Source of the DNA: Dactylosporangium siamense
Lineage (GTDB): Bacteria > Actinomycetota > Actinomycetes > Mycobacteriales > Micromonosporaceae
Direction of reading: 5' to 3'
Assembly (NCBI RefSeq): GCF_016862795.1
Contig: NZ_BONQ01000071.1
Coordinates: 1 to 64,000 of the forward strand
DNA length: 64,000 nt
The position numbers were made by a program, and so were the translations under genes. The notes under the pieces are model-generated. The model did no database searches and had not been told where the DNA came from. It saw only the letters and a list, made by a program, of their open reading frames with translations. Below are positions 1 to 64,000 of the stretch, piece after piece. The number at the start of each line of letters is the position of its first letter. Positions within the stretch are counted from its first letter, which is position 1.

Positions 1-115
1 CCGGCCCGGAGCGTGCAGCCCTGACTGTGCGACCGGCCCGGAGCGTGCCAGGACTGAACGCGCGAGCACTGGAGCATGCAGCGGCTGAACGCGCGAGCAC
101 TGGAGCATGCAGCGA
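1..115. repeat. short direct repeats at window edge
   Basis: Two 15-base copies beginning CCGGCCCGG lie at 1-15 and 33-47. A 31-base unit starting CTGAACGCGCGAGCACTGG is then repeated almost perfectly at 54-84 and 85-115. No open reading frame with coding character covers the stretch, which is distal to the end of cwlM. Between 168 and 197 the string CTGTTCGAACC also occurs twice. The repeats look like locally duplicated intergenic DNA; I see no mobile-element gene. Confidence 0.7.
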
Positions 116-126
116 CTGAAACGTGT

Positions 127-158
127 GAGCGCCCTGGACGAGTGTGTCCAGGGCGCTC
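127..158 (-). terminator. stem-loop terminator after cwlM
   Basis: A 13-bp perfect stem (GAGCGCCCTGGAC and its complement) closes a 6-base loop, about 85 bases past the cwlM stop codon. On the minus strand it is followed by a short T-containing tract. It would end the transcript leaving cwlM, and could work in both directions. Confidence 0.6.
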
Positions 159-242
159 GGCGAAACAAGGCTGTTCGAACCGGTGCTGTTCGAACCAGAA
201 GGTCAGGCAGAAGGCCAGAAGGTCAGCCGGGCGACCAGAGGG

Positions 243-1409
243 TCAGACGGCGTTGTTGGTCAGCGCCCGCAGCAGGCTGACGTCGATCGAGCCGGTCGGC
301 ACGTCGGCCTCGACGGGCAGATACATCCGCTGCACCGCGGCCATCATGGCCTCGACGACCCGCTCGCGGAACGCGGGGTCGATGAGCCGCTCCCGGTCCG
401 ACGGCGACGTCAGGTAGCCCACGTCGACCCGGACGGCCGGCATCCGGCTGAGCCGCAGCAGCTCCCACGTCTTCGCGTGCGTCTGGCAGTCCCGCAGGCC
501 GGTGCGCACGACGATCTCGCGCTGCACGAGCTTCGCCAGTCGCTCGCCCACGATGGACGTCGGCCCGGAGACGGTGCCGTAGTGATACGTGGCGACGCCG
601 CCGGCCTCGGGGTTGCGGTGCCCGTCGAGGTGGATCGAGATCAGGAGGTCGGCGCCGAGCTCGTTGGCCAGCTGAACCCGGTCACGGTCACTGAGAGCCG
701 CTGAAGGCTGCGGACCCCTGGTGAGGTTCACCCGCATCCCCGCGGCCGCCAGGCGGCCTTCCAGACGGGCTGCGAGGTCATATACGAGGTCCGCCTCGGT
801 CCACCGGAGCGGACCGTCGGGCACGACGTTGCCGGTGTCGGGTCCGCCGTGTCCCGGGTCGATGACGATGCGCTTGCCCAGCAGCGTCGGACCCGAGTCG
901 CGGAAGGTCTCCGCCTCGCGGAGCAGCTGCGGCCGGCCACCGATGACCTTGCGGCCGAGGCGGCGGAGCGCGCCGACGGTCGCCGGTCCGCACTCGCCGT
1001 CGGGACGCAGCCCGACCTCGCGCTGGAACTGGGCGACGGCGTGCGCCGTGCGACTGCCGTAGATGCCGTCGGCGCGGCCGGGGTTGAAGCCCATCTCCAG
1101 CAGCCGCTCCTGCAGTTGCCGGACGTCGTCGCCGATGTAGGGGTCGCCGACGGTGTGGAACAACGCCCGCTGCCCCAGCCGCCAGCGGGCCGCGTCCAGC
1201 GACCGCCAGGTCTCGTCGCCGACCTCGCCGTCCACGGTGAGCCCGTGGCTCTGCTGGAAGGCGCGGACCGCACGCTCCGTGTCGGCATCGAACTCGGGAT
1301 CGGTGTTCATCCCGGGAGATGGTGCGTCGACCAGCAGGTCCAGCACGACAAGAATGCTGCGGATCTCGGCTACTGCCGCGCCCCGCGCCCCGCGCCGGAT
1401 TGCCCGCAT
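243..1409 (-). CDS. cwlM: N-acetylmuramoyl-L-alanine amidase-like protein CwlM
   Basis: The 388-residue protein has two N-terminal peptidoglycan-binding (PG_binding_1-like) repeats, followed by an Amidase_3 fold with the zinc-binding start 'IDPGHGG' and a later 'SIHLDGH' motif. In mycobacteria CwlM is a cytoplasmic regulator that stimulates MurA when phosphorylated, rather than a secreted hydrolase. The lack of a signal peptide here fits that role, but the role in this organism is inferred. I chose the ATG at 1409 because AGGAGG lies 5 bases upstream; an upstream in-frame start at 1529 would run through the trxA terminator. The gene follows trxB-trxA as in M. tuberculosis, but the terminator at 1494-1526 implies its own promoter in 1410-1493. 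Confidence 0.93.
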   Translation of the reverse strand: MRAIRRGARGAAVAEIRSILVVLDLLVDAPSPGMNTDPEFDADTERAVRAFQQSHGLTVDGEVGDETWRSLDAARWRLGQRALFHTVGDPYIGDDVRQLQERLLEMGFNPGRADGIYGSRTAHAVAQFQREVGLRPDGECGPATVGALRRLGRKVIGGRPQLLREAETFRDSGPTLLGKRIVIDPGHGGPDTGNVVPDGPLRWTEADLVYDLAARLEGRLAAAGMRVNLTRGPQPSAALSDRDRVQLANELGADLLISIHLDGHRNPEAGGVATYHYGTVSGPTSIVGERLAKLVQREIVVRTGLRDCQTHAKTWELLRLSRMPAVRVDVGYLTSPSDRERLIDPAFRERVVEAMMAAVQRMYLPVEADVPTGSIDVSLLRALTNNAV

Positions 1410-1493
1410 GTGTCCTCCTGAAAGTGCCTGCGATTGCACCGCAGCGTACCGCTCACGGCTCAGAGACGCGTCATCACGCGGCCTTTGTACAAA

Positions 1494-1526
1494 ACGCGCC
1501 CCGCCTTGGCTGAAGGCGGGGCGCGT
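1494..1526 (-). terminator. intrinsic terminator after trxA
   Basis: A perfect 14-bp GC-rich stem (ACGCGCCCCGCCTT against its complement) with a 5-base loop is followed on the minus strand by TTTTGT. It lies 18 bases beyond the trxA stop and separates the trxB-trxA transcript from cwlM. Confidence 0.85.
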
Positions 1527-1544
1527 CAATGCTTGGAGCTGGGC

Positions 1545-1880
1545 TCAGGCGGGCTCGAGCGCCGACTCGATCAGGCGCACCAGGGCGCTCTTCGGGCTCG
1601 CGCCGACGACCGACCTGAACGGCTCGCCGTCCTTGAAGACGGTGAGTGTCGGGACGGAGAGCACCTGGTAGGCGCGGGCCGTCTCCGGGTTGCTGTCGAT
1701 GTCGACCTTGACGATCTTCACCTTGTCGGCGAGGTCACCGATGGCGATCTCGTTCAGCATCGTCTCGATCTTCCGGCACGGCTGGCACCACTCAGCCCAG
1801 AAGTCCACCAAAACCGGAATATCGGATTTGAGGACGTCAGCCTCGAAGGTCTTGTCGCTGACCGGCTGGATGGCTCCCAT
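1545..1880 (-). CDS. trxA: thioredoxin
   Basis: This is a 111-residue single-domain thioredoxin, the normal length for the family. It reduces protein disulfides in the cytoplasm and is itself reduced by TrxB, encoded just upstream. The conserved 'DFWAEWC' stretch leads into the active site, which reads W-C-Q-P-C (Cys32, Cys35) instead of the usual W-C-G-P-C. The cis-proline 'SVPTL' is present near residue 76. The ATG at 1880 is preceded by a GAGGGAG-like site. The gene begins 27 bases after the trxB stop, so the two are cotranscribed. Confidence 0.96.
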   Translation of the reverse strand: MGAIQPVSDKTFEADVLKSDIPVLVDFWAEWCQPCRKIETMLNEIAIGDLADKVKIVKVDIDSNPETARAYQVLSVPTLTVFKDGEPFRSVVGASPKSALVRLIESALEPA

Positions 1881-1906
1881 ACGCACTCCCTCTACCTGTG
1901 TTGAAA

Positions 1907-2833
1907 CTACAGCGTCGCGATGTAGCGCTCGGCGTCCAGCGCCGCCGCGCAACCGGTGCCGGAGGCGGTGATCGCCTGCCGGTAGGTGTGGTCGACCAGG
2001 TCGCCGGCGGCGAAGACGCCCTCGACGTTGGTGCGGGTGCTCGGTGCGGCCACCTTCACGTAGCCGGCGTCGTCCAGCTCCACCTGACCGCGGAACAGCT
2101 CGCTGCGCGGGTCGTGGCCGATCGCCACGAACACGCCGGCGACCTCGAGGTCGGTGTCCTCGCCGGTGTTGACGTCCTGCACCCGCAGGCCGCCGACGCG
2201 GCCACCGCGGTCGAGGACCTCGGTCACCACACTGTTCCACCGGACCTTGATCTTCTCGTTGGTGAGCGCCCGCTCCGCCATGATCTTGCTGGCGCGGAAC
2301 GAGTCCCGCCGGTGCACGATGGTGACCGACTTGGCGAACCGGGTGAGGAACGTCGCCTCCTCCATCGCCGAGTCACCGCCGCCCACGACCACGATGTCCT
2401 CGTTGCGGAAGAAGAAGCCGTCACAGGTGGCACAGGACGACACGCCCCGACCGAGCAGCTCCTGCTCCCCAGGGACGGAGAGCGGGCGCCAGGCCGAGCC
2501 GGTGGACAGGATGACGGCGTGGGCCCGGTATTCGGTCTCGCCGACCCACACGCTCTTCACGGGGCCTTCCAGGGCCACCCGGGTGGCGTCGTCGGTGACG
2601 AACTCCGCCCCGAAGTGCTCGGCCTGCTTGCGCATGTTGTCCATGAGCTCGGGGCCGAGAATGCCGTCGGGGAAGCCTGGGTAGTTCTCCACTTCGGTGG
2701 TCGTCATCAACGCACCACCGGACGTGACACCTTCGATCACCAGCGGCTTGAGGTTGGCCCGGGCCGCATAGACGGCAGCCGTGTACCCGGCGGGGCCGGA
2801 CCCCACGATGATCAGGTTGCGGACCTCGTCCAC
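1907..2833 (-). CDS. trxB: thioredoxin reductase (NADPH)
   Basis: This 308-residue flavoprotein transfers electrons from NADPH through FAD and a redox-active disulfide to thioredoxin. The FAD-binding GSGPAG is at residues 11-16, the redox centre C-A-T-C at 134-137, the NADPH motif [10 protein letters not shown] near 151-160, and the second FAD motif 'GVFAAGD' toward the C terminus. The start is GTG with GAGGAG six bases upstream. It sits between the sigM/anti-sigma pair and trxA on the minus strand. In actinomycetes such sigma factors often control thiol-redox genes, so regulation by the neighbouring sigma factor is plausible but not shown here. Confidence 0.97.
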
Positions 2834-2931
2834 GGTCGACTCCTCGAGTTAAGCCTGTGCCAGCAAAACGTCATCCTACGAACCGATGATTCCCGGTGCG
2901 GGGTGACGCGTGTGCCACATCACCACTACGG

Positions 2932-3837
2932 TCAGGCAACGCCACGGTACAGCTCGTCGGCGATCGCCCCACCGATACCGCAGTCCGGTCCGACCGCGAT
3001 GACCAGGCGTTTGCCCGCGCCCAGCCGGGTGCCGTCGACGATGACGACCAGGGCCGGTTGGCCTTCGAAACGGGCGTAGTCGACCAGTGCCACCTGCCCA
3101 CCGTATTCCCCGACCACCGCGTTGAGGCAGGCGGCCCTGGCCACGGGGTCCCTCAGGCGGCGCAGCTCCGCGGGCACGTCCTCGGGTTTCCCGCTCTTGC
3201 TGGTGTCCGCGTTGCCGCTGCCCTCGCCGGCCATCGCCGCGGCCGGCGGCGACACCTTGGCCAGTTGCCCGACCGTGCCCGGCCCGTAGTCCTGTCCGGA
3301 GGCCACCAGGGCGGCGTCGGACCGTATGGACGACCTGGTGCCACCCGACCCCACGGGGGACGGCGCCGACTGCGGGGCCGCCTCGCCCTTGCCGCCGCCG
3401 TCGGCGTTCGAGGTGACGGTGTCTCCCTTGTCGTGCTGCCCGCTGACGACGAGGGGCACGCCGAACCCACCGCAGATCAGCACGGCGGCCGCGGTCGCCA
3501 GGCCGATCGCCCACCGCTGCCGGCGATGCCGGCGGGCCTCGCGGGCGCGGGCGAGGTCCAGCACGGGAGCGCCCGGCCGGGGGGCGACCACCGCGTCCTG
3601 CAGTGCGGCGTTCAGCCGGTGCGCCACATCCGCGGGCACGGGCAGCGGCTCGGCGCCCAGTGCGGTCAACCTGTCGCGGACGGCGACTTCGGCGGTCACC
3701 AGCGCGCCATACGCCTCGGCCCAGGCCTCGTCGGTGCTGACCAGGCGGCGCACGTCGTCGGCCTCGGGCGTGCCGTCGAGCGCCCCGCCGACGAAGTCGG
3801 CGAGCAGGTCGAAGTCGGCGTCGGAGAAGGTCGTCAC
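2932..3837 (-). CDS. membrane anti-sigma factor-like protein
   Basis: The 301-residue protein has a cytoplasmic N-terminal region of about 108 residues, one transmembrane helix near residues 110-131, a low-complexity Ser/Gly/Asp stretch, and an extracytoplasmic C-terminal domain. No HxxxCxxC zinc motif of the ZAS class is visible. The GTG start overlaps the sigma factor stop as GTGA, so translation is coupled. Position and architecture match the anti-sigma-M protein (Rv3912) of M. tuberculosis, and I infer that it holds the sigma factor inactive at the membrane. The outer domain is of unknown fold. Confidence 0.8.
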   Translation of the reverse strand: MTTFSDADFDLLADFVGGALDGTPEADDVRRLVSTDEAWAEAYGALVTAEVAVRDRLTALGAEPLPVPADVAHRLNAALQDAVVAPRPGAPVLDLARAREARRHRRQRWAIGLATAAAVLICGGFGVPLVVSGQHDKGDTVTSNADGGGKGEAAPQSAPSPVGSGGTRSSIRSDAALVASGQDYGPGTVGQLAKVSPPAAAMAGEGSGNADTSKSGKPEDVPAELRRLRDPVARAACLNAVVGEYGGQVALVDYARFEGQPALVVIVDGTRLGAGKRLVIAVGPDCGIGGAIADELYRGVA

Positions 3838-4475
3838 GCGCCGCCCTCCTTCCTGTTCGCTGCCGCCCCGGTCGCTGCCTCAGCGCTGTTCGGTGATGGG
3901 ACGCCGCCGCTGCCGACGGGGTTCCGCAGGTGGCCGAGCATCACAGCGAGGCGGGCGCGCCCGCGAGCGCACCTGCTCTTGATGGTGCCCTCCGCCACGC
4001 CGAGGATCACTGCGGCCTCGGCCACGGAATACCCCTGGACGTCGACGAGCACGAGCGCGGAGCGCTGCTCGACGGCGAGTTGCTGCAGCGCCTGCTGCAC
4101 GTCCATGGCGGTGTCGCGGTCGGTGACCGGAGCGGGTGTGATGTCGGTCTCGGGCAGCGGCACGGTCGGTCTGGACTGGCGGCGCCGGATCCGGTCGAGG
4201 CACGCGTTGACCACGATGCGGTGCAGCCAGGTCGTGACGGCCGACTCGCCCCGGAAGTTGCCCGCGGCCCGGAACGCGGACAGCAACGCGTCCTGGAGGG
4301 CGTCAGCGGCCTCCTCGCGGTCGCCGAGCGTCCGCAGGGCGACCGCCCATAACCGGTCCCGGTGCCGCCGGACGATCTCGGCGAACGCATAGGGGTCACC
4401 CGCGGCGTGGGCATGCAGCAGGGCGGTGTCATCCGGCGTTTCACGCACGCCCGGCTCCGCCTCCACGGCTGGCAC
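3834..4475 (-). CDS. sigM: ECF RNA polymerase sigma factor, SigM-like
   Basis: A 213-residue group 4 sigma factor. Region 2 is recognisable as 'AFAEIVRRHRDRLWAVAL' through 'DALQDALLSAFR', and region 4 contains a helix-turn-helix '...AAVILGVAEGTIKSRCARGRARL'. The two are joined by a short linker. It would direct RNA polymerase to a small set of stress promoters and be restrained by the anti-sigma protein encoded next. Synteny (murJ/pseudokinase, sigM, anti-sigma, trxB, trxA) supports the SigM name. The GTG at 4475 has no clear ribosome binding site; an internal start is possible. Confidence 0.9.
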   Translation of the reverse strand: MPAVEAEPGVRETPDDTALLHAHAAGDPYAFAEIVRRHRDRLWAVALRTLGDREEAADALQDALLSAFRAAGNFRGESAVTTWLHRIVVNACLDRIRRRQSRPTVPLPETDITPAPVTDRDTAMDVQQALQQLAVEQRSALVLVDVQGYSVAEAAVILGVAEGTIKSRCARGRARLAVMLGHLRNPVGSGGVPSPNSAEAATGAAANRKEGGA

Positions 4476-4503
4476 CTTATCGACCGCGAGCGACTTGTGG
4501 GGG

Positions 4504-6039
4504 CTACTGGACTCGAACGGTTATCTCCGCGACCGAAACCCGGTAGCGACCGCTGCTGCTTTCCTTCGGCAGTTTCGTGATCCAGACGAGCAGGTAGCGG
4601 GTCGGCTCCGCCGGGCCCGAGTACAGGTTCGTGGGGCCCATGCCGTCCTTGGTGGTGCCCTCGATCACCTTGTACTGCTCGACCGTCTGCTTGTCCTGAT
4701 CGGTGCCGCTGCCCAGGTCGGCCGTGCCGGTGCGCAGCTCACCGCTGGCGCCGGGGGTGGCCAGGTCAACCTGGACCGAGACCACCTGCTCGGCCTTGCC
4801 GAGGTCGATCCAGATGCCCATGCCGTCTTTGAGGCCACCGAAGTTGGCCTTGTTGGAATAGCGGTCGGTGCTCCACACCGTCGCCGGGTTGCCGTCGACG
4901 ACCTTCCCGGCGTCCTCGGTGTTGTCCCGCTGGCCCTTCGGGCTCACGATCCGGACCTGCGCGGGGGTGATCGGCAGCACCCTCGGCTGCCCGGCCGGCT
5001 TGGCCTGCTGCGGCGCGCCGCTGCTGGTCGCCGACGGCGGGGTCTCGCCGGGCACGGCCGGGTCGCCGAGAACCTTCGCGGCGGCCAGGGTGCCCGCCAG
5101 GGCCAGCACGAGCAGACCGACCACGCCCACGGCCAGCTTCCGCCCGGCGGGCTTCGGCGGCGCGGTGGACTGCGACGCCGCGTCGAAGGCCTCGAAGTCG
5201 AGCGCGCTGTCCCCGCCGCCGGATCCGGCTTCGGCGAGGTCACCGTCCTCGAACTGCCCGAACGAGGCGAGCTCGCCGGCAAGGGACTCCGCGGACGGCA
5301 GCGGCAGGTCGGGGTTGAGCAGGTCGGTCACGAGCGAGTCCAGGTGCGTCGGCACGCCGGCGCGCACCTGCCGTGGCGCGGCGAGTGCGCCGGAGTTGTC
5401 GCGCACACCGTCCGGCACCGAATAGGTGCCCGCCTCACGGTGCGGCCAGTAGCCGGTCAGCGCGCAATAGAGCACGGCGCCGATCGAGCGGATGTCGGTC
5501 TCGGGGGTCGCCAGGTCGTCGGCCCGGGCGTCGGTCAGCACGACCCGCCCGTCGTGCGCGACGAGGACCGTGCCGGGGTGCACGTTGCCGTGCGCCATGC
5601 CGGTGCCGTGCAGTGACGCCACAGCGTCCGTGACCGCCCAGGCGATCGCCACCGACCGGCCGGCGTCCAGCGGGCCCGACGCCACGATGTCGCGCAGCGC
5701 GATCCCGTCGACCCACTCGCGGACCACATAGGCCCGGCCACCCTCGTCGATCGCGTCATAGACACCGACGAGGTGCGGGTGGACGATCCGGCTGGCGGCC
5801 ACGGCCGCGCCCAGCATCTCCTTGGCGCTCTCCCCACCGGGATAGCGCAGGACGACCGCCACCGGCCGCCGCAGGATCACGTCGATCCCGCGATACAGCT
5901 GGCGACCCAATGAGTCGTTGCCGATGTGCTCTTCGAGCTGGTATCGCTCGGCAAGGATTTCACCGACGGATGGGGTGCCGAAGGTCAGGACCTGCGGAAT
6001 TCCTCCCGAGGTCTCCAGCCCTTCGTCGAGCTCAGCCAC
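4504..6039 (-). CDS. membrane pseudokinase with extracellular discoidin-like domain
   Basis: The 511-residue protein carries an N-terminal protein-kinase fold whose catalytic signatures are lost. The VAIK lysine position reads V-A-V-V-L-R, the HRD loop reads H-G-N-V-H, and the DFG position reads T-D-A. A transmembrane helix follows near residues 345-370, then a Pro/Ser linker and a galactose-binding (F5/8 type C-like) domain with 'NPATVWSTDRY' and 'IDLGKAEQV'. In mycobacteria the same domains are fused to the C terminus of the MurJ protein MviN and recruit FhaA to control peptidoglycan synthesis; here they form a separate gene downstream of murJ. The GTG at 6039 is chosen for its strong GGGAGG site 5 bases upstream. 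Confidence 0.88.
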   Translation of the reverse strand: MAELDEGLETSGGIPQVLTFGTPSVGEILAERYQLEEHIGNDSLGRQLYRGIDVILRRPVAVVLRYPGGESAKEMLGAAVAASRIVHPHLVGVYDAIDEGGRAYVVREWVDGIALRDIVASGPLDAGRSVAIAWAVTDAVASLHGTGMAHGNVHPGTVLVAHDGRVVLTDARADDLATPETDIRSIGAVLYCALTGYWPHREAGTYSVPDGVRDNSGALAAPRQVRAGVPTHLDSLVTDLLNPDLPLPSAESLAGELASFGQFEDGDLAEAGSGGGDSALDFEAFDAASQSTAPPKPAGRKLAVGVVGLLVLALAGTLAAAKVLGDPAVPGETPPSATSSGAPQQAKPAGQPRVLPITPAQVRIVSPKGQRDNTEDAGKVVDGNPATVWSTDRYSNKANFGGLKDGMGIWIDLGKAEQVVSVQVDLATPGASGELRTGTADLGSGTDQDKQTVEQYKVIEGTTKDGMGPTNLYSGPAEPTRYLLVWITKLPKESSSGRYRVSVAEITVRVQ

Positions 6040-6368
6040 CCGTCCTCCCTTCCGATCCGTGTGCTCACCTGAGGCGTGCGTCGTAACGCGAGTCGCAGTC
6101 ACTAAGCCTAAGCGCTCCGGCGGGGCGTCGAGGTTGACCTTACCGGTCAGCTCTGCGGGTTCCGACACGTCATCTTCTCCGGACCACCCGGGGCGATGCC
6201 AATTGATCACCCATGCCAGGACATAGCGGTCATATACCTTTCACCCATATTCCACTGCTTCGCCGGTTCCTCGGACGGGCCGTCCGTCGGAGCGGAAACA
6301 GCCGCGGCCGGGTGCGGCGGTGAACCCGCCGTCCCCCCGCGCGGGCGCGTCAGAGCATGCTGTCCGGA
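6040..6368. other. intergenic spacer between murJ and pseudokinase gene
   Basis: This stretch has no convincing gene. The reading frame of the pseudokinase stays open upstream to 6210, but that extension lacks a ribosome binding site and has poor coding character. A comparatively AT-rich patch near 6225-6255 could hold a promoter for the pseudokinase gene. I see no clear terminator after murJ, so read-through from murJ is also possible. Confidence 0.4.
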
Positions 6369-8231
6369 TCATCGGCCGAGCTTGCCCTTGATCAGACCGG
6401 CGAACTGGCGGACCTCGGGCACGCGCAGCGCCAGCGCCACCGCCGCGTAGGTCACCAGAAGGACGGCGCTGCCTGTGATGAGTTGCACCACGCCGAGGAT
6501 CTTGCCCGGGTCGAGCACCTTCCCGATCCCCCACGAGACGGCGAACGCCAGGACGCCGCCGGCCGCCGCCGCCCCCGCAAGACGCGTCAGGGTGTCGGCG
6601 ATCTTCGCGAGGCCGAGCCGGCCCAGCCGCACCCGCAGCAGCCAGTAACCCATCACCAGCGCCGCCACGAACGACAGCGCCGTGCCGAGCATCAGCGACG
6701 CGGTCACGGCCGCGATCGGCAAGATGAAGTAGAACGCGACATCCAGCAGCAGCCGGATACCGACCACACCGATGTTGACCAGCGCCGGCGTCCGGGTGTC
6801 GCGCATCGCATAGAACACGCTGGTCTGCATCTGGCTCAACGCGAACGGCAGCAGGCCCAGGCCCGCCGCGCTCACCACCCAGCCGGTGGCCAGGGCGGTG
6901 TCGTAGTCATACTGCCCCCAGTCGAACAGCGTCACCGCGAGCGGCTGGCCCAGCACCACATACACCGCGGCGGCCGGCATCAGGATCACCGAGGCCAGCC
7001 GGGTGCCCTGCGACAACTGGTCGGTCACGTCGCCGAAGCGACCGTCGGCCGCGGCGGAGGAGATCCGCGGCATCAGGGCGGTGATCACGGACACCGCGAC
7101 GATGCCGTGGGCCATCATGAAGATCAGGAACGCGTTGTTGAACACGGCCGGGCCGTCGCCGCCGCGCACGGCGTTGTTCTTCGCCAGCGCCATCACGATC
7201 GTGATGCCGATCTGGTTGACCCCGACGTAGAGCAGCATCCAGGAGCCGAGCCTGCCGAGCTCCCGCAGGTTGAGCTTGCCGAAGTCGAAGCGCCACTTCC
7301 AGCGGAAGCCGGCCTTGCGCAGCGCCGGCCAGAGCCCCAGCGACTGGACCACGATGCCCAGCGTGGTGCCGATGCCGAGCACCAGGACCTGCGCCAGCGT
7401 GATCTTGTCGGGCGTCGGCAGCGCGGGGCCGGGAACCAGGAAGAACACGCCGGCCGTGGCGATGATCACGACATTGTTGAGGATCGGGGTCCACATCGGC
7501 GCGGCGAAGTGGCCTCGCACGTTGAGGATCGCCGCGAAGATGCCGGCCAACCCGTAGAAGAAGATCTCGGGCAGCAGCAGATAGGCCAGGAACGTGATCA
7601 GGTCGCGGTCGGTCGTGGTGACCTTGTCGTTGCCGAGCGTGTAGACGGCGGTCAGCAGCGGCGCGGCCAGCACCACCAGGAGCGTCGCCGCGCCGAGCGC
7701 GACCACGGCCAGGGTCAGCAGGCGCTGCGCATATGCCTCGCCGCGGTCCGGCTCCTCCTTGCGGGCCCGCACCAGCGTCGGGATGAGCACGCTGGCGAGC
7801 ACGCCGCCGAGCAGGAGCTCATAGATCTGGTTGGGCAGGTTGTTGGCGAGCGTGTAGTCGTCGCCGACGGCGAACCCGCCGATCGCGGCCGCGATCGCCG
7901 CCGCGCGGAGGAAACCGGTGGCCCGGCTCACCAGGCTCAGGATCGCCATCGTGCTGCTGTTGCGCACGACCGTGCCGGTGCTCTCGTCGTCACCGGGCCC
8001 CGGCGGCGGTGCCGTCTGCTCGACGCTCGGCGCGTCGGCCACGACCTGGGGCCGCGGCGTCACGAGCGGCAGGTGGACCGTCGGCGCGTTGGCGGGGTCC
8101 GTCAGCCGTGGGTCGAGCGGCTGCGTCGGCAGCTCGCCATGCGGATCCGGCGCCCGGTGCGCGCCCTCACCGACCGGACGCAGCACTGCGGTCGGCTCGT
8201 TGCTCCAGCGCCCGTCGTCTGCCGGGTCCAT
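6369..8231 (-). CDS. murJ: lipid II flippase MurJ (MviN family)
   Basis: The protein of about 620 residues moves lipid-linked peptidoglycan precursor across the membrane. After roughly 90 Pro/Asp-rich cytoplasmic residues it has the MurJ signature 'STMAILSLVSRATGFLRAAAIAA' and about 14 predicted membrane helices. The essential region 'LPNQIYELLLGGVLASVLIPTL' is conserved. It ends at the last helix with a short basic tail and lacks the pseudokinase part of the mycobacterial MviN fusion, which is the next gene instead. I chose ATG 8231; a GTG 15 bases upstream and the longer frame to 8381 are alternatives, and no start has a strong ribosome binding site. Confidence 0.94.
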   Translation of the reverse strand: MDPADDGRWSNEPTAVLRPVGEGAHRAPDPHGELPTQPLDPRLTDPANAPTVHLPLVTPRPQVVADAPSVEQTAPPPGPGDDESTGTVVRNSSTMAILSLVSRATGFLRAAAIAAAIGGFAVGDDYTLANNLPNQIYELLLGGVLASVLIPTLVRARKEEPDRGEAYAQRLLTLAVVALGAATLLVVLAAPLLTAVYTLGNDKVTTTDRDLITFLAYLLLPEIFFYGLAGIFAAILNVRGHFAAPMWTPILNNVVIIATAGVFFLVPGPALPTPDKITLAQVLVLGIGTTLGIVVQSLGLWPALRKAGFRWKWRFDFGKLNLRELGRLGSWMLLYVGVNQIGITIVMALAKNNAVRGGDGPAVFNNAFLIFMMAHGIVAVSVITALMPRISSAAADGRFGDVTDQLSQGTRLASVILMPAAAVYVVLGQPLAVTLFDWGQYDYDTALATGWVVSAAGLGLLPFALSQMQTSVFYAMRDTRTPALVNIGVVGIRLLLDVAFYFILPIAAVTASLMLGTALSFVAALVMGYWLLRVRLGRLGLAKIADTLTRLAGAAAAGGVLAFAVSWGIGKVLDPGKILGVVQLITGSAVLLVTYAAVALALRVPEVRQFAGLIKGKLGR

Positions 8232-8388
8232 CCGCCACACCCCAACTCGGCCGTGCTTCAGCTCGCAGCACAGACCATAGTGGCACCCCCCGACATTTCC
8301 GCCGTCCCACCGTTGCACCGACAAATCGCGCGACCCGATGCCGACCCGGCCACTACCCTCGGGTGTCCGTTCCTTGCTCACCGCTCAT

Positions 8389-8635
8389 GCCGCCACCTCC
8401 GCTGCGCTGCGGCGTCGGCCTGAGCCAAGAACTACATGAGCCAAGAACTACAAATGCTGGTGAGCGGCCCGAGCCGCTGCGCTGGCCGCTCAGGCCACCA
8501 ACTGCAAATGCTGGTGAGCGGCCCGAGCCGCTGCGCTGGCCGCTCAGGCCGCCACCTCCGCTGCGCTGCGGCGTCGGCCTGAGCCAACAACTGCAAATGC
8601 TGGTGAGCGGCCCGAGCCGCTGCGCTGGCCGCTCA
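8389..8635. repeat. interspersed direct repeats with palindromic cores
   Basis: Between the divergent murJ and cca genes lie three near-identical units of about 50 bases at 8446-8496, 8500-8550 and 8589-8635. Each contains the inverted repeat TGAGCGGCC / GGCCGCTCA around a 14-base loop. They are interleaved with two copies of a second unit of about 46 bases at 8389-8435 and 8548-8593, starting GCCGCCACCTCCG. The units are almost free of divergence, so the duplication is recent. They are strong hairpin formers and occupy most of the intergenic space. Confidence 0.85.
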
Positions 8636-8661
8636 CTTCCTCGCGATAGGCTCACCGACCG

Positions 8662-10104
8662 ATGTCCGAAACCACACGCGCCCTCACCGACGCCCAGCGC
8701 CGTGCCGTGCACGAGCTGATGCGCGTCTCTCCCGTCGCCGACGAACTCGGCCGCCGGTTCGCAGCGGCCGGGCACGAGCTGCACCTCGTCGGCGGTTCGG
8801 TGCGCGACGCGCTGCTCGGGCGCCTCGGCGACGACCTGGACTTCACCACCGACGCGCTGCCCGAGCAGACGCTGCGGATCATCGACGGCTGGGCCGAGGC
8901 GGTGTGGACCACCGGTCAGGAGTTCGGCACGATCGGGCTCGCCCGCCACGGCCTGCGCATCGAGGTCACGACGTTCCGCGCGGACGCGTATGACCGGGTC
9001 AGCCGCAACCCGATCGTGCGGTATGGCGACAACCTCGTCGACGACCTGCGCCGCCGCGACTTCGCGGTCAACGCGATGGCGGTGTCCGTGCCCGGGCACG
9101 AGTTCACCGACCCGTATGGCGGCCTCAACGACCTCGCCGAGCAGATCCTGCGCACCCCGGGCGCGCCCGAGGACTCCTTCGCCGACGATCCACTGCGCAT
9201 GTTGCGGGCCGCCCGGTTCGCCGCACAGCTGCGGTTCAGCGTTGCGCCGGAGGTGCGGGCAGCGATGGCCGCCATGGCCGGGGACCTGTCGAGGATCACC
9301 GCCGAGCGGATCCGGGACGAGTTCGTCAAGCTCATGTGCGGCGCCGACCCGATCACCGGGCTCCGGCTGCTGGTGGACACCGGACTGGCCGACACGTTCC
9401 TGCCCGAGGTGACCGGCCTGAAGCTGGAGATCGACGAGCACGCCCAGCACAAGGACGTCTACGAGCACACCCTGATCGTGGTCCGCAACGCGATCGGCCA
9501 CGAGGCCGACGGGCCGGACTTCACGCTGCGCATGGCCGCCCTGATGCACGACGTCGGCAAGCCGGCGACCAAGGCGGTCGGCACGGACGGCGGGGTGAGC
9601 TTCCACCACCACGAGGTCGTCGGTGCCCGGCTGACCAAGCAGCGGATGAAGGCGCTCAAGTTCCCCAAGGACGTGATCTCGGACGTCTCCGAGCTGGTCA
9701 TGCTGCATCTGCGGTTCTACGGGTACGGCCGGGGCGAATGGACCGACTCGGCGGTGCGCCGCTACGTCACCGACGCCGGACCGCTGCTGACCCGCCTGCA
9801 CAGCCTGACCCGCTCCGACGTGACGACCCGCAACCGGCGCAAGGCGGCGCAGCTGGCGGCCGACTACGACGCGCTGGAGACCCGCATCGCGCGGATTGCC
9901 GCCGAGGAGGACCTGGCCCGGGTCCGGCCCGACCTCGACGGCAACGCGATCATGGAACTGCTCGGAGTGCCGCCCGGCCCCGTGGTGGGTCGGGCCTGGC
10001 GGCACCTCAAGGAGCTGCGGCTGGAGCGCGGGCCGCTCGACCGGGACGAGGCCGAGGCCGAGCTGTTGCGCTGGGCTGCCGCCGAGGGCCTCACGAAACC
10101 CTGA
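8662..10104 (+). CDS. cca: CCA tRNA nucleotidyltransferase
   Basis: This 480-residue class II enzyme adds or repairs the CCA end of tRNAs. It has the polymerase-beta-like head with 'LVGGSVRD' (about residues 42-49), the metal-binding 'DLDF' pair at about 57-60, the 'RRDFAVNAMA' motif near 130, and an RNA-binding neck. A C-terminal HD domain follows with 'HDVGKP', seen in the actinobacterial PcnA-type group. It diverges from murJ as in M. tuberculosis, although the NUDIX gene found between them there is absent. TAGGCT lies 9 bases before the ATG and there is no ribosome binding site, so the mRNA is probably leaderless or nearly so. Its end overlaps the convergent cyclophilin gene by 14 bases. 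Confidence 0.95.
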   Translation: MSETTRALTDAQRRAVHELMRVSPVADELGRRFAAAGHELHLVGGSVRDALLGRLGDDLDFTTDALPEQTLRIIDGWAEAVWTTGQEFGTIGLARHGLRIEVTTFRADAYDRVSRNPIVRYGDNLVDDLRRRDFAVNAMAVSVPGHEFTDPYGGLNDLAEQILRTPGAPEDSFADDPLRMLRAARFAAQLRFSVAPEVRAAMAAMAGDLSRITAERIRDEFVKLMCGADPITGLRLLVDTGLADTFLPEVTGLKLEIDEHAQHKDVYEHTLIVVRNAIGHEADGPDFTLRMAALMHDVGKPATKAVGTDGGVSFHHHEVVGARLTKQRMKALKFPKDVISDVSELVMLHLRFYGYGRGEWTDSAVRRYVTDAGPLLTRLHSLTRSDVTTRNRRKAAQLAADYDALETRIARIAAEEDLARVRPDLDGNAIMELLGVPPGPVVGRAWRHLKELRLERGPLDRDEAEAELLRWAAAEGLTKP

Positions 10105-11383
10105 TCTCCGTGATCTGCACGGCCAGCTTCGGCGGACCGTCGGCACCTCCGGTGGTGGTGCCGGCGGCGGCGATCCGGTCGAGCAGGTCCAGCCCGCTGG
10201 TCACCTGCCCGAACACGGAGTAGTCCGGCGGGATGTCGCTGTCCTTGTAGACGACGAAGAACTGTGAGCCGTTGGTGCCCGGCCCGGCGTTGGCCATCGC
10301 GAGCGTGCCCCGTGGGTACGGCGGCAGCGTCGTCGGCAGGTTCTCCTCGCCGTACTGGTAGCCCGGCGTCCCGGTCCCGGTCCCGCCGGGGTCGCCGCAC
10401 TGCAGCACCCACAGGCCCTCGGTGGTCAGCCGGTGGCAGGGCGTGTCGCTGTAGAAGTCGTCCCGGGCCAGATGGACGAACGAGTTGACCGTGCACGGCG
10501 CCCGGTCCGCGTAGAGCTGGATGCCGATCGCGCCGAGGTTGGTCTCCAGGGTCGCGGTCGGCTTCCCGGTCAGCGTCGAGCGCGGCGCGGGCGTCGCCAC
10601 CAGGCGGGGATCGCCACCGCCACGGTCGGCCGGGGAGTACGCGCACGGCACGCCCGTCCCCGCGGGTGGCATCGCGCCCGTCGGGCCGGCCGCGGGACCG
10701 CGACTGGTGCCGTTGTCGGCGCTCGCCGGCGCCCCAGGGGTGGTCTCGGCCGTGGATGCCGCCACCGAGACGACCGGCCCCGCGGAGGTGTCGACCGCGT
10801 CGTTGGCCCGCAGGTAGAGCAGGACCGTGCCGGCGCCGCTGAGGATCAGCAGCGCGGCGATCCCGCCGGCGACGGGAAGCAGCCACCGCCGCTTGCGCTG
10901 GACCGGCGCCGCACCGGAGGGCGCGGCCGGAAAGCCGGTCCCGGCGTTCGGGGGCGTGCCACGAGGTGGGCCTTGAGGTGGGCCTTGAGGTGCGCGGCCC
11001 ACGCCCGGGTCGTCGGGATCGGGAAACGTCGACTCCCCCGGCGGGTGGAAGTCCGGCACGTCTTCTCCCGCGGGCGCGGCCGGCCGCAGCCAGGCCGGCA
11101 GGGTCGGATCGGGCGCCGAGGGCGGCAACGGCTCGGCCAGCTCGGGCGGCCGCGGTGCTCCGGGCCGCGGCGGCTCGTAGTCCGGCGGCTCGCTGTAGCT
11201 CGCGTGCTCGTAGCCCGTCTCGAAGTCGCCGTAGCCCGGCTCCGAAGCCGGCGGTTCGTATGCGCGGGACGGCAACGAAGGTCGTGCCGGCGGCCCCGAC
11301 TCCAGTTCGAACCTGCGCTGGGCGCGGCGACTGGAATCGGGATCCGGCGACGAAGCAGACAAAGGTGGTGGAGGTGATGACAT
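10091..11383 (-). CDS. membrane-anchored peptidyl-prolyl isomerase (cyclophilin)
   Basis: The 430-residue protein begins with about 165 Pro/Glu/Tyr-rich cytoplasmic residues, followed by one transmembrane helix near 170-192, a Thr/Pro/Ala linker, and a cyclophilin-type isomerase domain from about residue 275. That domain has 'VNSFVHLARDDFYSDTPCHRL' and 'GTNGSQFFV'. It should catalyse proline isomerisation on the outer face of the membrane. There is no ribosome binding site; TATGAT lies exactly six bases before the ATG (see the promoter entry), so a leaderless mRNA is likely. It converges with and overlaps the end of cca. Confidence 0.9.
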   Translation of the reverse strand: MSSPPPPLSASSPDPDSSRRAQRRFELESGPPARPSLPSRAYEPPASEPGYGDFETGYEHASYSEPPDYEPPRPGAPRPPELAEPLPPSAPDPTLPAWLRPAAPAGEDVPDFHPPGESTFPDPDDPGVGRAPQGPPQGPPRGTPPNAGTGFPAAPSGAAPVQRKRRWLLPVAGGIAALLILSGAGTVLLYLRANDAVDTSAGPVVSVAASTAETTPGAPASADNGTSRGPAAGPTGAMPPAGTGVPCAYSPADRGGGDPRLVATPAPRSTLTGKPTATLETNLGAIGIQLYADRAPCTVNSFVHLARDDFYSDTPCHRLTTEGLWVLQCGDPGGTGTGTPGYQYGEENLPTTLPPYPRGTLAMANAGPGTNGSQFFVVYKDSDIPPDYSVFGQVTSGLDLLDRIAAAGTTTGGADGPPKLAVQITEIRVS

Positions 11384-11389
11384 TATGTG

Positions 11390-11395
11390 ATCATA
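11390..11395 (-). promoter_or_regulatory. -10 element of a leaderless promoter
   Basis: TATGAT on the minus strand ends 6 bases before the cyclophilin ATG, placing the transcription start at or next to the start codon. No good -35 hexamer is visible at 16-18 bases. The surrounding 30 bases are distinctly AT-richer than the neighbourhood. Confidence 0.5.
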
Positions 11396-11409
11396 CGATT
11401 ACATACAGC

Positions 11410-12558
11410 TCAAAGTGGTAGCGCTGCCGCCAACGCCTTCGCCCGTTCCGCCCACGAGTGCTGCTCGGCGAACGCCTGCCTGGCGGCCATCTGCGTCGGA
11501 TCGCCGGACTCGGCGGCGGCCTCACGCACCGCGGCCACCATCTCCTTCGGGGTGCTGGCGACCCGCACGAGCGGGGAGTCGAGCCAGTGCACGGCTGGCA
11601 GGTCGGTGCTCACCGGTGGCTTGCCCGCCGCGAGGTATTCCAGCGTCTTGAGCGGGAACGACGCCCGGTTGAAGGGCGTGTCACGGTACGGCGTGACCCC
11701 GACGTCGATGTGCCGCAGGAAGGACGGCAGCGACTCGAACGGCTGCCGGCCGACCCAGACCACGTTGGGTCGCTCGGTCAGCGCCGCGAACCGCTCCGGC
11801 TCCCAGCGTGCGTCGTGCGGCCCGACCAGCAGCAGCGAGATGCCGTCGTCGGCCAGCGCGGCGAGCAGCTCGAAGTCGGTGCGGTCGGAGAACTGGCCGA
11901 TCACTCCCGCGACCGGTCCGGCGAGCGGCTTCGGCAGCACGGCCGGCTCGCCCGGGACGCGGTACGCCGACGTCTGTACCCCGTTCGGGATCAGCTCGAC
12001 CCGCTTGGCGCGCAGCGCGGTCCAACGCTCTGCCAGTACCGTGGAAACCGCCACCACCAGGTCGGCGTTGTCGAGTTGGCGGCGCTCGTCCTCGGCGACC
12101 CGCGCGGCGTCCTGCCCCATCAGCTCCGCGCCCGCGACATAGTCGTCCGTGCCGTAGAGCACCTTGGACACACCGGGTCCCCAGCTGCGCAGCACGTCGA
12201 CGAGGTTGCAGGCGACCACCGCGACCGGACGCCGGTCGAGCTTGCGCAGCGCCCAGCGGGTCTGCGAGCGGATCAGCGCCGCGGTGCTGACCTTGATGTA
12301 CGGGCGCGTGTGCAGTGGCAGCACCCGTGGGGTCAGCCGGGTCACACCGTCGGAGACCAGACGTATCTGCGGCGCGACGCCCAGGCGGGATGCGCCGTAG
12401 CGGTAGCGGTCCGGGGTGGCCGCCGAGATCGGCGGATCGACCCAGAGGATGTCGGCGTGAGGGGTGAGAGCGGCGGCGAGCAGCCGGTCAGAGCCGGTCA
12501 CCCCGTCCCACGACGTTCCGGCGAAAACGACGACCAGCGGCTGAGGCACGGCGCTCAT
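11410..12558 (-). CDS. glycosyltransferase, GT-B fold (GT4-like)
   Basis: A 382-residue protein with an N-terminal Rossmann half containing 'FAGTSWDGVTGSDRLL'. Its C-terminal half has the sugar-nucleotide features 'ELIPNGV', 'VGVTPYRDTPFNRASFPLKTLEYLAAGKP', the last of these the E-x7-E-type donor site of family 4 enzymes. Donor and acceptor cannot be told from sequence; cell-surface polysaccharide or glycolipid assembly is likely. An AGGAGA site touches the ATG at 12558, so a GTG at codon 4 (12549) is an equally reasonable start. The gene lies just upstream of the cyclophilin gene on the same strand. Confidence 0.85.
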   Translation of the reverse strand: MSAVPQPLVVVFAGTSWDGVTGSDRLLAAALTPHADILWVDPPISAATPDRYRYGASRLGVAPQIRLVSDGVTRLTPRVLPLHTRPYIKVSTAALIRSQTRWALRKLDRRPVAVVACNLVDVLRSWGPGVSKVLYGTDDYVAGAELMGQDAARVAEDERRQLDNADLVVAVSTVLAERWTALRAKRVELIPNGVQTSAYRVPGEPAVLPKPLAGPVAGVIGQFSDRTDFELLAALADDGISLLLVGPHDARWEPERFAALTERPNVVWVGRQPFESLPSFLRHIDVGVTPYRDTPFNRASFPLKTLEYLAAGKPPVSTDLPAVHWLDSPLVRVASTPKEMVAAVREAAAESGDPTQMAARQAFAEQHSWAERAKALAAALPL

Positions 12559-12737
12559 TCTCCTGGAGGGTGGGTGGCCGGTTCAACGCTGTCGGAACTC
12601 TGACCACCGTTGCGTCGTGCATGTGGCGATTCGGTCGGTTCTGCGCGTAGACGAGGTCAGCTACCGTCGCTACACGATCCCCCCTTACGGCCGCACCGAG
12701 CACCTGGGTTGGCCACCCCTGAAATCTGGAGGCAGAC

Positions 12738-13664
12738 ATGCAGCCGTGTCCTACCTGCGGCGGCATGGGCATTGATATGAACGGCTACTGCACGCAGTGC
12801 CGCACCTATCGAGGCGTCCCGCAGGCGCCGCAACCGCCGGTGAGCGGAACGCCATACAGTGGCGACCCGTACAGTGGCGCGCCCTATGCCGGCTACCAAG
12901 CCAGTGGACCCTCGTTCCCCGATCAGCAGGTCAGTGGCCCCGGCTACCCCGGCCAGACCAGCGGTCCCGGCTATCCGGGCCAGGTCAGCGGCCCGCCGGC
13001 GTTCCCGCCGACCACCTACGGCGGGCAGTACGGCGCGTCGCCGACCCCGCCGCGCAAGAACCGCTTCATGGTGCCGCTGATCGCGCTGTCCGGTGTGGTG
13101 GTGGTCCTCGTGATCGCGATCGTCGCCGTGGTCGCCCTGCGCAAGGACGACCCGAAGACCAGCGCGGACCCGGGCAAGTCCGCCGGCTCGACCAGCGGAG
13201 CGAGCACGCCGGCGGAGTCCAAGATCGACAAGTGCCTCGTCGGCACCTGGCAGACCTCGACCTTCACCCAGACCGCCGCGATGGCCGGCGTCGAGGGTGG
13301 CGTGTCGATCAGCCTGACCAAGAACGGCTCGACGCTGAAGTTCACGCCCGACGGCAAGCTGACCGAGACCTACCAGGACAGCGTGTACAGCGGCAGCCCG
13401 ACGATCCAGGGCCAGAAGGTGCCGATCACGATCACCGTCAACGCGACCGTGAACTCGGACATCCAGACCGCCAGCGGCAGCATCGTCTACTCCAACGTGA
13501 AGACGAGCGGCAACACGCTGACCACGGCGCCGTCGATCGGCTACAGCGAGACCGAGCCGTTCGAGGCGGACGACAACCCGGCGAAGTACACCTGCAACGG
13601 TGACAGCCTGACGTTCAGCGGCACGCAGATCCAGGCGACCGCGAAGCGCACGTCTAGCGGCTGA
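12738..13664 (+). CDS. membrane protein with N-terminal zinc ribbon
   Basis: I do not recognise a named family for this 308-residue protein. It opens with a C-P-T-C ... C-T-Q-C zinc-ribbon-like motif (residues 4-22), then about 80 residues rich in Pro, Gly, Tyr and Ser with a repeated 'SGPGYPGQ' unit. One membrane helix follows (about 110-133), then a Ser/Thr linker and an extracytoplasmic domain of about 150 residues containing 'GTWQTSTF' and 'FTPDGKLTETY', which resembles lipocalin-like beta-barrel proteins. GGAGG lies 7 bases upstream of the ATG. Its end overlaps the convergent MFS gene by 11 bases. Confidence 0.8.
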   Translation: MQPCPTCGGMGIDMNGYCTQCRTYRGVPQAPQPPVSGTPYSGDPYSGAPYAGYQASGPSFPDQQVSGPGYPGQTSGPGYPGQVSGPPAFPPTTYGGQYGASPTPPRKNRFMVPLIALSGVVVVLVIAIVAVVALRKDDPKTSADPGKSAGSTSGASTPAESKIDKCLVGTWQTSTFTQTAAMAGVEGGVSISLTKNGSTLKFTPDGKLTETYQDSVYSGSPTIQGQKVPITITVNATVNSDIQTASGSIVYSNVKTSGNTLTTAPSIGYSETEPFEADDNPAKYTCNGDSLTFSGTQIQATAKRTSSG

Positions 13665-15024
13665 TCAATGCCACGGAGGTCCCGTCGGGTTGCGCGATGT
13701 CGTCGCCGACCCGGCGGGCCCACCGGCCGCCCAGCACCGCGTAGGCGGCCGCGGCCAGCACATAGCCCACCGCGACGATGCCCAGCACGACCGCCGACTG
13801 CCCGGTGTAGGGCAGGGTGAGCGCGCCGATGTAGATGCCGGCGACCAGCATGATGTTGAACGCGGTGTCGTTGATGCTGAACACCCGCCCCCGGAACTCG
13901 TCCGCGCACTCGTGCTGCAGTGACGTGTCCGTGACGATCTTGATGGCCTGCGCCGCCACACTGGTCACGAAGACCGCACCGAGCAGCAGCGACGGGTCGA
14001 AGGGCAGTCCGAAGCCGAGGATCGCCGCGCCCGTCGTCGCCAGCACCGCCGTCACCCAGCGCCAGCCGCCGATCCGGCGGGCCACCGGCGGCGTCACGAA
14101 CGACGCCAGCAGCATGCCGACTCCTCCCGCGACGAAGGCCTTGGCGATGGTACTGAACGAGTCGCTGACCTCGTCGCCCGTGTTGAACACGGTGCGGAAC
14201 AGCAACAAGCAGGCCAGCAGCACGACGCCGTAGAGCAACCGGAACACGGCCTGCGCCAGCACGAGATAGGCGGCGCCGCGCTTCGCCGCGAGGTGGCGGA
14301 CGCCGGCGACCGTGCCGCGGTTGACCTCGCCGACCGCCTGCCGGATCGAGCTCTTGGTCTGCTGCGCGGCGTCGGGCCCGAGCTCGTCGGCGGTGAACGA
14401 GGACCTGCCGAGCAGCGCCGAGGCCAGGTAGAAGCCGGCGGCCATCGCGGCGACCAGGGCGTAACCGTGGAACGAGGTGGCCAGCACCGTCTTGATCAGT
14501 GCCGCGCCGGTGCCGATGCCGACGGAGAAGCTCAGCGAGCCGAGCGTCGCCGAGAACGAGTTGGCGGTCACCAGCATGTGATCGTCCACCACGTGCGGGG
14601 TCGCCGCGGACAGCCCGGCCAGGAAGAACCGGTTCAACCCGGTCACCACCAGTGCCAGCAGGAACGGTGTGGGCGACTCGTGGCCCTGCCAGATGTACAG
14701 CGCGATCGGCAGCACCAGGACCGTGCGCAGCAGGTTGGTCCGGGAGATGATCGTGCGCCGCCGCCACCGGTCGAGGAACACCCCGACATACGGCCCGATC
14801 AGCGAATACGGCAGCAGCAGCACGGCGAAGCCGGCGGCGATCGCCATCCCGTCGGCGCGCTGCTCCGGGTTGAACAACACCGTGCCGGCCAGCGCGCCCT
14901 GGAAGAGCCCGTCGCCGATCTGCGCCACCATCCGCACGCCGAGCAGGCGGCGGAAGCCACGTTGCCGCAGGACTGCCCGCACGAAATGGGACTGCGGATG
15001 GGCGGCGGCGGTGACGGTGGACAC
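13654..15024 (-). CDS. MFS transporter, probable effluxer
   Basis: A 456-residue protein with about 12 predicted helices and an N-terminal signature 'GRRMVAQIGDGLFQGAL'-like segment of the MFS_3/enterobactin-exporter type. The loop 2-3 motif reads 'GVFLDRWRRRTII'. The substrate cannot be inferred. The start is GTG at 15024 with no ribosome binding site; TAGGCT sits six bases upstream (15031-15036 on the plus strand), again suggesting a leaderless transcript. Confidence 0.88.
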   Translation of the reverse strand: MSTVTAAAHPQSHFVRAVLRQRGFRRLLGVRMVAQIGDGLFQGALAGTVLFNPEQRADGMAIAAGFAVLLLPYSLIGPYVGVFLDRWRRRTIISRTNLLRTVLVLPIALYIWQGHESPTPFLLALVVTGLNRFFLAGLSAATPHVVDDHMLVTANSFSATLGSLSFSVGIGTGAALIKTVLATSFHGYALVAAMAAGFYLASALLGRSSFTADELGPDAAQQTKSSIRQAVGEVNRGTVAGVRHLAAKRGAAYLVLAQAVFRLLYGVVLLACLLLFRTVFNTGDEVSDSFSTIAKAFVAGGVGMLLASFVTPPVARRIGGWRWVTAVLATTGAAILGFGLPFDPSLLLGAVFVTSVAAQAIKIVTDTSLQHECADEFRGRVFSINDTAFNIMLVAGIYIGALTLPYTGQSAVVLGIVAVGYVLAAAAYAVLGGRWARRVGDDIAQPDGTSVALISR

Positions 15025-15047
15025 GGCAAAAGCCTACGGCCCGTTCA

Positions 15048-15083
15048 GGCAGGTGCACCCGTCCTTCTGTGGGTGCACCTGCC
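15048..15083 (-). terminator. stem-loop after flotillin gene
   Basis: The 13-bp arms GGCAGGTGCACCC and GGGTGCACCTGCC enclose a 10-base loop ten bases past the flotillin-like stop. No T-run follows, so efficiency is uncertain. It also lies upstream of the MFS start. Confidence 0.6.
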
Positions 15084-15092
15084 CAGAGCTTG

Positions 15093-16610
15093 TCAGGCCT
15101 TCGGTGGCTCGACCGCCGCACGGCCGTTGACCGGCTCGTCCACGGCCATCCCGCTGAGCCGGCCGAGGAGCTTCGCCAGGTCGATGCCGGTCAGGTCGTT
15201 GCTGAGCTGCAGACCCTGAGCGACGTTGCCGGCGACCGACTTGGTCAGCGACGACGCGCCGTCGGTGGAGATGACGGTCATCTTGTCGATGTTGGCCATC
15301 GGCTCGCTGGCCGCCTTGACCACCTCGGGCATCACCCGCACCAGGAGGTCCAGGATCGCGGCCTCGCCGTAGGTGGCGAACGCGTCGGCCTTGAGCTTCA
15401 TCGCCTCGGCCTCGGCCTGGCCGCGGGCCAGGATCGCCGACGCCTCGGCGGCACCCTCGCGCTCCAGCGCCTCCGCGATCGCGACGCGCCGGCGCTGCTC
15501 GGCCTCGCCTTCCTTGGCGCCCTCGATCGCGTTGGCCTCGGCGAGCGCGGCCCGCCGGGACCGCTCGCCCTCACCGGTGAGCCGGGCCTGCTCGGCCGAG
15601 CCCTGCGCGGCGGCGATGACGGACTGCCGCTGCGCCTCGGCCTTGAAGATCGCCGCGTTCTTCGCCGCCTCGGCCTCCTGCTCGACCCGGTAACGCTCGG
15701 CGTCGGCCGGCTTGCGCACCTCGGTGTCGAGCTGGCGCTGCTTGAGCTCGGCGTTGCGCTCGGCCACCTTCTGCTGCTCGGCCAGGATGATCTGCTCCCG
15801 CTCCGCCTGAGCGAGCGGACCGGCCGCGGCGGACCGGGCCTTCGCGGCGTCGATCTCGGCCTGGATCCCGGCCTGCTTGAGCGACAGGTTGCGGTTGGCC
15901 TCGGCGATGGCCTCCTCGGCCTTGAGCCGCTCCGACTCGGCGGCCTGGCGGGCGTGCGCCTCCGCGATCGCGGCGTCGCGGAGCACCCTGGCGGCCTCCG
16001 GCCGGCCGAGGTCCTGCAGGTAGGACCCCTCGGCGAAGATGTCCTGCAGCTGGAAGGTGTCGAGCACCAGACCCTGGTTGGTCAGCGAGTGCTCGGCCTC
16101 CTCGGCCACCGCGCTGGCGAACGCGGTCCGGTCGCGGATGATCTCCTCGATGGTCAGCCGGCCGACGATCGAGCGCAGCGCACCGGCGAGCACCTCGCTG
16201 GTGAACAGGTCGATGCCCTGCTGCTGGTTGAGGAAGCGCTGGGCGGCGGCCCGGATCGCGTCCTCGGTGCCGCCGACCTTGACGATCGCGACGCCCTGCA
16301 GGTTGGCGCGGATGCCCTGCTTGCTGACCGCGCCGGTGATCTCGACGTGGATGCGGCGGCTGGACAGGTCGAGGACCTGCAGTTTCTGCACGATGGGCAC
16401 CACGAACACCGAGGCGCCCATGACGACCTTCTGGCCGGACAGGTCGGTGGAGCGGGACCCGTCGAGCCCCTGCACCGACTTGCCCTTGCGGCCGGTGATG
16501 ATGAACGCCTCGTTGGAACCGGCGACCTTGATCCGCGACACGACGAACAGCATCAGGAAGAGGACCAGCAGGACAGCGCCACCGATTGCGATGAGCAGGA
16601 CCGTATTCAT
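15093..16610 (-). CDS. flotillin-like SPFH/band 7 membrane protein
   Basis: The 505-residue protein has one N-terminal membrane helix (residues 3-25), an SPFH domain (about 30-200), and a long Ala/Glu/Arg-rich coiled coil (about 215-400) with the EA repeats typical of flotillins. Flotillins scaffold functional membrane microdomains together with NfeD proteins. The ATG at 16610 is preferred over the in-frame upstream start at 16646 because AAGGGA precedes it and the helix then sits at the N terminus. It starts 13 bases after the nfeD-like gene ends, so the two form an operon of the yuaF-floT type. Confidence 0.9.
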   Translation of the reverse strand: MNTVLLIAIGGAVLLVLFLMLFVVSRIKVAGSNEAFIITGRKGKSVQGLDGSRSTDLSGQKVVMGASVFVVPIVQKLQVLDLSSRRIHVEITGAVSKQGIRANLQGVAIVKVGGTEDAIRAAAQRFLNQQQGIDLFTSEVLAGALRSIVGRLTIEEIIRDRTAFASAVAEEAEHSLTNQGLVLDTFQLQDIFAEGSYLQDLGRPEAARVLRDAAIAEAHARQAAESERLKAEEAIAEANRNLSLKQAGIQAEIDAAKARSAAAGPLAQAEREQIILAEQQKVAERNAELKQRQLDTEVRKPADAERYRVEQEAEAAKNAAIFKAEAQRQSVIAAAQGSAEQARLTGEGERSRRAALAEANAIEGAKEGEAEQRRRVAIAEALEREGAAEASAILARGQAEAEAMKLKADAFATYGEAAILDLLVRVMPEVVKAASEPMANIDKMTVISTDGASSLTKSVAGNVAQGLQLSNDLTGIDLAKLLGRLSGMAVDEPVNGRAAVEPPKA

Positions 16611-16623
16611 ATGTCCGTCCCTT

Positions 16624-17130
16624 CTATAAAGGGGTTTCTTCGACAATCACACTCGTGGAGCTGGTTGCCTCGATCACGAGGATCCGGGTGCCGAGCGGGA
16701 TCGGGTGGTCGGCACGGGCGCTGAGCTTCACCGGTTGCCCGCCGAGGGAGATCCGCACCTCGCCGAAGCCGTTCACGGTGATCGGGGTGACGACGACTCC
16801 CAGGGTCCCGATCATGTCCCGTTGTGTCGGGGTGGCGTCGGTGCGCATGTTCATCGCCATGCGGGCGAGGCGCGTGGCCAGCCAGGCGGTCGGCACGGCG
16901 GCGGCGACGCCACCGATGACCGCGACGATCGTGCCCCCGGGGACGCCGAGCGCCGACACGATGGCCGCGCCGAACCCGAAGGCGCCGATGAACCCGGCGA
17001 TGGCCGGCAGGGAGAACACACCGCCGGCGTCCGGGTGGTCGACATCGAAGTGGAGGAGGTCGCCGATCAGCAGCGACAGGGCCAGGACCAGGACACCGAG
17101 CCCACCGATGATCAGAAACAGCACATCCAC
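16624..17130 (-). CDS. NfeD-like membrane protein
   Basis: The 168-residue protein has an N-terminal helix, two further helices around residues 43-95, and a C-terminal OB-fold domain of about 60 residues ('MIGTLGVVVTPI...GEVRISLGGQPVKLSARADHPIPLGTRI'). It is the usual partner of flotillins and lacks the protease domain of long NfeD proteins. The GTG at 17130 is chosen because GGGAGGGGG precedes it; the longer frame to 17193 adds an uncharged leader without support. Confidence 0.85.
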   Translation of the reverse strand: MDVLFLIIGGLGVLVLALSLLIGDLLHFDVDHPDAGGVFSLPAIAGFIGAFGFGAAIVSALGVPGGTIVAVIGGVAAAVPTAWLATRLARMAMNMRTDATPTQRDMIGTLGVVVTPITVNGFGEVRISLGGQPVKLSARADHPIPLGTRILVIEATSSTSVIVEETPL

Positions 17131-17219
17131 TGCCGGCCCCCTCCCCCGTCCCGCTGGCAACTGGAGGGTATCTATACGACGCAAATCTGACACTCACGTT
17201 TTCGGGCACAATTGGTTGC

Positions 17220-17702
17220 GTGCGTTGGGCGGAGATGCAGGCACCGATTGATGCGGTGGGGATCGCGGTGGATGACACCGGCGTGTGCGCGGTCCGTTTC
17301 GGGGGCGCGGCCGGCCCGCTGGCCAGCGGCGACCCGGTGCTCGCGCGGGCGGTCGAGGAGCTGACCGCCTACTTCGCCGGCGACTCGGCGCCGTTCACGG
17401 TCCCGCTGTCCGTGTCCGGCGGCTCGCAGTTCGAGCGGTCCGTCTGGCGGGCGCTGTGGGCCATCCCGTATGCGGAGATGCGCACCTACGGCCAGATCGC
17501 CGCCGCCGTCGGCGAGCCGGACGGGGCCCGCGCGGTCGGGGTCGCCTGCAACCGCAACCCGCTGCCGATCATCGTGCCCTGCCACCGGGTGGTCGGCGCC
17601 GACGGCAAGATGGTTGGCTTCGGCGGCGGGATCTGGCGCAAGAAGGTGCTGCTCGAGCTGGAGGCGAAGGTCCGCATCGAGCGGGAGTTCGGCCTGCTTT
17701 AG
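17220..17702 (+). CDS. ogt: methylated-DNA-[protein]-cysteine S-methyltransferase
   Basis: This 160-residue suicide enzyme removes methyl groups from O6-methylguanine in DNA. The catalytic P-C-H-R-V motif has its acceptor Cys at residue 121. The DNA-binding helix 'AEMRTYGQIAAAVGEPDGARAVG' precedes it, and 'NPLPIIVPCHRVVGADG' is fully conserved. The start is GTG at 17220; an ATG five codons later is an alternative. It is divergent from nfeD and convergent with ino1, from which a bidirectional terminator separates it. Confidence 0.95.
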   Translation: MRWAEMQAPIDAVGIAVDDTGVCAVRFGGAAGPLASGDPVLARAVEELTAYFAGDSAPFTVPLSVSGGSQFERSVWRALWAIPYAEMRTYGQIAAAVGEPDGARAVGVACNRNPLPIIVPCHRVVGADGKMVGFGGGIWRKKVLLELEAKVRIEREFGLL

Positions 17703-17717
17703 GCGCGTTTGTGGAAC

Positions 17718-17758
17718 AACGCCGAACGCCCCCTCCGGAGGAAGGGGCGTTCGGCGTT
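17718..17758. terminator. bidirectional terminator between ogt and ino1
   Basis: The arms AACGCCGAACGCCCC and GGGGCGTTCGGCGTT pair perfectly over 15 bp around a short loop. The element lies in the 79-base gap between the convergent ends of ogt and ino1 and can serve both. Confidence 0.85.
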
Positions 17759-17781
17759 GCGTGCAGGTATAAGGAACGAGC

Positions 17782-18861
17782 TCAGCGCTCGATCTCACCC
17801 TTGATGAACTGCTCGACCGACGCGTGCGCGTCGTGGTCGTTGTACTGCACCGGCGGCGACTTCATGAAGTAGCTCGACGCGGACAGGATCGGACCACCGA
17901 CGCCCCGGTCCTTGGCGATCTTCGCGGCGCGCAGCGCGTCGATGATGACGCCGGCCGAGTTGGGGGAGTCCCAGACCTCGAGCTTCAGCTCCGCGTTGAG
18001 CGGGGTGTCGCCGAAGGACCTGCCCTCGAGCCGGATGTAGGCCCACTTGCGGTCGTCGAGCCACGGCACGTGGTCCGACGGGCCGATGTGGACGTCGGAC
18101 TTCGCCATCTCGTGCGGGATCTGCGAGGTCACCGACTGGGTCTTCGAGATCTTCTTCGAGACCAGGCGGGTGCGCTCCAGCATGTTCATGAAGTCCATGT
18201 TGCCGCCGAAGTTGAGCTGGTACGTGCGCAGCAGCTCGACGCCACGGTCCTCGAACAGCTTCGCCAGCGCCCGGTGCACGATCGTGGCACCGACCTGGCT
18301 CTTGATGTCGTCACCGACGATCGGCAGCCCGGCGTCGGTGAACTTCTGCGCCCACTCGGGGTTGGAGGCGATGAACACCGGCAGCGCGTTGACGAAGGCG
18401 CAGCCCGCGTCGATGGCGGCCTGTGCGTAGAACTTGGCCGCCTGCTCCGAGCCGACCGGCAGGTAGCAGACGAGCACATCGACCTGCGCGTCGCGCAGCG
18501 CGGCGGTCACGTCGACCGGCTGCTCGTCGGACTCGTCGACCATCTCGCGGTAGTACTGGCCCAGGCCGTCGAGGGTCGGGCCACGCTGGACGGTCACGCC
18601 GGTGGGCGGCACGTCGCAGAACTGGATGGTGTTGTTCTCACTGGCGCTGATCGCGGCGGCCAGGTCCTGGCCCACCTTCTTCGCGTCGACGTCGAACGCG
18701 GCGACGAACTGCACGTCACCGACGTGGTAGTCGCCGAACTTGACGTGCATGAGACCCGGTACCCGGTCATTCGGGTCGGCGGTGCGGTAATACTCCACGC
18801 CCTGGATCAGGGACGAGGCGCAGTTGCCGACACCGACGATGGCAACGCGGACGGAGCCCAT
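17782..18861 (-). CDS. ino1: inositol-3-phosphate synthase
   Basis: The 359-residue NAD-dependent enzyme converts glucose 6-phosphate to inositol 3-phosphate, the entry to mycothiol and phosphatidylinositol synthesis in actinomycetes. The Rossmann motif '[13 protein letters not shown]' is at residues 10-22; the family signatures '[18 protein letters not shown]' and '[12 protein letters not shown]' are intact. Length matches the short actinobacterial/archaeal form. The ATG at 18861 has AAGGAGG eight bases upstream; the frame is open further to 18984 but lies inside the padR gene. It is the second gene of a padR-ino1 operon, as in M. tuberculosis Rv0047c-Rv0046c. Confidence 0.97.
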
Positions 18862-18884
18862 CGCGGATGCCTCCTTCTTGTTGT

Positions 18885-19484
18885 TCACGATGACCGCTCC
18901 GGATCTGCCGAAGGCGGCTGAGGGGTGGTGCCATTGCGTTCGTTCGCAATGAGTTCTTCGAGCCAGCGGACCTCGCGCTCGCACGCGTCCAGGCCGTGGC
19001 GTTGCAGCTCCAGGGTGTAGGCGTCGAGCCGCTCCGCGGCCCGGCTCAGCACGTCACGCATGCCCTCGCGGCGCTCCTCGACCCGGCGGCGGCGGCCCTC
19101 GAGGATCCGCAGCCTGGTTGCCGGGTCGGTCCGCGCGAAGAACGCGAAATGGACCCCGAAACCGGCCTCGCTGTCATAGGTCTCAGGGCCGGCGGCGGTG
19201 AGCAGCTCCTGGAAGCGCTCCTTGCCTTCCGCGGTGATCGTGTAGACCACGCGGCCACGCTTACCGGTCAGCAGCGGGACCTCGTCGGCTGACGCCGGCA
19301 TGCCCGCCGGCGGCGCACCCTCGGAGATCCAGCCGTCGGTCTGGAGCCGACGCAGCGTTGGGTAGAGGGATCCGTAGCTGATCGCGGCCCGGAACGCGCC
19401 CAGCTTGGTGGTGAGTTGCTTGCGCAACTCATAGCCATGCATCGGGGACTCATGGAGAAGGCCCAGGATCGCCAGTTCGAGCAT
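18885..19484 (-). CDS. PadR-family transcriptional regulator
   Basis: The 199-residue protein has the PadR winged helix at the extreme N terminus ('[21 protein letters not shown]'), the wing '[15 protein letters not shown]', and a C-terminal helical dimerisation region (subfamily s1/Vir-like length). GGAGG lies seven bases upstream of the ATG at 19484. It is encoded directly before ino1, and a perfect palindrome 27 bases upstream of its start is a likely operator, so it probably represses itself and ino1. Confidence 0.92.
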
Positions 19485-19510
19485 TCCCAGCCTCCCTCCG
19501 TTCACCCGGC

Positions 19511-19533
19511 CGATGTATCGGTCCGATACATCG
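19511..19533. promoter_or_regulatory. perfect palindrome, probable PadR operator
   Basis: The arm CGATGTATCGG, a central T and the exact complement form a 23-base perfect inverted repeat. It contains ATGT...ACAT half-sites, the core known for PadR proteins, although with 11 rather than the classical 8 intervening bases. It sits 27-49 bases upstream of the padR start codon, a position that fits promoter occlusion. Confidence 0.72.
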
Positions 19534-19669
19534 CAACGGTAGGCGCATGACCGAACGGGCGCAACGGAGCTGACCAAGTGGCCTAGGCCACAGCGCTGAT
19601 CGTCTATCCGACGGTTACCGATCGTGACCGATGTCGCCGAGCGGCGCGGGACCGCGTACCCTCGGGCGC

Positions 19670-20104
19670 ATGCGTACCCAGCGTCAGGTGGTCGACTTCT
19701 CCTTGCGGAGACGCGCCCTGCTGCGTGAGGTGCATTCCGGGCGCGTCGGCACCTATGAGGTGTGCGACGCGTCGCCATACCTGAAGAGCGCAGCGAAATT
19801 CCACGGCGAGCCGACGGACGAGCTGTGCCCGGTGTGCCGCCGGGAGAACCTCACCCATGTGCATTACATCTATGGGGATGAGCTGCGGCAGTCGTCCGGT
19901 CAGGCCCGCCGCCTGACGGAGCTGCCACTCCTGGCGATGACGCTGAGTGAGTTTCACGTCTACGTGGTGGAGGTCTGCCGCGACTGCGGCTGGAATCACC
20001 TCGTGGAGCAGTATCTGCTGGGTCGGGACGGCCTTGCGGCCGGATCGGACGATGGAGCCGGCGGTCGGTCGTCGACGCGGGTCCGAGGAGGGGCGGCCGA
20101 GTGA
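19670..20104 (+). CDS. DUF5318-like zinc-ribbon protein
   Basis: The 144-residue protein matches Rv0049-type proteins in position and content. It has a basic N-terminal helical region, then C-P-V-C-R (about residues 54-58) and C-R-D-C-G (about 105-109), a four-cysteine zinc site separated by about 50 residues. The tail is Gly/Arg-rich. Its function is not known. The ATG at 19670 is supported by TACCCT seven bases upstream, the leaderless pattern seen elsewhere here; the frame to 19631 has no signal. It is divergent from padR and lies upstream of ponA on the same strand. Confidence 0.8.
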   Translation: MRTQRQVVDFSLRRRALLREVHSGRVGTYEVCDASPYLKSAAKFHGEPTDELCPVCRRENLTHVHYIYGDELRQSSGQARRLTELPLLAMTLSEFHVYVVEVCRDCGWNHLVEQYLLGRDGLAAGSDDGAGGRSSTRVRGGAAE

Positions 20105-20300
20105 ACCTGGCCCGCAATCGTGGCGGGTCGATTTGCATCGAAGCCCTCACCGGCGGTGACCACCGCCGGCGCGGCCAGCGGCCTCACGGCCACTTGACCG
20201 CACAGACCGCAGACTTGAGACCTGACCGACGAGTGGCTCAGCTCACAGACATGGTGGCGACGGAGCATGCGACAACGACGCAACCGGCAAGGTGGGACGA

Positions 20301-23123
20301 ATGAACTACGGTGACCCGACCAACTCCCCCTCGGGCCGGGCGCAGGTTCCTGGATCGTTTCCGGGACCAGACGGTGATGACCCCTTCGGTGGCCCCCCGC
20401 TGCCGCCGCCTCCTCCCCTGCCCCCACCGCCGAGCGCAAGCAGCGGTGCGGCGGGCCGGGCGACGGTTGGTCGGGCGAGCATAGGTGGCCGCCCCGGCGA
20501 CGAGCCGCGCACCGGGCGGGCCTCCGTGCCCGTGCCGGGTGCATCCGGCTCCGCGTCGGTGTCCGGCTCCGCGTCCGTCTCCGGTTCGGCCTCCGTGTCC
20601 GGCTCCGCGTCGGTGCCCGGCAGCGGATCCCCGGCGGGTCGGGCGACGGTCGGCCGCGCGACGGTCGGCCGTGCATCGGTCTCCATGTCCTCCGGTGCCG
20701 ACGGCTTCGGCGACGGTCCGGGCGGACCCGGTGGCCCTGGCGGCCCCGGCGGGCCTGGTGGTCCCGACGGCTCCAGCGGCAGTGGCAGGGGCAAGAGCGG
20801 CAGCGCGAAGGCGAAGCGCCGCCGCCGCCGCAACATCGTCATCGCCGCGGTCGCCGCGTTCATCATGATCGCCGGCATCGGCATGGTCAGCGGCACGTAT
20901 TACTTCGACCAGGTCGCCCTGCCGGAGAACCTGGCGATGGAGCAGTCGACCACGATCTACTACGCCGACGGCGTCACGCCCATGGGCCGCATCGGCGACA
21001 AGAACCGGACGGTCATCCCGTTCGACCAGATTCCGCCCGACGTGCAGCACGCCGTCGTCGCGGCCGAGGACAACACCTTCTACACCAACGACGGCGTCGA
21101 CTACAAAGGCGTCGTCCGCGCGGCGTGGAACAACGTCACCGGCGGGGACCGGCAGGGCGCCTCGACGATCAGCCAGCAGTACGCCAGGAAATGGGCCGAG
21201 CTCGAGGGCGTCTCCTACGCGCGAAAGCTGCGCGAGGCCGTCATCGCGTTGAAGCTCAACCAGGACTACACCAAAGACCAGATCATGACGATGTACCTCA
21301 ACATCGTCTACTTCGGTCGCGGGGCATACGGCATCCAGGCCGCCTCCATCGCGTACTTCAACAAGCCCGCGAAGGACCTGACGATGGCTGAGGGCATGGT
21401 CCTCGCCGGCATCATCAAGAGCCCCGACAGCTCCGGCGGCAAGGGCAGCCCCTTCGACCCGAACGTCGACAAGCAGCAGGCCACGGACCGCTTCAACTAC
21501 ATCAAGAACCAGATGATCAAGTTGAACTTCGTGAAGTCCGAAGAGGCCGAAGCGAAGATGGCCTACCCGGCGAAGGTCATCACGCCGGCCGAGTCCAGGG
21601 CCAACGCGATCAAGACCCAGGGCAGCATGGACAAGCCCGAAGGCCTGATCGTGCACCACGTCCTCGACGAGGTGGCCAAGCTGACCGACCCGAAGACCGG
21701 CGCCCTGCTCTACGAGGGTGTCGACGCCGACGGCAGCAAGAACTTCGACAAGATCGCCAACGGCGGTCTGAAGATCGTCACCACGATCGACCAGAAGCTG
21801 CAGCAGGCCGCGGTTCAGGAGGCCAGCCGCAACCCCGAGTCGCGGATCAACAAGTATCCGGGCAACCTGCAGGCCGCCCTCGTGTCGGTCGAGCCGGGCA
21901 CCGGCGCGGTCAAGGCCTACTACGGCGGCGACAGTGGCAACGGCGGTGACTTCGCCGGCTACTACAACGACCCGGTGCTCAGCAACGGCGAGGACAGCTG
22001 CTGCGGCGGCCACCCGCCGGGCTCGACGATGAAGGTCTACACGCTGGCGACCGGTCTCATGAACGGCTACCGGATCGACTCCTACTGGAACGGCGACTCC
22101 CCGCAGCAGTTCCCGGCGAGTGGTCGAACCGCGAAGAACCCGGTCAAGAACGCCGGTGAGGGCAACGTCTCCTCGCCGAAGTGCAAGTCGGGCGACGGCA
22201 AGTGGTGCACCTTGGAAGAGGTCACCGTCATGTCGCTCAACGTGCCGTTCTTCGCGCTCGCCGAGAAGGTCGGCCCGGCCAAGGTGATCGACACCGCTCG
22301 CGCGGCCGGCATCACCGACATGTGGGCCAACGTCGACGGCAAGTCGAAGAAGATCGACCTGGTCGCCAACAAGGGCTCCGACGTGTTCCCGAAGTACTTC
22401 AACACCGAGGTCGCCTTCGGTCAGTACCCGGTGACCGTCCTCGAGCACGCCGGCGGCATCGCCACCTTCGCCGCCCGCGGCGTCGCGGCGAAGACCCACT
22501 TCCTCAAGGAGGTGTGGGAGAACGGCAAGAAGACCTACGGCGAGGTGATCAACCCGAAGCGCATTCCGGGCTTCACCGACCAGATGGCCGACGACCTCAA
22601 CACCGTCCTGCAGGGCGTGCCGAAGCACTACAGCCTGAAGCTCAAGGACGGCCGCCAGATCGCCGGCAAGACCGGCACCTGGCAGCTGGGCCAGACCACC
22701 TCCAACGCGCATGCGTGGTTCGTCGGCTACACCGCCTACGACCCGGGCAAGAAGTCGCCGGGCCTGGCGACCGCGGTGTGGGTCGGCAACAAGGCCGAGG
22801 AACAGAAGATCGTCGACGGCAACGGCAAGGGCGTCATCGGCGGTAGCCTGCCCGGCCCGATCTGGGTGGACTACATGGACAAGGCCGAGGCGATCATCAA
22901 GCAGCCGAAGATCAACTTCCCGGGGCCGAAGAACGTCGGCAACCTGGAGGTCGGCACCGGTGTCTCGCCGCAGCCGAGCATGCCGGTCGACCCGAACCTG
23001 CCGAGCGGCGGTCCCGGCTTCCCGGGCCCCGGCAACACCCAGACCCCCGGCAACGGTGGCAACGGCGGCGGCGGCAACGGCGGCGGCATCATCCCGACGG
23101 TCACGCCGACCCGAAGGCGCTGA
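20301..23123 (+). CDS. ponA: class A penicillin-binding protein (PonA)
   Basis: A bifunctional enzyme of about 940 residues that polymerises and cross-links peptidoglycan. A cytoplasmic tail of about 175 residues is rich in Pro, Gly and the repeats 'SGSASV' (four in tandem) and 'GRATVGRA'. One membrane helix follows (about 178-200), then a GT51 domain with 'VVAAEDNTFYTNDGVDYKG' and 'QGASTISQQ'. The transpeptidase domain has S-T-M-K at 575-578, S-L-N, and K-T-G-T from 790. The C terminus is Pro/Gly-rich. ATG 20301 is preferred to the GTG nine bases before it; neither has a strong ribosome binding site. Two GT87-type genes follow on the same strand. Confidence 0.96.
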   Translation: MNYGDPTNSPSGRAQVPGSFPGPDGDDPFGGPPLPPPPPLPPPPSASSGAAGRATVGRASIGGRPGDEPRTGRASVPVPGASGSASVSGSASVSGSASVSGSASVPGSGSPAGRATVGRATVGRASVSMSSGADGFGDGPGGPGGPGGPGGPGGPDGSSGSGRGKSGSAKAKRRRRRNIVIAAVAAFIMIAGIGMVSGTYYFDQVALPENLAMEQSTTIYYADGVTPMGRIGDKNRTVIPFDQIPPDVQHAVVAAEDNTFYTNDGVDYKGVVRAAWNNVTGGDRQGASTISQQYARKWAELEGVSYARKLREAVIALKLNQDYTKDQIMTMYLNIVYFGRGAYGIQAASIAYFNKPAKDLTMAEGMVLAGIIKSPDSSGGKGSPFDPNVDKQQATDRFNYIKNQMIKLNFVKSEEAEAKMAYPAKVITPAESRANAIKTQGSMDKPEGLIVHHVLDEVAKLTDPKTGALLYEGVDADGSKNFDKIANGGLKIVTTIDQKLQQAAVQEASRNPESRINKYPGNLQAALVSVEPGTGAVKAYYGGDSGNGGDFAGYYNDPVLSNGEDSCCGGHPPGSTMKVYTLATGLMNGYRIDSYWNGDSPQQFPASGRTAKNPVKNAGEGNVSSPKCKSGDGKWCTLEEVTVMSLNVPFFALAEKVGPAKVIDTARAAGITDMWANVDGKSKKIDLVANKGSDVFPKYFNTEVAFGQYPVTVLEHAGGIATFAARGVAAKTHFLKEVWENGKKTYGEVINPKRIPGFTDQMADDLNTVLQGVPKHYSLKLKDGRQIAGKTGTWQLGQTTSNAHAWFVGYTAYDPGKKSPGLATAVWVGNKAEEQKIVDGNGKGVIGGSLPGPIWVDYMDKAEAIIKQPKINFPGPKNVGNLEVGTGVSPQPSMPVDPNLPSGGPGFPGPGNTQTPGNGGNGGGGNGGGIIPTVTPTRRR

Positions 23124-23204
23124 TCGGGGCGGGCCGAAGATGTGCGGCCACGGTAACGGCGGTATGTTCGCCGGGACCGTGGCCGCTGTCGTTGGGGGTG
23201 TGGC

Positions 23205-24398
23205 TTGGAAGCGGGCAGGCTGAAGGCCGTCCGGTGGGGGCTGCTCGCGCTGTTCGTGGCGCTGGTGGCCTATGCGCACTGGTGGTATGGCATCCGGCAC
23301 CACTTCTACGACCTCACGATCTACCGCCTGGCCATCGACTGGTGGCTCGACGGGCACGACCTCTACACGTTCACCAAACCGGACGACACGCAGGGCGCGC
23401 TCGGCTTCACGTATCCGCCGTTCGGCGCGATGGTGCTGGTCCCGTTCGCGCTCCTGACCAAGAACGCCGCCGTGACCGTCTACGCCGTCATCGCCGTTGC
23501 CGGGCTGCTTGTCACCAGCTACTGGCTGGTCGCCCCGGTGGTGCGCCGGCACGGCTGGTCGTTGCCGTTCATGCTGGTGCTGTCGACCGTCGTGTTCAGC
23601 ACGCTGGAGCCGATCCGTGAAACGTTCAGCTTCGGCCAGATCAACGTGCTGCTCATCGTGCTCATCCTGGCCGACCTGCTGATCCTGCTGCCCCGGGAGA
23701 GCCGGTGGGCAGGTGTGCTCATCGGCCTTGCCGCCGCGATCAAGCTGACCCCGGCGATCTTCATCGTGTATCTGCTGGTCAGCCGGCGATACCGGGCCGG
23801 CATCACGGCGATCGTGAGCGCCGCGGTCGCGACGCTCCTCGCCGCCGCGGTCGCACCCCGCGCCTCGTGGGACTTCTGGAGCGACACCCTGTGGAAGGGT
23901 GACGGGATCGGCAACAAGGCCTACATCCCCAACCAGTCGCTGCGTGGCCTCCTTGCCCGTTACGACGCGCCCGGGTGGCTGTGGGTGCTGCTGGTCCTGG
24001 CCGTCGTCGCCGTGGGGCTCTGGCGCGCCCGCCGGGCCGCGCTCGCCGGCGACGAGCTCGTCGGGCTCACCATCGCCGGCTTCGTCGGCTGCCTGGCCAG
24101 CCCGATCACCTGGATCCACCACCTGTACTGGTTCGTGCCGGCGCTGGTCGTCCTCGTCGACGCGGGCCGGCGATGGCTGGCGGTATTGATCGCGGTCACC
24201 GTCGGCGTCGGCATGGTGTCGCTGTACGACCAGGGCCTGCCCGTCGACCCCTGGGGCAAGGGCGTCCTGGGCTTCTTCATCGAGAACTGGTACGTGCTGC
24301 TCGCCGCGGTGCTGCTGTTCGCACTGCCGATCCGGCGGATCGACGGGCAAACCACGTCGGGTGGTGCACCCGCCTCCGAGGTAGCGACGGTACGGTGA
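23205..24398 (+). CDS. GT87-type membrane glycosyltransferase
   Basis: The 397-residue integral membrane protein has about 10 predicted helices and the polyprenyl-phosphate-dependent GT-C pattern of the GT87/DUF2029 family. It has 'DLTIYRLAIDWWLDGHDLY' in the first outer loop with the acidic motif near residues 36-45, then 'TYPPFGAMVLVPFAL' and 'ITWIHHLYW'. Members transfer mannose in lipomannan or related glycan assembly; the acceptor here is unknown. The only plausible start near the N terminus is TTG at 23205. It lies after ponA and four bases before a second such gene. Confidence 0.85.
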   Translation: MEAGRLKAVRWGLLALFVALVAYAHWWYGIRHHFYDLTIYRLAIDWWLDGHDLYTFTKPDDTQGALGFTYPPFGAMVLVPFALLTKNAAVTVYAVIAVAGLLVTSYWLVAPVVRRHGWSLPFMLVLSTVVFSTLEPIRETFSFGQINVLLIVLILADLLILLPRESRWAGVLIGLAAAIKLTPAIFIVYLLVSRRYRAGITAIVSAAVATLLAAAVAPRASWDFWSDTLWKGDGIGNKAYIPNQSLRGLLARYDAPGWLWVLLVLAVVAVGLWRARRAALAGDELVGLTIAGFVGCLASPITWIHHLYWFVPALVVLVDAGRRWLAVLIAVTVGVGMVSLYDQGLPVDPWGKGVLGFFIENWYVLLAAVLLFALPIRRIDGQTTSGGAPASEVATVR

Positions 24399-24402
24399 TG
24401 CG

Positions 24403-25854
24403 ATGCCGCCGACTGTGCGACCCGAGCACCGCCTGAGTGACGAGCCCGCCACCTCCGACCGCTTCGTCGGTGGCCTCTCCGAGTCGATCGGTGGGCCCCT
24501 GGGCAGTCACGCAGTGCGGACGTCGAGCCGTTTCTGGACCCCCGCACGAGTGGTCCTGCTGCTGATCTGCGCCATGCTCAGCTTCTCCTGGATGCAGAAG
24601 TCCCCCTGTCGCGACGGCGCCTGGGCGGACATGAAGCAGTACAAGTACTTCTGTTACACCGACGTGCTGGCCCTGTACTACGCCGAGGGGCTGAACGAAG
24701 GCCAGGTCCCCTACGCCGACCACAAGGTCGAGTACCCGGTCCTGACCGGCGCGTTCATGGGCGTCCTCGGCCTGCCCGTGCACTCCCTCGGCCAGCAGGG
24801 GGCGATCGACAACCCGGGCCAGACCTTCTACGACCTCAACGCCGTGGTCCTCAGCGCGTTCGGCATCGCCGCGGTCGCCGCCACGATCGCGGTGCGCCGA
24901 CGAAGGCCCTGGGACGCCGCGATGTTCGCCGCGGCACCCGCGCTGTTCGTGTCCGCGACCGTCAACTGGGACCTCTTCTGCGTCGGCCTCGCCGCCATCT
25001 CGATCACATTCTGGGCCAGACGAAGACCACTGCTCGCCGGTCTCTTCCTCGGCCTGGCGACGGCCGCGAAGTTCTATCCGGTGCTGATCCTCGGCGCCCT
25101 GCTGGTGCTGTGCATACGCACCGGCAAGTGGAAGGAAGCCCTCGCCACGTTCGGTGTCGGCGCCGCCACCTGGCTGGCGATCAACGTGCCGGTCGCGATC
25201 CTCTACTGGGAATCGTGGATCAAGTTCTGGGACTTCAACTCCCAGCGCGGCATCGACTGGGGCACCCTCTGGTACATCGGAGCGCACTTCCCGCGCGGCT
25301 CCGGGCAGTACGGGTTCCCCTACTTCCAGAACCTCGACCTGGACCCTGAGCACGCCACCCTGAACGTGCTGTACCTCGGCCTGTTCCTGCTCTCCTGCGT
25401 CGGGATCCTGATCATCGGCCTGAGGGCGCCGATCCCGCCGCGCCTGGCCCAGCTCGCGTTCCTGATCGTCGCCGCGTTCCTGATCACCGGCAAGGTCTGG
25501 TCCCAGCAGTACGTCCTGTGGCTGATCCCCCTCGCGGTGCTCGCCCGTCCCCGATGGGGTGCGTTCCTCGCCTGGCAGGCGGCCGAGGTGCTCTACTTCG
25601 TGTCGTTCTACGGCGAGCTCATGGGCGCCTCGGGCCGGCAGGTGTTTCCGGAAGGCGTGTTCGTGCTCGCCTCGATCCTGCGGCTGGTCACGCTCGCGGT
25701 CCTGGTCGGCTACGTGATTCGCGACATCCTGCACCCGGAGTTCGATGTCGTGCGGGAGACCTACGAAGGCGAGGATCCCGACGGCGGGGTCTTCAACCGT
25801 GATGAGGTCGAGCCACCACTGATCGTTCCGCCACCGCTCGTCAAGACGCTGTAG
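24403..25854 (+). CDS. second GT87-like membrane glycosyltransferase
   Basis: The 483-residue protein has about 10-11 helices after a 45-residue cytoplasmic start. The first extracytoplasmic loop carries 'DVLALYYAEGLNEGQVPYADHKVEYPVLTGAFMG', matching the Rv0051-type proteins found downstream of ponA1 in mycobacteria. The C-terminal 55 residues are cytoplasmic and acidic. The ATG is four bases after the previous stop. It also has TACGGT six bases upstream, so it could be both cotranscribed and independently expressed. A strong terminator follows. Confidence 0.84.
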   Translation: MPPTVRPEHRLSDEPATSDRFVGGLSESIGGPLGSHAVRTSSRFWTPARVVLLLICAMLSFSWMQKSPCRDGAWADMKQYKYFCYTDVLALYYAEGLNEGQVPYADHKVEYPVLTGAFMGVLGLPVHSLGQQGAIDNPGQTFYDLNAVVLSAFGIAAVAATIAVRRRRPWDAAMFAAAPALFVSATVNWDLFCVGLAAISITFWARRRPLLAGLFLGLATAAKFYPVLILGALLVLCIRTGKWKEALATFGVGAATWLAINVPVAILYWESWIKFWDFNSQRGIDWGTLWYIGAHFPRGSGQYGFPYFQNLDLDPEHATLNVLYLGLFLLSCVGILIIGLRAPIPPRLAQLAFLIVAAFLITGKVWSQQYVLWLIPLAVLARPRWGAFLAWQAAEVLYFVSFYGELMGASGRQVFPEGVFVLASILRLVTLAVLVGYVIRDILHPEFDVVRETYEGEDPDGGVFNRDEVEPPLIVPPPLVKTL

Positions 25855-25862
25855 CAAATCGA

Positions 25863-25896
25863 ACGAAGGGCCGGCGGAATTCCGCCGGCCCTTCGT
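25863..25896. terminator. bidirectional terminator after the GT87 genes
   Basis: A perfect 34-base palindrome (arm ACGAAGGGCCGGCGGAA) lies nine bases past the GT87 stop codon and 22 bases from the convergent membrane-protein gene. Confidence 0.85.
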
Positions 25897-25917
25897 GTTG
25901 CTACGTCCTGCCCCTGG

Positions 25918-28191
25918 TCAGCGGTCCTCGACCTGGTAGAGCACGACGTCGCCCTGCTCCGTGCGGGTCAGGCCCAGACCGTCGATCGGCGCGTCGATTG
26001 CCCGCTCATAGGCGCTGCCCAGCGCCTGGCTGCGAACCACGACCACGGTGCGGATGCCCCGCTCCCGCAGCAACGCGACGGTCCCCTCGTCCGGGAACTG
26101 CTGCATCGTCAGCCGCAGCTCCTGCTGGTCCATCGGCGTGAAGCCGCTGCCACCGTTGACGATCTTCGGGAACCCGTCGGTGCTCCACAGCATGACGTTC
26201 ATGTCGAACAGCTCATGACTCGGCAGCACCATCAACGGACCCTGCACCGTGCTCATAGCCACCGGCGCCGTCGGCACCACGGGATGTGGGGTGCTGTGCG
26301 TGCCCTCGAACAGCACCAGCATCACCGGGATCAACGTGGCCAGGCGCGGGAAGAACCCGGCCCGGTCGCGGCGCTCCGTCTGCGTCCGGTCGGCGAACAG
26401 CTCCACCGCCCGCTCCGCGAACGCGCTCACCGCCCCGGCCGCGAGCAGCGCCAGGAAGAGTGTCGTCCACACCACCAGACGCCCCGACGTGCGGATGCCG
26501 TCGAAGCCCGGCAGCGCCCGATACAGCGCCAGGTAGCCGAACTCGCCCTTGCCGAAGCCGTTGGTCCCCATCGCCAGCGCGATCGTGCCCACGACGCCGA
26601 CCAGCATCCAGATCCGGTGCTTGATCCGCCACGTCGAGACGAACAGCCCGGCGAACGCCAGCCCGTACAGGAAGAAGCCCGGCAGCAGCGCCATCTCCGG
26701 CGCCCAGGTCAGCGTGCCGCGGGCGGCCCGGTACGCCTCGCCCCACAGCCACGACTCCGGCGGGGCGATGAAGAACCCCTTCAACGGCGGGGAGAACAGC
26801 CCGACCAGTTCCTCGCTGCGTCGCGCATACGGATGCTCCTTCAGCACCTGCAGGTATGGATACGCCATCAGCCCGCCGACCGCGGCGAAGATGGCCCCGC
26901 CGCCGAGATTGGCGAAGAACAGCTTCCAGCCGAACGGCCGGGTCACTCCCCACTTCCGCACGTGCCGGTAACCCCACGACACCGCCGTGACCACCACGAT
27001 CAGCAGCAGCGCATAGACGAACGGGATGCCGATGCCGAAGCCCAGACTGATCTGCCAGGCCGCGACCAGCCAGCCGGCGAGCACCCAGCCCCACCGCCGC
27101 CGGTCCGGCTGGTAGCCGTCCCGCAGCGAGAAGCCGTGCCCGCGGGCGAGCATCGCCAGTGCCAGCGCGATCCCGCCGATCGACAGCACGTGCAGGTGAC
27201 CCGCCTGCCCCAGCCGCCACGGCGCATAAGCGAACGCGGCGCCGGCGACGACCGCACCGGTCGGCCTGGCGCCCAACTGCCGGGCCAGCACATAGGCACC
27301 GAAGAACGCGAGCGCGAAGATCAGCACGTAGATGATGTTGTACCGCACGAGCGCCGCCATCGGTCCGCTGCCGATCATGCCGGCGGGTGCGTAGCCGAGC
27401 AGCGTGTCCGAGAACGCGTAGCTGTACTTGTCGGGGAAGAACGCGTTGGCGTTCCACAGCTGCGCCGGGTTGGTGGTGAGGATGTGCCCGCCCCATGACA
27501 TCTGCCAGGCCTGCAGCGTCGGGTCCGCGGTGTCCTCCGGGATCGTGGTCGCCGGGTGCTGCAGGGTCGGCCAGGTCATGACCGCGGCGAGCAGCACCGA
27601 ACCGACCGCGGCCATCGTCCACTCGTGACCGAGGAAGCCCCCGACGGCGTTGCCGACCCGTGCCACCACCCGGCGGGCACGGCTGGGCACCGCTTCAGGG
27701 ACGGGCGCGAAGGAGCCGAACGGATCCTCGGCCTTGACCTTGACGAGGCTCACCCGCTGGTCGGCCGTCGCGGCGGCCTTCCCGTCTTGCGCGGCCCCCT
27801 TCTCGCCTTCCTTGCCGCCGGCTGCCCCAACCGGCCCGGTCGCCGCATCCGTGCTGGATGCCGCGTCCGTGCTGGCCGGGTCCGTGCTGCTGGCTGCGTC
27901 CGTGCTGGGGGCTGTCTTCGGGGTGCTGGCTGCGTCCGCGGTGCCCTTGGCCTCCGCGGTGCTCTCGGCGTTCGCGGTGCTCTCGGCCTCCGCGGTGCTC
28001 TCGGCGTTCGCGGTGCTCTCGGCGTCCGCGGTCGGGGCCCCCTCCTCGGGGTCTGCCGTGCCCCTGGCTGCCGGCTTCCCGTTGCCGGAGGCCGACTCCT
28101 CGCGGACCGTCACCGCTGGCTCCGGCTTCTCGGATCTGGTGGCGGCTGGCTCCGCCTCCGGGTCCTTCTCGGTCTCGGACACATTGCTCAC
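25918..28191 (-). CDS. large multi-pass membrane protein, GT-C/YfhO-like
   Basis: The 757-residue protein starts with about 175 residues of Ala/Glu/Ser/Thr-rich low complexity in which 'AESTANAESTAEA' units repeat; the DNA there shows near-identical 18-base units around 27955-28030. About 11-12 membrane helices follow and then a C-terminal soluble region ('DQQELRLTMQQFPDEGTVALLRERGIRTVVV') like that of large GT-C or YfhO-type proteins. No catalytic motif can be named with certainty. The GTG start overlaps the stop of the endonuclease IV gene as GTGA, so the two are translationally coupled. Confidence 0.78.
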   Translation of the reverse strand: MSNVSETEKDPEAEPAATRSEKPEPAVTVREESASGNGKPAARGTADPEEGAPTADAESTANAESTAEAESTANAESTAEAKGTADAASTPKTAPSTDAASSTDPASTDAASSTDAATGPVGAAGGKEGEKGAAQDGKAAATADQRVSLVKVKAEDPFGSFAPVPEAVPSRARRVVARVGNAVGGFLGHEWTMAAVGSVLLAAVMTWPTLQHPATTIPEDTADPTLQAWQMSWGGHILTTNPAQLWNANAFFPDKYSYAFSDTLLGYAPAGMIGSGPMAALVRYNIIYVLIFALAFFGAYVLARQLGARPTGAVVAGAAFAYAPWRLGQAGHLHVLSIGGIALALAMLARGHGFSLRDGYQPDRRRWGWVLAGWLVAAWQISLGFGIGIPFVYALLLIVVVTAVSWGYRHVRKWGVTRPFGWKLFFANLGGGAIFAAVGGLMAYPYLQVLKEHPYARRSEELVGLFSPPLKGFFIAPPESWLWGEAYRAARGTLTWAPEMALLPGFFLYGLAFAGLFVSTWRIKHRIWMLVGVVGTIALAMGTNGFGKGEFGYLALYRALPGFDGIRTSGRLVVWTTLFLALLAAGAVSAFAERAVELFADRTQTERRDRAGFFPRLATLIPVMLVLFEGTHSTPHPVVPTAPVAMSTVQGPLMVLPSHELFDMNVMLWSTDGFPKIVNGGSGFTPMDQQELRLTMQQFPDEGTVALLRERGIRTVVVVRSQALGSAYERAIDAPIDGLGLTRTEQGDVVLYQVEDR

Positions 28192-28961
28192 GCCAGCCGC
28201 TCCCGCAGGTAGGTGATGTCGGCGGTCTGCCCGTCGGCTCCGCCGGGCGTCTCGACCAGGGCCGGCGCGTTGGCGGCCCGGATCACCGCGACGATGAGCT
28301 CCGGGTCGATCTCGCCGGCCGCGAGGTTGTCGTGCCGGTCCCGGCCCGAGTCGAACCCGTCCCGCGAGTTGTTGGCGTGGATCAGGTCGATCCGGCCGGT
28401 GATGGCCTTGACCCGATCGACGATGTCCAGCAGATCCTCACCACCCGCGTGGGCGTGGCAGGTGTCCAGGCAGAACCCGACCTCGTATTCGCCGACCGCG
28501 TCCCACAGCCTGGCCAGCGCGTCGAAGCGGCGGGCGCAGGCGTTGTCGCCGCCGGCCGTGTTCTCGATCAGCACCGGCGTCGCGAAGCCACCCTCTTCGG
28601 CGGCATACGCGAAGGTCTTGCGCCAGTTGTCGAAGCCCGCGTCCAGGCCGTCGGCGTTCTCCACGTGCCCGCCGTGCACGATCAGGCCCTTGGCACCGAC
28701 CTTCGCGGCTCCCGCCGCATGGCTGAAGAGCAGCTTGCGGCTGGGAATGCGGATTCTGTTGTTGGAGGACGCGACGTTGATCCGATACGGCGCGTGGATG
28801 TAGATGTCGACGTCGGAGGCGATGAGCGCCTCCGCGTCGGGACGGTCTTTGGGGTCGATCCATTTTTGCGGGTCGGTCAGGAAGAACTGGACCAGGTCAG
28901 CACCGCGCGCCGCGGCCTCGGCCAGTGGCTCAGCGGGGTCGACGTGAGCACCGATTCGCAT
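28188..28961 (-). CDS. nfo: endonuclease IV-type AP endonuclease
   Basis: A 257-residue TIM-barrel AP endonuclease (family 2) that cuts the DNA backbone at abasic sites using metal ions. Metal ligands are visible in 'IHAPY', 'VHGGH', 'ENTAGG' with the following 'FCLDTCHAHAGG', 'IHANNSRDGFDSGRDRHDNLAAG' and 'VETPG'. Length agrees with the actinobacterial forms. The ATG at 28961 has TAGGCT seven bases upstream and no ribosome binding site, implying a leaderless mRNA. It is the first gene of a two-gene unit with the downstream membrane protein. Confidence 0.94.
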   Translation of the reverse strand: MRIGAHVDPAEPLAEAAARGADLVQFFLTDPQKWIDPKDRPDAEALIASDVDIYIHAPYRINVASSNNRIRIPSRKLLFSHAAGAAKVGAKGLIVHGGHVENADGLDAGFDNWRKTFAYAAEEGGFATPVLIENTAGGDNACARRFDALARLWDAVGEYEVGFCLDTCHAHAGGEDLLDIVDRVKAITGRIDLIHANNSRDGFDSGRDRHDNLAAGEIDPELIVAVIRAANAPALVETPGGADGQTADITYLRERLA

Positions 28962-29150
28962 GCCGCAGAGCCTACGACGTGGGACCGACAGTTTGCGCGA
29001 CCCGGCCCCCTGGGCCGGCGGGTAACCCGACCGAAGGGTCCGGAATGCCAGGCTTCCGTCACCGTCCAGTCGGCCGCGTCGTTACGCAACTGGGCCGCCC
29101 GTGATCGCGTGGCCTCGATGGAACGGCATCTGATCAATCCTCAACCTTGG

Positions 29151-29987
29151 ATGGCTACCTTGTCTGGACACCGACCGGCTTTCCGCGTGGCGGCAGCCGC
29201 CGCCGCGTTGTTCGCCGCGGCCCTGACCGTGGGCGCCAGCCCCGTGCACGCCGCACCCTCCACCCCGACCGTCGAGTTCAGCGGCGGGAGCGTGTTGAGC
29301 CTGCTGGTGTGCAAGTCGGAGCCCAGCACCGGCAGCGTCTCGGTGCCGGCCGAGTCGCGGGTCAACTTCGTCAACCGGCTCGGCCAGGGCGCGACCCTCA
29401 AGGTCGACGGCAAGGCCGTCTCGACGGTGGAGCCCAACCAGGCGGTCCCGGTCGTGTTCAAGAAGGGCCCGGTCAACGTCGCCATGACGTTCTCCTGCGG
29501 CGTCGGCGTGGTCGAGCAGTTCAAGCCGGTCTCCGTCGGGGTCACCGCGCCGCCCGCCGCACCCGCGGCGGGGCAGGGCGCGGGCCAGGCGGGCCGCCCG
29601 GCAAGCACGAGCGGGCCGGCCGGCGCCGCGGCAGCGGCCGCCAACCAGGCCATCAACCCGTCGCCGACCGGCCGCTCGACCCGGAAGCCGTCGACGACCG
29701 CGTCGGGCAGCACCGGTGAGGCGGACGGCACCGGCACCGAGCCGGTCGACCCGTCGCTGCTCGGCCCGGACGCGACCGCGTCGCCGGCTGCGGGGGCCAA
29801 TGTCAACCCGAGTGCGTCGACGGACGAGCGGGTATACGTCGAGGAGCCCGTCGCCGCGAGCGGCCCGGCCACGAACGCCCCCACGGGCCTGCTGGCACTG
29901 GTCGCGACGGTCTGCGTGGTGGGCGTTGGAATCGCCGCAATTCGGGCTATTATTGCGCAGCGGTCATCGCGCGCTAGCTTCGCTTAA
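29151..29987 (+). CDS. secreted Ala/Pro-rich protein with C-terminal membrane anchor
   Basis: The 278-residue protein has a signal peptide (residues 1-33, cleavage after 'SPVHAA'), then a compact domain of about 85 residues with two cysteines. About 110 residues of Ala/Gly/Ser/Thr/Pro linker follow, and a C-terminal hydrophobic helix ending in 'RSSRASFA'. The segment before the helix reads N-A-P-T-G, resembling the LAxTG signal of actinobacterial class E sortases, so covalent wall anchoring is possible. The ATG at 29151 gives the best signal peptide; the ATG at 29118 is an alternative. Neither has a ribosome binding site. No known family is recognised. Confidence 0.7.
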   Translation: MATLSGHRPAFRVAAAAAALFAAALTVGASPVHAAPSTPTVEFSGGSVLSLLVCKSEPSTGSVSVPAESRVNFVNRLGQGATLKVDGKAVSTVEPNQAVPVVFKKGPVNVAMTFSCGVGVVEQFKPVSVGVTAPPAAPAAGQGAGQAGRPASTSGPAGAAAAAANQAINPSPTGRSTRKPSTTASGSTGEADGTGTEPVDPSLLGPDATASPAAGANVNPSASTDERVYVEEPVAASGPATNAPTGLLALVATVCVVGVGIAAIRAIIAQRSSRASFA

Positions 29988-29989
29988 GG

Positions 29990-29995
29990 TACAAT
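29990..29995 (+). promoter_or_regulatory. -10 element upstream of the rpsF leader
   Basis: TACAAT lies just after the stop of the preceding gene and 215 bases before the rpsF start. If used, transcription would begin near 30002, immediately before the long stem-loop at 30005-30087. A matching -35 is weak. Confidence 0.4.
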
Positions 29996-30004
29996 TAGGT
30001 AGCT

Positions 30005-30147
30005 CCGCGGGGCGCCGTCATCCAACGCACCGGTGTGGTCGTTCCTCCCCAGGTCCCACCCAGAGAAGCGGATGACGCGCCCCGCGGTCTTTGCGTGTAC
30101 ACACACCGTGTACTCTTGCTCGGTCTGCCGTCCATCGGAGGGCAGAC
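30005..30147 (+). promoter_or_regulatory. structured 5' leader of the rpsF operon
   Basis: An 18-bp stem with a single bulged C (30005-30023 pairs with 30070-30087) encloses a 46-base loop. A second hairpin, GTCTGCC/GGCAGAC, is at 30123-30147. Between them is a short GTACAC/GTGTAC repeat. Leaders of S6-S18 operons in several phyla bind the S6:S18 complex for autoregulation, so a similar role is possible. The first stem may instead be a terminator for the upstream gene. I cannot align it with the published motif from memory. Confidence 0.5.
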
Positions 30148-30209
30148 GACGCACGACCTCCTGCCGCGGATGGACCGCGGCCGCTTAGCCCGTGGGAGGT
30201 GAGAACGTC

Positions 30210-30500
30210 TTGCGTCATTACGAAATCATGGTGATCCTCGATGGAAGTCTCGAGGAGCGCACCGTCGCACCGTCGCTCGACACGTATCTGAACGTGATCC
30301 GGACGTCGGGTGGCTCGGTGGAGAAGCTCGACGTGTGGGGCCGCAGGCGCCTCTCGTACGAGATCAACAAGAAGACCGAGGGCATCTACGCCGTCATCGA
30401 CCTCCAGGCATCGCCGGAGTCGGTGGCCGAGCTGGACCGTCAGCTGCGACTCAACGAGTCCGTGCTGCGCACCAAGGTCATCCGGCCCGAGGTCCGCTAA
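30210..30500 (+). CDS. rpsF: 30S ribosomal protein S6
   Basis: This 96-residue ribosomal protein pairs with S18 in the platform of the small subunit. The sequence '[18 protein letters not shown]' and the terminal 'LRTKVIRPE' are typical. I place the start at TTG 30210 because GGGAGGTGA ends seven bases before it and the protein then begins 'MRHYEIM' as in other actinobacteria. A GTG at 30192 would lie inside the ribosome binding site. It is the first gene of rpsF-ssb-rpsR-rplI. Confidence 0.95.
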
Positions 30501-30608
30501 GCGGATCCGGGCGAGATCGACCTGCTTCGCCGGCCACACGTCACCGGGAATTGTCATACCCCTGTGACAAGGTGGGCCGTACCCCAGTGCGCGAGGAGTT
30601 GACTCAAT

Positions 30609-31139
30609 ATGGCAGCAGGAGACACCACGATCACGGTCATCGGCAATCTGACCGACGACCCCGAGTTGCGCTTCACTCCGTCTGGAGCAGCCGTGGCCAA
30701 GTTCCGGGTGGCATCGACCCCCCGGTTCATGGACAAGGCCTCCAACGAGTGGAAGGACGGCGAGCCGCTGTTCCTGTCCTGCACGGTGTGGCGCCAGGCG
30801 GCGGAAAACGTCGCCGAGTCGCTGCAGCGCGGTGCCCGCGTGATCGTCTCCGGCCGCCTGAAGCAGCGGACCTATGAGACGCGCGAGGGCGAGAAGCGCA
30901 CTGTCATCGAGCTGGAGGTCGACGAGATCGGCCCCTCGCTGCGCTACGCGACTGCCAAGGTGCAGAAGATGCAGCGCTCCGGTGGCGGTGGAGGCTTCGG
31001 CGCTTCATCCGGCGGTAGTGGCGGCGGCGGAGGCGGTGGCGGCGGGTTTGACGACCCGTGGGCCAGCGCGCAGCCGGCGAACGCTGGAAGCGGCGGCGGC
31101 AGGTCGAGCTCATCCTTCGACGACGAGCCCCCGTTCTAA
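30609..31139 (+). CDS. ssb: single-stranded DNA-binding protein
   Basis: The 176-residue protein has the OB fold (residues 4-115) with '[24 protein letters not shown]', a Gly/Ser-rich flexible tail, and the acidic C-terminal tip D-D-E-P-P-F used to recruit replication and repair partners. It coats single-stranded DNA. Its position between rpsF and rpsR is conserved. The last base of the stop codon overlaps a possible alternative ATG of rpsR. Confidence 0.97.
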
Positions 31140-31159
31140 TGGCATCAGGAGCAAGAGCA

Positions 31160-31399
31160 ATGGCGAAGGCTGCGGCCCTGCGCAAACCGAAGAAGAAGGT
31201 GAACCCTCTCGACAAGGAGGGCATCGCCTACATCGACTACAAGGACACCGCGCTGCTGCGCAAGTTCATCTCCGACCGCGGCAAGATCCGCGCTCGGCGG
31301 GTGACCGGCGTGACCGCTCAGCAGCAGCGGCAGATCGCGCGTGCCGTCAAGAACGCGCGCGAGATGGCCCTGCTCCCCTACACCGCGACCGCGCGATAA
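31160..31399 (+). CDS. rpsR: 30S ribosomal protein S18
   Basis: A 79-residue S18 with '[27 protein letters not shown]' and '[15 protein letters not shown]'. It contains no cysteines, so it is the zinc-free (C-) form. The ATG at 31160 has AGGAG nine bases upstream. An ATG at 31139 overlapping the ssb stop would add seven residues and lacks a site of its own. Confidence 0.96.
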
Positions 31400-31411
31400 G
31401 GGGAGGCTGAC

Positions 31412-31861
31412 ATGAAGATCATCCTGAAGCAGGAGGTCACCGGTCTCGGGACCCCCGGCGATGTGGTTGAGGTCAAGGACGGCTACGGGCGTAACTACCT
31501 GCTCCCGCAGGGCTACGCGATTCCGTGGACCAAGGGCGGCGAGAAGCAGATCGCGACCATCAAGCGTGCCCGTGGGGCCCGCGAGATCCGCGACCTGGGC
31601 CACGCCAACGAGGTCAAGGCCCAGCTGGAGAACCTCACCGTCAAGCTGGCCGTTCGCGCCGGCGAAGGCGGCCGGCTCTACGGCTCGGTCACTCCGGCCG
31701 AGGTTGTGGACGCCGTCCAGAAGGCCGGCGGTCCGTCCCTGGACAAGCGCCGCCTCGAGCTGCCCGGCCACGTGAAGTCGGTCGGCGACTACAAGGTGCA
31801 GATCAAGCTGCACCCCGAGGTCGCTGCCACCTTCACGCTGAAGGTCACGGCCGCCAAGTAA
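31412..31861 (+). CDS. rplI: 50S ribosomal protein L9
   Basis: The 149-residue protein is full length. The N-terminal rRNA-binding domain 'VKDGYGRNYLLPQGYA' is followed by the long connecting helix and the C-terminal domain. It lies 12 bases after rpsR with GGGAGG eight bases before the ATG. A strong terminator follows 13 bases after the stop, ending the operon before dnaB. Confidence 0.97.
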   Translation: MKIILKQEVTGLGTPGDVVEVKDGYGRNYLLPQGYAIPWTKGGEKQIATIKRARGAREIRDLGHANEVKAQLENLTVKLAVRAGEGGRLYGSVTPAEVVDAVQKAGGPSLDKRRLELPGHVKSVGDYKVQIKLHPEVAATFTLKVTAAK

Positions 31862-31874
31862 CACCGCTGCAGAC

Positions 31875-31907
31875 AAAAGGGGCCCGCAGGTGGAGCGGGC
31901 CCCTTTT
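31875..31907 (+). terminator. intrinsic terminator of the rpsF operon
   Basis: AAAAGGGGCCCGC pairs perfectly with GCGGGCCCCTTTT around a 7-base loop; the T-tract is part of the second arm. It lies 13 bases beyond the rplI stop. Confidence 0.9.
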
Positions 31908-32055
31908 GCTGTCTCCTACCGGTGAACTCCCCGCCGCCGGGACAAGCCCCTTGCCGTCGCTTACCGGCAGAACCTCGCCGCCGCCGGGACAAGGGCCCGC
32001 AGGTGAAGCGAGCCTCTCTTGCTGTCTCTTACCGGTACAACTTCACCGCCGCCTG
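31882..32055. repeat. degenerate duplication of terminator arm and gene end
   Basis: The block that begins GCCCGCAGGTG and continues through 'TTGCTGTCTC.TACCGGT' to 'CCGCCGCC' occurs first at about 31882-31954 and again at about 31994-32055, the second copy running into the 3' end of the vWA lipoprotein gene. A partial middle copy ('CTTACCGGCAGAACCTCGCC') lies at about 31958-31991. The copies have diverged, so the duplication is older than the 8.4 kb repeats. Confidence 0.65.
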
Positions 32056-33522
32056 AATCACGTCGGCGAGCTCAGCGACCTGCTTGTCCTCCTCCGACAA
32101 GCCCTTCGCCAGCCGCAGCAGGTCGTCGAGCCGGACCTCCTCGGCGTAGCGGCTGGCCCGCAGGACCTCGGCGAAGTACGCCGCCGTGTAGCAGACCTGC
32201 AGCTGCGGCGCCGCCGACGTGAACTCGCGATCCAGCGACGCCACCGTCACCGACAGGTTCTGCTCGCTCGGCTCCCGCGTCTGCGGGTCCTGCCACCGCA
32301 CCCGCACATCCGCCAGATGCCCCTCGGCGCCGGACCGGAGATGCAGGGCGTACAGCGCCGTCACGGCATGGCCCGGGCCGACCTCGCCGCCGTCGACCCT
32401 GTCGTTGCGGAACGCCGACGCCGAGAGCGTCCGGTTCTCATAACCGATCAGCCGGTACGACGCCACGGCCGCCGGATCGAACTCCACCTGCGCCTTCGCG
32501 TCCAACGCCCGGACCGCGAGCGTGGCCGGCAACTGCTCGACGAACACCTTGTTCGCCGCGGCGGTGTCGCTGACGTAGACGACATAGCCGTCGCCCTTGT
32601 CGGCCAGCTCCTCCATGAACTTGTCGCCGTAGTCACTGCCGACCCCGACGCCCATCATCGTGATCTGCTTGGCCGCCGCCTCCTGCACCTCACGGACCAG
32701 GGACGTGGCGTTCGTGGAGCCGACGTTCGGCAGGCCGTCGGAAAGCAGGATGACGCGATTGGTCGAACCCGACCGGAAGCTCTTGCGCGCCGTCTCGTAC
32801 CCGAGCCGCAGCCCCGCCTCCAGGTTCGTGCTCCCCGACACGCGCAACCGGTCGATCGCACTGTGCAACGCCGACCGGTCCCGCACCGGCGTCATCTGCC
32901 GCAGGACGTCGGCCTCGTCGGAGTATGCGATCAACGCCACCGAATCCGTGGTCCGCAACTGATCCACCAGCGTATGCAAACCGCTCTTGACCAGGTCGAG
33001 CTTGCCGGGCTCCGCCATCGAACCGGACACGTCCACGACGAACGTCAGCGACGCGTCGAGACGTTGCCCCTCAGGCTCGGCTCTCGTCTGCAGCCCAACC
33101 CGGAGCAACCGCGCCGAATCACTGGGGTTGAGGTGCGTCCGAGGCAGCCGCGCACCGTCAGCAGACACGGCGAAGCCGTCGCCCGTCGGCTGCCGGTACC
33201 CCTGCCGAAACGAGTTGACGAACTCCTCCGGACGAATCGTGCTCGCCGAGGGCCGCTGCCCCGACAACAGTTGCCGCTTCGCGTAGCCATAGGACGCGGT
33301 GTCCACATCGACCGCGAACGTCGACACCGGCTGGTTCGACGCCGACTGCTCGCCGGGAGCCTCATCCGCCAGCTCACCGGTCACGGGCGGACCGGGCTTA
33401 CCGTTCTCCGCATTTGCCGGCGCCTTGGCACCGGAACTGGGACCGTCTTCGGACGCACTGCACGCGGTCAGGCACAACGCGGCGATCACGGCGACGGCGG
33501 CGACACGGTACTGACTGACCAT
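32029..33522 (-). CDS. lipoprotein with von Willebrand factor A domain
   Basis: A 497-residue lipoprotein. Its signal peptide ends in the lipobox L-T-A-C (Cys21), followed by a Ser/Gly/Pro linker, a YfbK-like N-terminal region ('TFAVDVDTASYGYAKRQL'), a vWA domain and a C-terminal region (DUF3520-like). The vWA domain has an intact MIDAS D-V-S-G-S motif and a later 'LLSDGLPN'. Such proteins bind metal and ligands at the cell surface; the partner is unknown. GGAGG lies six bases upstream of the ATG at 33522. Confidence 0.9.
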   Translation of the reverse strand: MVSQYRVAAVAVIAALCLTACSASEDGPSSGAKAPANAENGKPGPPVTGELADEAPGEQSASNQPVSTFAVDVDTASYGYAKRQLLSGQRPSASTIRPEEFVNSFRQGYRQPTGDGFAVSADGARLPRTHLNPSDSARLLRVGLQTRAEPEGQRLDASLTFVVDVSGSMAEPGKLDLVKSGLHTLVDQLRTTDSVALIAYSDEADVLRQMTPVRDRSALHSAIDRLRVSGSTNLEAGLRLGYETARKSFRSGSTNRVILLSDGLPNVGSTNATSLVREVQEAAAKQITMMGVGVGSDYGDKFMEELADKGDGYVVYVSDTAAANKVFVEQLPATLAVRALDAKAQVEFDPAAVASYRLIGYENRTLSASAFRNDRVDGGEVGPGHAVTALYALHLRSGAEGHLADVRVRWQDPQTREPSEQNLSVTVASLDREFTSAAPQLQVCYTAAYFAEVLRASRYAEEVRLDDLLRLAKGLSEEDKQVAELADVIQAAVKLYR

Positions 33523-33665
33523 GGGGGCCTCCCTGAAGGTGTTTGGCCAGTCAGACGCCGACCCGCCTGTGATCGGCTCCGAGCGTAACCGGACAGAGAC
33601 CCAAGCGTGAGCATCGGTGATCATCTCGCAAGGATGCTGTGACCCTTCGACGGGAACCGATCGGA

Positions 33666-34133
33666 TCAGAACTGCGTCGCGAGCACCGCGAAGATCACCG
33701 TCGACATGCCCGCACCCAGCACCGCGGAGGCGAAACCGATGGTCCACGCCCGCCATCCGGACGTCGCCCAACCCAGGAACATGGCCACCGTGATCCCCAG
33801 CGCGAGTGCCAGGGCGATCTGCGGCACCCCGTCCAGCAGATTCGTGAACGCCTCGGACCGCGGCGCCGGACATTGCGCCCCGAACGCGTCCACGCAACCC
33901 GGCCGCGGCTCCGACGACAGTGTCGCCGCCCAGATCACGTAGCCGATGAGCGGCACGACGTACCAGCAACCGGTGGCGATGAACGCCCCCGCATAGTCGG
34001 TGGACTCGTCCTCTTCCTCGTCCTGTCGTCGGACCGACCGCGGAGCGTGGTCACGACGACCCGGCTCACGTGATCTGTCCCACTCCGGGTAACCCACGGC
34101 CGCAGCGTCACTCGCCCGTGCGGAGCCCGCCAT
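33666..34133 (-). CDS. small membrane protein of unknown function
   Basis: A protein of about 155 residues with a hydrophilic, charged N-terminal part (about 50 residues with an Asp/Glu cluster) and two to four hydrophobic segments. A loop carries three cysteines ('GCVDAFGAQC'). I recognise no family. The ATG at 34133 is preceded only by a weak GGACGGA. The longer frame to 34196 extends toward the DnaA-box region and is less likely. Confidence 0.6.
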   Translation of the reverse strand: MAGSARASDAAAVGYPEWDRSREPGRRDHAPRSVRRQDEEEDESTDYAGAFIATGCWYVVPLIGYVIWAATLSSEPRPGCVDAFGAQCPAPRSEAFTNLLDGVPQIALALALGITVAMFLGWATSGWRAWTIGFASAVLGAGMSTVIFAVLATQF

Positions 34134-34202
34134 CGTCCGTCCAGCCGGAAAACACCGGCCCGTCACATCACTCGATTGGGCGACTATTTTTCGCACACAG
34201 GC

Positions 34203-34331
34203 TGTGGATTACGAACAAGCAGCTCAGGGGCCATCTGTGGATCCCGGACGTGGAGTTATCCACAGGACTGTGCACAGCTGATCCCCCGTTTGTGGGCCGT
34301 GGTCCACAGGTTGTCCCGAGGGTTGTCCACC
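34203..34331. promoter_or_regulatory. DnaA-box cluster upstream of dnaB
   Basis: One perfect TTATCCACA (34256-34264) is flanked by one-mismatch boxes: TAATCCACA on the minus strand (34203-34211), TGGTCCACA (34300-34308) and TTGTCCACC (34323-34331). Looser matches lie at 34236-34244 and 34268-34276. An AT-richer patch (ACTATTTTTCG) precedes the cluster. It occupies the 319-base gap between a minus-strand gene and dnaB, so it could bind DnaA to control dnaB or to titrate DnaA. Confidence 0.72.
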
Positions 34332-34452
34332 GGCCGGTTTTGACGAACGCCTGCCGCTCCATACCGTTGCGCAGGGCGCCCCTGTTTTCAGAGCGGTTTT
34401 GTCATACCCGCGAGGTCTACTGGTTGGTGCGGGTATGACGTTGGAGGGGCGA

Positions 34453-37230
34453 GTGTCGATCACCGAAGACATACAGGGCGGCGACCCTTGGGACGACGCG
34501 ACCCCGGCCGAGCCGCGCCGGCAACCCCCCAAGGACCAGTCCAAGGGATCTGAGCGGCCCTCCGGCGGCGCCGAAACCTTCGAACGCACCCCACCGCAGG
34601 ACGTCGCCGCGGAGCAGAGCGTCCTCGGCGGCATGCTGCTGTCCAAGGACGCCATCGCCGACGTCGTCGAGATCCTCAAGTCCCACGACTTCTACCGGCC
34701 CAACCACACGGTCGTCTTCGACGCGATCCTCGACCTCTACGGCCGCGGCGAGCCCGCCGACGCCGTCACCGTCGCCGCCGCGCTGACCGACGCGGGCGAG
34801 ATCGCCAAGGTCGGCGGCGCCGCCTACCTGCACACCCTCATGGCGGCCGTGCCCACCGCCGCCAACGCGTCCTACTACGCCCGCATCGTCGCCGAGCGGG
34901 CCGTCCTGCGCCGGGTCATCGAAGCCGGCACCCGCATCGTCCAGCTCGGCTACGGCTCCGCCGGCCCCGGCGGCCGGGACGTCGACGACGTCGTCGACCT
35001 CGCCCAACAGGCCATCTACGACGTCACCGAGAAGCGCGTCAGCGAGGACTTCGCCATCCTCGCCGAAATGCTGCAGCCGACCCTCGACGAGATCGAAGCC
35101 GTCGGCGCCCAAGGCGGCGTCATGACCGGCGTCCCCACCGGCTTCAGCGACCTCGACCGCCTGCTCAACGGCCTGCACCCCGGCCAGCTGGTCATCGTTG
35201 CCGGTCGACCTGGGTTGGGCAAGGCCCTGGCGCTCAACACGCCACTGCCGACGCCCGACGGCTGGACAACGATGGGCGAGGTCAAGGCGGGTGACCAGCT
35301 GCTCGACGCCGCCGGCCGGCCGACGACCGTCGTCAACGCGTTCGACGTGCTGCACGATCGCCCCTGCTTCGAGGTGGAGTTCTCCGACGGCAGCGTGATC
35401 GTCGCCGACGCCGAACATCTCTGGAAGACCACAACGAGAGCTGCCCGACGACAGCGCTCCGAGACCACACAGTCACCGCAATGGCCCGCCGCGGCGCGCA
35501 ACCAGGTGGCATCGGTGCTGGCTCATTCCACGACGCAGCGAGACTCGCTGGTGACCTTCGGCGAGGCAGTTCAGCTCGTCGGACCCGAATTCCGGCATGT
35601 GCTCCACGTTGTGGGCAGCGAGGTCGGAACGTCGGGTCAGGTCGTCCGCGAGTATCAGCGAGCGGGCAAGTCATGGCGGCGTTCAATTCAGGCCTATTCC
35701 ACGCACGCGCTGCTCACGACGCTGCACCGGCGGCTCAACAGAACCATGAACGCCGAGACGACCGCCAGGCACGAGGGCGTCGTGACCACCAAGGACATTG
35801 CGAACACCCTCCGGCATCCGACAGACGGCCGCCTCAACCACGCCGTAGAAAATTGCCGCGCGCTGCAGCTGCCGGAGCGTGATCTGCTCGTGCCGCCCTA
35901 CACTCTCGGTGCGTGGCTGGGAGATGGCCACTCCGCGGCCGGCCGCATCACCACAGCCGACCCTCAGATCGTTGCCAACATCGCCGATGACGGATTCGAG
36001 ATCAGGCCGAGCTCCGCGCACCCGATGCTGTATGGCATCGGCCGCTCAGGCGAGCGGGGACCCGCACTGGTCAGCAGCCTTCGGGTGCTCGGCGTTCTCA
36101 ACAACAAGCACATTCCATCCGTGTATCTGCGCGGTTCGGAGCGGCAACGACGAGCGCTGCTCGCCGGCCTGCTGGACACCGACGGCACCGTGACGAGCAC
36201 TGGCAACGCGCAGTTCACGTCCACCTCGGCGCGGCTCGCGGGTGACGTACGCGAACTGGTCGTCAGCCTCGGATACCGGTGCACGGTGACGATCAAGCAG
36301 GTAAAAGGCCGTACTCCGGCCAGTTCGATCGCCTACACGTTGAACTTCACCACGGTCGACGACCTGTTCCGGTTGGAGCGGAAGCGGTCCGCGCATCAGG
36401 ACCGGCGGCGCAGCCTCAGCACGTCGAGGACCGGTGCCAGGTACATCGTCGATGTCAGACCCACTGCAAGCGTCCCGGTCCGGTGCGTGCAGGTCGACAA
36501 CGACGCCCACCTCTACCTGGCAGGGCGCTCAATGATCCCGACCCACAACTCCACCGCCGCAATGGACTTCAGCCGGGCGGCGTCGGTGAAGCACAACATG
36601 GCGAGCGCGATCTTCAGTCTGGAAATGTCGAAGGTCGAGATCGTCATGCGACTGCTCTCGGCCGAGGCTCGGGTGCCGCTGCACGTGCTGCGGTCCGGGC
36701 AGCTGTCCGACGACGACTGGACCAAGCTGGCCCGCAGGATGGGCGAGATCAGCGAGGCGCCCCTGTTCGTCGACGACACGCCGAACATGAACCTCATGGA
36801 GATCCGGGCCAAGGCGCGGCGGCTCAAGCAGCGGCACGACCTGAAGCTGATCATCGTCGACTATCTGCAGCTGATGACGAGCCCGAAGCGGACCGAGAGC
36901 CGGCAGCAGGAGGTCGCCGACCTGTCGCGTGGTCTGAAGCTGCTGGCGAAAGAGGTCGAGTGCCCGGTAGTCGCGGTCAGCCAGCTGAACCGTGGCCCGG
37001 AGCAGCGCACCGACAAGCGACCGCAGCTGTCCGACCTTCGTGAGTCGGGCTCGATCGAGCAGGACGCCGACGTCGTCATTCTTCTGCACCGTGACGACTA
37101 CTACGACAAGGAATCCCCGCGCGCCGGTGAGGCCGACTTCATCGTGGCCAAGCACCGAAACGGCCCGACCGACACGATCACGGTCGCCGCACAGCTGCAC
37201 CTGTCGCGCTTCGTCGACATGGCCATCTGA
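34453..37230 (+). CDS. dnaB: replicative DNA helicase DnaB with intein
   Basis: The precursor has 925 residues: 257 N-extein, a 442-residue intein and 226 C-extein. The spliced helicase would be 483 residues, the normal size. It is the hexameric helicase that opens the replication fork. The N-extein holds the DnaB N-terminal domain ('PPQDVAAEQSVLGGMLLS') and the RecA-like domain up to 'GRPGLGK'. The C-extein resumes with 'STAAMDFSR' and includes 'LIIVDYLQLM' (Walker B) and 'SDLRESGSIEQDADVVILLHR'. The insertion splits the Walker A lysine from the next serine, so unspliced protein cannot bind ATP. The GTG at 34453 has GGAGGGG upstream; ATG 34435 and TTG 34399 lack a site. Confidence 0.96.
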   Translation: MSITEDIQGGDPWDDATPAEPRRQPPKDQSKGSERPSGGAETFERTPPQDVAAEQSVLGGMLLSKDAIADVVEILKSHDFYRPNHTVVFDAILDLYGRGEPADAVTVAAALTDAGEIAKVGGAAYLHTLMAAVPTAANASYYARIVAERAVLRRVIEAGTRIVQLGYGSAGPGGRDVDDVVDLAQQAIYDVTEKRVSEDFAILAEMLQPTLDEIEAVGAQGGVMTGVPTGFSDLDRLLNGLHPGQLVIVAGRPGLGKALALNTPLPTPDGWTTMGEVKAGDQLLDAAGRPTTVVNAFDVLHDRPCFEVEFSDGSVIVADAEHLWKTTTRAARRQRSETTQSPQWPAAARNQVASVLAHSTTQRDSLVTFGEAVQLVGPEFRHVLHVVGSEVGTSGQVVREYQRAGKSWRRSIQAYSTHALLTTLHRRLNRTMNAETTARHEGVVTTKDIANTLRHPTDGRLNHAVENCRALQLPERDLLVPPYTLGAWLGDGHSAAGRITTADPQIVANIADDGFEIRPSSAHPMLYGIGRSGERGPALVSSLRVLGVLNNKHIPSVYLRGSERQRRALLAGLLDTDGTVTSTGNAQFTSTSARLAGDVRELVVSLGYRCTVTIKQVKGRTPASSIAYTLNFTTVDDLFRLERKRSAHQDRRRSLSTSRTGARYIVDVRPTASVPVRCVQVDNDAHLYLAGRSMIPTHNSTAAMDFSRAASVKHNMASAIFSLEMSKVEIVMRLLSAEARVPLHVLRSGQLSDDDWTKLARRMGEISEAPLFVDDTPNMNLMEIRAKARRLKQRHDLKLIIVDYLQLMTSPKRTESRQQEVADLSRGLKLLAKEVECPVVAVSQLNRGPEQRTDKRPQLSDLRESGSIEQDADVVILLHRDDYYDKESPRAGEADFIVAKHRNGPTDTITVAAQLHLSRFVDMAI
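35224..36549 (+). mobile_element. class 3-like intein with LAGLIDADG endonuclease
   Basis: A 442-residue in-frame insertion in DnaB, between Lys and Ser of Walker A. Its first residue is Ala, not Cys or Ser, so the standard first step is impossible. It has the class 3 triad instead: Trp67 two residues after His65 in block B, Cys421 at the block F position normally held by Asp, and Thr440 in the final 'P-T-H-N' before the +1 Ser. Two dodecapeptide-like motifs, 'LGAWLGDGH' (228-236) and 'LAGLLDTDG' (313-321), with their acidic residues indicate an intact homing endonuclease. More A/T-ending codons appear here than in the exteins, consistent with acquisition by transfer. Confidence 0.9.
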
Positions 37231-37877
37231 GCCGCGATCGCCGCTGATCGCCGATGCGGCATGGCTGTGCTGGGCACGGTTGCGTTGGGTATGGCTGTGC
37301 TGGGTATGGCTGTGCGGGGTACGGGTGTGCGGGGCAGGGTGCGTTGGGCACGGTTCTGCGGGGCACGGCGCGCAGAACCAGCTGATGTCGCTGGACCGGG
37401 GCGCTCGGCCGCGAGGCGTTCGACGCGGTGCGCCGAGCGGTCCTCCTTGTGGTGGTCTGCCTTGTGGGTGGTCTGCCTCGTGGTGGTTTGGTGGTGGGGG
37501 TCTGCGGCTGTGCAGGGTGCGACCAATCGCCGGGCTGATCGAAGGTGGGTTGCGCCCGCTGGTGCACGTCCGGCGGCGTCGCGCCTTGGATCACGACCGA
37601 ACTGTCGCAGCCACTCGCGGAGCAGCGCCACCTGCGGAGCAGCGCTTCGATCAGTGCCGTCCTTCGATCATGTCCGCAAGATCGCCCCGCCCAGCGCAAC
37701 CGGGTCCTGGGCTTGTGGCCGCCGGCCCGGGGCGTTCACCAGCCCATCGTGATGGGGACCGGCCGTCCGGACGACCACGGGACGACTTCGATCTGCCACA
37801 ACAGCGCGGAGCGAGCTCGCAAAGAGCCCTGTTCGGGCATGGGAAATGCCGGATCGGGCGTGCGCGGTGGGCGAGGG
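37231..37877. repeat. gene-free gap with 15-base tandem repeats after dnaB
   Basis: No convincing gene lies in these 647 bases. At 37257-37375 eight degenerate units of 14-15 bases run head to tail, consensus GGGYAYGGYTGTGCK (for example 37287-37301 and 37302-37316). Most reading frames stay open through them because the period is a multiple of three. The rest (37380-37870) shows G/T-rich low-complexity stretches such as 37440-37510 and no clear promoter or terminator. Confidence 0.7.
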
Positions 37878-38498
37878 TCAGGGGTGGCTCAGGAGGCGGG
37901 CGACCTCGGCGTCCGGGACCTGGTGGAAGTCGTCGTAGTAGCGGCTGACCGCACCGAAGTATTCGGACATCAAAGGGCAGACCACCTCGTCCGCGGTGTG
38001 GGCCAGGCGTTCGAGGGCCTGGGTCGCACCGACCGGGACGGCCAGCACCACGCGAGCGGCCGACAGCGCCTTGGCGACCGCGATCGCCGCCCCGGCCGTG
38101 GCACCGGTGGCCAGGCCGTCGTCGATGATGAGGGCGACCCGCCCGGTGAGGTCCAGCGGGTCGCGGCCGATGCGGAAGAGGCGGTCGCGGCGGCGGAGTT
38201 CGGCGGTTTCGTGGCGGATGATCGGGGCCATCTCGTGCGGTTCGAGGCGGATCTCGGTGTTGAGGACCTGGACGCCGCCGGGGCCGATGGCGCCGAAGGC
38301 GACCTCGGGTGCCCACGGGACGCCGAGCTTGCGCACGACCATGGCGTCGAGCGGGATCCGGAGCCGGCTGGCGACCTCGGCGGCGACGGGCATGCCGCCG
38401 CGGACCAGGCCGAGGGCGATGACGTCCGGCCGGTCGGCGTAGCCGGTGAGGAGCGCGGCGAGAGCGGCTCCGGCTTCTTGGCGGTCCCGGAAGGCCAT
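37878..38498 (-). CDS. phosphoribosyltransferase-domain protein
   Basis: A 206-residue protein with the type I PRTase fold. The PRPP-binding loop reads 'VALIIDDGLATGATA' (about residues 122-136), and 'VVRKLGVPWAPEVAFGAIGPGG' is typical of the actinobacterial group often found alone or fused to dienelactone hydrolase-like domains. Substrate and reaction are not known. The start is ATG 38498. It stands alone between the repeat gap and the next minus-strand pair. Confidence 0.88.
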   Translation of the reverse strand: MAFRDRQEAGAALAALLTGYADRPDVIALGLVRGGMPVAAEVASRLRIPLDAMVVRKLGVPWAPEVAFGAIGPGGVQVLNTEIRLEPHEMAPIIRHETAELRRRDRLFRIGRDPLDLTGRVALIIDDGLATGATAGAAIAVAKALSAARVVLAVPVGATQALERLAHTADEVVCPLMSEYFGAVSRYYDDFHQVPDAEVARLLSHP

Positions 38499-38592
38499 GC
38501 TTCCTGTTTACGCCGTGCCCGAGGACGCTGACCAGCGACTGACGGACCGGCCGGGACGAATCATGCGCGGCGACGCCACTCCTGCGGAAGGG

Positions 38593-39888
38593 CTACGCCG
38601 CTCCTGAGGATGCTGACCGGCGGCCGGCGGGCCCGCCGGGGGAGCCGGGTGCGGTGGGCGGTGCGGTGGACGGTGGGCGCAGCGCCCACCAGAGGGCGGC
38701 GAAGGCGGCCGGGTAGAGGAGGTACCCGAAGCGGGTCGACGGGATGAGCAGGATCGCCGCGGTGAGGCCGACGGTGACGACGAGCACGGCGGATCGGGTG
38801 TCCTGAGGTGGGCGGCGCAGGAGCCAGACGCCGATGGCGATGCCCGCGATGAGCAGGAGCGACAGGGCGATGGTGCGCCCCGCGTCCGCCGAGGAGGCGA
38901 TGAGCTGCCCGGGCAACGGCGACTGGGCGGGGCTGGTGACGAGGCCGTGGCCGGCCGGGAAGCGCAGGACGTTTTCGACGAACGCGGAGGGGGCGACGGC
39001 CAGGGCGGGCAGCATCACCAGGATCGGCAGGCCGAACGCGCCGGCGGCGAAGACAGCGACGTTGCGCAGGTTTGCAACAGCGGCTCCGCGCCGCTCGGAA
39101 TCACCAGCGCTGCCGGTGGTGCGCCAGGCGAGCACCAGCAGTACCAACGCCGCAGGAAGAGCAAACAGTTTGAGTGCGCCGGCCAGTCCGATGGCGATGC
39201 CGGCCGCGGCCCAGCGGTGTCTGGCGGTGAAGGCCATGGCGAGCAGTGACAGGCTGACCACTGGCAGGTCGTCGCCGCCGGTGGTCAGGGTGAGGGTGCA
39301 GATCGGCAGGACGGCGACGGATTGGGCGACGAGGACGAGGCCGGGCGGGGCGACCAGGTCGGTGAGCAGTCGCAGGGTCCAGAGCAGCGCGACGACGGTG
39401 GCGACGGCGAACCAGATGCGGGCGTCGGTCCACCAGTGGTTGCCGAACAGTGCTCGGGGGATGCCGAAGATCGACATGCCGGGTTGGTACGGCGAATACC
39501 CCAGCAACCGGTCCTCCGCCGGAAGTGCGGCGATGTCGGGGCGGTCGAGGTAGGGCGTGCCGGTGTGGAGGAGCCGCCGGCCCATCTGCTCGACGACGAG
39601 GACTTCTTCCTGCGCCCGGTCGGTGCGGCCGCCGGCGCGCTGCACGGCCTGCGTGATCAGGGGCACGAGCGTGACCGCCGCGAAGACGGCGAAGGTGAGC
39701 AGGAGCCGGCGGAGCACGACGAGCGTGATCAGGAACGCGGCGGCGTAGCCCCACCAGGCGATCTCGCCCCAGGCGCGGTGCGGCAGCAGGGTCGAGGTGA
39801 ACGCGGTGATCGCGGCGAACACGGCAGACAGTCCGTAGAGGACGGCGTCGCTGGTCCGGGCGCGTGATGAGGTGGCTATGGCACCCAT
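38593..39888 (-). CDS. multi-pass membrane protein, glycosyltransferase-like (GT87/GT-C)
   Basis: The 431-residue protein has about 10-11 predicted helices. Its first large outer loop contains 'TGTPYLDRPDIAALPAEDRLLGYSPYQPGMSIFGIPRALFG', similar in layout to actinobacterial DUF2029/GT-C proteins with the acceptor-side acidic residues. The C-terminal tail is Pro/Gly-rich. The start ATG at 39888 lies inside the end of the GGDEF-EAL gene (13-base overlap), so it is translationally coupled to it. That pairing suggests, but does not show, a link between cyclic di-GMP signalling and a surface polysaccharide. Confidence 0.72.
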   Translation of the reverse strand: MGAIATSSRARTSDAVLYGLSAVFAAITAFTSTLLPHRAWGEIAWWGYAAAFLITLVVLRRLLLTFAVFAAVTLVPLITQAVQRAGGRTDRAQEEVLVVEQMGRRLLHTGTPYLDRPDIAALPAEDRLLGYSPYQPGMSIFGIPRALFGNHWWTDARIWFAVATVVALLWTLRLLTDLVAPPGLVLVAQSVAVLPICTLTLTTGGDDLPVVSLSLLAMAFTARHRWAAAGIAIGLAGALKLFALPAALVLLVLAWRTTGSAGDSERRGAAVANLRNVAVFAAGAFGLPILVMLPALAVAPSAFVENVLRFPAGHGLVTSPAQSPLPGQLIASSADAGRTIALSLLLIAGIAIGVWLLRRPPQDTRSAVLVVTVGLTAAILLIPSTRFGYLLYPAAFAALWWALRPPSTAPPTAPGSPGGPAGRRSASSGAA

Positions 39889-42404
39889 TCTTGTCCGGGC
39901 TCGCCGATGCCGGCGCGGCGGGACCGGCGGTTGCGCGGCAGGCGGATGACGGTGTCGGTGTCGTGCAGTGGCGGTGCGAGCAGGCCCGGCTGGCCGTCGT
40001 GGCCGCGTCGCAGTGCGGCGAGGAGCCGGTCGGCGGGCATGGCGCGGGCGAAGAGGTGGCCCTGGCCGGCGGGGCAGCCGAGCTCCCACAGCTGCTGGCG
40101 CTGGTCTTCACGTTCGATGCCTTCGGCCACGACGATGAGGCCGAGGCTGCGGCCGAGGTCGACGGTGGAGCGGACGACGGCGCCGGGGGCGGAGGCGTTC
40201 ATCGCGGCGACGAAGCTCCGGTCGATCTTGAGTTCGTCGACGGCGACCCGGGCGAGGGTGGCCAGTGACGAGAAGCCGGTGCCGAAGTCGTCGAGGGCGA
40301 GCCGGATGCCCTGGTTGCGCAGTGCCGCGAGGACGTCGTCGACGACCTCGAGCTTGCTGAGGGTGACGGATTCGGTGAGCTCGATGACGAGCGACGAGGC
40401 CTGGACGCCGCGGGCGGCGAGGCGGCGGGCGACCGCGTCGGGGAACGACGGGTCGAGCAGGCTGCGGGGCGACACGTTGACGGCGACGGGGATGGCGTGG
40501 CCCGCGTCGGCCCATTGTGAGACGGCGGTCAGCGCCTGGTCGAGGACGGCGTCGGCGAACGCGGAGAGCTGCCCGGACCGTTCGATCGCGGGCAGGAACC
40601 GGTCGGGGGCGAGGTCGCCGCGGTCGGGGTGGTTCCAGCGGGTGAGTGCTTCGGCGCCGATGACCTGGCCGGTGGCGAGGTCGACGATCGGCTGGAAGTT
40701 GACGACGAACTGGTCTTCGGCGACGGCGCGGGCGAGGTCGCCGCCGAGGGTGAGGGTGCCGATGTCGGCGGTGTCGCGGGCGTGCGCGTAGACGACGACC
40801 CGCTGGCCGTCCTGTTTCGCCTGGTACATGGCGACGTCGGCGCGGCGGAGCAGCTCGCCGATGGTGCCTCCGCTGGCGGTGGTGACGCCGCAGCTGGCCT
40901 CGACGCTGATGCGCATGTCGTCGAGCTGGATGGGTGGGGCGAGGGCGTCGAGGATCGTGTGGGCGCGCATCTCGGCGAGGGCGGGCGCGCTGAGGTTGGC
41001 GAGGATGACGGCGAACTCGTCGCCGCCGAACCGCGCGACCAGGTCGTCTTCGCGGACGGCGGCGGAGAGCCGCTCGCCGACGGTGATGAGGACCCGGTCG
41101 CCGGCGGAGTGGCCGAGGGTGTCGTTGACCTCTTTGAAGTGGTTGAGGTCGATGAGCAGGACGCCGACGATGCCGGTGGCGAGGACCTCGTCGCCGTACT
41201 GCTGCAGCTTGCGCCGGTTGGCGAGCCGGGTGAGGGGGTCCTGGGCGGCGGCCCGGGCGTGGCTGTCGGCGAGGCGTTGCGTCTCGGCGAACGTGGCGGC
41301 GTTGCGCAGGGCGGTGCACAGCGCCGCGGCGAACGTGTGCAGCGTGTAGCCCTCGCGTTCGGAGAGCTTGATCGGGGCGCGGAAGCGCAGGCGGAGTTCG
41401 CCCAGGTCGGCGTCGCCGCGGTAGCTCTCCAGGCCGATCGGGATGACGAAGCCGGTCGCGGCGGGCGCGTCGTTCGGGTGGCCGTCGAACAGGATGTCGC
41501 GGCCGTTGCTGCGCACCAGGCGCTCCTCGCCGGTCTGCGGGCGGATCTGGACCTCGACCTCGTCGGTGGAGAAGAGCTCGGCGGCCTTGCGTACGGCGGC
41601 GTGCAGCACGGCGGTCTCGTCGACGGAGTTGAACTCGTCGGTGGCCTCGGCCAGCCGCTGCCAGGCCTCATTGCCCTGGCGGGCGCGGACCCGGTTGCCG
41701 GAGGCGAGGTGGATGCACCACAGCAGCAGCGGCAGGAGCAGCAGGAGCCAGTAGTTGATGTCGTACGCGATCACGGTGACGACGGCGATGCCGAACGTGC
41801 CTGCGCGAACGACGGTGAGAATGCCCCAGTCCGCGACGAGCCGCTGGTGGTAGGGCGTCCCGGTCAGCATGGCGAACAACGCTTGCGACACGAGCTCGTC
41901 GACGATGGTGTACGCAGCCCAGGCGACCACAGTGGCGATGAGTGCGGCACCAGCCGATCCGATGTGGTGCGAATCGGTCAGAATCGGAGTAAATCCGGCG
42001 AGGGCGACGGCTGCGGTTGCCGCAGTGCCGGCGAGCACTTCCTTGCCGGCGTTGAAACTGATCTTCACCGGCACGTGTGTCGGATTCAGGAACTGGTCGG
42101 TGAGCTTCCCGATCGCGATGGAAAGGATCACCAACGACGGCGGCAGGAACACCGACGCGGCGATGATGACGGCCGATACGGGCGTCGAGACGTGCAGTGC
42201 CGATCGGATCCGCATCTGGACCCGCATGTATCTCCCGCTGGCGACGAGCAGTGTCGGCAGCGGTAGCAGCAAGGTCAGTCGGCCCTGGTCCTTGATCAGC
42301 CAAAGTGCTACGAGGACCGCCAAGGCTGCACCGACGACGACGGGACCAACAAGACGCCAGAGGCGCCGGTCGGTCGCGTCGTCGGTACCCAATGGTCTTT
42401 GCAT
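39876..42404 (-). CDS. membrane GGDEF-EAL cyclic di-GMP enzyme
   Basis: The 842-residue protein has about seven helices in residues 17-235, a GAF-like region (about 245-375), a GGDEF domain and an EAL domain. The GGDEF site is intact (residues 460-464, 'RFGGDEFA'). The EAL site is also intact (585-587) with 'DDFGTG' and 'VAEGIE' downstream. It may therefore both make and break cyclic di-GMP; which activity dominates cannot be read from sequence. The last 40 residues are basic. The ATG at 42404 has only a weak purine stretch upstream. Its 3' end overlaps the membrane glycosyltransferase-like gene. Confidence 0.93.
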   Translation of the reverse strand: MQRPLGTDDATDRRLWRLVGPVVVGAALAVLVALWLIKDQGRLTLLLPLPTLLVASGRYMRVQMRIRSALHVSTPVSAVIIAASVFLPPSLVILSIAIGKLTDQFLNPTHVPVKISFNAGKEVLAGTAATAAVALAGFTPILTDSHHIGSAGAALIATVVAWAAYTIVDELVSQALFAMLTGTPYHQRLVADWGILTVVRAGTFGIAVVTVIAYDINYWLLLLLPLLLWCIHLASGNRVRARQGNEAWQRLAEATDEFNSVDETAVLHAAVRKAAELFSTDEVEVQIRPQTGEERLVRSNGRDILFDGHPNDAPAATGFVIPIGLESYRGDADLGELRLRFRAPIKLSEREGYTLHTFAAALCTALRNAATFAETQRLADSHARAAAQDPLTRLANRRKLQQYGDEVLATGIVGVLLIDLNHFKEVNDTLGHSAGDRVLITVGERLSAAVREDDLVARFGGDEFAVILANLSAPALAEMRAHTILDALAPPIQLDDMRISVEASCGVTTASGGTIGELLRRADVAMYQAKQDGQRVVVYAHARDTADIGTLTLGGDLARAVAEDQFVVNFQPIVDLATGQVIGAEALTRWNHPDRGDLAPDRFLPAIERSGQLSAFADAVLDQALTAVSQWADAGHAIPVAVNVSPRSLLDPSFPDAVARRLAARGVQASSLVIELTESVTLSKLEVVDDVLAALRNQGIRLALDDFGTGFSSLATLARVAVDELKIDRSFVAAMNASAPGAVVRSTVDLGRSLGLIVVAEGIEREDQRQQLWELGCPAGQGHLFARAMPADRLLAALRRGHDGQPGLLAPPLHDTDTVIRLPRNRRSRRAGIGEPGQEWVP

Positions 42405-42754
42405 CGCGGTCTGCTCATCGTTGCCGATGGTCGTGTGCCTTTGTCAAGGCCGGATTTTTCAGCCCCACTCGTGAATGCGCATTGCTGCCCCCAAGGTCGT
42501 TTTCGCGGTTAACGACCCCCGTGGCGCTCGGGCATCGATACATATCGAATTCCCTTGCGTTGAACGAAGCCTAGGGTGCATATCGCAAGTTGCCTATACC
42601 CATTTGTCTGTCGACTCATAGTTTGCGAAGAAAGGCAGGGCTTGTCATATTTTGGTAACGTGAAAGTTACTCTCCGTGCATCTGAATCGACGCATGTTCC
42701 CACTAGCGTGCATGATCAAACAGATCTCCACTGCACGATCGATAAGGTGATGTC
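42405..42754. promoter_or_regulatory. AT-rich divergent promoter region with inverted repeats
   Basis: This 350-base gap between the divergent GGDEF-EAL and moaC genes is clearly AT-richer than its surroundings. It holds GGTCGTT/AACGACC (42495-42517), the perfect palindrome TCGATACATATCGA (42535-42548) and GTAAC/GTTAC (42655-42670). No gene is visible. The palindromes are candidate operators; I see no Moco riboswitch-like structure. Confidence 0.5.
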
Positions 42755-43231
42755 GTGGCACACGAGCTGACCCATGTCGACCAGAGCGGCGCCGCCCGGA
42801 TGGTGGACGTCGCCGGCAAGGAAATCACCGTCCGGCGTGCGGTTGCGGCTGGTTCCGTCCGCACGACGGCCGCAGTAATAGCGTTGCTGCACGACGGTGC
42901 GTTACCTAAGGGCGACGCGTTGGCGGTCGCGCGGATCGCCGGGATCATGGGTGCCAAACGCACGCCCGATCTCATCCCGTTATGTCATCCGATCGCCCTG
43001 CATGGGGTGACGATCGACCTTACGTTGCGTGACGACTCGGTGGACATTGAGGTTGCCGCCCGCACGGCCGACCGCACCGGGGTCGAGATGGAGGCGCTCA
43101 CCGCCGTCGCCGCCGCAGGTCTGGCCCTCATCGACATGATCAAGGCGGTCGACCCGGCCGCCTCGCTGGAAGGGGTTCGGGTGCTCCGCAAGGAAGGCGG
43201 CAAGACCGGTCTCTGGGAGCGTGCCTCGTGA
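42755..43231 (+). CDS. moaC: cyclic pyranopterin monophosphate synthase MoaC
   Basis: The 158-residue enzyme makes cyclic pyranopterin monophosphate in the first stage of molybdenum cofactor synthesis, together with MoaA. Family blocks 'MVDVAGKEITVRRAVAAGSVR', 'GIMGAKRTPDLIPLCHPI', 'TADRTGVEMEALTAVAAAGLALIDMIK' and the final 'KTGLW' are present. The GTG start has AAGGTGA five bases upstream. It leads a moaC-mog-moeA-moaE operon; moaA and moaD are 17-20 kb away. Confidence 0.96.
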   Translation: MAHELTHVDQSGAARMVDVAGKEITVRRAVAAGSVRTTAAVIALLHDGALPKGDALAVARIAGIMGAKRTPDLIPLCHPIALHGVTIDLTLRDDSVDIEVAARTADRTGVEMEALTAVAAAGLALIDMIKAVDPAASLEGVRVLRKEGGKTGLWERAS

Positions 43232-43707
43232 AGGCCGTCGTGATCGTCGCGTCCAACCGCGCCTCGGCCGGTGTCTACGCCGACACCAGCGGGCCCCTGC
43301 TGGTCGCCGGGCTGCGCGAGCTTGGCTGCGACGTGGGCGACCCGGTCGTCGTCCCGGACGGCCCGCCGGTCGAGGAGGCGCTGCGCGCCGCGGTCGCCGC
43401 CGGCACTGACGTGATCCTGACCAGCGGCGGCACCGGCGTCACCCCTACCGACGCCACCCCGGAGATGACCCGGCGGGTGCTGGACTACGAGGTGCCCGGC
43501 ATCGCGGAGGCCATCCGGGCAGCCGGCGCCGCAAAGGTGCCGACCGCGATCCTGTCCCGCGGGCTCAGCGGGGTCGCCGGCCGCACGCTGATCGTCAACC
43601 TGCCCGGCTCGAAGGGTGGCGCCAAGGATGGTCTCGCCGTGCTCGGTCCGGTGCTCGCCCACGCCGTCGACCAACTCCGCGGCGGCGACCACGTCCCCAC
43701 GGTCTAG
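43228..43707 (+). CDS. mog: molybdopterin adenylyltransferase (MogA/MoaB type)
   Basis: This 159-residue MoCF-domain protein adenylates molybdopterin before metal insertion by MoeA. 'LTSGGTGVTPTDATPEMT' and 'RTLIVNLPGSKGG' form the active-site loops. The GTG start overlaps the moaC stop as GTGA. MogA and MoaB proteins are hard to separate by sequence; the role given fits an organism with MoeA next door. Confidence 0.92.
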   Translation: MKAVVIVASNRASAGVYADTSGPLLVAGLRELGCDVGDPVVVPDGPPVEEALRAAVAAGTDVILTSGGTGVTPTDATPEMTRRVLDYEVPGIAEAIRAAGAAKVPTAILSRGLSGVAGRTLIVNLPGSKGGAKDGLAVLGPVLAHAVDQLRGGDHVPTV

Positions 43708-43716
43708 GCTCGACGC

Positions 43717-44919
43717 GTGACGTTACCGATCGCGTGGGCCGATGCCCGCGAGGCGGTGTTCGAGGCGGGCTCGGCGGTCGCGTCGAGCCCCGTGCCCGTC
43801 CCCCTCGTCGAGTCCGACGGGCTGACGCTCGCCGAGCCGCTGACCACACTCACCGCACTGCCCGCGTTTCCCACCTCGAGCGTCGACGGCTGGGCCGTCC
43901 GCGGCCCGGCACCCTGGCAGATCGTCGGCCGGGTCCTCGCCGGCGACCACGCCGAGCCGCTGACCGCCGAGGGCACCTGCGTCGAGATCGCCACCGGCGG
44001 CATGGTGCCCGAGGGCACCCTCTTCGTCGTGCGCACCGAGGACTCCACGGTCGAGGGTCGGCGGGTCGTCTCCGGCGAGCCCCGCAAGATCCCCGACTGG
44101 CGGCTGACCGGCGAAGAGGCCGCCCTCGGCGAAGAGCTCCTGCCCGCCGGCACGCCGATCACGCCCGGTGTCATCGGCCTTGCCGCCGCCTGTGGCTACG
44201 ACACGCTGTCGTGCCGCCCCAAGCCGCGCAGCGCCCTGCTGGTCTTCGGTGACGAGCTGCTGACCGACGGGGTTCCCGGCGGCGGGCGGGTCCGTGACGC
44301 GCTCGGCCCGTCGCTGCCGTCGTGGCTGCGCCGGGCCGGCACCGACGTCGTGCACCACCGCGCGCCCGTCGCCGACACCCTCGAGGAGCATGTCGCCGCG
44401 CTCCGGGCCGCCGTCAACGCCGGCGCCCAAGTCATCTGCACCACCGGCGGCACCATGCACGGCCCCGTCGACCACCTGCACCCGGCGCTCGCCGAGCTGG
44501 GCGCCACCTACATCGTCAACACCGTCGCGGTCCGGCCCGGCTTCCCGATGCTCGTCGCGCAGCTGCCCGGCGGACAGTTCGTCGCGGGCCTGCCCGGCAA
44601 TCCACAGTCGACGTTCGTGGCGTTGGTGTCGTTGGTACTGCCACTGCTGGCCGGACTGACGGGACGTGCCCAACCGGCCCACTCCACGATCAAACTGGGT
44701 GCCGACATCCCTGGCCGCGGCGACTACACACACCTCGCGCTGGTTCGCCGCGATCCACTGGACGGGATGGGATATCCGGTGGCCCATGCCGGCTCCTCGA
44801 TGCTCAGGGGCCTGGCCAACTCCATCGGCTTCGCGATCATTCCGCCCGGAGGGCGGGGGCTTGCGGGGACGCCGGCGCTGCTCGTACCACTGCCAATTCT
44901 GGATGGGGAGCGGGTGTGA
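43717..44919 (+). CDS. moeA: molybdopterin molybdenumtransferase MoeA
   Basis: The 400-residue enzyme inserts molybdate into adenylated molybdopterin. The N-terminal domains include 'TSSVDGWAVRG' and 'VEIATGGMVPEG'; the central MoCF-like domain has 'ICTTGGTMHGPVDHLHPAL' and 'GLPGNPQST'; the C-terminal barrel follows. The 'GTMHGPVDHL' loop departs from the usual GGxSxGxxD form, so activity may differ from the standard enzyme. The GTG start is nine bases after mog and its stop overlaps moaE. Confidence 0.9.
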   Translation: MTLPIAWADAREAVFEAGSAVASSPVPVPLVESDGLTLAEPLTTLTALPAFPTSSVDGWAVRGPAPWQIVGRVLAGDHAEPLTAEGTCVEIATGGMVPEGTLFVVRTEDSTVEGRRVVSGEPRKIPDWRLTGEEAALGEELLPAGTPITPGVIGLAAACGYDTLSCRPKPRSALLVFGDELLTDGVPGGGRVRDALGPSLPSWLRRAGTDVVHHRAPVADTLEEHVAALRAAVNAGAQVICTTGGTMHGPVDHLHPALAELGATYIVNTVAVRPGFPMLVAQLPGGQFVAGLPGNPQSTFVALVSLVLPLLAGLTGRAQPAHSTIKLGADIPGRGDYTHLALVRRDPLDGMGYPVAHAGSSMLRGLANSIGFAIIPPGGRGLAGTPALLVPLPILDGERV

Positions 44920-45338
44920 CCGACCGAATCACGGTGCTGGTGACCGGTGAGCCGATCGATGTGACCTCCCACGAGCTGGCGGTCTCCGACCGTGCCGCGG
45001 GTGCGGTCGTGTCATTCGCGGGCGTGGTGCGTGATCATGACGGCGGGCGCGGCGTCGTGGAGCTCGAATACGAGGGCCACCCGAGCGCCGGTGACGTGCT
45101 TGCGGAGATCGCCGCGGAGATCGCCGCGGAGCCCGCCGTGCACGCGCTCGCCGTGTCGCACCGGGTCGGCCGGCTGGAGATCGGCGATGTGGCACTCGCG
45201 GCGGCGATCTCCACATCGCACCGGGCGGACGCGTTCCTGCTGTGCGCGCGGCTCGTCGACGAGGTGAAGGCCAGGCTGCCGGTGTGGAAGCGGCAGGTCT
45301 TCACCGATGGCGAAGAGGAATGGGTCAACTGTCCGTAG
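44916..45338 (+). CDS. moaE: molybdopterin synthase catalytic subunit MoaE
   Basis: The 140-residue large subunit uses the thiocarboxylate of MoaD to convert cyclic pyranopterin monophosphate to molybdopterin. 'GAVVSFAGVVRDHDGGRGVVELEYEGHPSAGDVL' and 'HRVGRLEIGDVALAAAISTSHRADAF' through 'KARLPVWKRQVFTDG' are diagnostic. GTG overlaps the moeA stop as GTGA. It ends four bases before the convergent DoxX-like gene. Confidence 0.95.
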   Translation: MTDRITVLVTGEPIDVTSHELAVSDRAAGAVVSFAGVVRDHDGGRGVVELEYEGHPSAGDVLAEIAAEIAAEPAVHALAVSHRVGRLEIGDVALAAAISTSHRADAFLLCARLVDEVKARLPVWKRQVFTDGEEEWVNCP

Positions 45339-45341
45339 CCG

Positions 45342-45938
45342 TCACGGCAGACGGCGTCCCGCCTGGGCGGCGATCCTGGCGATCCTGGCGTCGCGCAGCA
45401 CGTGCCTGGCCTCCCGCTGCGCGGTGTGGACCACGTGCTGGGCCTCCCGGCGGGCGGTGCGGGCGGTGTGCCCCGCGCCGCGGCGGGCGACGCGGGCCGT
45501 GTTGCGGCTGCGCCACGCGAGGCTCGGCCGGCCCTCGTTGTCCAGCGCCGCGAACAGCAGTCCGCCGATCAGGCCGAGGTTCTTGAGGAAGTTGATCCGC
45601 TGCTGGTTGCGCTGCGCCGGGTCGTCGATCTCCCAGAACGCGTGCCCCGCGAGGGTCGTCGGCACCAGCGAACCGGCCAGCACCAGCGCCGCCGGGGTCG
45701 TCGCGTGCCCGGTCGCCAGCAGGAGCCCGCCGGCGACCTGGGCCGCACCGTTGACCCGCACCAGCGTCTCCGCGTCGGTCGGCAGGCTCGGATGCACCGC
45801 CTTCAACGTCGGCTCCAACCGGTCGGTGACCGGCCGCGCCTTCTCGGCGAGTTTCGCGGGGTCACGGAACGCGGCCCAGCCCTGAATAACGAAGATCGCG
45901 GCAAGCATCGAGCGGGCCGCGGTGCGCACGGGTCTCAT
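45342..45938 (-). CDS. DoxX-family membrane protein
   Basis: The 198-residue protein has four predicted helices in the first 130 residues with the DoxX-type start 'RSMLAAIFVIQGWAAFRDP', then a strongly basic tail of Arg/Ala/His repeats ('HTARTARREAQHVVHTAQREARHVLRDAR'). The family is linked to membrane redox or quinone functions, but the exact role is unknown. The ATG at 45938 has no ribosome binding site; TATGAA lies six bases upstream, suggesting a leaderless mRNA. It diverges from the SWIM gene by 54 bases. Confidence 0.82.
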   Translation of the reverse strand: MRPVRTAARSMLAAIFVIQGWAAFRDPAKLAEKARPVTDRLEPTLKAVHPSLPTDAETLVRVNGAAQVAGGLLLATGHATTPAALVLAGSLVPTTLAGHAFWEIDDPAQRNQQRINFLKNLGLIGGLLFAALDNEGRPSLAWRSRNTARVARRGAGHTARTARREAQHVVHTAQREARHVLRDARIARIAAQAGRRLP

Positions 45939-45992
45939 GCCGGGTTCATACCCAACCACGGAATGTCGTACCCCCTCACTACGCTTCGCAGC

Positions 45993-47342
45993 ATGGCCGA
46001 AACTTCGACGGAGACGACGGTCTGGACCACCGACCAGGTCATGGCACTCGCACCCGACTCGTCCGCACAGCGGGCGGCCAGGGGCATGGCCGGCGACCGC
46101 GCATGGCTGGAGTCCGGACTCAGCGCCACCGACGACGTCCCGCCGACGATCTGGGGCCTCTGCCAGGGCAGCGGCAGCACGCCCTATCAGACCGCCGTCG
46201 ATCTCACCGAGCCCGCGTTCAAGTGCACCTGCCCGAGCCGCAAGTTCCCCTGCAAGCACGCCCTGGCCCTGCTGCTGCGCTGGTCGGCGGGGAGCGTCAA
46301 CGACGCCACCGCACCCGGCTGGGTCCAGGAATGGCAGTCCTCGCGCGCCGCCCGGCGCACGGCACCCGCACCGACCTCGGCCACCGCGCCTGACGGCGGT
46401 GGTGGCGGCGGCGGTCGGGCCGCCCCCGGCGAGAAGGCGCAGGCCCGCCGGGCCGACCGGATCTCCGCCGGGCTCGACGAGCTCGACCGCTGGCTCGCCG
46501 ACCAGGCCCGCGCCGGGTTGGCCAGCGTCGCCAAGAGCGGCTATGCGCACTGGGACACGATGGCCGCCCGGCTCGTCGACGCCCAGGCGGCCGGCGCGGC
46601 CGGCATCCTGCGCCGCACCTCGGCGGTCACCAGCTCCCCCGAGCGGCTGCTCGGCGAGCTGGCCCGGCTCCACCTGCTGGTCGGCGGCTACCGTCGGATG
46701 GCGGACCTGCCCGAGGACCTCGCCGCGAGCGTCCGCATGCGGGTCGGCCTGCCGATCGCCACCGAGACCGTCCTCGCCGGGCCCGTCCTGCGCGACCGCT
46801 GGCAGGTCCACGGTGTCCGTGACGAGATCGAGGACCAGCTCACCGTCCGCCGGGCCTGGCTGCGCGGCGCCTCGACCTCGAAGCCCGTGCTGGTGCTGTC
46901 GTTCGCCGTCGCGGGACAGTCCCTGCCGATCGACCTGCTTCCCGGCACCCAGATCGACGCCGACATCTGCCTCTATCCCGGCGGCCAGCCGGCCCGCGCC
47001 CTGATCGCGAAGCGGCACGGCCCCCCGGCCCGCATGCCCGCGGTCGCGGGCGCCACCGGCATCGAGGCCAACCTGCGTGCCCACGCCGCGGCCCTCGCCG
47101 AGGATCCGTGGCTGGACTACTGGCCGATGACCGTCGACGGGGTCTGCCCCACCCGCGACGGCGGCACCTGGCATCTGGTCGACGCCGACGGGTTCGCCCT
47201 GCCGCTCGACCCCGCCTCCGGGGATCCCTGGCGCCTGCTCGCCATCACCGGCGGCCGCCCGACGACCGTCACCGGCGAGTGGTCCGCGGGGGGCCTGCGC
47301 CCTCTCGGCGCCTGGTCCGAAGGGCGGTTGGTGCGCCTGTGA
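45993..47342 (+). CDS. SWIM zinc-finger protein
   Basis: The 449-residue protein has the SWIM motif Cys78-x-Cys80-x6-Cys87-x-His89 ('CTCPSRKFPCKH'), which binds zinc and usually nucleic acid or protein. It is followed by a Gly/Ala/Pro linker and a C-terminal alpha/beta region of unknown fold. Close relatives sit beside MoxR/vWA gene sets like the one following here. TACGCT seven bases before the ATG and no ribosome binding site point to leaderless expression. The frame is open upstream to 45402, opposite the DoxX-like gene, but that part is a shadow. Confidence 0.88.
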   Translation: MAETSTETTVWTTDQVMALAPDSSAQRAARGMAGDRAWLESGLSATDDVPPTIWGLCQGSGSTPYQTAVDLTEPAFKCTCPSRKFPCKHALALLLRWSAGSVNDATAPGWVQEWQSSRAARRTAPAPTSATAPDGGGGGGGRAAPGEKAQARRADRISAGLDELDRWLADQARAGLASVAKSGYAHWDTMAARLVDAQAAGAAGILRRTSAVTSSPERLLGELARLHLLVGGYRRMADLPEDLAASVRMRVGLPIATETVLAGPVLRDRWQVHGVRDEIEDQLTVRRAWLRGASTSKPVLVLSFAVAGQSLPIDLLPGTQIDADICLYPGGQPARALIAKRHGPPARMPAVAGATGIEANLRAHAAALAEDPWLDYWPMTVDGVCPTRDGGTWHLVDADGFALPLDPASGDPWRLLAITGGRPTTVTGEWSAGGLRPLGAWSEGRLVRL

Positions 47343-47410
47343 GCGGTGTAGAGGGTTGCGTCGGCCGGTTCGCGCTGGAGCGTGGCGGCGCGAGCGGTTC
47401 GGGGTGCGGT

Positions 47411-47671
47411 GGCGACGCGTGGCGCCGGCGTCGGTCGCGGCGCGGCGAGTCGTCTTTCAGCGGCCGTTGGTTGGGTGCGCAGGGTTCGATCGCTGTTGGC
47501 GGGGCGTGGTGCCGGCGTTGGTCGCGGCGCGGCGAGTCGTCTTTCAGTGGCCGTTGGTTGGGTGCGCAGGGTTCGATCGCTGTTGGCGGGGCGTGGTGCC
47601 GGCGTTGGTCGCAGTGCGGCGAGTCGTCTTTCAGCGGTCGGCGGTTGGCTGTGCGCCCTGTCGATGGGGCG
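47411..47671. repeat. 87-base tandem repeat array, three copies
   Basis: Copies start at 47411, 47498 and 47585. The second and early third are nearly identical, the first differs at a few bases, and the third decays after about 47640. The block GCGAGTCGTCTTTCAG recurs exactly at 47445, 47532 and 47619. Because 87 is divisible by three, long frames stay open on both strands, each giving a 29-residue repeat; none has a convincing start. The array fills the gap between the SWIM gene and the DUF5691-like gene. Confidence 0.9.
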
Positions 47672-47781
47672 CGGCGCCGCCACGATGTGCCGGACCACTC
47701 ACACCGCCACGCAACGCCCGCCGGCGGTCATGGACGCCGGCGGAACTCGGGTCGGTGTCGGAGCGCAGCGGAGGTGACGGC

Positions 47782-49302
47782 GTGAGCGAGCTGCCGGACT
47801 GGGGCGACGTCCTGGCGACGGCGCTGGTCGGGACGCAGCGGCGGCATCTTCCGGCAGGCGACGGCGACCCCGCCGAGGTCCTGCTCGACGCCGCGGCTGC
47901 CCTGACGATGTATCGACGCGCCGGCGTGGCCGCCCGCTCCGGGGTCACGGTGCCGCAGCCCGCACCCGACGACTCCGGGATCCCGCTGGTGCCATGGCCG
48001 GCGTCGGCCCGCGCCGCGGACCTGCTCGCGGTGGACGCCGCGGGTTACGGCTCCAGCAACGCGACACCGGTGCGTGACGCCGACGGCCGGCTGGAGCTGC
48101 TCGCGGAGTGGCTGGGCGCGGTCGGACCGCGACGGGTGCCCGGCGACCTGCTGCCCGCGCTGCTGGAGGTCGGCCGGCGGCACCGGATTCTGCGGACGCT
48201 GATCGCCGCGGTGGGCGGGCCGCGGGCCGAGTGGCTGGCCGCCCAACGACCCGACTGGGGCTACCTCGTCACCGCGCCGATCGACGGGCCCGCCGACGAC
48301 GGCAGCGCGTGGGAGCTGGGGTCGATCGGGCGGCGGGTGGGGTTCCTGACCGCGCTGCGGCGCCGGGATCCCGACGCGGCCCGCGACCTGCTGCGCACCG
48401 CCTGGCCGACCGAGACACCCGACGACCGGGCGGCGCTGCTCGGCGCCCTGGTCACCGGGCTGTCCAACGCCGACGAGGCCGTCCTGGAGACGGCCCTCGA
48501 CGACCGGCGCAAGGAGGTGCGGGCGGCCGCGGTCGAGCTGCTCGCACTCCTGCCCGACAGTGCCTACGCACGGCGGATGGCCGAGCGTTCGACAGCCTGC
48601 GTGCTGGTCAACGGTGGCCGGATCGTGGTCGCGCCACCGGCCGCGTGCGACAAGGCGATGCGCCGCGATGGGATCACGCCGCGCCCGCCGGTGGGCGTCG
48701 GCGAGCGGGCCTGGTGGCTGGAGGAGCTGCTCACCCGGACCCCGTTGCGGGTGTGGGGCGAGCCGGACGCGTTCCTGCGCCTGCCCGTGACCGACGAGTG
48801 GGCCGCGGTCCTGCGCCGCGGGCTGGCCCGGGCCGCCGCAGGGCAGCGTGACGCGCGGTGGGCGACCGCGCTGACCGGCCAGCTGACCGAGGAGGTCGCG
48901 GCCGGTGGACGGCCCGACGACCGGCTGCTGCTCGAGGCGCTCTATGACGCGCTGCCGTCCGACGCGCTGTCCGCGATCGCGGTCGAAGTCCTGCGTCGCG
49001 GCCTCGCCGGCGCGGCCGCGGTCGGCGTCGAGCACGTGCTGGAGCTGTGCCCGCGACCGTGGCCACCGGCGCTCGTCGAGGCGGTGTTCGCCGCGCTCGA
49101 CGACCTCGGCGGACGTCGTTCGGCGGGGTGGCGGCTGGCCGGGCTGTGCGAGCTGGCCGCGCTGCGACTGCCCGCGGACGCCGCGGACCGGGCGGTCAAG
49201 TTCGCTGCCGGCCTGGCGTCCGATGATCCGATGTCCTCCATCGTCGGCCGTTTCGCCGACACCCTCCGGTTCCGACAAGACATGCTCGAGGAGCTCGCGT
49301 GA
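47782..49302 (+). CDS. DUF5691-like helical-repeat protein
   Basis: A 506-residue protein of HEAT-like helical character, with repeated Leu/Ala helices and 'DDRRKEVRAAAVELLALLPDSAYARRMAERS' as a typical unit. My memory of the family and the neighbours point to DUF5691; there is no named function. The GTG at 47782 has GGAGGTGA four bases upstream, one of the best sites in the window. The stop overlaps the MoxR start as GTGA. It begins the tightly coupled four-gene unit. Confidence 0.82.
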   Translation: MSELPDWGDVLATALVGTQRRHLPAGDGDPAEVLLDAAAALTMYRRAGVAARSGVTVPQPAPDDSGIPLVPWPASARAADLLAVDAAGYGSSNATPVRDADGRLELLAEWLGAVGPRRVPGDLLPALLEVGRRHRILRTLIAAVGGPRAEWLAAQRPDWGYLVTAPIDGPADDGSAWELGSIGRRVGFLTALRRRDPDAARDLLRTAWPTETPDDRAALLGALVTGLSNADEAVLETALDDRRKEVRAAAVELLALLPDSAYARRMAERSTACVLVNGGRIVVAPPAACDKAMRRDGITPRPPVGVGERAWWLEELLTRTPLRVWGEPDAFLRLPVTDEWAAVLRRGLARAAAGQRDARWATALTGQLTEEVAAGGRPDDRLLLEALYDALPSDALSAIAVEVLRRGLAGAAAVGVEHVLELCPRPWPPALVEAVFAALDDLGGRRSAGWRLAGLCELAALRLPADAADRAVKFAAGLASDDPMSSIVGRFADTLRFRQDMLEELA

Positions 49303-50396
49303 CCAGCACAGTCGAAGCGCAGGCAGTCCAGCGGCGGCACGCCGAGGACGAGTTCGCCGCCGAGCTGGCCGCACTGGCCGCCGGCGACGACCGCCCGCGG
49401 CCGCCGGGGTGGCTGCTGTCCCCAGCAGCCGTGGTGACGTACCTGCTCGGCGGGGCCGCCGCCGATGGCACCGTGATCATCCCGAAGTACGTCGGCTCAC
49501 GCCGGTTGATGGAGGTGGCGGTCGCGACTCTCGCCACCGACCGGGCGCTGCTGCTGCTCGGCGTCCCCGGCACCGCCAAGACCTGGGTGTCCGAGCACCT
49601 GGCGGCGGCGGTCAGCGGGGACTCGACGCTGCTGGTCCAGGGCACCGCCGGCACCCCCGAAGAGGCGATCCGCTACGGCTGGAACTACGCCCGCCTGCTG
49701 TCGGACGGCCCCAGCCGGGCCGCGCTCGTGCCCAGCCCGGTGCTGCGCGCCATGGCCGACGGCAGGATCGCGCGGATCGAGGAGCTGACCCGCGTGCCGT
49801 CCGACGTGCAGGACAGCCTGATCACGATCCTGTCGGAGAAGACCCTGCCGGTCCCCGAGCTCGGCGAGGAGGTGCAGGCCCGCAAGGGGTTCAACGTCAT
49901 CGCCACCGCCAACGACCGCGATCGCGGCGTCAACGAGCTCTCCTCCGCGCTGCGCCGCCGGTTCAACACCGTCGTCCTGCCCGTGCCGGGCGGGGTCGAG
50001 GAAGAGGTCGACATCGTGTCCCGCCGGGTTGCCGCTCTCGGCAAGGCGCTCGAGCTGCCCGAGTTGCCGCCCGCGGTCGACGAGATCCGCCGGGTCGTGA
50101 CCGTGTTCCGCGAGCTGCGCAACGGCGCCACCGAGGACGGGCGCACCAAACTGAAGTCACCGAGCGGCACGCTGTCGACGGCCGAGGCGATCTCCGTCGT
50201 CACCAACGGCCTCGCACTCGCCGCACACTTCGGCGACGGGGTGCTCCGTGCCGGCGACGTCGCCGCCGGCATCCTGGGCGCGGTCGTCAAGGACCCGGTC
50301 TCCGATCAGGTCGTCTGGCAGGAGTACCTGGAAACCGTCATCAGAGAGCGAGAAGGCTGGCGCGACTTCTACCGGGCGGCCCGTCGCGGTGAGTGA
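49299..50396 (+). CDS. MoxR-family AAA+ ATPase
   Basis: The 365-residue ATPase has Walker A 'GVPGTAKT' (about residues 88-95), a Walker B-like 'RIARIEELTRVPSDVQDSL' where the usual D-E pair reads E-E, sensor 1 'NVIATANDRD' and the arginine region 'SSALRRRF'. MoxR ATPases act as chaperones that remodel or load metal into partners containing vWA domains, and a vWA gene lies two genes downstream. It overlaps its neighbours by 4 bases (upstream) and 8 bases (downstream). Confidence 0.92.
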   Translation: MTSTVEAQAVQRRHAEDEFAAELAALAAGDDRPRPPGWLLSPAAVVTYLLGGAAADGTVIIPKYVGSRRLMEVAVATLATDRALLLLGVPGTAKTWVSEHLAAAVSGDSTLLVQGTAGTPEEAIRYGWNYARLLSDGPSRAALVPSPVLRAMADGRIARIEELTRVPSDVQDSLITILSEKTLPVPELGEEVQARKGFNVIATANDRDRGVNELSSALRRRFNTVVLPVPGGVEEEVDIVSRRVAALGKALELPELPPAVDEIRRVVTVFRELRNGATEDGRTKLKSPSGTLSTAEAISVVTNGLALAAHFGDGVLRAGDVAAGILGAVVKDPVSDQVVWQEYLETVIREREGWRDFYRAARRGE

Positions 50397-53067
50397 GCCG
50401 CTGCTGCTCGGGGTGCGCCACCACGGGCCCGGGTCGGCGAGGGCGGTCCGCCGTGCCCTCGCCGCGTTCCAGCCCGACGTGATCCTCATCGAGGGCCCCC
50501 CTGAGGCCGACCCGCTGGTGCCGTTCGCCGGCGACGAGGACATGCGTGCTCCGGTGGCGCTGCTGGCGTACCCAGCCGACAACCCCGACCCGAAGCTCCG
50601 CGCGTCGTTCTGGCCGTTCGCCGAGTTCTCCCCCGAGTGGCAGGCGATCCGCTGGGCGGTCGCGTGTGAGATCCCGGTGCGTTTCATCGACCTGCCGGCA
50701 GCGGTCCGGCTGGCCTCCGGCACCCCGGCCGCCCCGACTCCGGCCGACGACACGGTGCGCATCGACCCGATCGGCGCCCTGGCCGAGGCGGCCGGGTATG
50801 ACGATCCAGAGCGGTGGTGGGAGGACGTCGTCGAGCACCGGCAGGAGACCCAGCCGGCATGGACGACCACAGTCACCGACACCACCGGGATTCCCGTCTC
50901 CCACGACCTCGGCCGCACCACGGACAGGTCGACGGGCCGGACAGCCACGGGCGGGACCACCGCGGGCGGGGCCCGTGACGGTGGGGCCGGTGCCGGTGCC
51001 GGTGCCGGAGGCGTCGGTGCGGGCGGGACCACCGCGGGCGGGGCTGGCGCGGGTATGGCTGGTGTCGGAGGTGCTGGCGCGGGCGGGGTAACCGCAGGCA
51101 TGGCCACTGACGGTGGGGCTGGTGCTGGAGGCGCTGGCCCGGCCGGGGCTGGTGCGGCCGGGGTCGGAGGTGCTGGCGGCGGGGCGACCGCGGGTGGGGG
51201 CAGTGCCGGGGGAGTTGCCGCCGAAGGGCTGGGTGGGCCGGGGTCGTTGTTCGCCGCGGAGCCCGACATCGACGAGGAGCGGCTGGCGGCGGCGGTCGCA
51301 CCTTTCGCGGCGATCGCCGAGGCAATGGCCGTGGTCAGGGCCCATGCGCCGGCGCCGCCCGAGGCCGAGCGGGTCGACGAGGAGCGGCGCGAGGCGCACA
51401 TGCGGCAGGCGCTCCGGGCGGCGACGAAGGAGTTCGACCGGGTGGCCGTCGTGTGCGGGGCGTGGCACGTGCCGGCGTTGACCGCGCCGCTGCCCAGTGC
51501 GTCGTCCGATGCCGCGGTGCTCAAGGGGCTGCCGAAGGTCAAGGTCGCGATGACCTGGGTGCCGTGGACGCATGCGCGGCTGGCGTCCTGGCAGGGGTAC
51601 GGCGCAGGCGTCCGCTCGCCCGGCTGGTATCACCATCTGTTCACGGCGGTGGACGAGCACGTGGTGGCGCGGTGGCTGGTGCGGGCCGCGGGTGTGCTGC
51701 GCAAGGACGGCGTGCCGGTGTCCAGCGCGCACGTCATCGAGGCGACCCGGCTGGCCGAGGCGCTCGCGACGATGCGCGGGCGGCCGCTCGCCGGGCTGGC
51801 CGAGGTCACCGACGCGGCGCACGCGGTGCTCTGCGACGGCGACGACCTGCGCCTCAGCCTGATCAACCGGCGGCTGGTGGTCGGTGACCGGCTCGGGCGG
51901 GTGCCGGACCAGACCCCCGGGGTGCCGATCGCGCGGGACGTGGCCAGCAGCCAGCGCCGGCTGCGGCTCCAGCCGGCGGTGAGCAGCCGCGAGATCGACC
52001 TGGACCTGCGGCGCGACCTGGACCTGCAGCGCAGCCAGTTGCTGCACCGGCTCCGGTTGTTGGGGGTGGACTGGGGTCAGGTGCTGGCCAACCGGAAAGG
52101 GCGCGGCACGTTCTGGGAGTCGTGGCAGATCGCGTGGCAGCCGGAGTTCGCGGTCGATCTGGTCGAGGCCGGCGTGTACGGGACCACGGTCCGTGAGGCG
52201 GCCACCGCCCGGGTCGCTGAGCAGGCCGCCGAGGCCGAGACCCTTGCCGACGTGACGGCGCTGGTTGAGCGGTGCCTGCTGGCGGACCTGCCGGACGCGC
52301 TGCCGGGAGTGCTCGACGCGCTCGACGAGCGGATGGCGCTCGACGCCGACGTCGCGCACCTGATGGACGCGTTGCCCGCGCTCGCTCGCACGCTGCGGTA
52401 CGGCGATGTGCGCGGCACCGACCTGTCAGCGCTGCGCTCGGTGACGCACGGCATGATCACGCGGGTCTGTGTCGGCCTGCCGGCGGCGGTCGGTGGGCTC
52501 GACGACGCGGCGGCGGCGGTGATGCGCGACCGGATCGACGGGGTGCAGGGCGCGCTGGCGTTGATCGACGACGTCGACGCCAGCCAGCGGTGGCAGGCGC
52601 TGCTCGGCGGTCTGTCCACCCGTGACGACCTGCACGGGCTGCTCACCGGGCGGATGAGCCGGTTGCTGCTCGATGCGGGCACCGTGGACGCCGACGAGAT
52701 CGGCGCAAGGATGGCGCTGGTGCTGACCGTCGGCGTGCCGGTTGCCAAGGCCGCCGCGTGGATCGAAGGGTTCCTCGCCGGCGACGGGCTGCTGCTGGTC
52801 CACGACGAGCGGTTGCTGGCACTGGTCGACGCCTGGTTGACCGGCATTCCGGCGGATGGGTTCGTCGAGGTGCTGCCGCTGCTCCGGCGGACGTTCAGCG
52901 GGTACCCCGCACCGCAGCGCCGCATGATCGGCGAACGGGCCGCGCACCTGGGCTCCGGCGGACGCCCCCGAGCCGGCGAGCACGACGACCAGGTCGACCC
53001 GGACCGCGGCGCGCTGCTGCTTCCGGTTGTGGCACAGCTGCTGGGCAAGGAGCCGCACCATGCATGA
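50389..53067 (+). CDS. DUF5682-like protein
   Basis: The 892-residue protein begins 'LLLGVRHHGPGSARAVRRAL...VILIEGPPEADPL', a pattern reminiscent of TraB/ChaN/EreA-type putative hydrolases with a leading His pair and a Glu after a beta strand; this relation is my inference. Residues of about 184-284 are almost only Gly, Ala, Thr and Val, a highly flexible linker. A long mostly helical C-terminal half follows, with 'FWESWQIAWQPEFAVDLVEAGVYGTTVREAA'. The GTG at 50389 overlaps the MoxR gene by 8 bases in another frame. Catalytic activity is unknown. Confidence 0.82.
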   Translation: MSEPLLLGVRHHGPGSARAVRRALAAFQPDVILIEGPPEADPLVPFAGDEDMRAPVALLAYPADNPDPKLRASFWPFAEFSPEWQAIRWAVACEIPVRFIDLPAAVRLASGTPAAPTPADDTVRIDPIGALAEAAGYDDPERWWEDVVEHRQETQPAWTTTVTDTTGIPVSHDLGRTTDRSTGRTATGGTTAGGARDGGAGAGAGAGGVGAGGTTAGGAGAGMAGVGGAGAGGVTAGMATDGGAGAGGAGPAGAGAAGVGGAGGGATAGGGSAGGVAAEGLGGPGSLFAAEPDIDEERLAAAVAPFAAIAEAMAVVRAHAPAPPEAERVDEERREAHMRQALRAATKEFDRVAVVCGAWHVPALTAPLPSASSDAAVLKGLPKVKVAMTWVPWTHARLASWQGYGAGVRSPGWYHHLFTAVDEHVVARWLVRAAGVLRKDGVPVSSAHVIEATRLAEALATMRGRPLAGLAEVTDAAHAVLCDGDDLRLSLINRRLVVGDRLGRVPDQTPGVPIARDVASSQRRLRLQPAVSSREIDLDLRRDLDLQRSQLLHRLRLLGVDWGQVLANRKGRGTFWESWQIAWQPEFAVDLVEAGVYGTTVREAATARVAEQAAEAETLADVTALVERCLLADLPDALPGVLDALDERMALDADVAHLMDALPALARTLRYGDVRGTDLSALRSVTHGMITRVCVGLPAAVGGLDDAAAAVMRDRIDGVQGALALIDDVDASQRWQALLGGLSTRDDLHGLLTGRMSRLLLDAGTVDADEIGARMALVLTVGVPVAKAAAWIEGFLAGDGLLLVHDERLLALVDAWLTGIPADGFVEVLPLLRRTFSGYPAPQRRMIGERAAHLGSGGRPRAGEHDDQVDPDRGALLLPVVAQLLGKEPHHA

Positions 53068-54526
53068 CCAGAGCCGCGACCAGAGCGAAAGCCACGACCA
53101 CGGCCACGGCGCGAGCCACGGCCAGAGCCCGAGTCATGACAACGGCCAGAGCCACGGCGCGAGCCAGAGCCACGACGCGAGCCCGAGCCACGACGCGAGC
53201 CCGAGCCACGACGCGAGCCCGAGCCACGACGCGAGCCCGAGCCACGGCGCGAGCCAGAGCCACGACGCGAGCCCGAGCCACGGCGCGAGCCACGGCCAGA
53301 GCCTGAGTCATGACAACGGCCAGAGCAAAGGCCACGGCAATAGCCCGGGTCAAAGCCACGACGACCACGCCGAAGACCAGCACGACGAGCGCCTCCGCCG
53401 GTGGCGGCTGGCGCTGGGTGGGGCATCCGGCGGCGAAGGCACCGGTCACAGCCTCACCGGCGCCGACGTGTCGATCGACGCGGCGCTCGGCGCACTGTAC
53501 GACAGTGGCGAAGGCACCGGCAGCCAACGCGGTGCCGGGCTCGGCGCCTCGGCGCCACGGGTCGCTCGCTGGCTCGGTGACATCCGGCAGTACTTCCCGT
53601 CGACGGTCGTCCAGGTGATGCAGGCGGACGCGATCGAGCGGCTCGACCTGACCCGGCTGCTGTTGGAGCCGGAGATGCTCGACGCCGTCGAACCGGACGT
53701 GCATCTCGTCGGGACGCTGCTGTCGCTCAACCGGGTCATGCCGGACAAGAGCAAGCGGGCCGCACGCAAGGTCGTCGCGAAGGTCGTCACCGAGTTGGAG
53801 CGGCGCATCGCGCAGCCGACCAGGACCGCGCTGGCCGGGGCACTCAACCGGGCCGCGCGGATCAACCGGCCCCGCCACCACGACATCGACTGGAACCGGA
53901 CCATCCGGGCGAACCTCAAGCACTACCAGGCCGAGCACCGCACGATCGTCCCGGAGCGACTGGTCGGGTACGGCCGCCGGGCCCAGTCGGTGCAGCGTGA
54001 CGTCGTGCTGTGCGTCGACCAGTCCGGCTCGATGGCCGCGTCCGTCGTGTACTCGGGGGTGTTCGCCGCGGTGCTCGCCTCGATGCGGTCGCTGAAGACG
54101 TCGCTCGTGGTGTTCGACACCGCCGTGGTTGACCTGACCGACCAGCTCGCGGACCCGGTCGACGTGCTGTTCGGCACCCAGCTCGGCGGTGGGACGGACA
54201 TCAACCGCGCCATCGCGTACGGCCAGCAGCTCATCACCCGCCCACGCGACACGATCTTCGTGCTGATCAGCGATCTGTACGAGGGCGGCGTGCGCGAGGA
54301 GATGCTCCGGCGGGTGGCCGCGATGACCTCCGCCGGCGTGCAGGTGATCGCGTTGCTGGCGCTGTCCGACGAGGGCGCCCCGGACTACGACCACGAGAAC
54401 GCGGCGGCGCTCGCGGCGCTGGGGGTGCCGGCGTTCGCCTGCACGCCCGACGTCTTCCCCGACCTGATGGCCGCCGCCATCGAACGCCGGGACCTGCGAG
54501 GCGTCATCGAACGAGCAAAAGCCTAG
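53060..54526 (+). CDS. vWA-domain protein with His/Ser-rich repeats
   Basis: The 488-residue protein has about 90 N-terminal residues dominated by repeats of the type S-H-D-A-S-P and H-D-H-G-H-G, then a helical region and a CoxE-like vWA domain with an intact MIDAS D-Q-S-G-S-M (320-325) and 'LGGGTDINRAI' as the later MIDAS threonine loop. It is the probable partner of the MoxR ATPase. The His-rich head may bind divalent metals. The ATG at 53060 has AAGGAG seven bases upstream and overlaps the preceding stop by 8 bases. Confidence 0.9.
   Translation: MHDQSRDQSESHDHGHGASHGQSPSHDNGQSHGASQSHDASPSHDASPSHDASPSHDASPSHGASQSHDASPSHGASHGQSLSHDNGQSKGHGNSPGQSHDDHAEDQHDERLRRWRLALGGASGGEGTGHSLTGADVSIDAALGALYDSGEGTGSQRGAGLGASAPRVARWLGDIRQYFPSTVVQVMQADAIERLDLTRLLLEPEMLDAVEPDVHLVGTLLSLNRVMPDKSKRAARKVVAKVVTELERRIAQPTRTALAGALNRAARINRPRHHDIDWNRTIRANLKHYQAEHRTIVPERLVGYGRRAQSVQRDVVLCVDQSGSMAASVVYSGVFAAVLASMRSLKTSLVVFDTAVVDLTDQLADPVDVLFGTQLGGGTDINRAIAYGQQLITRPRDTIFVLISDLYEGGVREEMLRRVAAMTSAGVQVIALLALSDEGAPDYDHENAAALAALGVPAFACTPDVFPDLMAAAIERRDLRGVIERAKA
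53111..53326 (+). repeat. 18-base coding tandem repeats inside larger duplication
   Basis: Seven 18-base units (53159-53284), form GCGAGCCNGAGCCACGRC, encode Ala-Ser-Pro/Gln-Ser-His-Asp/Gly. Three (53177, 53195, 53213) are identical. The array is flanked by two 42-base copies at 53111 and 53285, which differ by one base within a 174-base period, so two levels of duplication are present. All periods keep the reading frame. Confidence 0.9.
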
Positions 54527-54537
54527 ATCGAACGCAA

Positions 54538-54755
54538 AGCGCCGACGACCGGGAGAGCACAGCGCCGACGACCGGGAGAACACGGCACCCGACGAGCGGG
54601 AGAACACGGCACCCGACGAGCGGGAGGGTCGAAGACCGAGCGGGTCGAAGGCCGAGCGTGCGAGCGGGAAAGAAGAGGGAAGAAGAAGGGAAGAGGCGAG
54701 CGGCCGAAGACCGAGAGGGCGAGCGGCGCCGAAGCGGGGAAGCGGGCAAGAAGAC
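54538..54755. repeat. 23/24-base repeats and polypurine tract between convergent genes
   Basis: Four units run head to tail: 54538-54560, 54561-54583, 54584-54607 and 54608-54630, each with 'CGACGANCGGGAGA' or similar at its core. A 31-base run of pure purines follows at 54666-54696. The block separates the vWA gene from the convergent AAA gene. No gene is evident; a terminator is not obvious. Confidence 0.75.
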
Positions 54756-55964
54756 CTAGTCGGACGGCTGCGAGCGGATGTAGCGGGCGAAGTGCGGCAC
54801 CGTGAAAGCGACAGTGCCCCGCTCGCCCGAGTAGATGAGGCCCTTCTTGATCAGGGCGTCGCGGGCCGGTGACAGGCTCGCCGGGCGGCGGCCGAGCGAG
54901 CGGGCGATCTCCGCCGTCGGCACCGCCTCGGACACGTCGACGGCGGGCAGGAGCGTCGCCATCGAGCGCATGTATTCGCGCTCGGCCGGGGTGGCCCGCT
55001 CGTAGCGGGAGCCGAAGAAGCCGACGGCCAGCTCCGCCTCGGCCTCCGGGGCCGCCACCCGGACGTCCGCGGCGGTGATGGGCGAGTGAGGCGCGTGGTC
55101 CCAGGTCGCCTTGCCGTAGGCCTGCACGAAGTACGGGTAGCCGCCCGAGGCCTCGTAGAGCGCGTCGAGCGCCTTGGCCTCGTATTCGACCTCTTCCCGC
55201 AACGCGGGTGCGGTGAGGGCGAGGTCGGCCGCGATCCGGTCGAGCCGGTCGATGCGCTGGTAGCGGAAGAGCCGCTCGGAGTAGGACTTCGACGCGGTGA
55301 GCAGGGCCGGGAGGTGCGGCAGTCCGGCGCCGACCACGATCAGCGGCGCACCCGTCTGCGACAGCTCGTGGCACGCCGCGCACATCGCCGAGATGTCGTC
55401 GGCCGACAGGTCCTGCATCTCGTCGATGAAGATCGCCACGCCGGTGCCGACATCGGTGGCGACGCTGGCGGCGTCGGTGAAGAGCTCGACAAGGTCGATC
55501 TCGATGTCGCCGGAGTCGGCGCGGCCGGTGGTCGCCGGGACGTCGATCCCGGGCTGCCACCGGTCCCGGAGCTTCGCCGGCGGCTTGTTGGGGTCCTCCC
55601 GGACCGCGAACGCCTTCAGCACCCCGAGGAACTCGTCGATCCGGTCGGGCGCCCGGTGGTGCGGGGCGAGCTCGCGGATGGCCATGTGCAGCGCCGCCGA
55701 CAACGGCCGGCGCAGCGACTGGTCGGGCCGCGCCTCGATCTTGCCGGTGCCCCACAGGCGCGAGATCGCCTGCGAGCGCAGCGTGTTGAGCAGCACGGTC
55801 TTGCCCACGCCACGCAGGCCGGTGAGCATCAGTGAGCGCTCGGGGCGTCCACGGGCGACGCGCTCGAGGACAACTTCGAATGCCTGGAGCTCACGGTCGC
55901 GGCCGGCCAGCTCAGGGGGCCGCTGCCCGGCGCCGGGCGCATACGGGTTCCGAACAGGATCCAC
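54756..55964 (-). CDS. ORC/Cdc6-like AAA ATPase with winged helix
   Basis: The 402-residue P-loop ATPase has Walker A 'GLRGVGKT' (49-56), Walker B 'VAIFIDEMQDLS' (about 173-184), and a STAND/AAA_16-type C-terminal winged-helix region ('AEIARSLGRRPASLSPARDALIKKGLIYSGERGTVAFTVPHF'). Such proteins act as regulators or loaders; the partner is unknown. The start is GTG 55964 with TACTCT exactly six bases upstream and no ribosome binding site. It converges on the MoxR/vWA unit, so a functional link is possible but unproven. Confidence 0.85.
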   Translation of the reverse strand: MDPVRNPYAPGAGQRPPELAGRDRELQAFEVVLERVARGRPERSLMLTGLRGVGKTVLLNTLRSQAISRLWGTGKIEARPDQSLRRPLSAALHMAIRELAPHHRAPDRIDEFLGVLKAFAVREDPNKPPAKLRDRWQPGIDVPATTGRADSGDIEIDLVELFTDAASVATDVGTGVAIFIDEMQDLSADDISAMCAACHELSQTGAPLIVVGAGLPHLPALLTASKSYSERLFRYQRIDRLDRIAADLALTAPALREEVEYEAKALDALYEASGGYPYFVQAYGKATWDHAPHSPITAADVRVAAPEAEAELAVGFFGSRYERATPAEREYMRSMATLLPAVDVSEAVPTAEIARSLGRRPASLSPARDALIKKGLIYSGERGTVAFTVPHFARYIRSQPSD

Positions 55965-56242
55965 GATCGCAGAGTATCGGCGTCTCTAGCCAGAACGCTA
56001 GAACCGCATAGAGAGCCCTTGTGGCGTGTCGTGCCTTATCTAGCAAAGTCTAGGGCACACGCAAGAGAGGCATAGATCAGGCCATCGAACACCTGTCCGC
56101 CACGCTCGAACTAATGTACTACACGCCCTCGGGGGCGCCGCGCAAGGGGGGTCAAACAAACGTTCGAGTCAACCTACCGTGCAAACGAACGTGGGCCACG
56201 GCGGGGTACCCCACCATGGCCCACGAACGCGTCCGGGAGCGG
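55965..56242. other. intergenic region with CTAG inverted repeats
   Basis: Next to the AAA gene promoter lies TCTAGC-6 bases-GCTAGA (55985-56002), followed by two more CTAG tetranucleotides near 56039-56054. CTAG is generally rare in bacterial genomes, so four in 70 bases may mark a protein-binding site. The remainder up to 56185 shows no gene. Confidence 0.5.
56186..56227 (-). terminator. long stem-loop after LppU-like gene
   Basis: An imperfect palindrome of about 42 bases centred on GGGGTACCCC, with outer arms around GTGGGCCA/TGGCCCAC. It lies 16 bases beyond the stop of the minus-strand membrane protein gene, and a TTT tract follows on that strand. Confidence 0.75.
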
Positions 56243-57004
56243 TTAGTTCCTCAGCTTGAGGCACAGCACGAAGTCCTCGCTGTCGAGGGTGCTGTCGTAG
56301 AAGTAGTCGTGCGTGTAACCGGTCACGCCGTTGCACTTGGACTTGTCCGTCGTGTTCGGGATGCGCTTGAGCACCTCGAACGTTGCCGGCGCACAGGTGG
56401 CCTTCACCATCTTGGGCGCCTGCGGGGTGCCCTGGTTGACCAGGCACTCGCCGACCTTCACCGTCTTGGCGTCGCCGGCCTGCACGCCACCGGGCGCCGA
56501 TGAGGACGCGCCACTCGGCGCCGCACTGCCTGAGGGCTTGGCGGAGGTGCTGGTCTTCGTCGTCGGTGAGGTGGTCGTCGGGGACGACTTCTTGTCCTTC
56601 GTGACATACCAGATGCCGAAGCCACCGGCGCCGCACAGGACCAGCACGATGATGACGACCAGCGCCACCGTGCCGCCGGCACCCCTGCGGCGGGGCGGCG
56701 CGACCGGCGGGCCCCACTGCTGCGTGCCGCCTTGGGCGGGACCGGGCGGCTGGCCGTAGGCGGGCTGCTGGTAGGTCCCGGTCTGCGGGTAGTTGCCCCC
56801 GTAGGGTCCACCGGACTGTGGCTGCTGACCCCACTGCGGTGGCTGGCCGTAAGGATCCGGCTGCTGACCGTAGGGGTCAGGCGGTCCGTACTGCCCGGGC
56901 GGCGGACCATACGGGTCCGGCTGGCCATAGGGATCCTGCTGGCCGCCCTGCCAGGGGTCCTGCGGTTGGCCCTGATACGGGCCCGGCGGTCCGTAACCCG
57001 ACAT
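56243..57004 (-). CDS. membrane protein with Pro/Gln/Tyr-rich N terminus (LppU-like)
   Basis: The 253-residue protein has about 105 residues of 'DPYG', 'QQPDPYGQP' type repeats, one membrane helix (about 112-135), a Ser/Thr linker and an extracytoplasmic domain of about 70 residues with four cysteines ('VGECLVNQG', 'ATCAPATFEVL', 'KCNG', 'FVLCLK'). This resembles the LppU/SCO3897 family. Its function is unknown. AGGAGG lies six bases before the ATG. Confidence 0.8.
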   Translation of the reverse strand: MSGYGPPGPYQGQPQDPWQGGQQDPYGQPDPYGPPPGQYGPPDPYGQQPDPYGQPPQWGQQPQSGGPYGGNYPQTGTYQQPAYGQPPGPAQGGTQQWGPPVAPPRRRGAGGTVALVVIIVLVLCGAGGFGIWYVTKDKKSSPTTTSPTTKTSTSAKPSGSAAPSGASSSAPGGVQAGDAKTVKVGECLVNQGTPQAPKMVKATCAPATFEVLKRIPNTTDKSKCNGVTGYTHDYFYDSTLDSEDFVLCLKLRN

Positions 57005-57112
57005 ATGATCCTCCTGCTCCGCGAAGCTCCAGGCAGCCTAGTTGCGTCGATGTTGCCACGGTAGCGCCACCCCCCGACACTTCCACCTCACGGATTCACG
57101 ACAGGTCGGGGT

Positions 57113-60100
57113 TCAGATAAGGCGGAGCTGCCGATCCTTGGGCTTGCGGGGGGCCGCGGGACCGCGCCGCTCCAACAGCCCGGGGTCGATGGAGGACAGG
57201 AACGGCGTCGGTGCCATGTCGCGCTCCGACCCGTGCCGGAAGCGCGTCCGGCTGTGCGAAAGGAAGAGCCGGTCCTGCGCGCGGGTCAGCCCGACGAAGA
57301 ACAACCGGCGTTCCTCGGCGATGTCGTCCTCGGAGCGGCCCTGCGAGCCGGGCCGGCCCTGCGAGCCGGGCATCCGCAGCGGCAGCAGCCCGTCCTCGCA
57401 GCCGACCAGGAACACGACCGGAAACTCGAGCCCCTTCGACGCGTGCAGGGTCAGCAGCGTCACCCGGTCCGCACGCGGGTCCCAGCCGTCGACCTCGGCG
57501 CCGGTCGCGAGGGCGCCCAGGAACTCGTCCAGATCGCTTCCCGCCCGCAACGCCGGCGGCGTCATCAGCTCGACCGCGGTCCACACGTCGGCCTCGGTCA
57601 GCCCGATCACATCGCTGTCGAGCTGGCCGCAGCGCCCCGCGACGACCTGGCCGGCCAGCCGCACCCGGGCCGCGATAGACCCGCCGAGACCGGTCGCGAA
57701 GCGCAGCTCACGCGCGATGGCGGCGACGCCGGGCCGGTCCAGCAGCCGGTCGTGCGAGCGCTTCTGCACCGGCACGCCCGCCCGCGACAGCGCGTCGACG
57801 ATCGGCGCCGACTGTGCATCCGTGCGGTACAGCACCGCGATGTCGGAGAACGACATGGCCCCGATCGCCGCCCGGGAGTCGACCCGGTTGTCGTGCGAAC
57901 GGTGCGACAGGCCGCCGACCAGCTCGTCGACGGTGCGGACCACGAAGTCGGCCTCGTCGGCGACGGACATGGCCGGATACAGCCCGACCATCGGCGCTTC
58001 CAGGTCCAGCCGGGCCGGGTCGAGGCGCCGCCCCGGCACCAGGGTCGTCGGCGCGATGGCCTGCACGGCCGCGGCGAGGATCGGCGCCGACGAGCGGTAG
58101 TTGCGGGTGAGCCGCACGACCCGGGCGTCGATGTCCGGCGTGGAGAAGTCCACGGCGAAGCGCAGGAAGAACGAGACCTCGGCGCCGCGGAACGAGTAGA
58201 TCGCCTGGTCCGGGTCGCCGATCGCGCAGAGGTTGCCGCCCGGTGGGCACAGCAGGCGCAGCAGGTCGTACTGCACCGGGTCGACGTCCTGATACTCGTC
58301 GACGAAGATCCATTGCCAGCGGTCCCGGTAGCGGTCGACCAGCGCCGGCGACTCGGTGAGCAGCTGCACGCTGAGCGTCAGCAGCTCGTCGAGCGACACC
58401 ATGTCCCGCGCCCGCAACGCCTTCGCCAGGGCCTCGCGGGTCGACGGCTCCATCGCAGCGAGGGCCCGCCGGGCCTCGCGCTCCGACAGCGGATCGAGGG
58501 CCGCCAGCAGGTCGGCCTCCTCGGCGATGCGGAACTTCGGGGTCAGCCCGACCGCGGCGGCGTTCTCCCGCAGGATCGACAGCCCCAGCGCGTGGAACGT
58601 CGACACCGTCACCGCCTCGGTCACCGGCCCGAGCAGGCCCTCCAGCCGCTCCCGCAGCTCCTCCGCGGCCCGCCGAGTGAACGTGATCGCCAGGCACTCC
58701 TCCGGGTACACGTCCAGCTCGGCACACAGGTACGCGATGCGGTGCGTGAGCGTGCGGGTCTTGCCGGTGCCGGGGCCGGCCACGATCAGCAGCGGGCCGC
58801 CGGGCGCGGACGCCGCCACCCGCTGCAGCGCGTCGAGGCGGTCGAGCAGGCCCGTGCCGACCTCCTCCATCCCCGCCAGCATCGGCTCGAGCGGCTCATG
58901 CGGCGAGGCGGGCGCGGAGATCGGTGGGGGTGGCTCGGGCGACGAGGCGGGCGCGGGACGCCGGCGTTTCGCGGCGGGCTTGGGCGCCGACTCCGCCTTG
59001 CGCTGTTTCGGCAACTGCGGCATCGGTACGTCGAACAGCACGTCCTCCTGCACCCCGCGGGAGCGCAGCTCCTCCGGTGCGAAGAGCTTGATGATCCCGT
59101 ATTCGCCGTCGTAGCCGGGCGTGCGGTGCACCTCGCCGCGGCGCAACCGGGCGATGCCCTCGCCGAGCAGCTCGCCACCGGCGCGGGTGATCTCCTCGAC
59201 CGGGACCTCACGCAGGATCGCCAGCTCCGAGCCCAGCTCGGCGACCAGCGAGGTCAGCGCCGCGTCGACGGTCTTGGACTTCGGGCCGACACCGTGGATC
59301 TCGCCGAGGATCTCGTGCAGCTGGATCAGGTGGGTGACCTGGGGCGCGCCGGGCGGCACGTAGCCGTCGGCGCGGTCGGCGAGCTCCTCGACCCGGTGCA
59401 GCACGCCGACGGTGAGCGCCTTGCCGCAGACCGGGCACAGGCCCTCGGCGTCGCGGGTCTGGGCCGGGAGCCAGTTCACGTCGCAGGCGCGGTGCCCGTC
59501 GCCGTGGTACTTGCCCTCCTCGGGGAAGAACTCGATCGTGCCGGCGAGCCCGTCACCGGTGCGCAGCGCGTCGCGGACCTTGAAGTAGTCCAGCTCGCTG
59601 GTCAGCAGGGTCGCCTCGCGGGCCAGGGCCGGCGGGGAGTGCGCGTCGGAGTTGGAGACCAGCCGGTAGCGGTCCAGCGACGACACCCGCCAGTTCATCG
59701 CCGGGTCGGACGACAGGCCGGTCTCGACCGCGAAGATGTGCTCGGCCAGGTCGGCGTAACAGTCGGCGATCGCGTCGAAGCCCGACTTGGAGCCCAGCGC
59801 GGAGAACCACGGCGTCCAGATGTGCGCTGGGACCAGGAATCCGTCGGGGCTGGCCGTCAGCGTGATCTCGAGCAGGTCGCGCGAGTCGAGGCCGAGGATC
59901 GGCCGGCCGTCGGAGCCGAGGTTGCCGATCCGCCCCAGCGCGGTGTTGAACCGGGCGGCGGCCTCGAAGTCCGGCTGGTAGATCAGATGGTGCACCTTGC
60001 GGGTCCGGTCGTCGCGCTTGTAGATCGTGGAGATCTCCACCGACAGCATGAACCGGACCGGCGAACCCTCGGCGCCGTCGGACAGCCGGCCGGGCAGGCG

Positions 60101-60349
60101 GCGCAGGATGTCCGCCTCGCGGTCCGGGTGCAGGCGGAACAGGCCCGGCTCCGCCGGGACGAGCGCCTCACGCAGGTGGTCGTGCCAGGCCGGGTGGGTG
60201 AAGTCGCCGGTGCCGAGGAGCGTGATGCCCTTGCGCCGGGCCCACCAGGTGAGCGTCTCGATGCTGAGGTCGCGACTGCACGCCCGGGAGTACTTCGAGT
60301 GGATGTGCAGATCAGCGACGAACGAGTGGTCGGCGACGTTCGGAGGCAC
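57113..60349 (-). CDS. endonuclease Q-like / UvrD helicase fusion
   Basis: The protein of about 1078 residues joins two repair activities. Residues 1-430 form a PHP domain with metal ligands in 'ADLHIHSKYSRACSRDL', 'GTGDFTHPAWHDH', 'SVEIST', 'SNSDAH', a C-P-V-C zinc site and 'HGVGPKSKTVDAALTSLVAELGSELAIL', closely resembling endonuclease Q, which nicks DNA at deaminated or abasic bases. After a Pro/Ala linker the superfamily 1 helicase has Walker A 'AGPGTGKT' (524-531), 'DEYQDVDPVQYD', 'GDPDQAIYSFRGAE' and 'LTLHASKGLEFPVV'. GTG 60349 has AGGA six bases upstream; GTG 60364 is possible. Confidence 0.93.
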   Translation of the reverse strand: MPPNVADHSFVADLHIHSKYSRACSRDLSIETLTWWARRKGITLLGTGDFTHPAWHDHLREALVPAEPGLFRLHPDREADILRRLPGRLSDGAEGSPVRFMLSVEISTIYKRDDRTRKVHHLIYQPDFEAAARFNTALGRIGNLGSDGRPILGLDSRDLLEITLTASPDGFLVPAHIWTPWFSALGSKSGFDAIADCYADLAEHIFAVETGLSSDPAMNWRVSSLDRYRLVSNSDAHSPPALAREATLLTSELDYFKVRDALRTGDGLAGTIEFFPEEGKYHGDGHRACDVNWLPAQTRDAEGLCPVCGKALTVGVLHRVEELADRADGYVPPGAPQVTHLIQLHEILGEIHGVGPKSKTVDAALTSLVAELGSELAILREVPVEEITRAGGELLGEGIARLRRGEVHRTPGYDGEYGIIKLFAPEELRSRGVQEDVLFDVPMPQLPKQRKAESAPKPAAKRRRPAPASSPEPPPPISAPASPHEPLEPMLAGMEEVGTGLLDRLDALQRVAASAPGGPLLIVAGPGTGKTRTLTHRIAYLCAELDVYPEECLAITFTRRAAEELRERLEGLLGPVTEAVTVSTFHALGLSILRENAAAVGLTPKFRIAEEADLLAALDPLSEREARRALAAMEPSTREALAKALRARDMVSLDELLTLSVQLLTESPALVDRYRDRWQWIFVDEYQDVDPVQYDLLRLLCPPGGNLCAIGDPDQAIYSFRGAEVSFFLRFAVDFSTPDIDARVVRLTRNYRSSAPILAAAVQAIAPTTLVPGRRLDPARLDLEAPMVGLYPAMSVADEADFVVRTVDELVGGLSHRSHDNRVDSRAAIGAMSFSDIAVLYRTDAQSAPIVDALSRAGVPVQKRSHDRLLDRPGVAAIARELRFATGLGGSIAARVRLAGQVVAGRCGQLDSDVIGLTEADVWTAVELMTPPALRAGSDLDEFLGALATGAEVDGWDPRADRVTLLTLHASKGLEFPVVFLVGCEDGLLPLRMPGSQGRPGSQGRSEDDIAEERRLFFVGLTRAQDRLFLSHSRTRFRHGSERDMAPTPFLSSIDPGLLERRGPAAPRKPKDRQLRLI

Positions 60350-60385
60350 GCCGCATCCTGTCACACGCCCACCGGCCGTCGCCTG

Positions 60386-61753
60386 CTACGCGCCGCGCAG
60401 CTCAATGATCGAGATGTCAGGCGGCGCACCGAATCGCACCGGCGGCCCCCAGAAACCGGCGCCCCGCGTCACGTAGACCTGGGTGCCGTCGACCGTGCCG
60501 AGACCGGCCACCACCGGCGCCTCCAGGCCGACCAACAGGTTGAACGGCACCATCTGGCCGCCGTGGGTGTGCCCGGACAGCTGCAGGTCGACGCCGTGTT
60601 TCGCCGCGTCGTGCGCCTGCACCGGCTGGTGGGCGAGCAGCACGACCGGCCGGGACGCGTCACGACCGTCGAGCGCCTTGACGAAGTCGGGTCCGTCGCC
60701 GACGTCCTCGCCGGTCACGTCGTTGACCCCGGCGAGGTCCAGGCCCTGGACGTCGACGCGCTCGTTGCGCAGGACCCGGACACCCAGCGAGTTCACCTCG
60801 TCGATCCACTCCTGGTAGCCGGAGAAGTACTCATGGTTGCCGGTGACGAAGAAGCTGCCATGGCGCGCCCGCAGGTCCTGCAACGGCTCGGCGGCCGGGC
60901 CGAGCTCGGCGACCGAACCGTCGACCAGGTCGCCGACGATCGCCACCAGGTCCGCGTCGACCGAGTTGATCATCCGGACGATCCGCTCGGTGTGCGACCT
61001 GCCCAGCAGCGGCCCGAGGTGGATGTCGGACACCAGGGCGATCTTGAAGCCGGCCATGCTCGCGGGGAGCTTCGCCAGCCGGATCGGCACCCGCTTCAAC
61101 ACCGGCGCGCTCTTCGCCTGCCATGTGCCGATGCCGACGGCCGCCACGGACAGCGCCCCCGCCGTCGCGGCGAGGGACCGCCCGAGCAGCAGCCGGCGGG
61201 ACGGATCGAACCGGCCCTCCACCGCGGCCGGGGGCGGCTCCGACGAGGACCGGGCCGCCGCGACGGCGCTCCCGCCGTCCACGGCCACCGCGCCGTCCAC
61301 AGGATCCGCCGTGCCGGCCGCCCGGTTTTCCACAGCGCCGGCGGCCTCGTCCACAACCCCCTGCACAGGTCGGGTCCCTGTGTCCACAGGCAGCACGCCG
61401 TTGTCCACAGAGTTATCCACAGGCTGCACCGGCGTCCGCCGGGTCCAGCCGCGCAGCGCCAGTCGCGGCAGCTCCAGCAGCGCCAGCGTCACCAGCAGGT
61501 AGAACATCAGGGCCAACCACAGGAACCCGGGCCACGCCAGCACCGGCTGCGCGTGCAGCGGCAGCACCCGCGAACCGACCAGCGTCACCGGGATCAGCAC
61601 CCCGAGCAGCACCACGACCAGGGCGCCGACCCTGCGGCCGCGCCGCGTGGTCACCACGTCCTTGACGAGCCGTTTCCACAGATACCAGTGGATTCCGCCC
61701 ACGACGAGCAGCACGACGAGCAGCGCGATGATCAGGAAAAGCGCAGTGGACAC
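60386..61753 (-). CDS. membrane-anchored metallophosphoesterase
   Basis: The 455-residue protein has three N-terminal helices (about 4-25, 42-62, 73-98), a linker (about 105-190) made of 'PVDN', 'VVDE' and 'AVEN'-like units, a further hydrophobic segment, and a YkuE-type calcineurin-like phosphoesterase domain. Metal ligands are seen in 'LVSDIHLGP', 'VGDLVDG', 'GNHEYF' and 'LSGHTHGGQ'. It probably acts at the outer membrane face; the substrate is unknown. The linker DNA is unusual and carries a DnaA-box cluster. The GTG start lies four bases after moaD, so it is likely cotranscribed with moaA-moaD. Confidence 0.9.
   Translation of the reverse strand: MSTALFLIIALLVVLLVVGGIHWYLWKRLVKDVVTTRRGRRVGALVVVLLGVLIPVTLVGSRVLPLHAQPVLAWPGFLWLALMFYLLVTLALLELPRLALRGWTRRTPVQPVDNSVDNGVLPVDTGTRPVQGVVDEAAGAVENRAAGTADPVDGAVAVDGGSAVAAARSSSEPPPAAVEGRFDPSRRLLLGRSLAATAGALSVAAVGIGTWQAKSAPVLKRVPIRLAKLPASMAGFKIALVSDIHLGPLLGRSHTERIVRMINSVDADLVAIVGDLVDGSVAELGPAAEPLQDLRARHGSFFVTGNHEYFSGYQEWIDEVNSLGVRVLRNERVDVQGLDLAGVNDVTGEDVGDGPDFVKALDGRDASRPVVLLAHQPVQAHDAAKHGVDLQLSGHTHGGQMVPFNLLVGLEAPVVAGLGTVDGTQVYVTRGAGFWGPPVRFGAPPDISIIELRGA
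61293..61421 (+). promoter_or_regulatory. phased DnaA-box cluster inside a coding sequence
   Basis: Six same-direction nonamers end in CCACA: 61293 (CCGTCCACA), 61326 (TTTTCCACA), 61347 (TCGTCCACA), 61380 (GTGTCCACA), 61401 (TTGTCCACA, perfect actinobacterial box) and 61413 (TTATCCACA, perfect general box). Spacings are 33, 21, 33, 21 and 12 bases, close to whole helical turns. In the coding strand every box needs a codon ending in T before GTG (CCT, TCT, CCT, GTT, GCT, CCT), against the strong G/C-ending preference of the gene. Confidence 0.75.
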
Positions 61754-61757
61754 GTGC

Positions 61758-62003
61758 TCAGCCGCCCGCGAATGGTGGAAGGACGTCGATCGTCGCCGTC
61801 GCCGGCAGCGCCGCGTCGCGGTCGCGCCAGGACGTGCCGTCGACGAGGAACGAACAGGCCGTGAGCACCGAGGCGAGCTTCGGCCGCCCGGCCGTCAGGG
61901 CGGCCTCGAGCTCGCCCAGCGTCGCCGCCTCGATCTTCTCCTCGGGCACGCCGGCGGCCGCGCGGGCCCCGGCGAAGTAGCGCACGAGCAGCACCGCGGT
62001 CAT
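61758..62003 (-). CDS. moaD: molybdopterin synthase sulfur carrier subunit MoaD
   Basis: This 81-residue ubiquitin-like protein ends in Gly-Gly, the site of thiocarboxylation. 'VRYFAGARAAAGVPEEKIEAATLGELEAAL' and the final 'TIDVLPPFAGG' are typical. It partners MoaE, encoded 17 kb away. The ATG overlaps the moaA stop as ATGA, so translation is coupled; the frame open upstream to 62081 lies inside moaA. Confidence 0.93.
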   Translation of the reverse strand: MTAVLLVRYFAGARAAAGVPEEKIEAATLGELEAALTAGRPKLASVLTACSFLVDGTSWRDRDAALPATATIDVLPPFAGG

Positions 62004-63031
62004 CCCCCGATCGCCGACATGGGACGGGCAGGCTGCAGAAACTTCGGGTCGTCGATGCCGTGCCCGGCCGGCTTCGCCCACATCGCCTTGCGCCAGAGGT
62101 CGGCCAGCTCACCGTCGGTGGCCCCGGCCCGCAACGCGCCGCGCAGATCGGTCTCCTCCTGGCTGAACAGGCACGAGCGCACCGATCCGTCGGCGGTCAG
62201 CCGGGTGCGGTCACAGGCGCCGCAGAACGGCTGCGACACGCTCGCGATCACGCCCACCCGGGCGGGCCCGCCACCGATGCCGGAATGCCCCTCGACCAGC
62301 CAGGTCTCGGCGGGCGCACCGCCGCGCAGCGCCGGATCCGGGCGCAGGTCGAACGCCTCCTGCAACCGGCCGAGGATCTCCTTGCCGGTCACCATCTCCT
62401 CGCGCCGCCAGGTGTGGCCGGCGTCCAGCGGCATCTGCTCGATGAACCGCAGCTCATAACCGTGCTCGAGGGCGAACCGCAGCAGCGGCACCGCCTCGTC
62501 GTCGTTGACCCCGCGCAGCAGCACCGCATTCATCTTCACCGGCACCAGGCCGGCCGCGGCGGAGGCGGCGAGCCCGGCGAGCACGTCGGCGTGCCGGTCG
62601 CGGCGGGTCAACGCCTGGAACCTGGCCGGGTCGACGGTGTCCAGCGAGACGTTGACCCGGTCGAGCCCCGCTTCGGCGAGCGTCCCGGCGAGCCGGGCCA
62701 GGCCGACGCCGTTGGTCGTCAGCATGGTGCTCGGGCGCGGCTCCAGCGCGGCGACGGCCCGCACGATCCCGGGCAGTCCCCGGCGCAGCAGCGGCTCGCC
62801 ACCGGTGAAGCGGACCTCGGTCACGCCGAGCTGGGTGACCGCGACCTCGATCAGCCGCACGACCTCGTCGTCGGTGAGCAGCGTCGGGCTCGGCAGCCAG
62901 TCGAGCCCCTCGGCGGGCATGCAATACGTGCAGCGCAGGTTGCACCGGTCGGTCAGGGACACCCGCAGGTCGGTCGCCACGCGGCCGTGACGGTCGGCGA
63001 GACCGGCACCGGGCGGCTCCGAAAGCGTCAT
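62000..63031 (-). CDS. moaA: GTP 3',8-cyclase MoaA
   Basis: The 343-residue radical SAM enzyme starts molybdenum cofactor synthesis from GTP. The SAM cluster motif is Cys30-x3-Cys34-x2-Cys37 ('DRCNLRCTYCMP'), 'FTGGEPLLR' follows, and the C-terminal cluster is 'QPFCGACDRTRLTADG...SCLF'. Unlike many MoaA proteins it ends 'SAIGG', keeping the double-glycine tail. The ATG at 63031 has TACCGT seven bases upstream and no ribosome binding site, implying a leaderless mRNA. It heads a moaA-moaD-metallophosphoesterase unit. Confidence 0.95.
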   Translation of the reverse strand: MTLSEPPGAGLADRHGRVATDLRVSLTDRCNLRCTYCMPAEGLDWLPSPTLLTDDEVVRLIEVAVTQLGVTEVRFTGGEPLLRRGLPGIVRAVAALEPRPSTMLTTNGVGLARLAGTLAEAGLDRVNVSLDTVDPARFQALTRRDRHADVLAGLAASAAAGLVPVKMNAVLLRGVNDDEAVPLLRFALEHGYELRFIEQMPLDAGHTWRREEMVTGKEILGRLQEAFDLRPDPALRGGAPAETWLVEGHSGIGGGPARVGVIASVSQPFCGACDRTRLTADGSVRSCLFSQEETDLRGALRAGATDGELADLWRKAMWAKPAGHGIDDPKFLQPARPMSAIGG

Positions 63032-63062
63032 GCCCGAAACGGTACCCCAGCGGTATGACAGT

Positions 63063-63929
63063 TCAGAGGGCTCGAAGCATGGAGCGGACCGACTCACGGT
63101 ATGCGGCCCCGAACAGCGCCGTGTGCACCAGCAGAAGGTAGAGCCGGTGCAGCGGGACGCGGTCCTGCCAGCCGTCCGCGAGCGGCCACGCCTCGCCGTA
63201 AGCGGCCAGGAACCGGTCGTAGTGCGGAGCGCCGCCCCACAGGCCGAGCAGCGCCAGGTCGGTCTCGCGGTGCCCGCCGTGCGCGGCCGGGTCGACGAGC
63301 CAGCCGTCGCCGGAGCGGTCCCACAGCACGTTGCCCGGCCACAGGTCACCGTGGATGCGGCAGGGAGGCTCGGCGCCGCCGTACCCCTCGATGTCGGCGA
63401 TCACGCGCTCGACGCCGGCGACGTCCGCACCGGTCAGGGCGCCGTTGTCGATCGAGATGCGCAGGAACGGCAGCAACCGACGCTCGGCGAACCAGGGCGC
63501 CCAGGGGCCGTCCGAGGCGTCGTTGGGCAGCGCCGCCGTGCCGATGAACCCGGTCCAGGGCGCCCCGAACGCCGGCGCACCCGCCCGGTGCAGGGCCGCC
63601 AGCCGCTGACCGAGCCGCTCGGCGCCCTCCGGGGTGGCCTCGCCGTGCTCGATCCACTCGAGGGCGAGCAGCTCCGGCAGCTCGGCGATGACGTCCGGCA
63701 CCGGCACCGCGCCGGACTCCCGCAGCCAGCGCAGCCCGGCGGCCTCGGCGGCGAAGAATCCCACCGGCGGGTCCGCGAGGGACTTGCAGAAGATCGAGCT
63801 GCCGTCGTCGAGGGTGAGCCGCTGGGCGGTGCAGATCGACCCGCCCGGCACCGGGGTCTCCCGGATCCGCTGGTGCTTGATGAACACCGGCAGCTGCGCG
63901 GGATGCTCCTTCAGGTACTGCAGGTCCAT
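63063..63929 (-). CDS. fructosamine kinase-family protein
   Basis: The protein of about 288 residues belongs to the fructosamine/ketosamine-3-kinase family, which phosphorylates sugars attached to proteins and so reverses glycation. 'CRIHGDLWPGNVLWD' is the catalytic loop and 'LVDPAAHGGHRETDLALLGLWGG' the metal-binding segment. The ATG at 63929 is chosen; a GTG at 63941 directly follows the stop of the upstream gene and is an alternative. It pairs with a probable tyrosine phosphatase gene. Confidence 0.9.
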   Translation of the reverse strand: MDLQYLKEHPAQLPVFIKHQRIRETPVPGGSICTAQRLTLDDGSSIFCKSLADPPVGFFAAEAAGLRWLRESGAVPVPDVIAELPELLALEWIEHGEATPEGAERLGQRLAALHRAGAPAFGAPWTGFIGTAALPNDASDGPWAPWFAERRLLPFLRISIDNGALTGADVAGVERVIADIEGYGGAEPPCRIHGDLWPGNVLWDRSGDGWLVDPAAHGGHRETDLALLGLWGGAPHYDRFLAAYGEAWPLADGWQDRVPLHRLYLLLVHTALFGAAYRESVRSMLRAL

Positions 63930-63941
63930 CAGCGCGCCCAC

Positions 63942-64000
63942 TCAGCGGGCGGCGGTTCGCAGCGCGTCACGCGCGTCATCGTACGAGCGCAGCACCCCTC
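63942..64000 (-). CDS. 3' end of an upstream gene, possibly LMW tyrosine phosphatase
   Basis: The frame encodes the last 18 or so residues ('GVLRSYDDARDALRTAAR') of a gene that enters from beyond the window; its TGA abuts the GTG of the kinase gene. Low-molecular-weight phosphotyrosine phosphatases often precede fructosamine kinases in this group of actinobacteria, so that is my suggestion, but the fragment is too short to prove it. Confidence 0.45.
   Translation of the reverse strand, partial: GVLRSYDDARDALRTAAR

Follow-up and report, generated by a model that had tools for sequence, protein, structure and literature searches.

A putative origin-proximal DnaA-box cluster in the codons of a drifting metallophosphoesterase linker of Dactylosporangium siamense

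DnaA is the protein that starts replication in bacteria, and the datA and DARS loci of Escherichia coli carry multiple DnaA boxes outside oriC. These loci are described as non-coding in the excerpt of PMC12371093 available to us, and review abstracts name IHF as the partner of datA and both IHF and Fis as partners of DARS2. The same source describes an excess of E. coli DnaA boxes close to oriC, which would serve as a reserve for titration (PMC12371093). In Bacillus subtilis, removal of all six of the oriC-proximal DnaA-box clusters (DBCs), which are proposed to hold free DnaA, leads to early initiation (Okumura 2012, as summarized in excerpts of PMC5295017 and PMC5742627); one review, likewise excerpted, doubts that these clusters matter much (PMC5295017). 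An actinobacterial example is the DnaA-box cluster of Streptomyces coelicolor, which is reported to lie close to oriC and to repress untimely initiation (Smulczyk-Krawczyszyn 2006, as summarized in excerpts of PMC5742627 and PMC4585315). DnaA sites also occur inside genes, since B. subtilis has intragenic regions, for example in rplB, codV, and yhcN, that bind DnaA in vitro (excerpt of PMC4447404).

Here we describe six putative NNNTCCACA DnaA boxes, all on the plus strand at 61293-61421, within a minus-strand coding sequence (60386-61753) of D. siamense. The window, that is, the whole 64,000-nucleotide stretch analyzed, is the first 64 kb of contig C71 (179,563 bases). The host gene encodes a metallophosphoesterase of 455 amino acids, which we take to be "YkuE-like" and in which an N-terminal membrane part is followed by a low-complexity linker (both read by eye) and then by the metallophosphoesterase domain (Pfam PF00149, Metallophos; E 4.6e-15, residues 236-398). 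The stretch coding for the linker that joins these two domains, placed by alignment with D. aurantiacum and by 30 orthologue peptides, covers approximately 61260-61441 on the minus strand, and the cluster lies about 110 to 150 codons into the gene. A UvrD-type helicase gene (57113-60364, minus strand) lies directly downstream on the same strand.

A sequence-only reading of this stretch had reported six nonamers in one direction with start spacings of 33-21-33-21-12, and rereading returned exactly these positions, spacings, and plus-strand orientation: CCGTCCACA (box 1, 61293-61301), TTTTCCACA (box 2, 61326-61334), TCGTCCACA (box 3, 61347-61355), GTGTCCACA (box 4, 61380-61388), TTGTCCACA (box 5, 61401-61409), and TTATCCACA (box 6, 61413-61421). 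A weaker box on the same strand, CCCTGCACA (61359-61367), has a TGCACA core, which is kept in D. aurantiacum (TGTGCA on the coding strand). Boxes 2 and 4 have less usual 5' triplets, while the triplet of box 1 also precedes TCCACA in the oriC of the genus, and box 3 was judged from the sequence and from the same comparison of triplets. With four species pooled, all six 5' triplets are found before TCCACA in the oriC regions of the genus, and two of the linker boxes read TTRTCCACA, so that the boxes are of the types that the genus uses in its own origin. Box 5 appears in a table of PMC4285127, available in excerpt, as the high-affinity sequence of S. coelicolor and Mycobacterium tuberculosis, and box 6 is identical in D. 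aurantiacum.

With six TCCACA cores in 129 bp plus one TGCACA, the locus qualifies as a group of at least three DnaA boxes outside oriC, as the multi-box datA and DARS loci also do. However, all linker boxes lie within the coding sequence 60386-61753, whereas those loci are described as non-coding, and the cluster is thus not datA or DARS proper. As far as the excerpted sources describe them, the B. subtilis DBCs are alike in grouping several DnaA boxes outside oriC but different in that the putative D. siamense cluster lies in a coding linker and is lineage-specific. The S. coelicolor cluster, compared here by its description, shares with it an actinobacterial host, a position near oriC, and the high-affinity box (excerpt of PMC4285127). 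The origin-proximal excess in E. coli is a statistical density along the chromosome, in contrast to a dense cluster with unusual codons, and the B. subtilis sites in rplB, codV, and yhcN are similarly placed inside genes but come with nothing on codon choice in the excerpt of PMC4447404. What sets the D. siamense cluster apart is hence that the element is spelled in codons. Among the literature matches listed we recognized no report of a DnaA-box cluster selected through codons, which is a weak negative, and the excerpt of PMC5835720 has nothing on such clusters.

The sequence-only reading had also pointed to the T-ending codons that precede GTG in the linker (CCT, TCT, CCT, CCT, GTT, GCT, and CCT) and had argued from them that selection acts on the DNA rather than on the peptide. 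These codons are present as listed, in a gene where T endings are rare overall (25 of 456 codons); the seven GTG codons are likewise there, but they are not strictly consecutive, as GGC GTG CTG stands between the second and the third. On contig C71 as a whole, the share of T-ending codons is 5.1% in 134 gene calls, which are crude (GC3-based) and make all codon tables and labels of location between genes approximate. When the linker was resampled with the codon usage of these 134 calls while preserving the peptide, 200,000 draws gave at most four TGTGGA, compared to the six observed (0, 1, 2, 3, and 4 occurrences in 177,046, 21,814, 1,111, 27, and 2 draws, respectively). The linker of D. aurantiacum, resampled with the codon table of D. 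siamense C71, has seven TGTGGA, and none of 100,000 draws reached four. Judged by the contig average, the 129 bases would hold 0.047 TCCACA instead of six. Valine before aspartate or glutamate is coded as T|GTG in six of seven cases in the linker, compared to 5 of 477 in the remaining gene calls on C71, and within the enzyme part Val-Asp is always written GTC GAC (5/5 in D. siamense and 4/4 in D. aurantiacum). Resampling thus fails to reproduce the cluster, which supports the argument for selection on the DNA and suggests that a flexible linker may have been recoded to hold DNA-level control sites.

Further support comes from the D. aurantiacum orthologue (84% identity), in which five TGTGGA and the TGTGCA are retained at aligned positions, while a part of the linker that cannot be aligned holds two additional boxes. 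The box core and the T at the wobble position are kept there while neighboring codons change: core bases are identical at 36 of 36 positions compared to 50 of 84 non-core aligned linker bases (Fisher 4e-7, on bases that are not independent and are partly constrained by the peptide), and third positions are kept at 12/12 in cores versus 19/28 in the rest of the linker alignment (P 0.025). The T-carrying codon of two boxes changed its residue yet kept the T, namely, CCT/GCT (Pro to Ala) and GTT/ACT (Val to Thr). For comparison, 464 of 1,090 T-ending codons are retained across 56 orthologous genes, 23% of four-fold sites differ, and in-gene TCCACA and permuted hexamers are kept in 10/18 and 544/896 cases, respectively, versus 5/6 of the aligned ones in the linker. 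Because in-gene hexamer conservation between the two species is already high, the survival of the linker boxes is not striking by count; it is ordinary when taken alone and is remarkable only because the remainder of the linker has drifted. That synonymous and even amino acid changes spare the box core makes it possible to test, codon by codon, for selection on an element of replication control.

Next, we compared orthologues more widely. Matches to the host protein, counting paralogues, exist in 130 of 151 genomes, and 30 orthologue loci, the D. siamense window among them, were fetched and read. More than one TCCACA within 150 bases occurs only in D. siamense and D. aurantiacum and at none of the other 28 of these 30 loci. 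The same two species have eight Val-Asp/Glu in the 75 residues before a conserved RRLLL-type motif, compared to zero to three at the other 28 loci. Five other Dactylosporangium orthologues keep the gene without the box cluster, with zero or one Val-Asp/Glu in each linker, and a cluster present in two of seven Dactylosporangium species is therefore dispensable. A Val-Asp peptide kept without boxes, the outcome that would speak against DNA-level selection, was not seen among the 30 orthologue loci. In the alignment sought by the sequence-only reading, D. aurantiacum keeps the cores and the T while the linker drifts, and across the loci the boxes and the Val-Asp peptide come and go together. Since both occur in the same two species only, the comparison cannot fully separate peptide from boxes, and part of the core conservation may reflect the Val-Asp peptide.

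The claim that the boxes lie on one face of the helix held up less well. Phasing is modest in D. siamense, where 105 of 20,000 random codon-spaced sets are at least as phased, and is not evident in D. aurantiacum (4,017 of 20,000). Strict helical phasing was discarded, and we regard the helical-face argument as weak.

A titration site would be expected close to the origin, and this expectation agrees with both the position of the host gene and the distribution of box clusters across the family. The oriC of D. siamense, located between dnaA and dnaN and holding 18 TCCACA boxes, is on another contig (C84), so that its proximity to the linker is given by synteny only: the start of C71 is placed about 14 kb from oriC by synteny with D. 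aurantiacum, and the host gene lies about 72 to 77 kb from oriC in five congeners that have both on one contig. In three complete congeners, 21 of 78, 23 of 57, and 27 of 62 exact TTRTCCACA fall within 350 kb of oriC (5.2, 4.8, and 3.6 expected), oriC itself being left out of the counts. Across 24 complete genomes from other Micromonosporaceae genera, a CTGTGGA triplet pattern matched 118 times compared to 8 for the reversed pattern. After merging, the distance from dnaA is no more than 20% of the half-chromosome for 54 of 61 clusters and larger for 7, with 23 within 2% (1.2 expected); here dnaA stood for the origin, matches within 3 kb of it were omitted, some chromosome sizes were rounded, and orthologous sites shared by related genomes are included, so that a P value overstates independence. 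Even so, the link of the triplet clusters to the origin is plain. Family-wide, the pattern is matched in 295 of 300 genomes, to which oriC itself contributes.

We consider it fairly probable that the linker carries a young, lineage-specific, origin-proximal DnaA-box cluster that acts as a titration site within a drifting linker. An alternative that we regard as rather unlikely is that local duplications multiplied a short Pro-Val-Asp codon unit (CCTGTGGAC) in a linker free of constraint, the likeness of this unit to DnaA boxes being incidental. Such slippage is compatible with the confinement of both boxes and Val-Asp-rich peptide to the same two species, with the 15-bp near-repeat in which the two extra D. 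aurantiacum boxes sit, and with a 12-bp unit of 1.9 copies that Tandem Repeats Finder reports at 61400-61422. In addition, TGTGGA-rich coding repeats without sign of DnaA function exist in other genes (e.g., at G006:C64 in D. aurantiacum and at G287:C56); the 15-bp coding repeats at G006:C64, with their GCC/GCG triplets, and several arrays elsewhere have the look of ordinary tandem repeats, a caution that arrays of TGTGGA may form for reasons unrelated to DnaA. However, no array reported by Tandem Repeats Finder spans more than the last two linker boxes, the sequence between the boxes is unrepeated and has diverged between the two species around unchanged cores, and box-like clusters throughout the family lie mostly near dnaA. 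Considerably less probable still is selection on the Val-Asp linker peptide itself, with T before GTG as a by-product of a codon-pair preference. While Val-Asp is kept in both species at four of six aligned box positions, with Val-Gln at the fifth and Val-Glu/Val-Asp at the sixth, a preference of this kind is contradicted by the 5 of 477 T|GTG cases elsewhere on C71, and the near absence of Val-Asp/Glu from this linker in the five other congeners likewise argues against a selected peptide.

Alternatively, DnaA bound at the linker might act as a transcription factor or roadblock that tunes the host gene or the downstream UvrD-type helicase gene rather than being titrated. DnaA is known as a transcription factor (excerpt of PMC4447404), and the boxes lie inside a gene with the helicase gene directly behind it; nevertheless, the position of the cluster so far into the gene with no evident promoter, as well as the five congeners that keep the gene without it, make this improbable. 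A second or cryptic replication origin, which the density of boxes might bring to mind, is hardly credible: the cluster is not beside dnaA or dnaN, and the AT-rich stretch needed for unwinding is missing, with at most 14 A/T per 30-mer in 61094-61621 versus 23 in oriC. An origin at the linker was accordingly disfavored.

Under the titration reading, the cluster would have arisen in a single lineage of Dactylosporangium, among the codons of the drifting metallophosphoesterase linker about 75 kb from oriC by synteny, where loose constraint on the peptide may have let T-ending codons become fixed. In line with what is proposed for the clusters of B. subtilis and Streptomyces (excerpts of PMC5742627, PMC4585315, and PMC5295017) and for the origin-proximal boxes of E. 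coli (PMC12371093), the boxes would then hold several DnaA molecules, and the early-replicated locus would double in copy soon after initiation, so that free DnaA would fall and re-initiation would be damped. What the sequences show are the boxes, their codon bias, the cores retained in D. aurantiacum, and the origin proximity of such boxes in the genus and family; that DnaA binds the linker, that this titrates it, and that titration is selected for are inferred. For the B. subtilis site in rplB, DnaA binding was detected in vitro but not in vivo, perhaps owing to transcription (excerpt of PMC4447404), and transcription through the host gene could likewise prevent DnaA from occupying the linker boxes. 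The origin and turnover of DnaA titration sites are poorly known, and synonymous recoding of the host gene would remove the sites while leaving the protein unchanged, allowing a clean experiment.

It is tempting to speculate that drifting low-complexity linkers near oriC have repeatedly been recruited in the Micromonosporaceae as landing pads for DnaA titration, with the box dictating the linker peptide (Pro-Val-Asp-Asn read one way and Tyr-Pro-Gln the other) and a replication-control element evolving in unrelated proteins and turning over between lineages. We hold this idea to be possible but doubtful. Boxes also occur in the coding sequence of an RDD-family protein (Pfam) of D. vinaceum, whose GYPQ linker, about 283 kb from oriC, holds six boxes, five TTATCCACA and one CTATCCACA, with TAT CCA CAG coding six of seven YPQ. 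Two boxes each occur in this linker in D. fulvum and D. roseum, about 305 to 311 kb from oriC, and none in the other four of the seven Dactylosporangium species. Resampling with the D. siamense C71 codon table gave at most three boxes in 100,000 draws; however, codon bias is weaker evidence here because A/T-ending codons are common in the N-terminal stretch of the RDD protein (0.21 to 0.35 in seven species, counting sequence upstream of the start). The metallophosphoesterase and RDD clusters fall in different species. A scan of 19 stretches from the genus, with L109, L114, and L125 left out, found 14 groups of at least three TCCACA, of which 10 are wholly outside the crude gene calls, 2 partly so, and 2 wholly inside, the latter being the RDD linker and the tandem repeat at G006:C64. 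Arrays resembling those of the linkers also occur outside the genus, where some are probably plain tandem repeats, and the generality of coding-linker clusters is a lead, not a result.

Several other sites came to light in these searches. In another genus, L156 (G051:C1:503776-503914) has nine box cores and L157 (G010:C1:2757540-2757615) has ten, usually at intervals of 12, 21, or 33 bp; they lie 502 and 259 kb from dnaA, respectively, in an SPQ/YPQ-rich long open frame whose putative protein has no Pfam match. On C71, the next densest separate TCCACA site has four cores at 34203-34331, just upstream of a DnaB helicase gene. It comprises TGTGGA at 34203 and 34236, TTATCCACA at 34256, TGGTCCACA at 34300, and a near-box at 34323, and D. 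aurantiacum has three of these four TCCACA unchanged. In the DnaB helicase frame (34399-37230, 943 amino acids; Pfam DnaB and DnaB_C), the N- and C-terminal DnaB domains are separated by a region that matches LAGLIDADG-type homing endonucleases, which suggests an intein. At L044 (G001:C1:34774-34817) and L053 (G004:C1:46836-46879), TTATCCACAGGAG is found a short way upstream of a biotin carboxylase start codon (gene called by Pfam on L044), with further boxes upstream, and two more congeners have a match similar to this site.

Closer to the origin, 15 of the 24 complete Micromonosporaceae genomes share a similar cluster, CTGTGGAyAACg(g)CTGTGGAAA...CTGTGGA, about 8 to 10 kb from dnaA, apparently a conserved origin-flanking DnaA site. 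A three-box cluster of one layout is present in all seven Dactylosporangium species compared (L031, L041, L054, L060, and three more) and lies about 1.06 to 1.22 Mb into three complete chromosomes of the genus, making it a candidate conserved DnaA site farther from oriC. Finally, pairs of exact DnaA boxes in the same direction and 18 bp apart recur in G004:C1 (1345868/1345886, 1350732/1350750, 1682332/1682350, 9151998/9152016, and 9387757/9387775), and similar pairs occur in G001 and G005.
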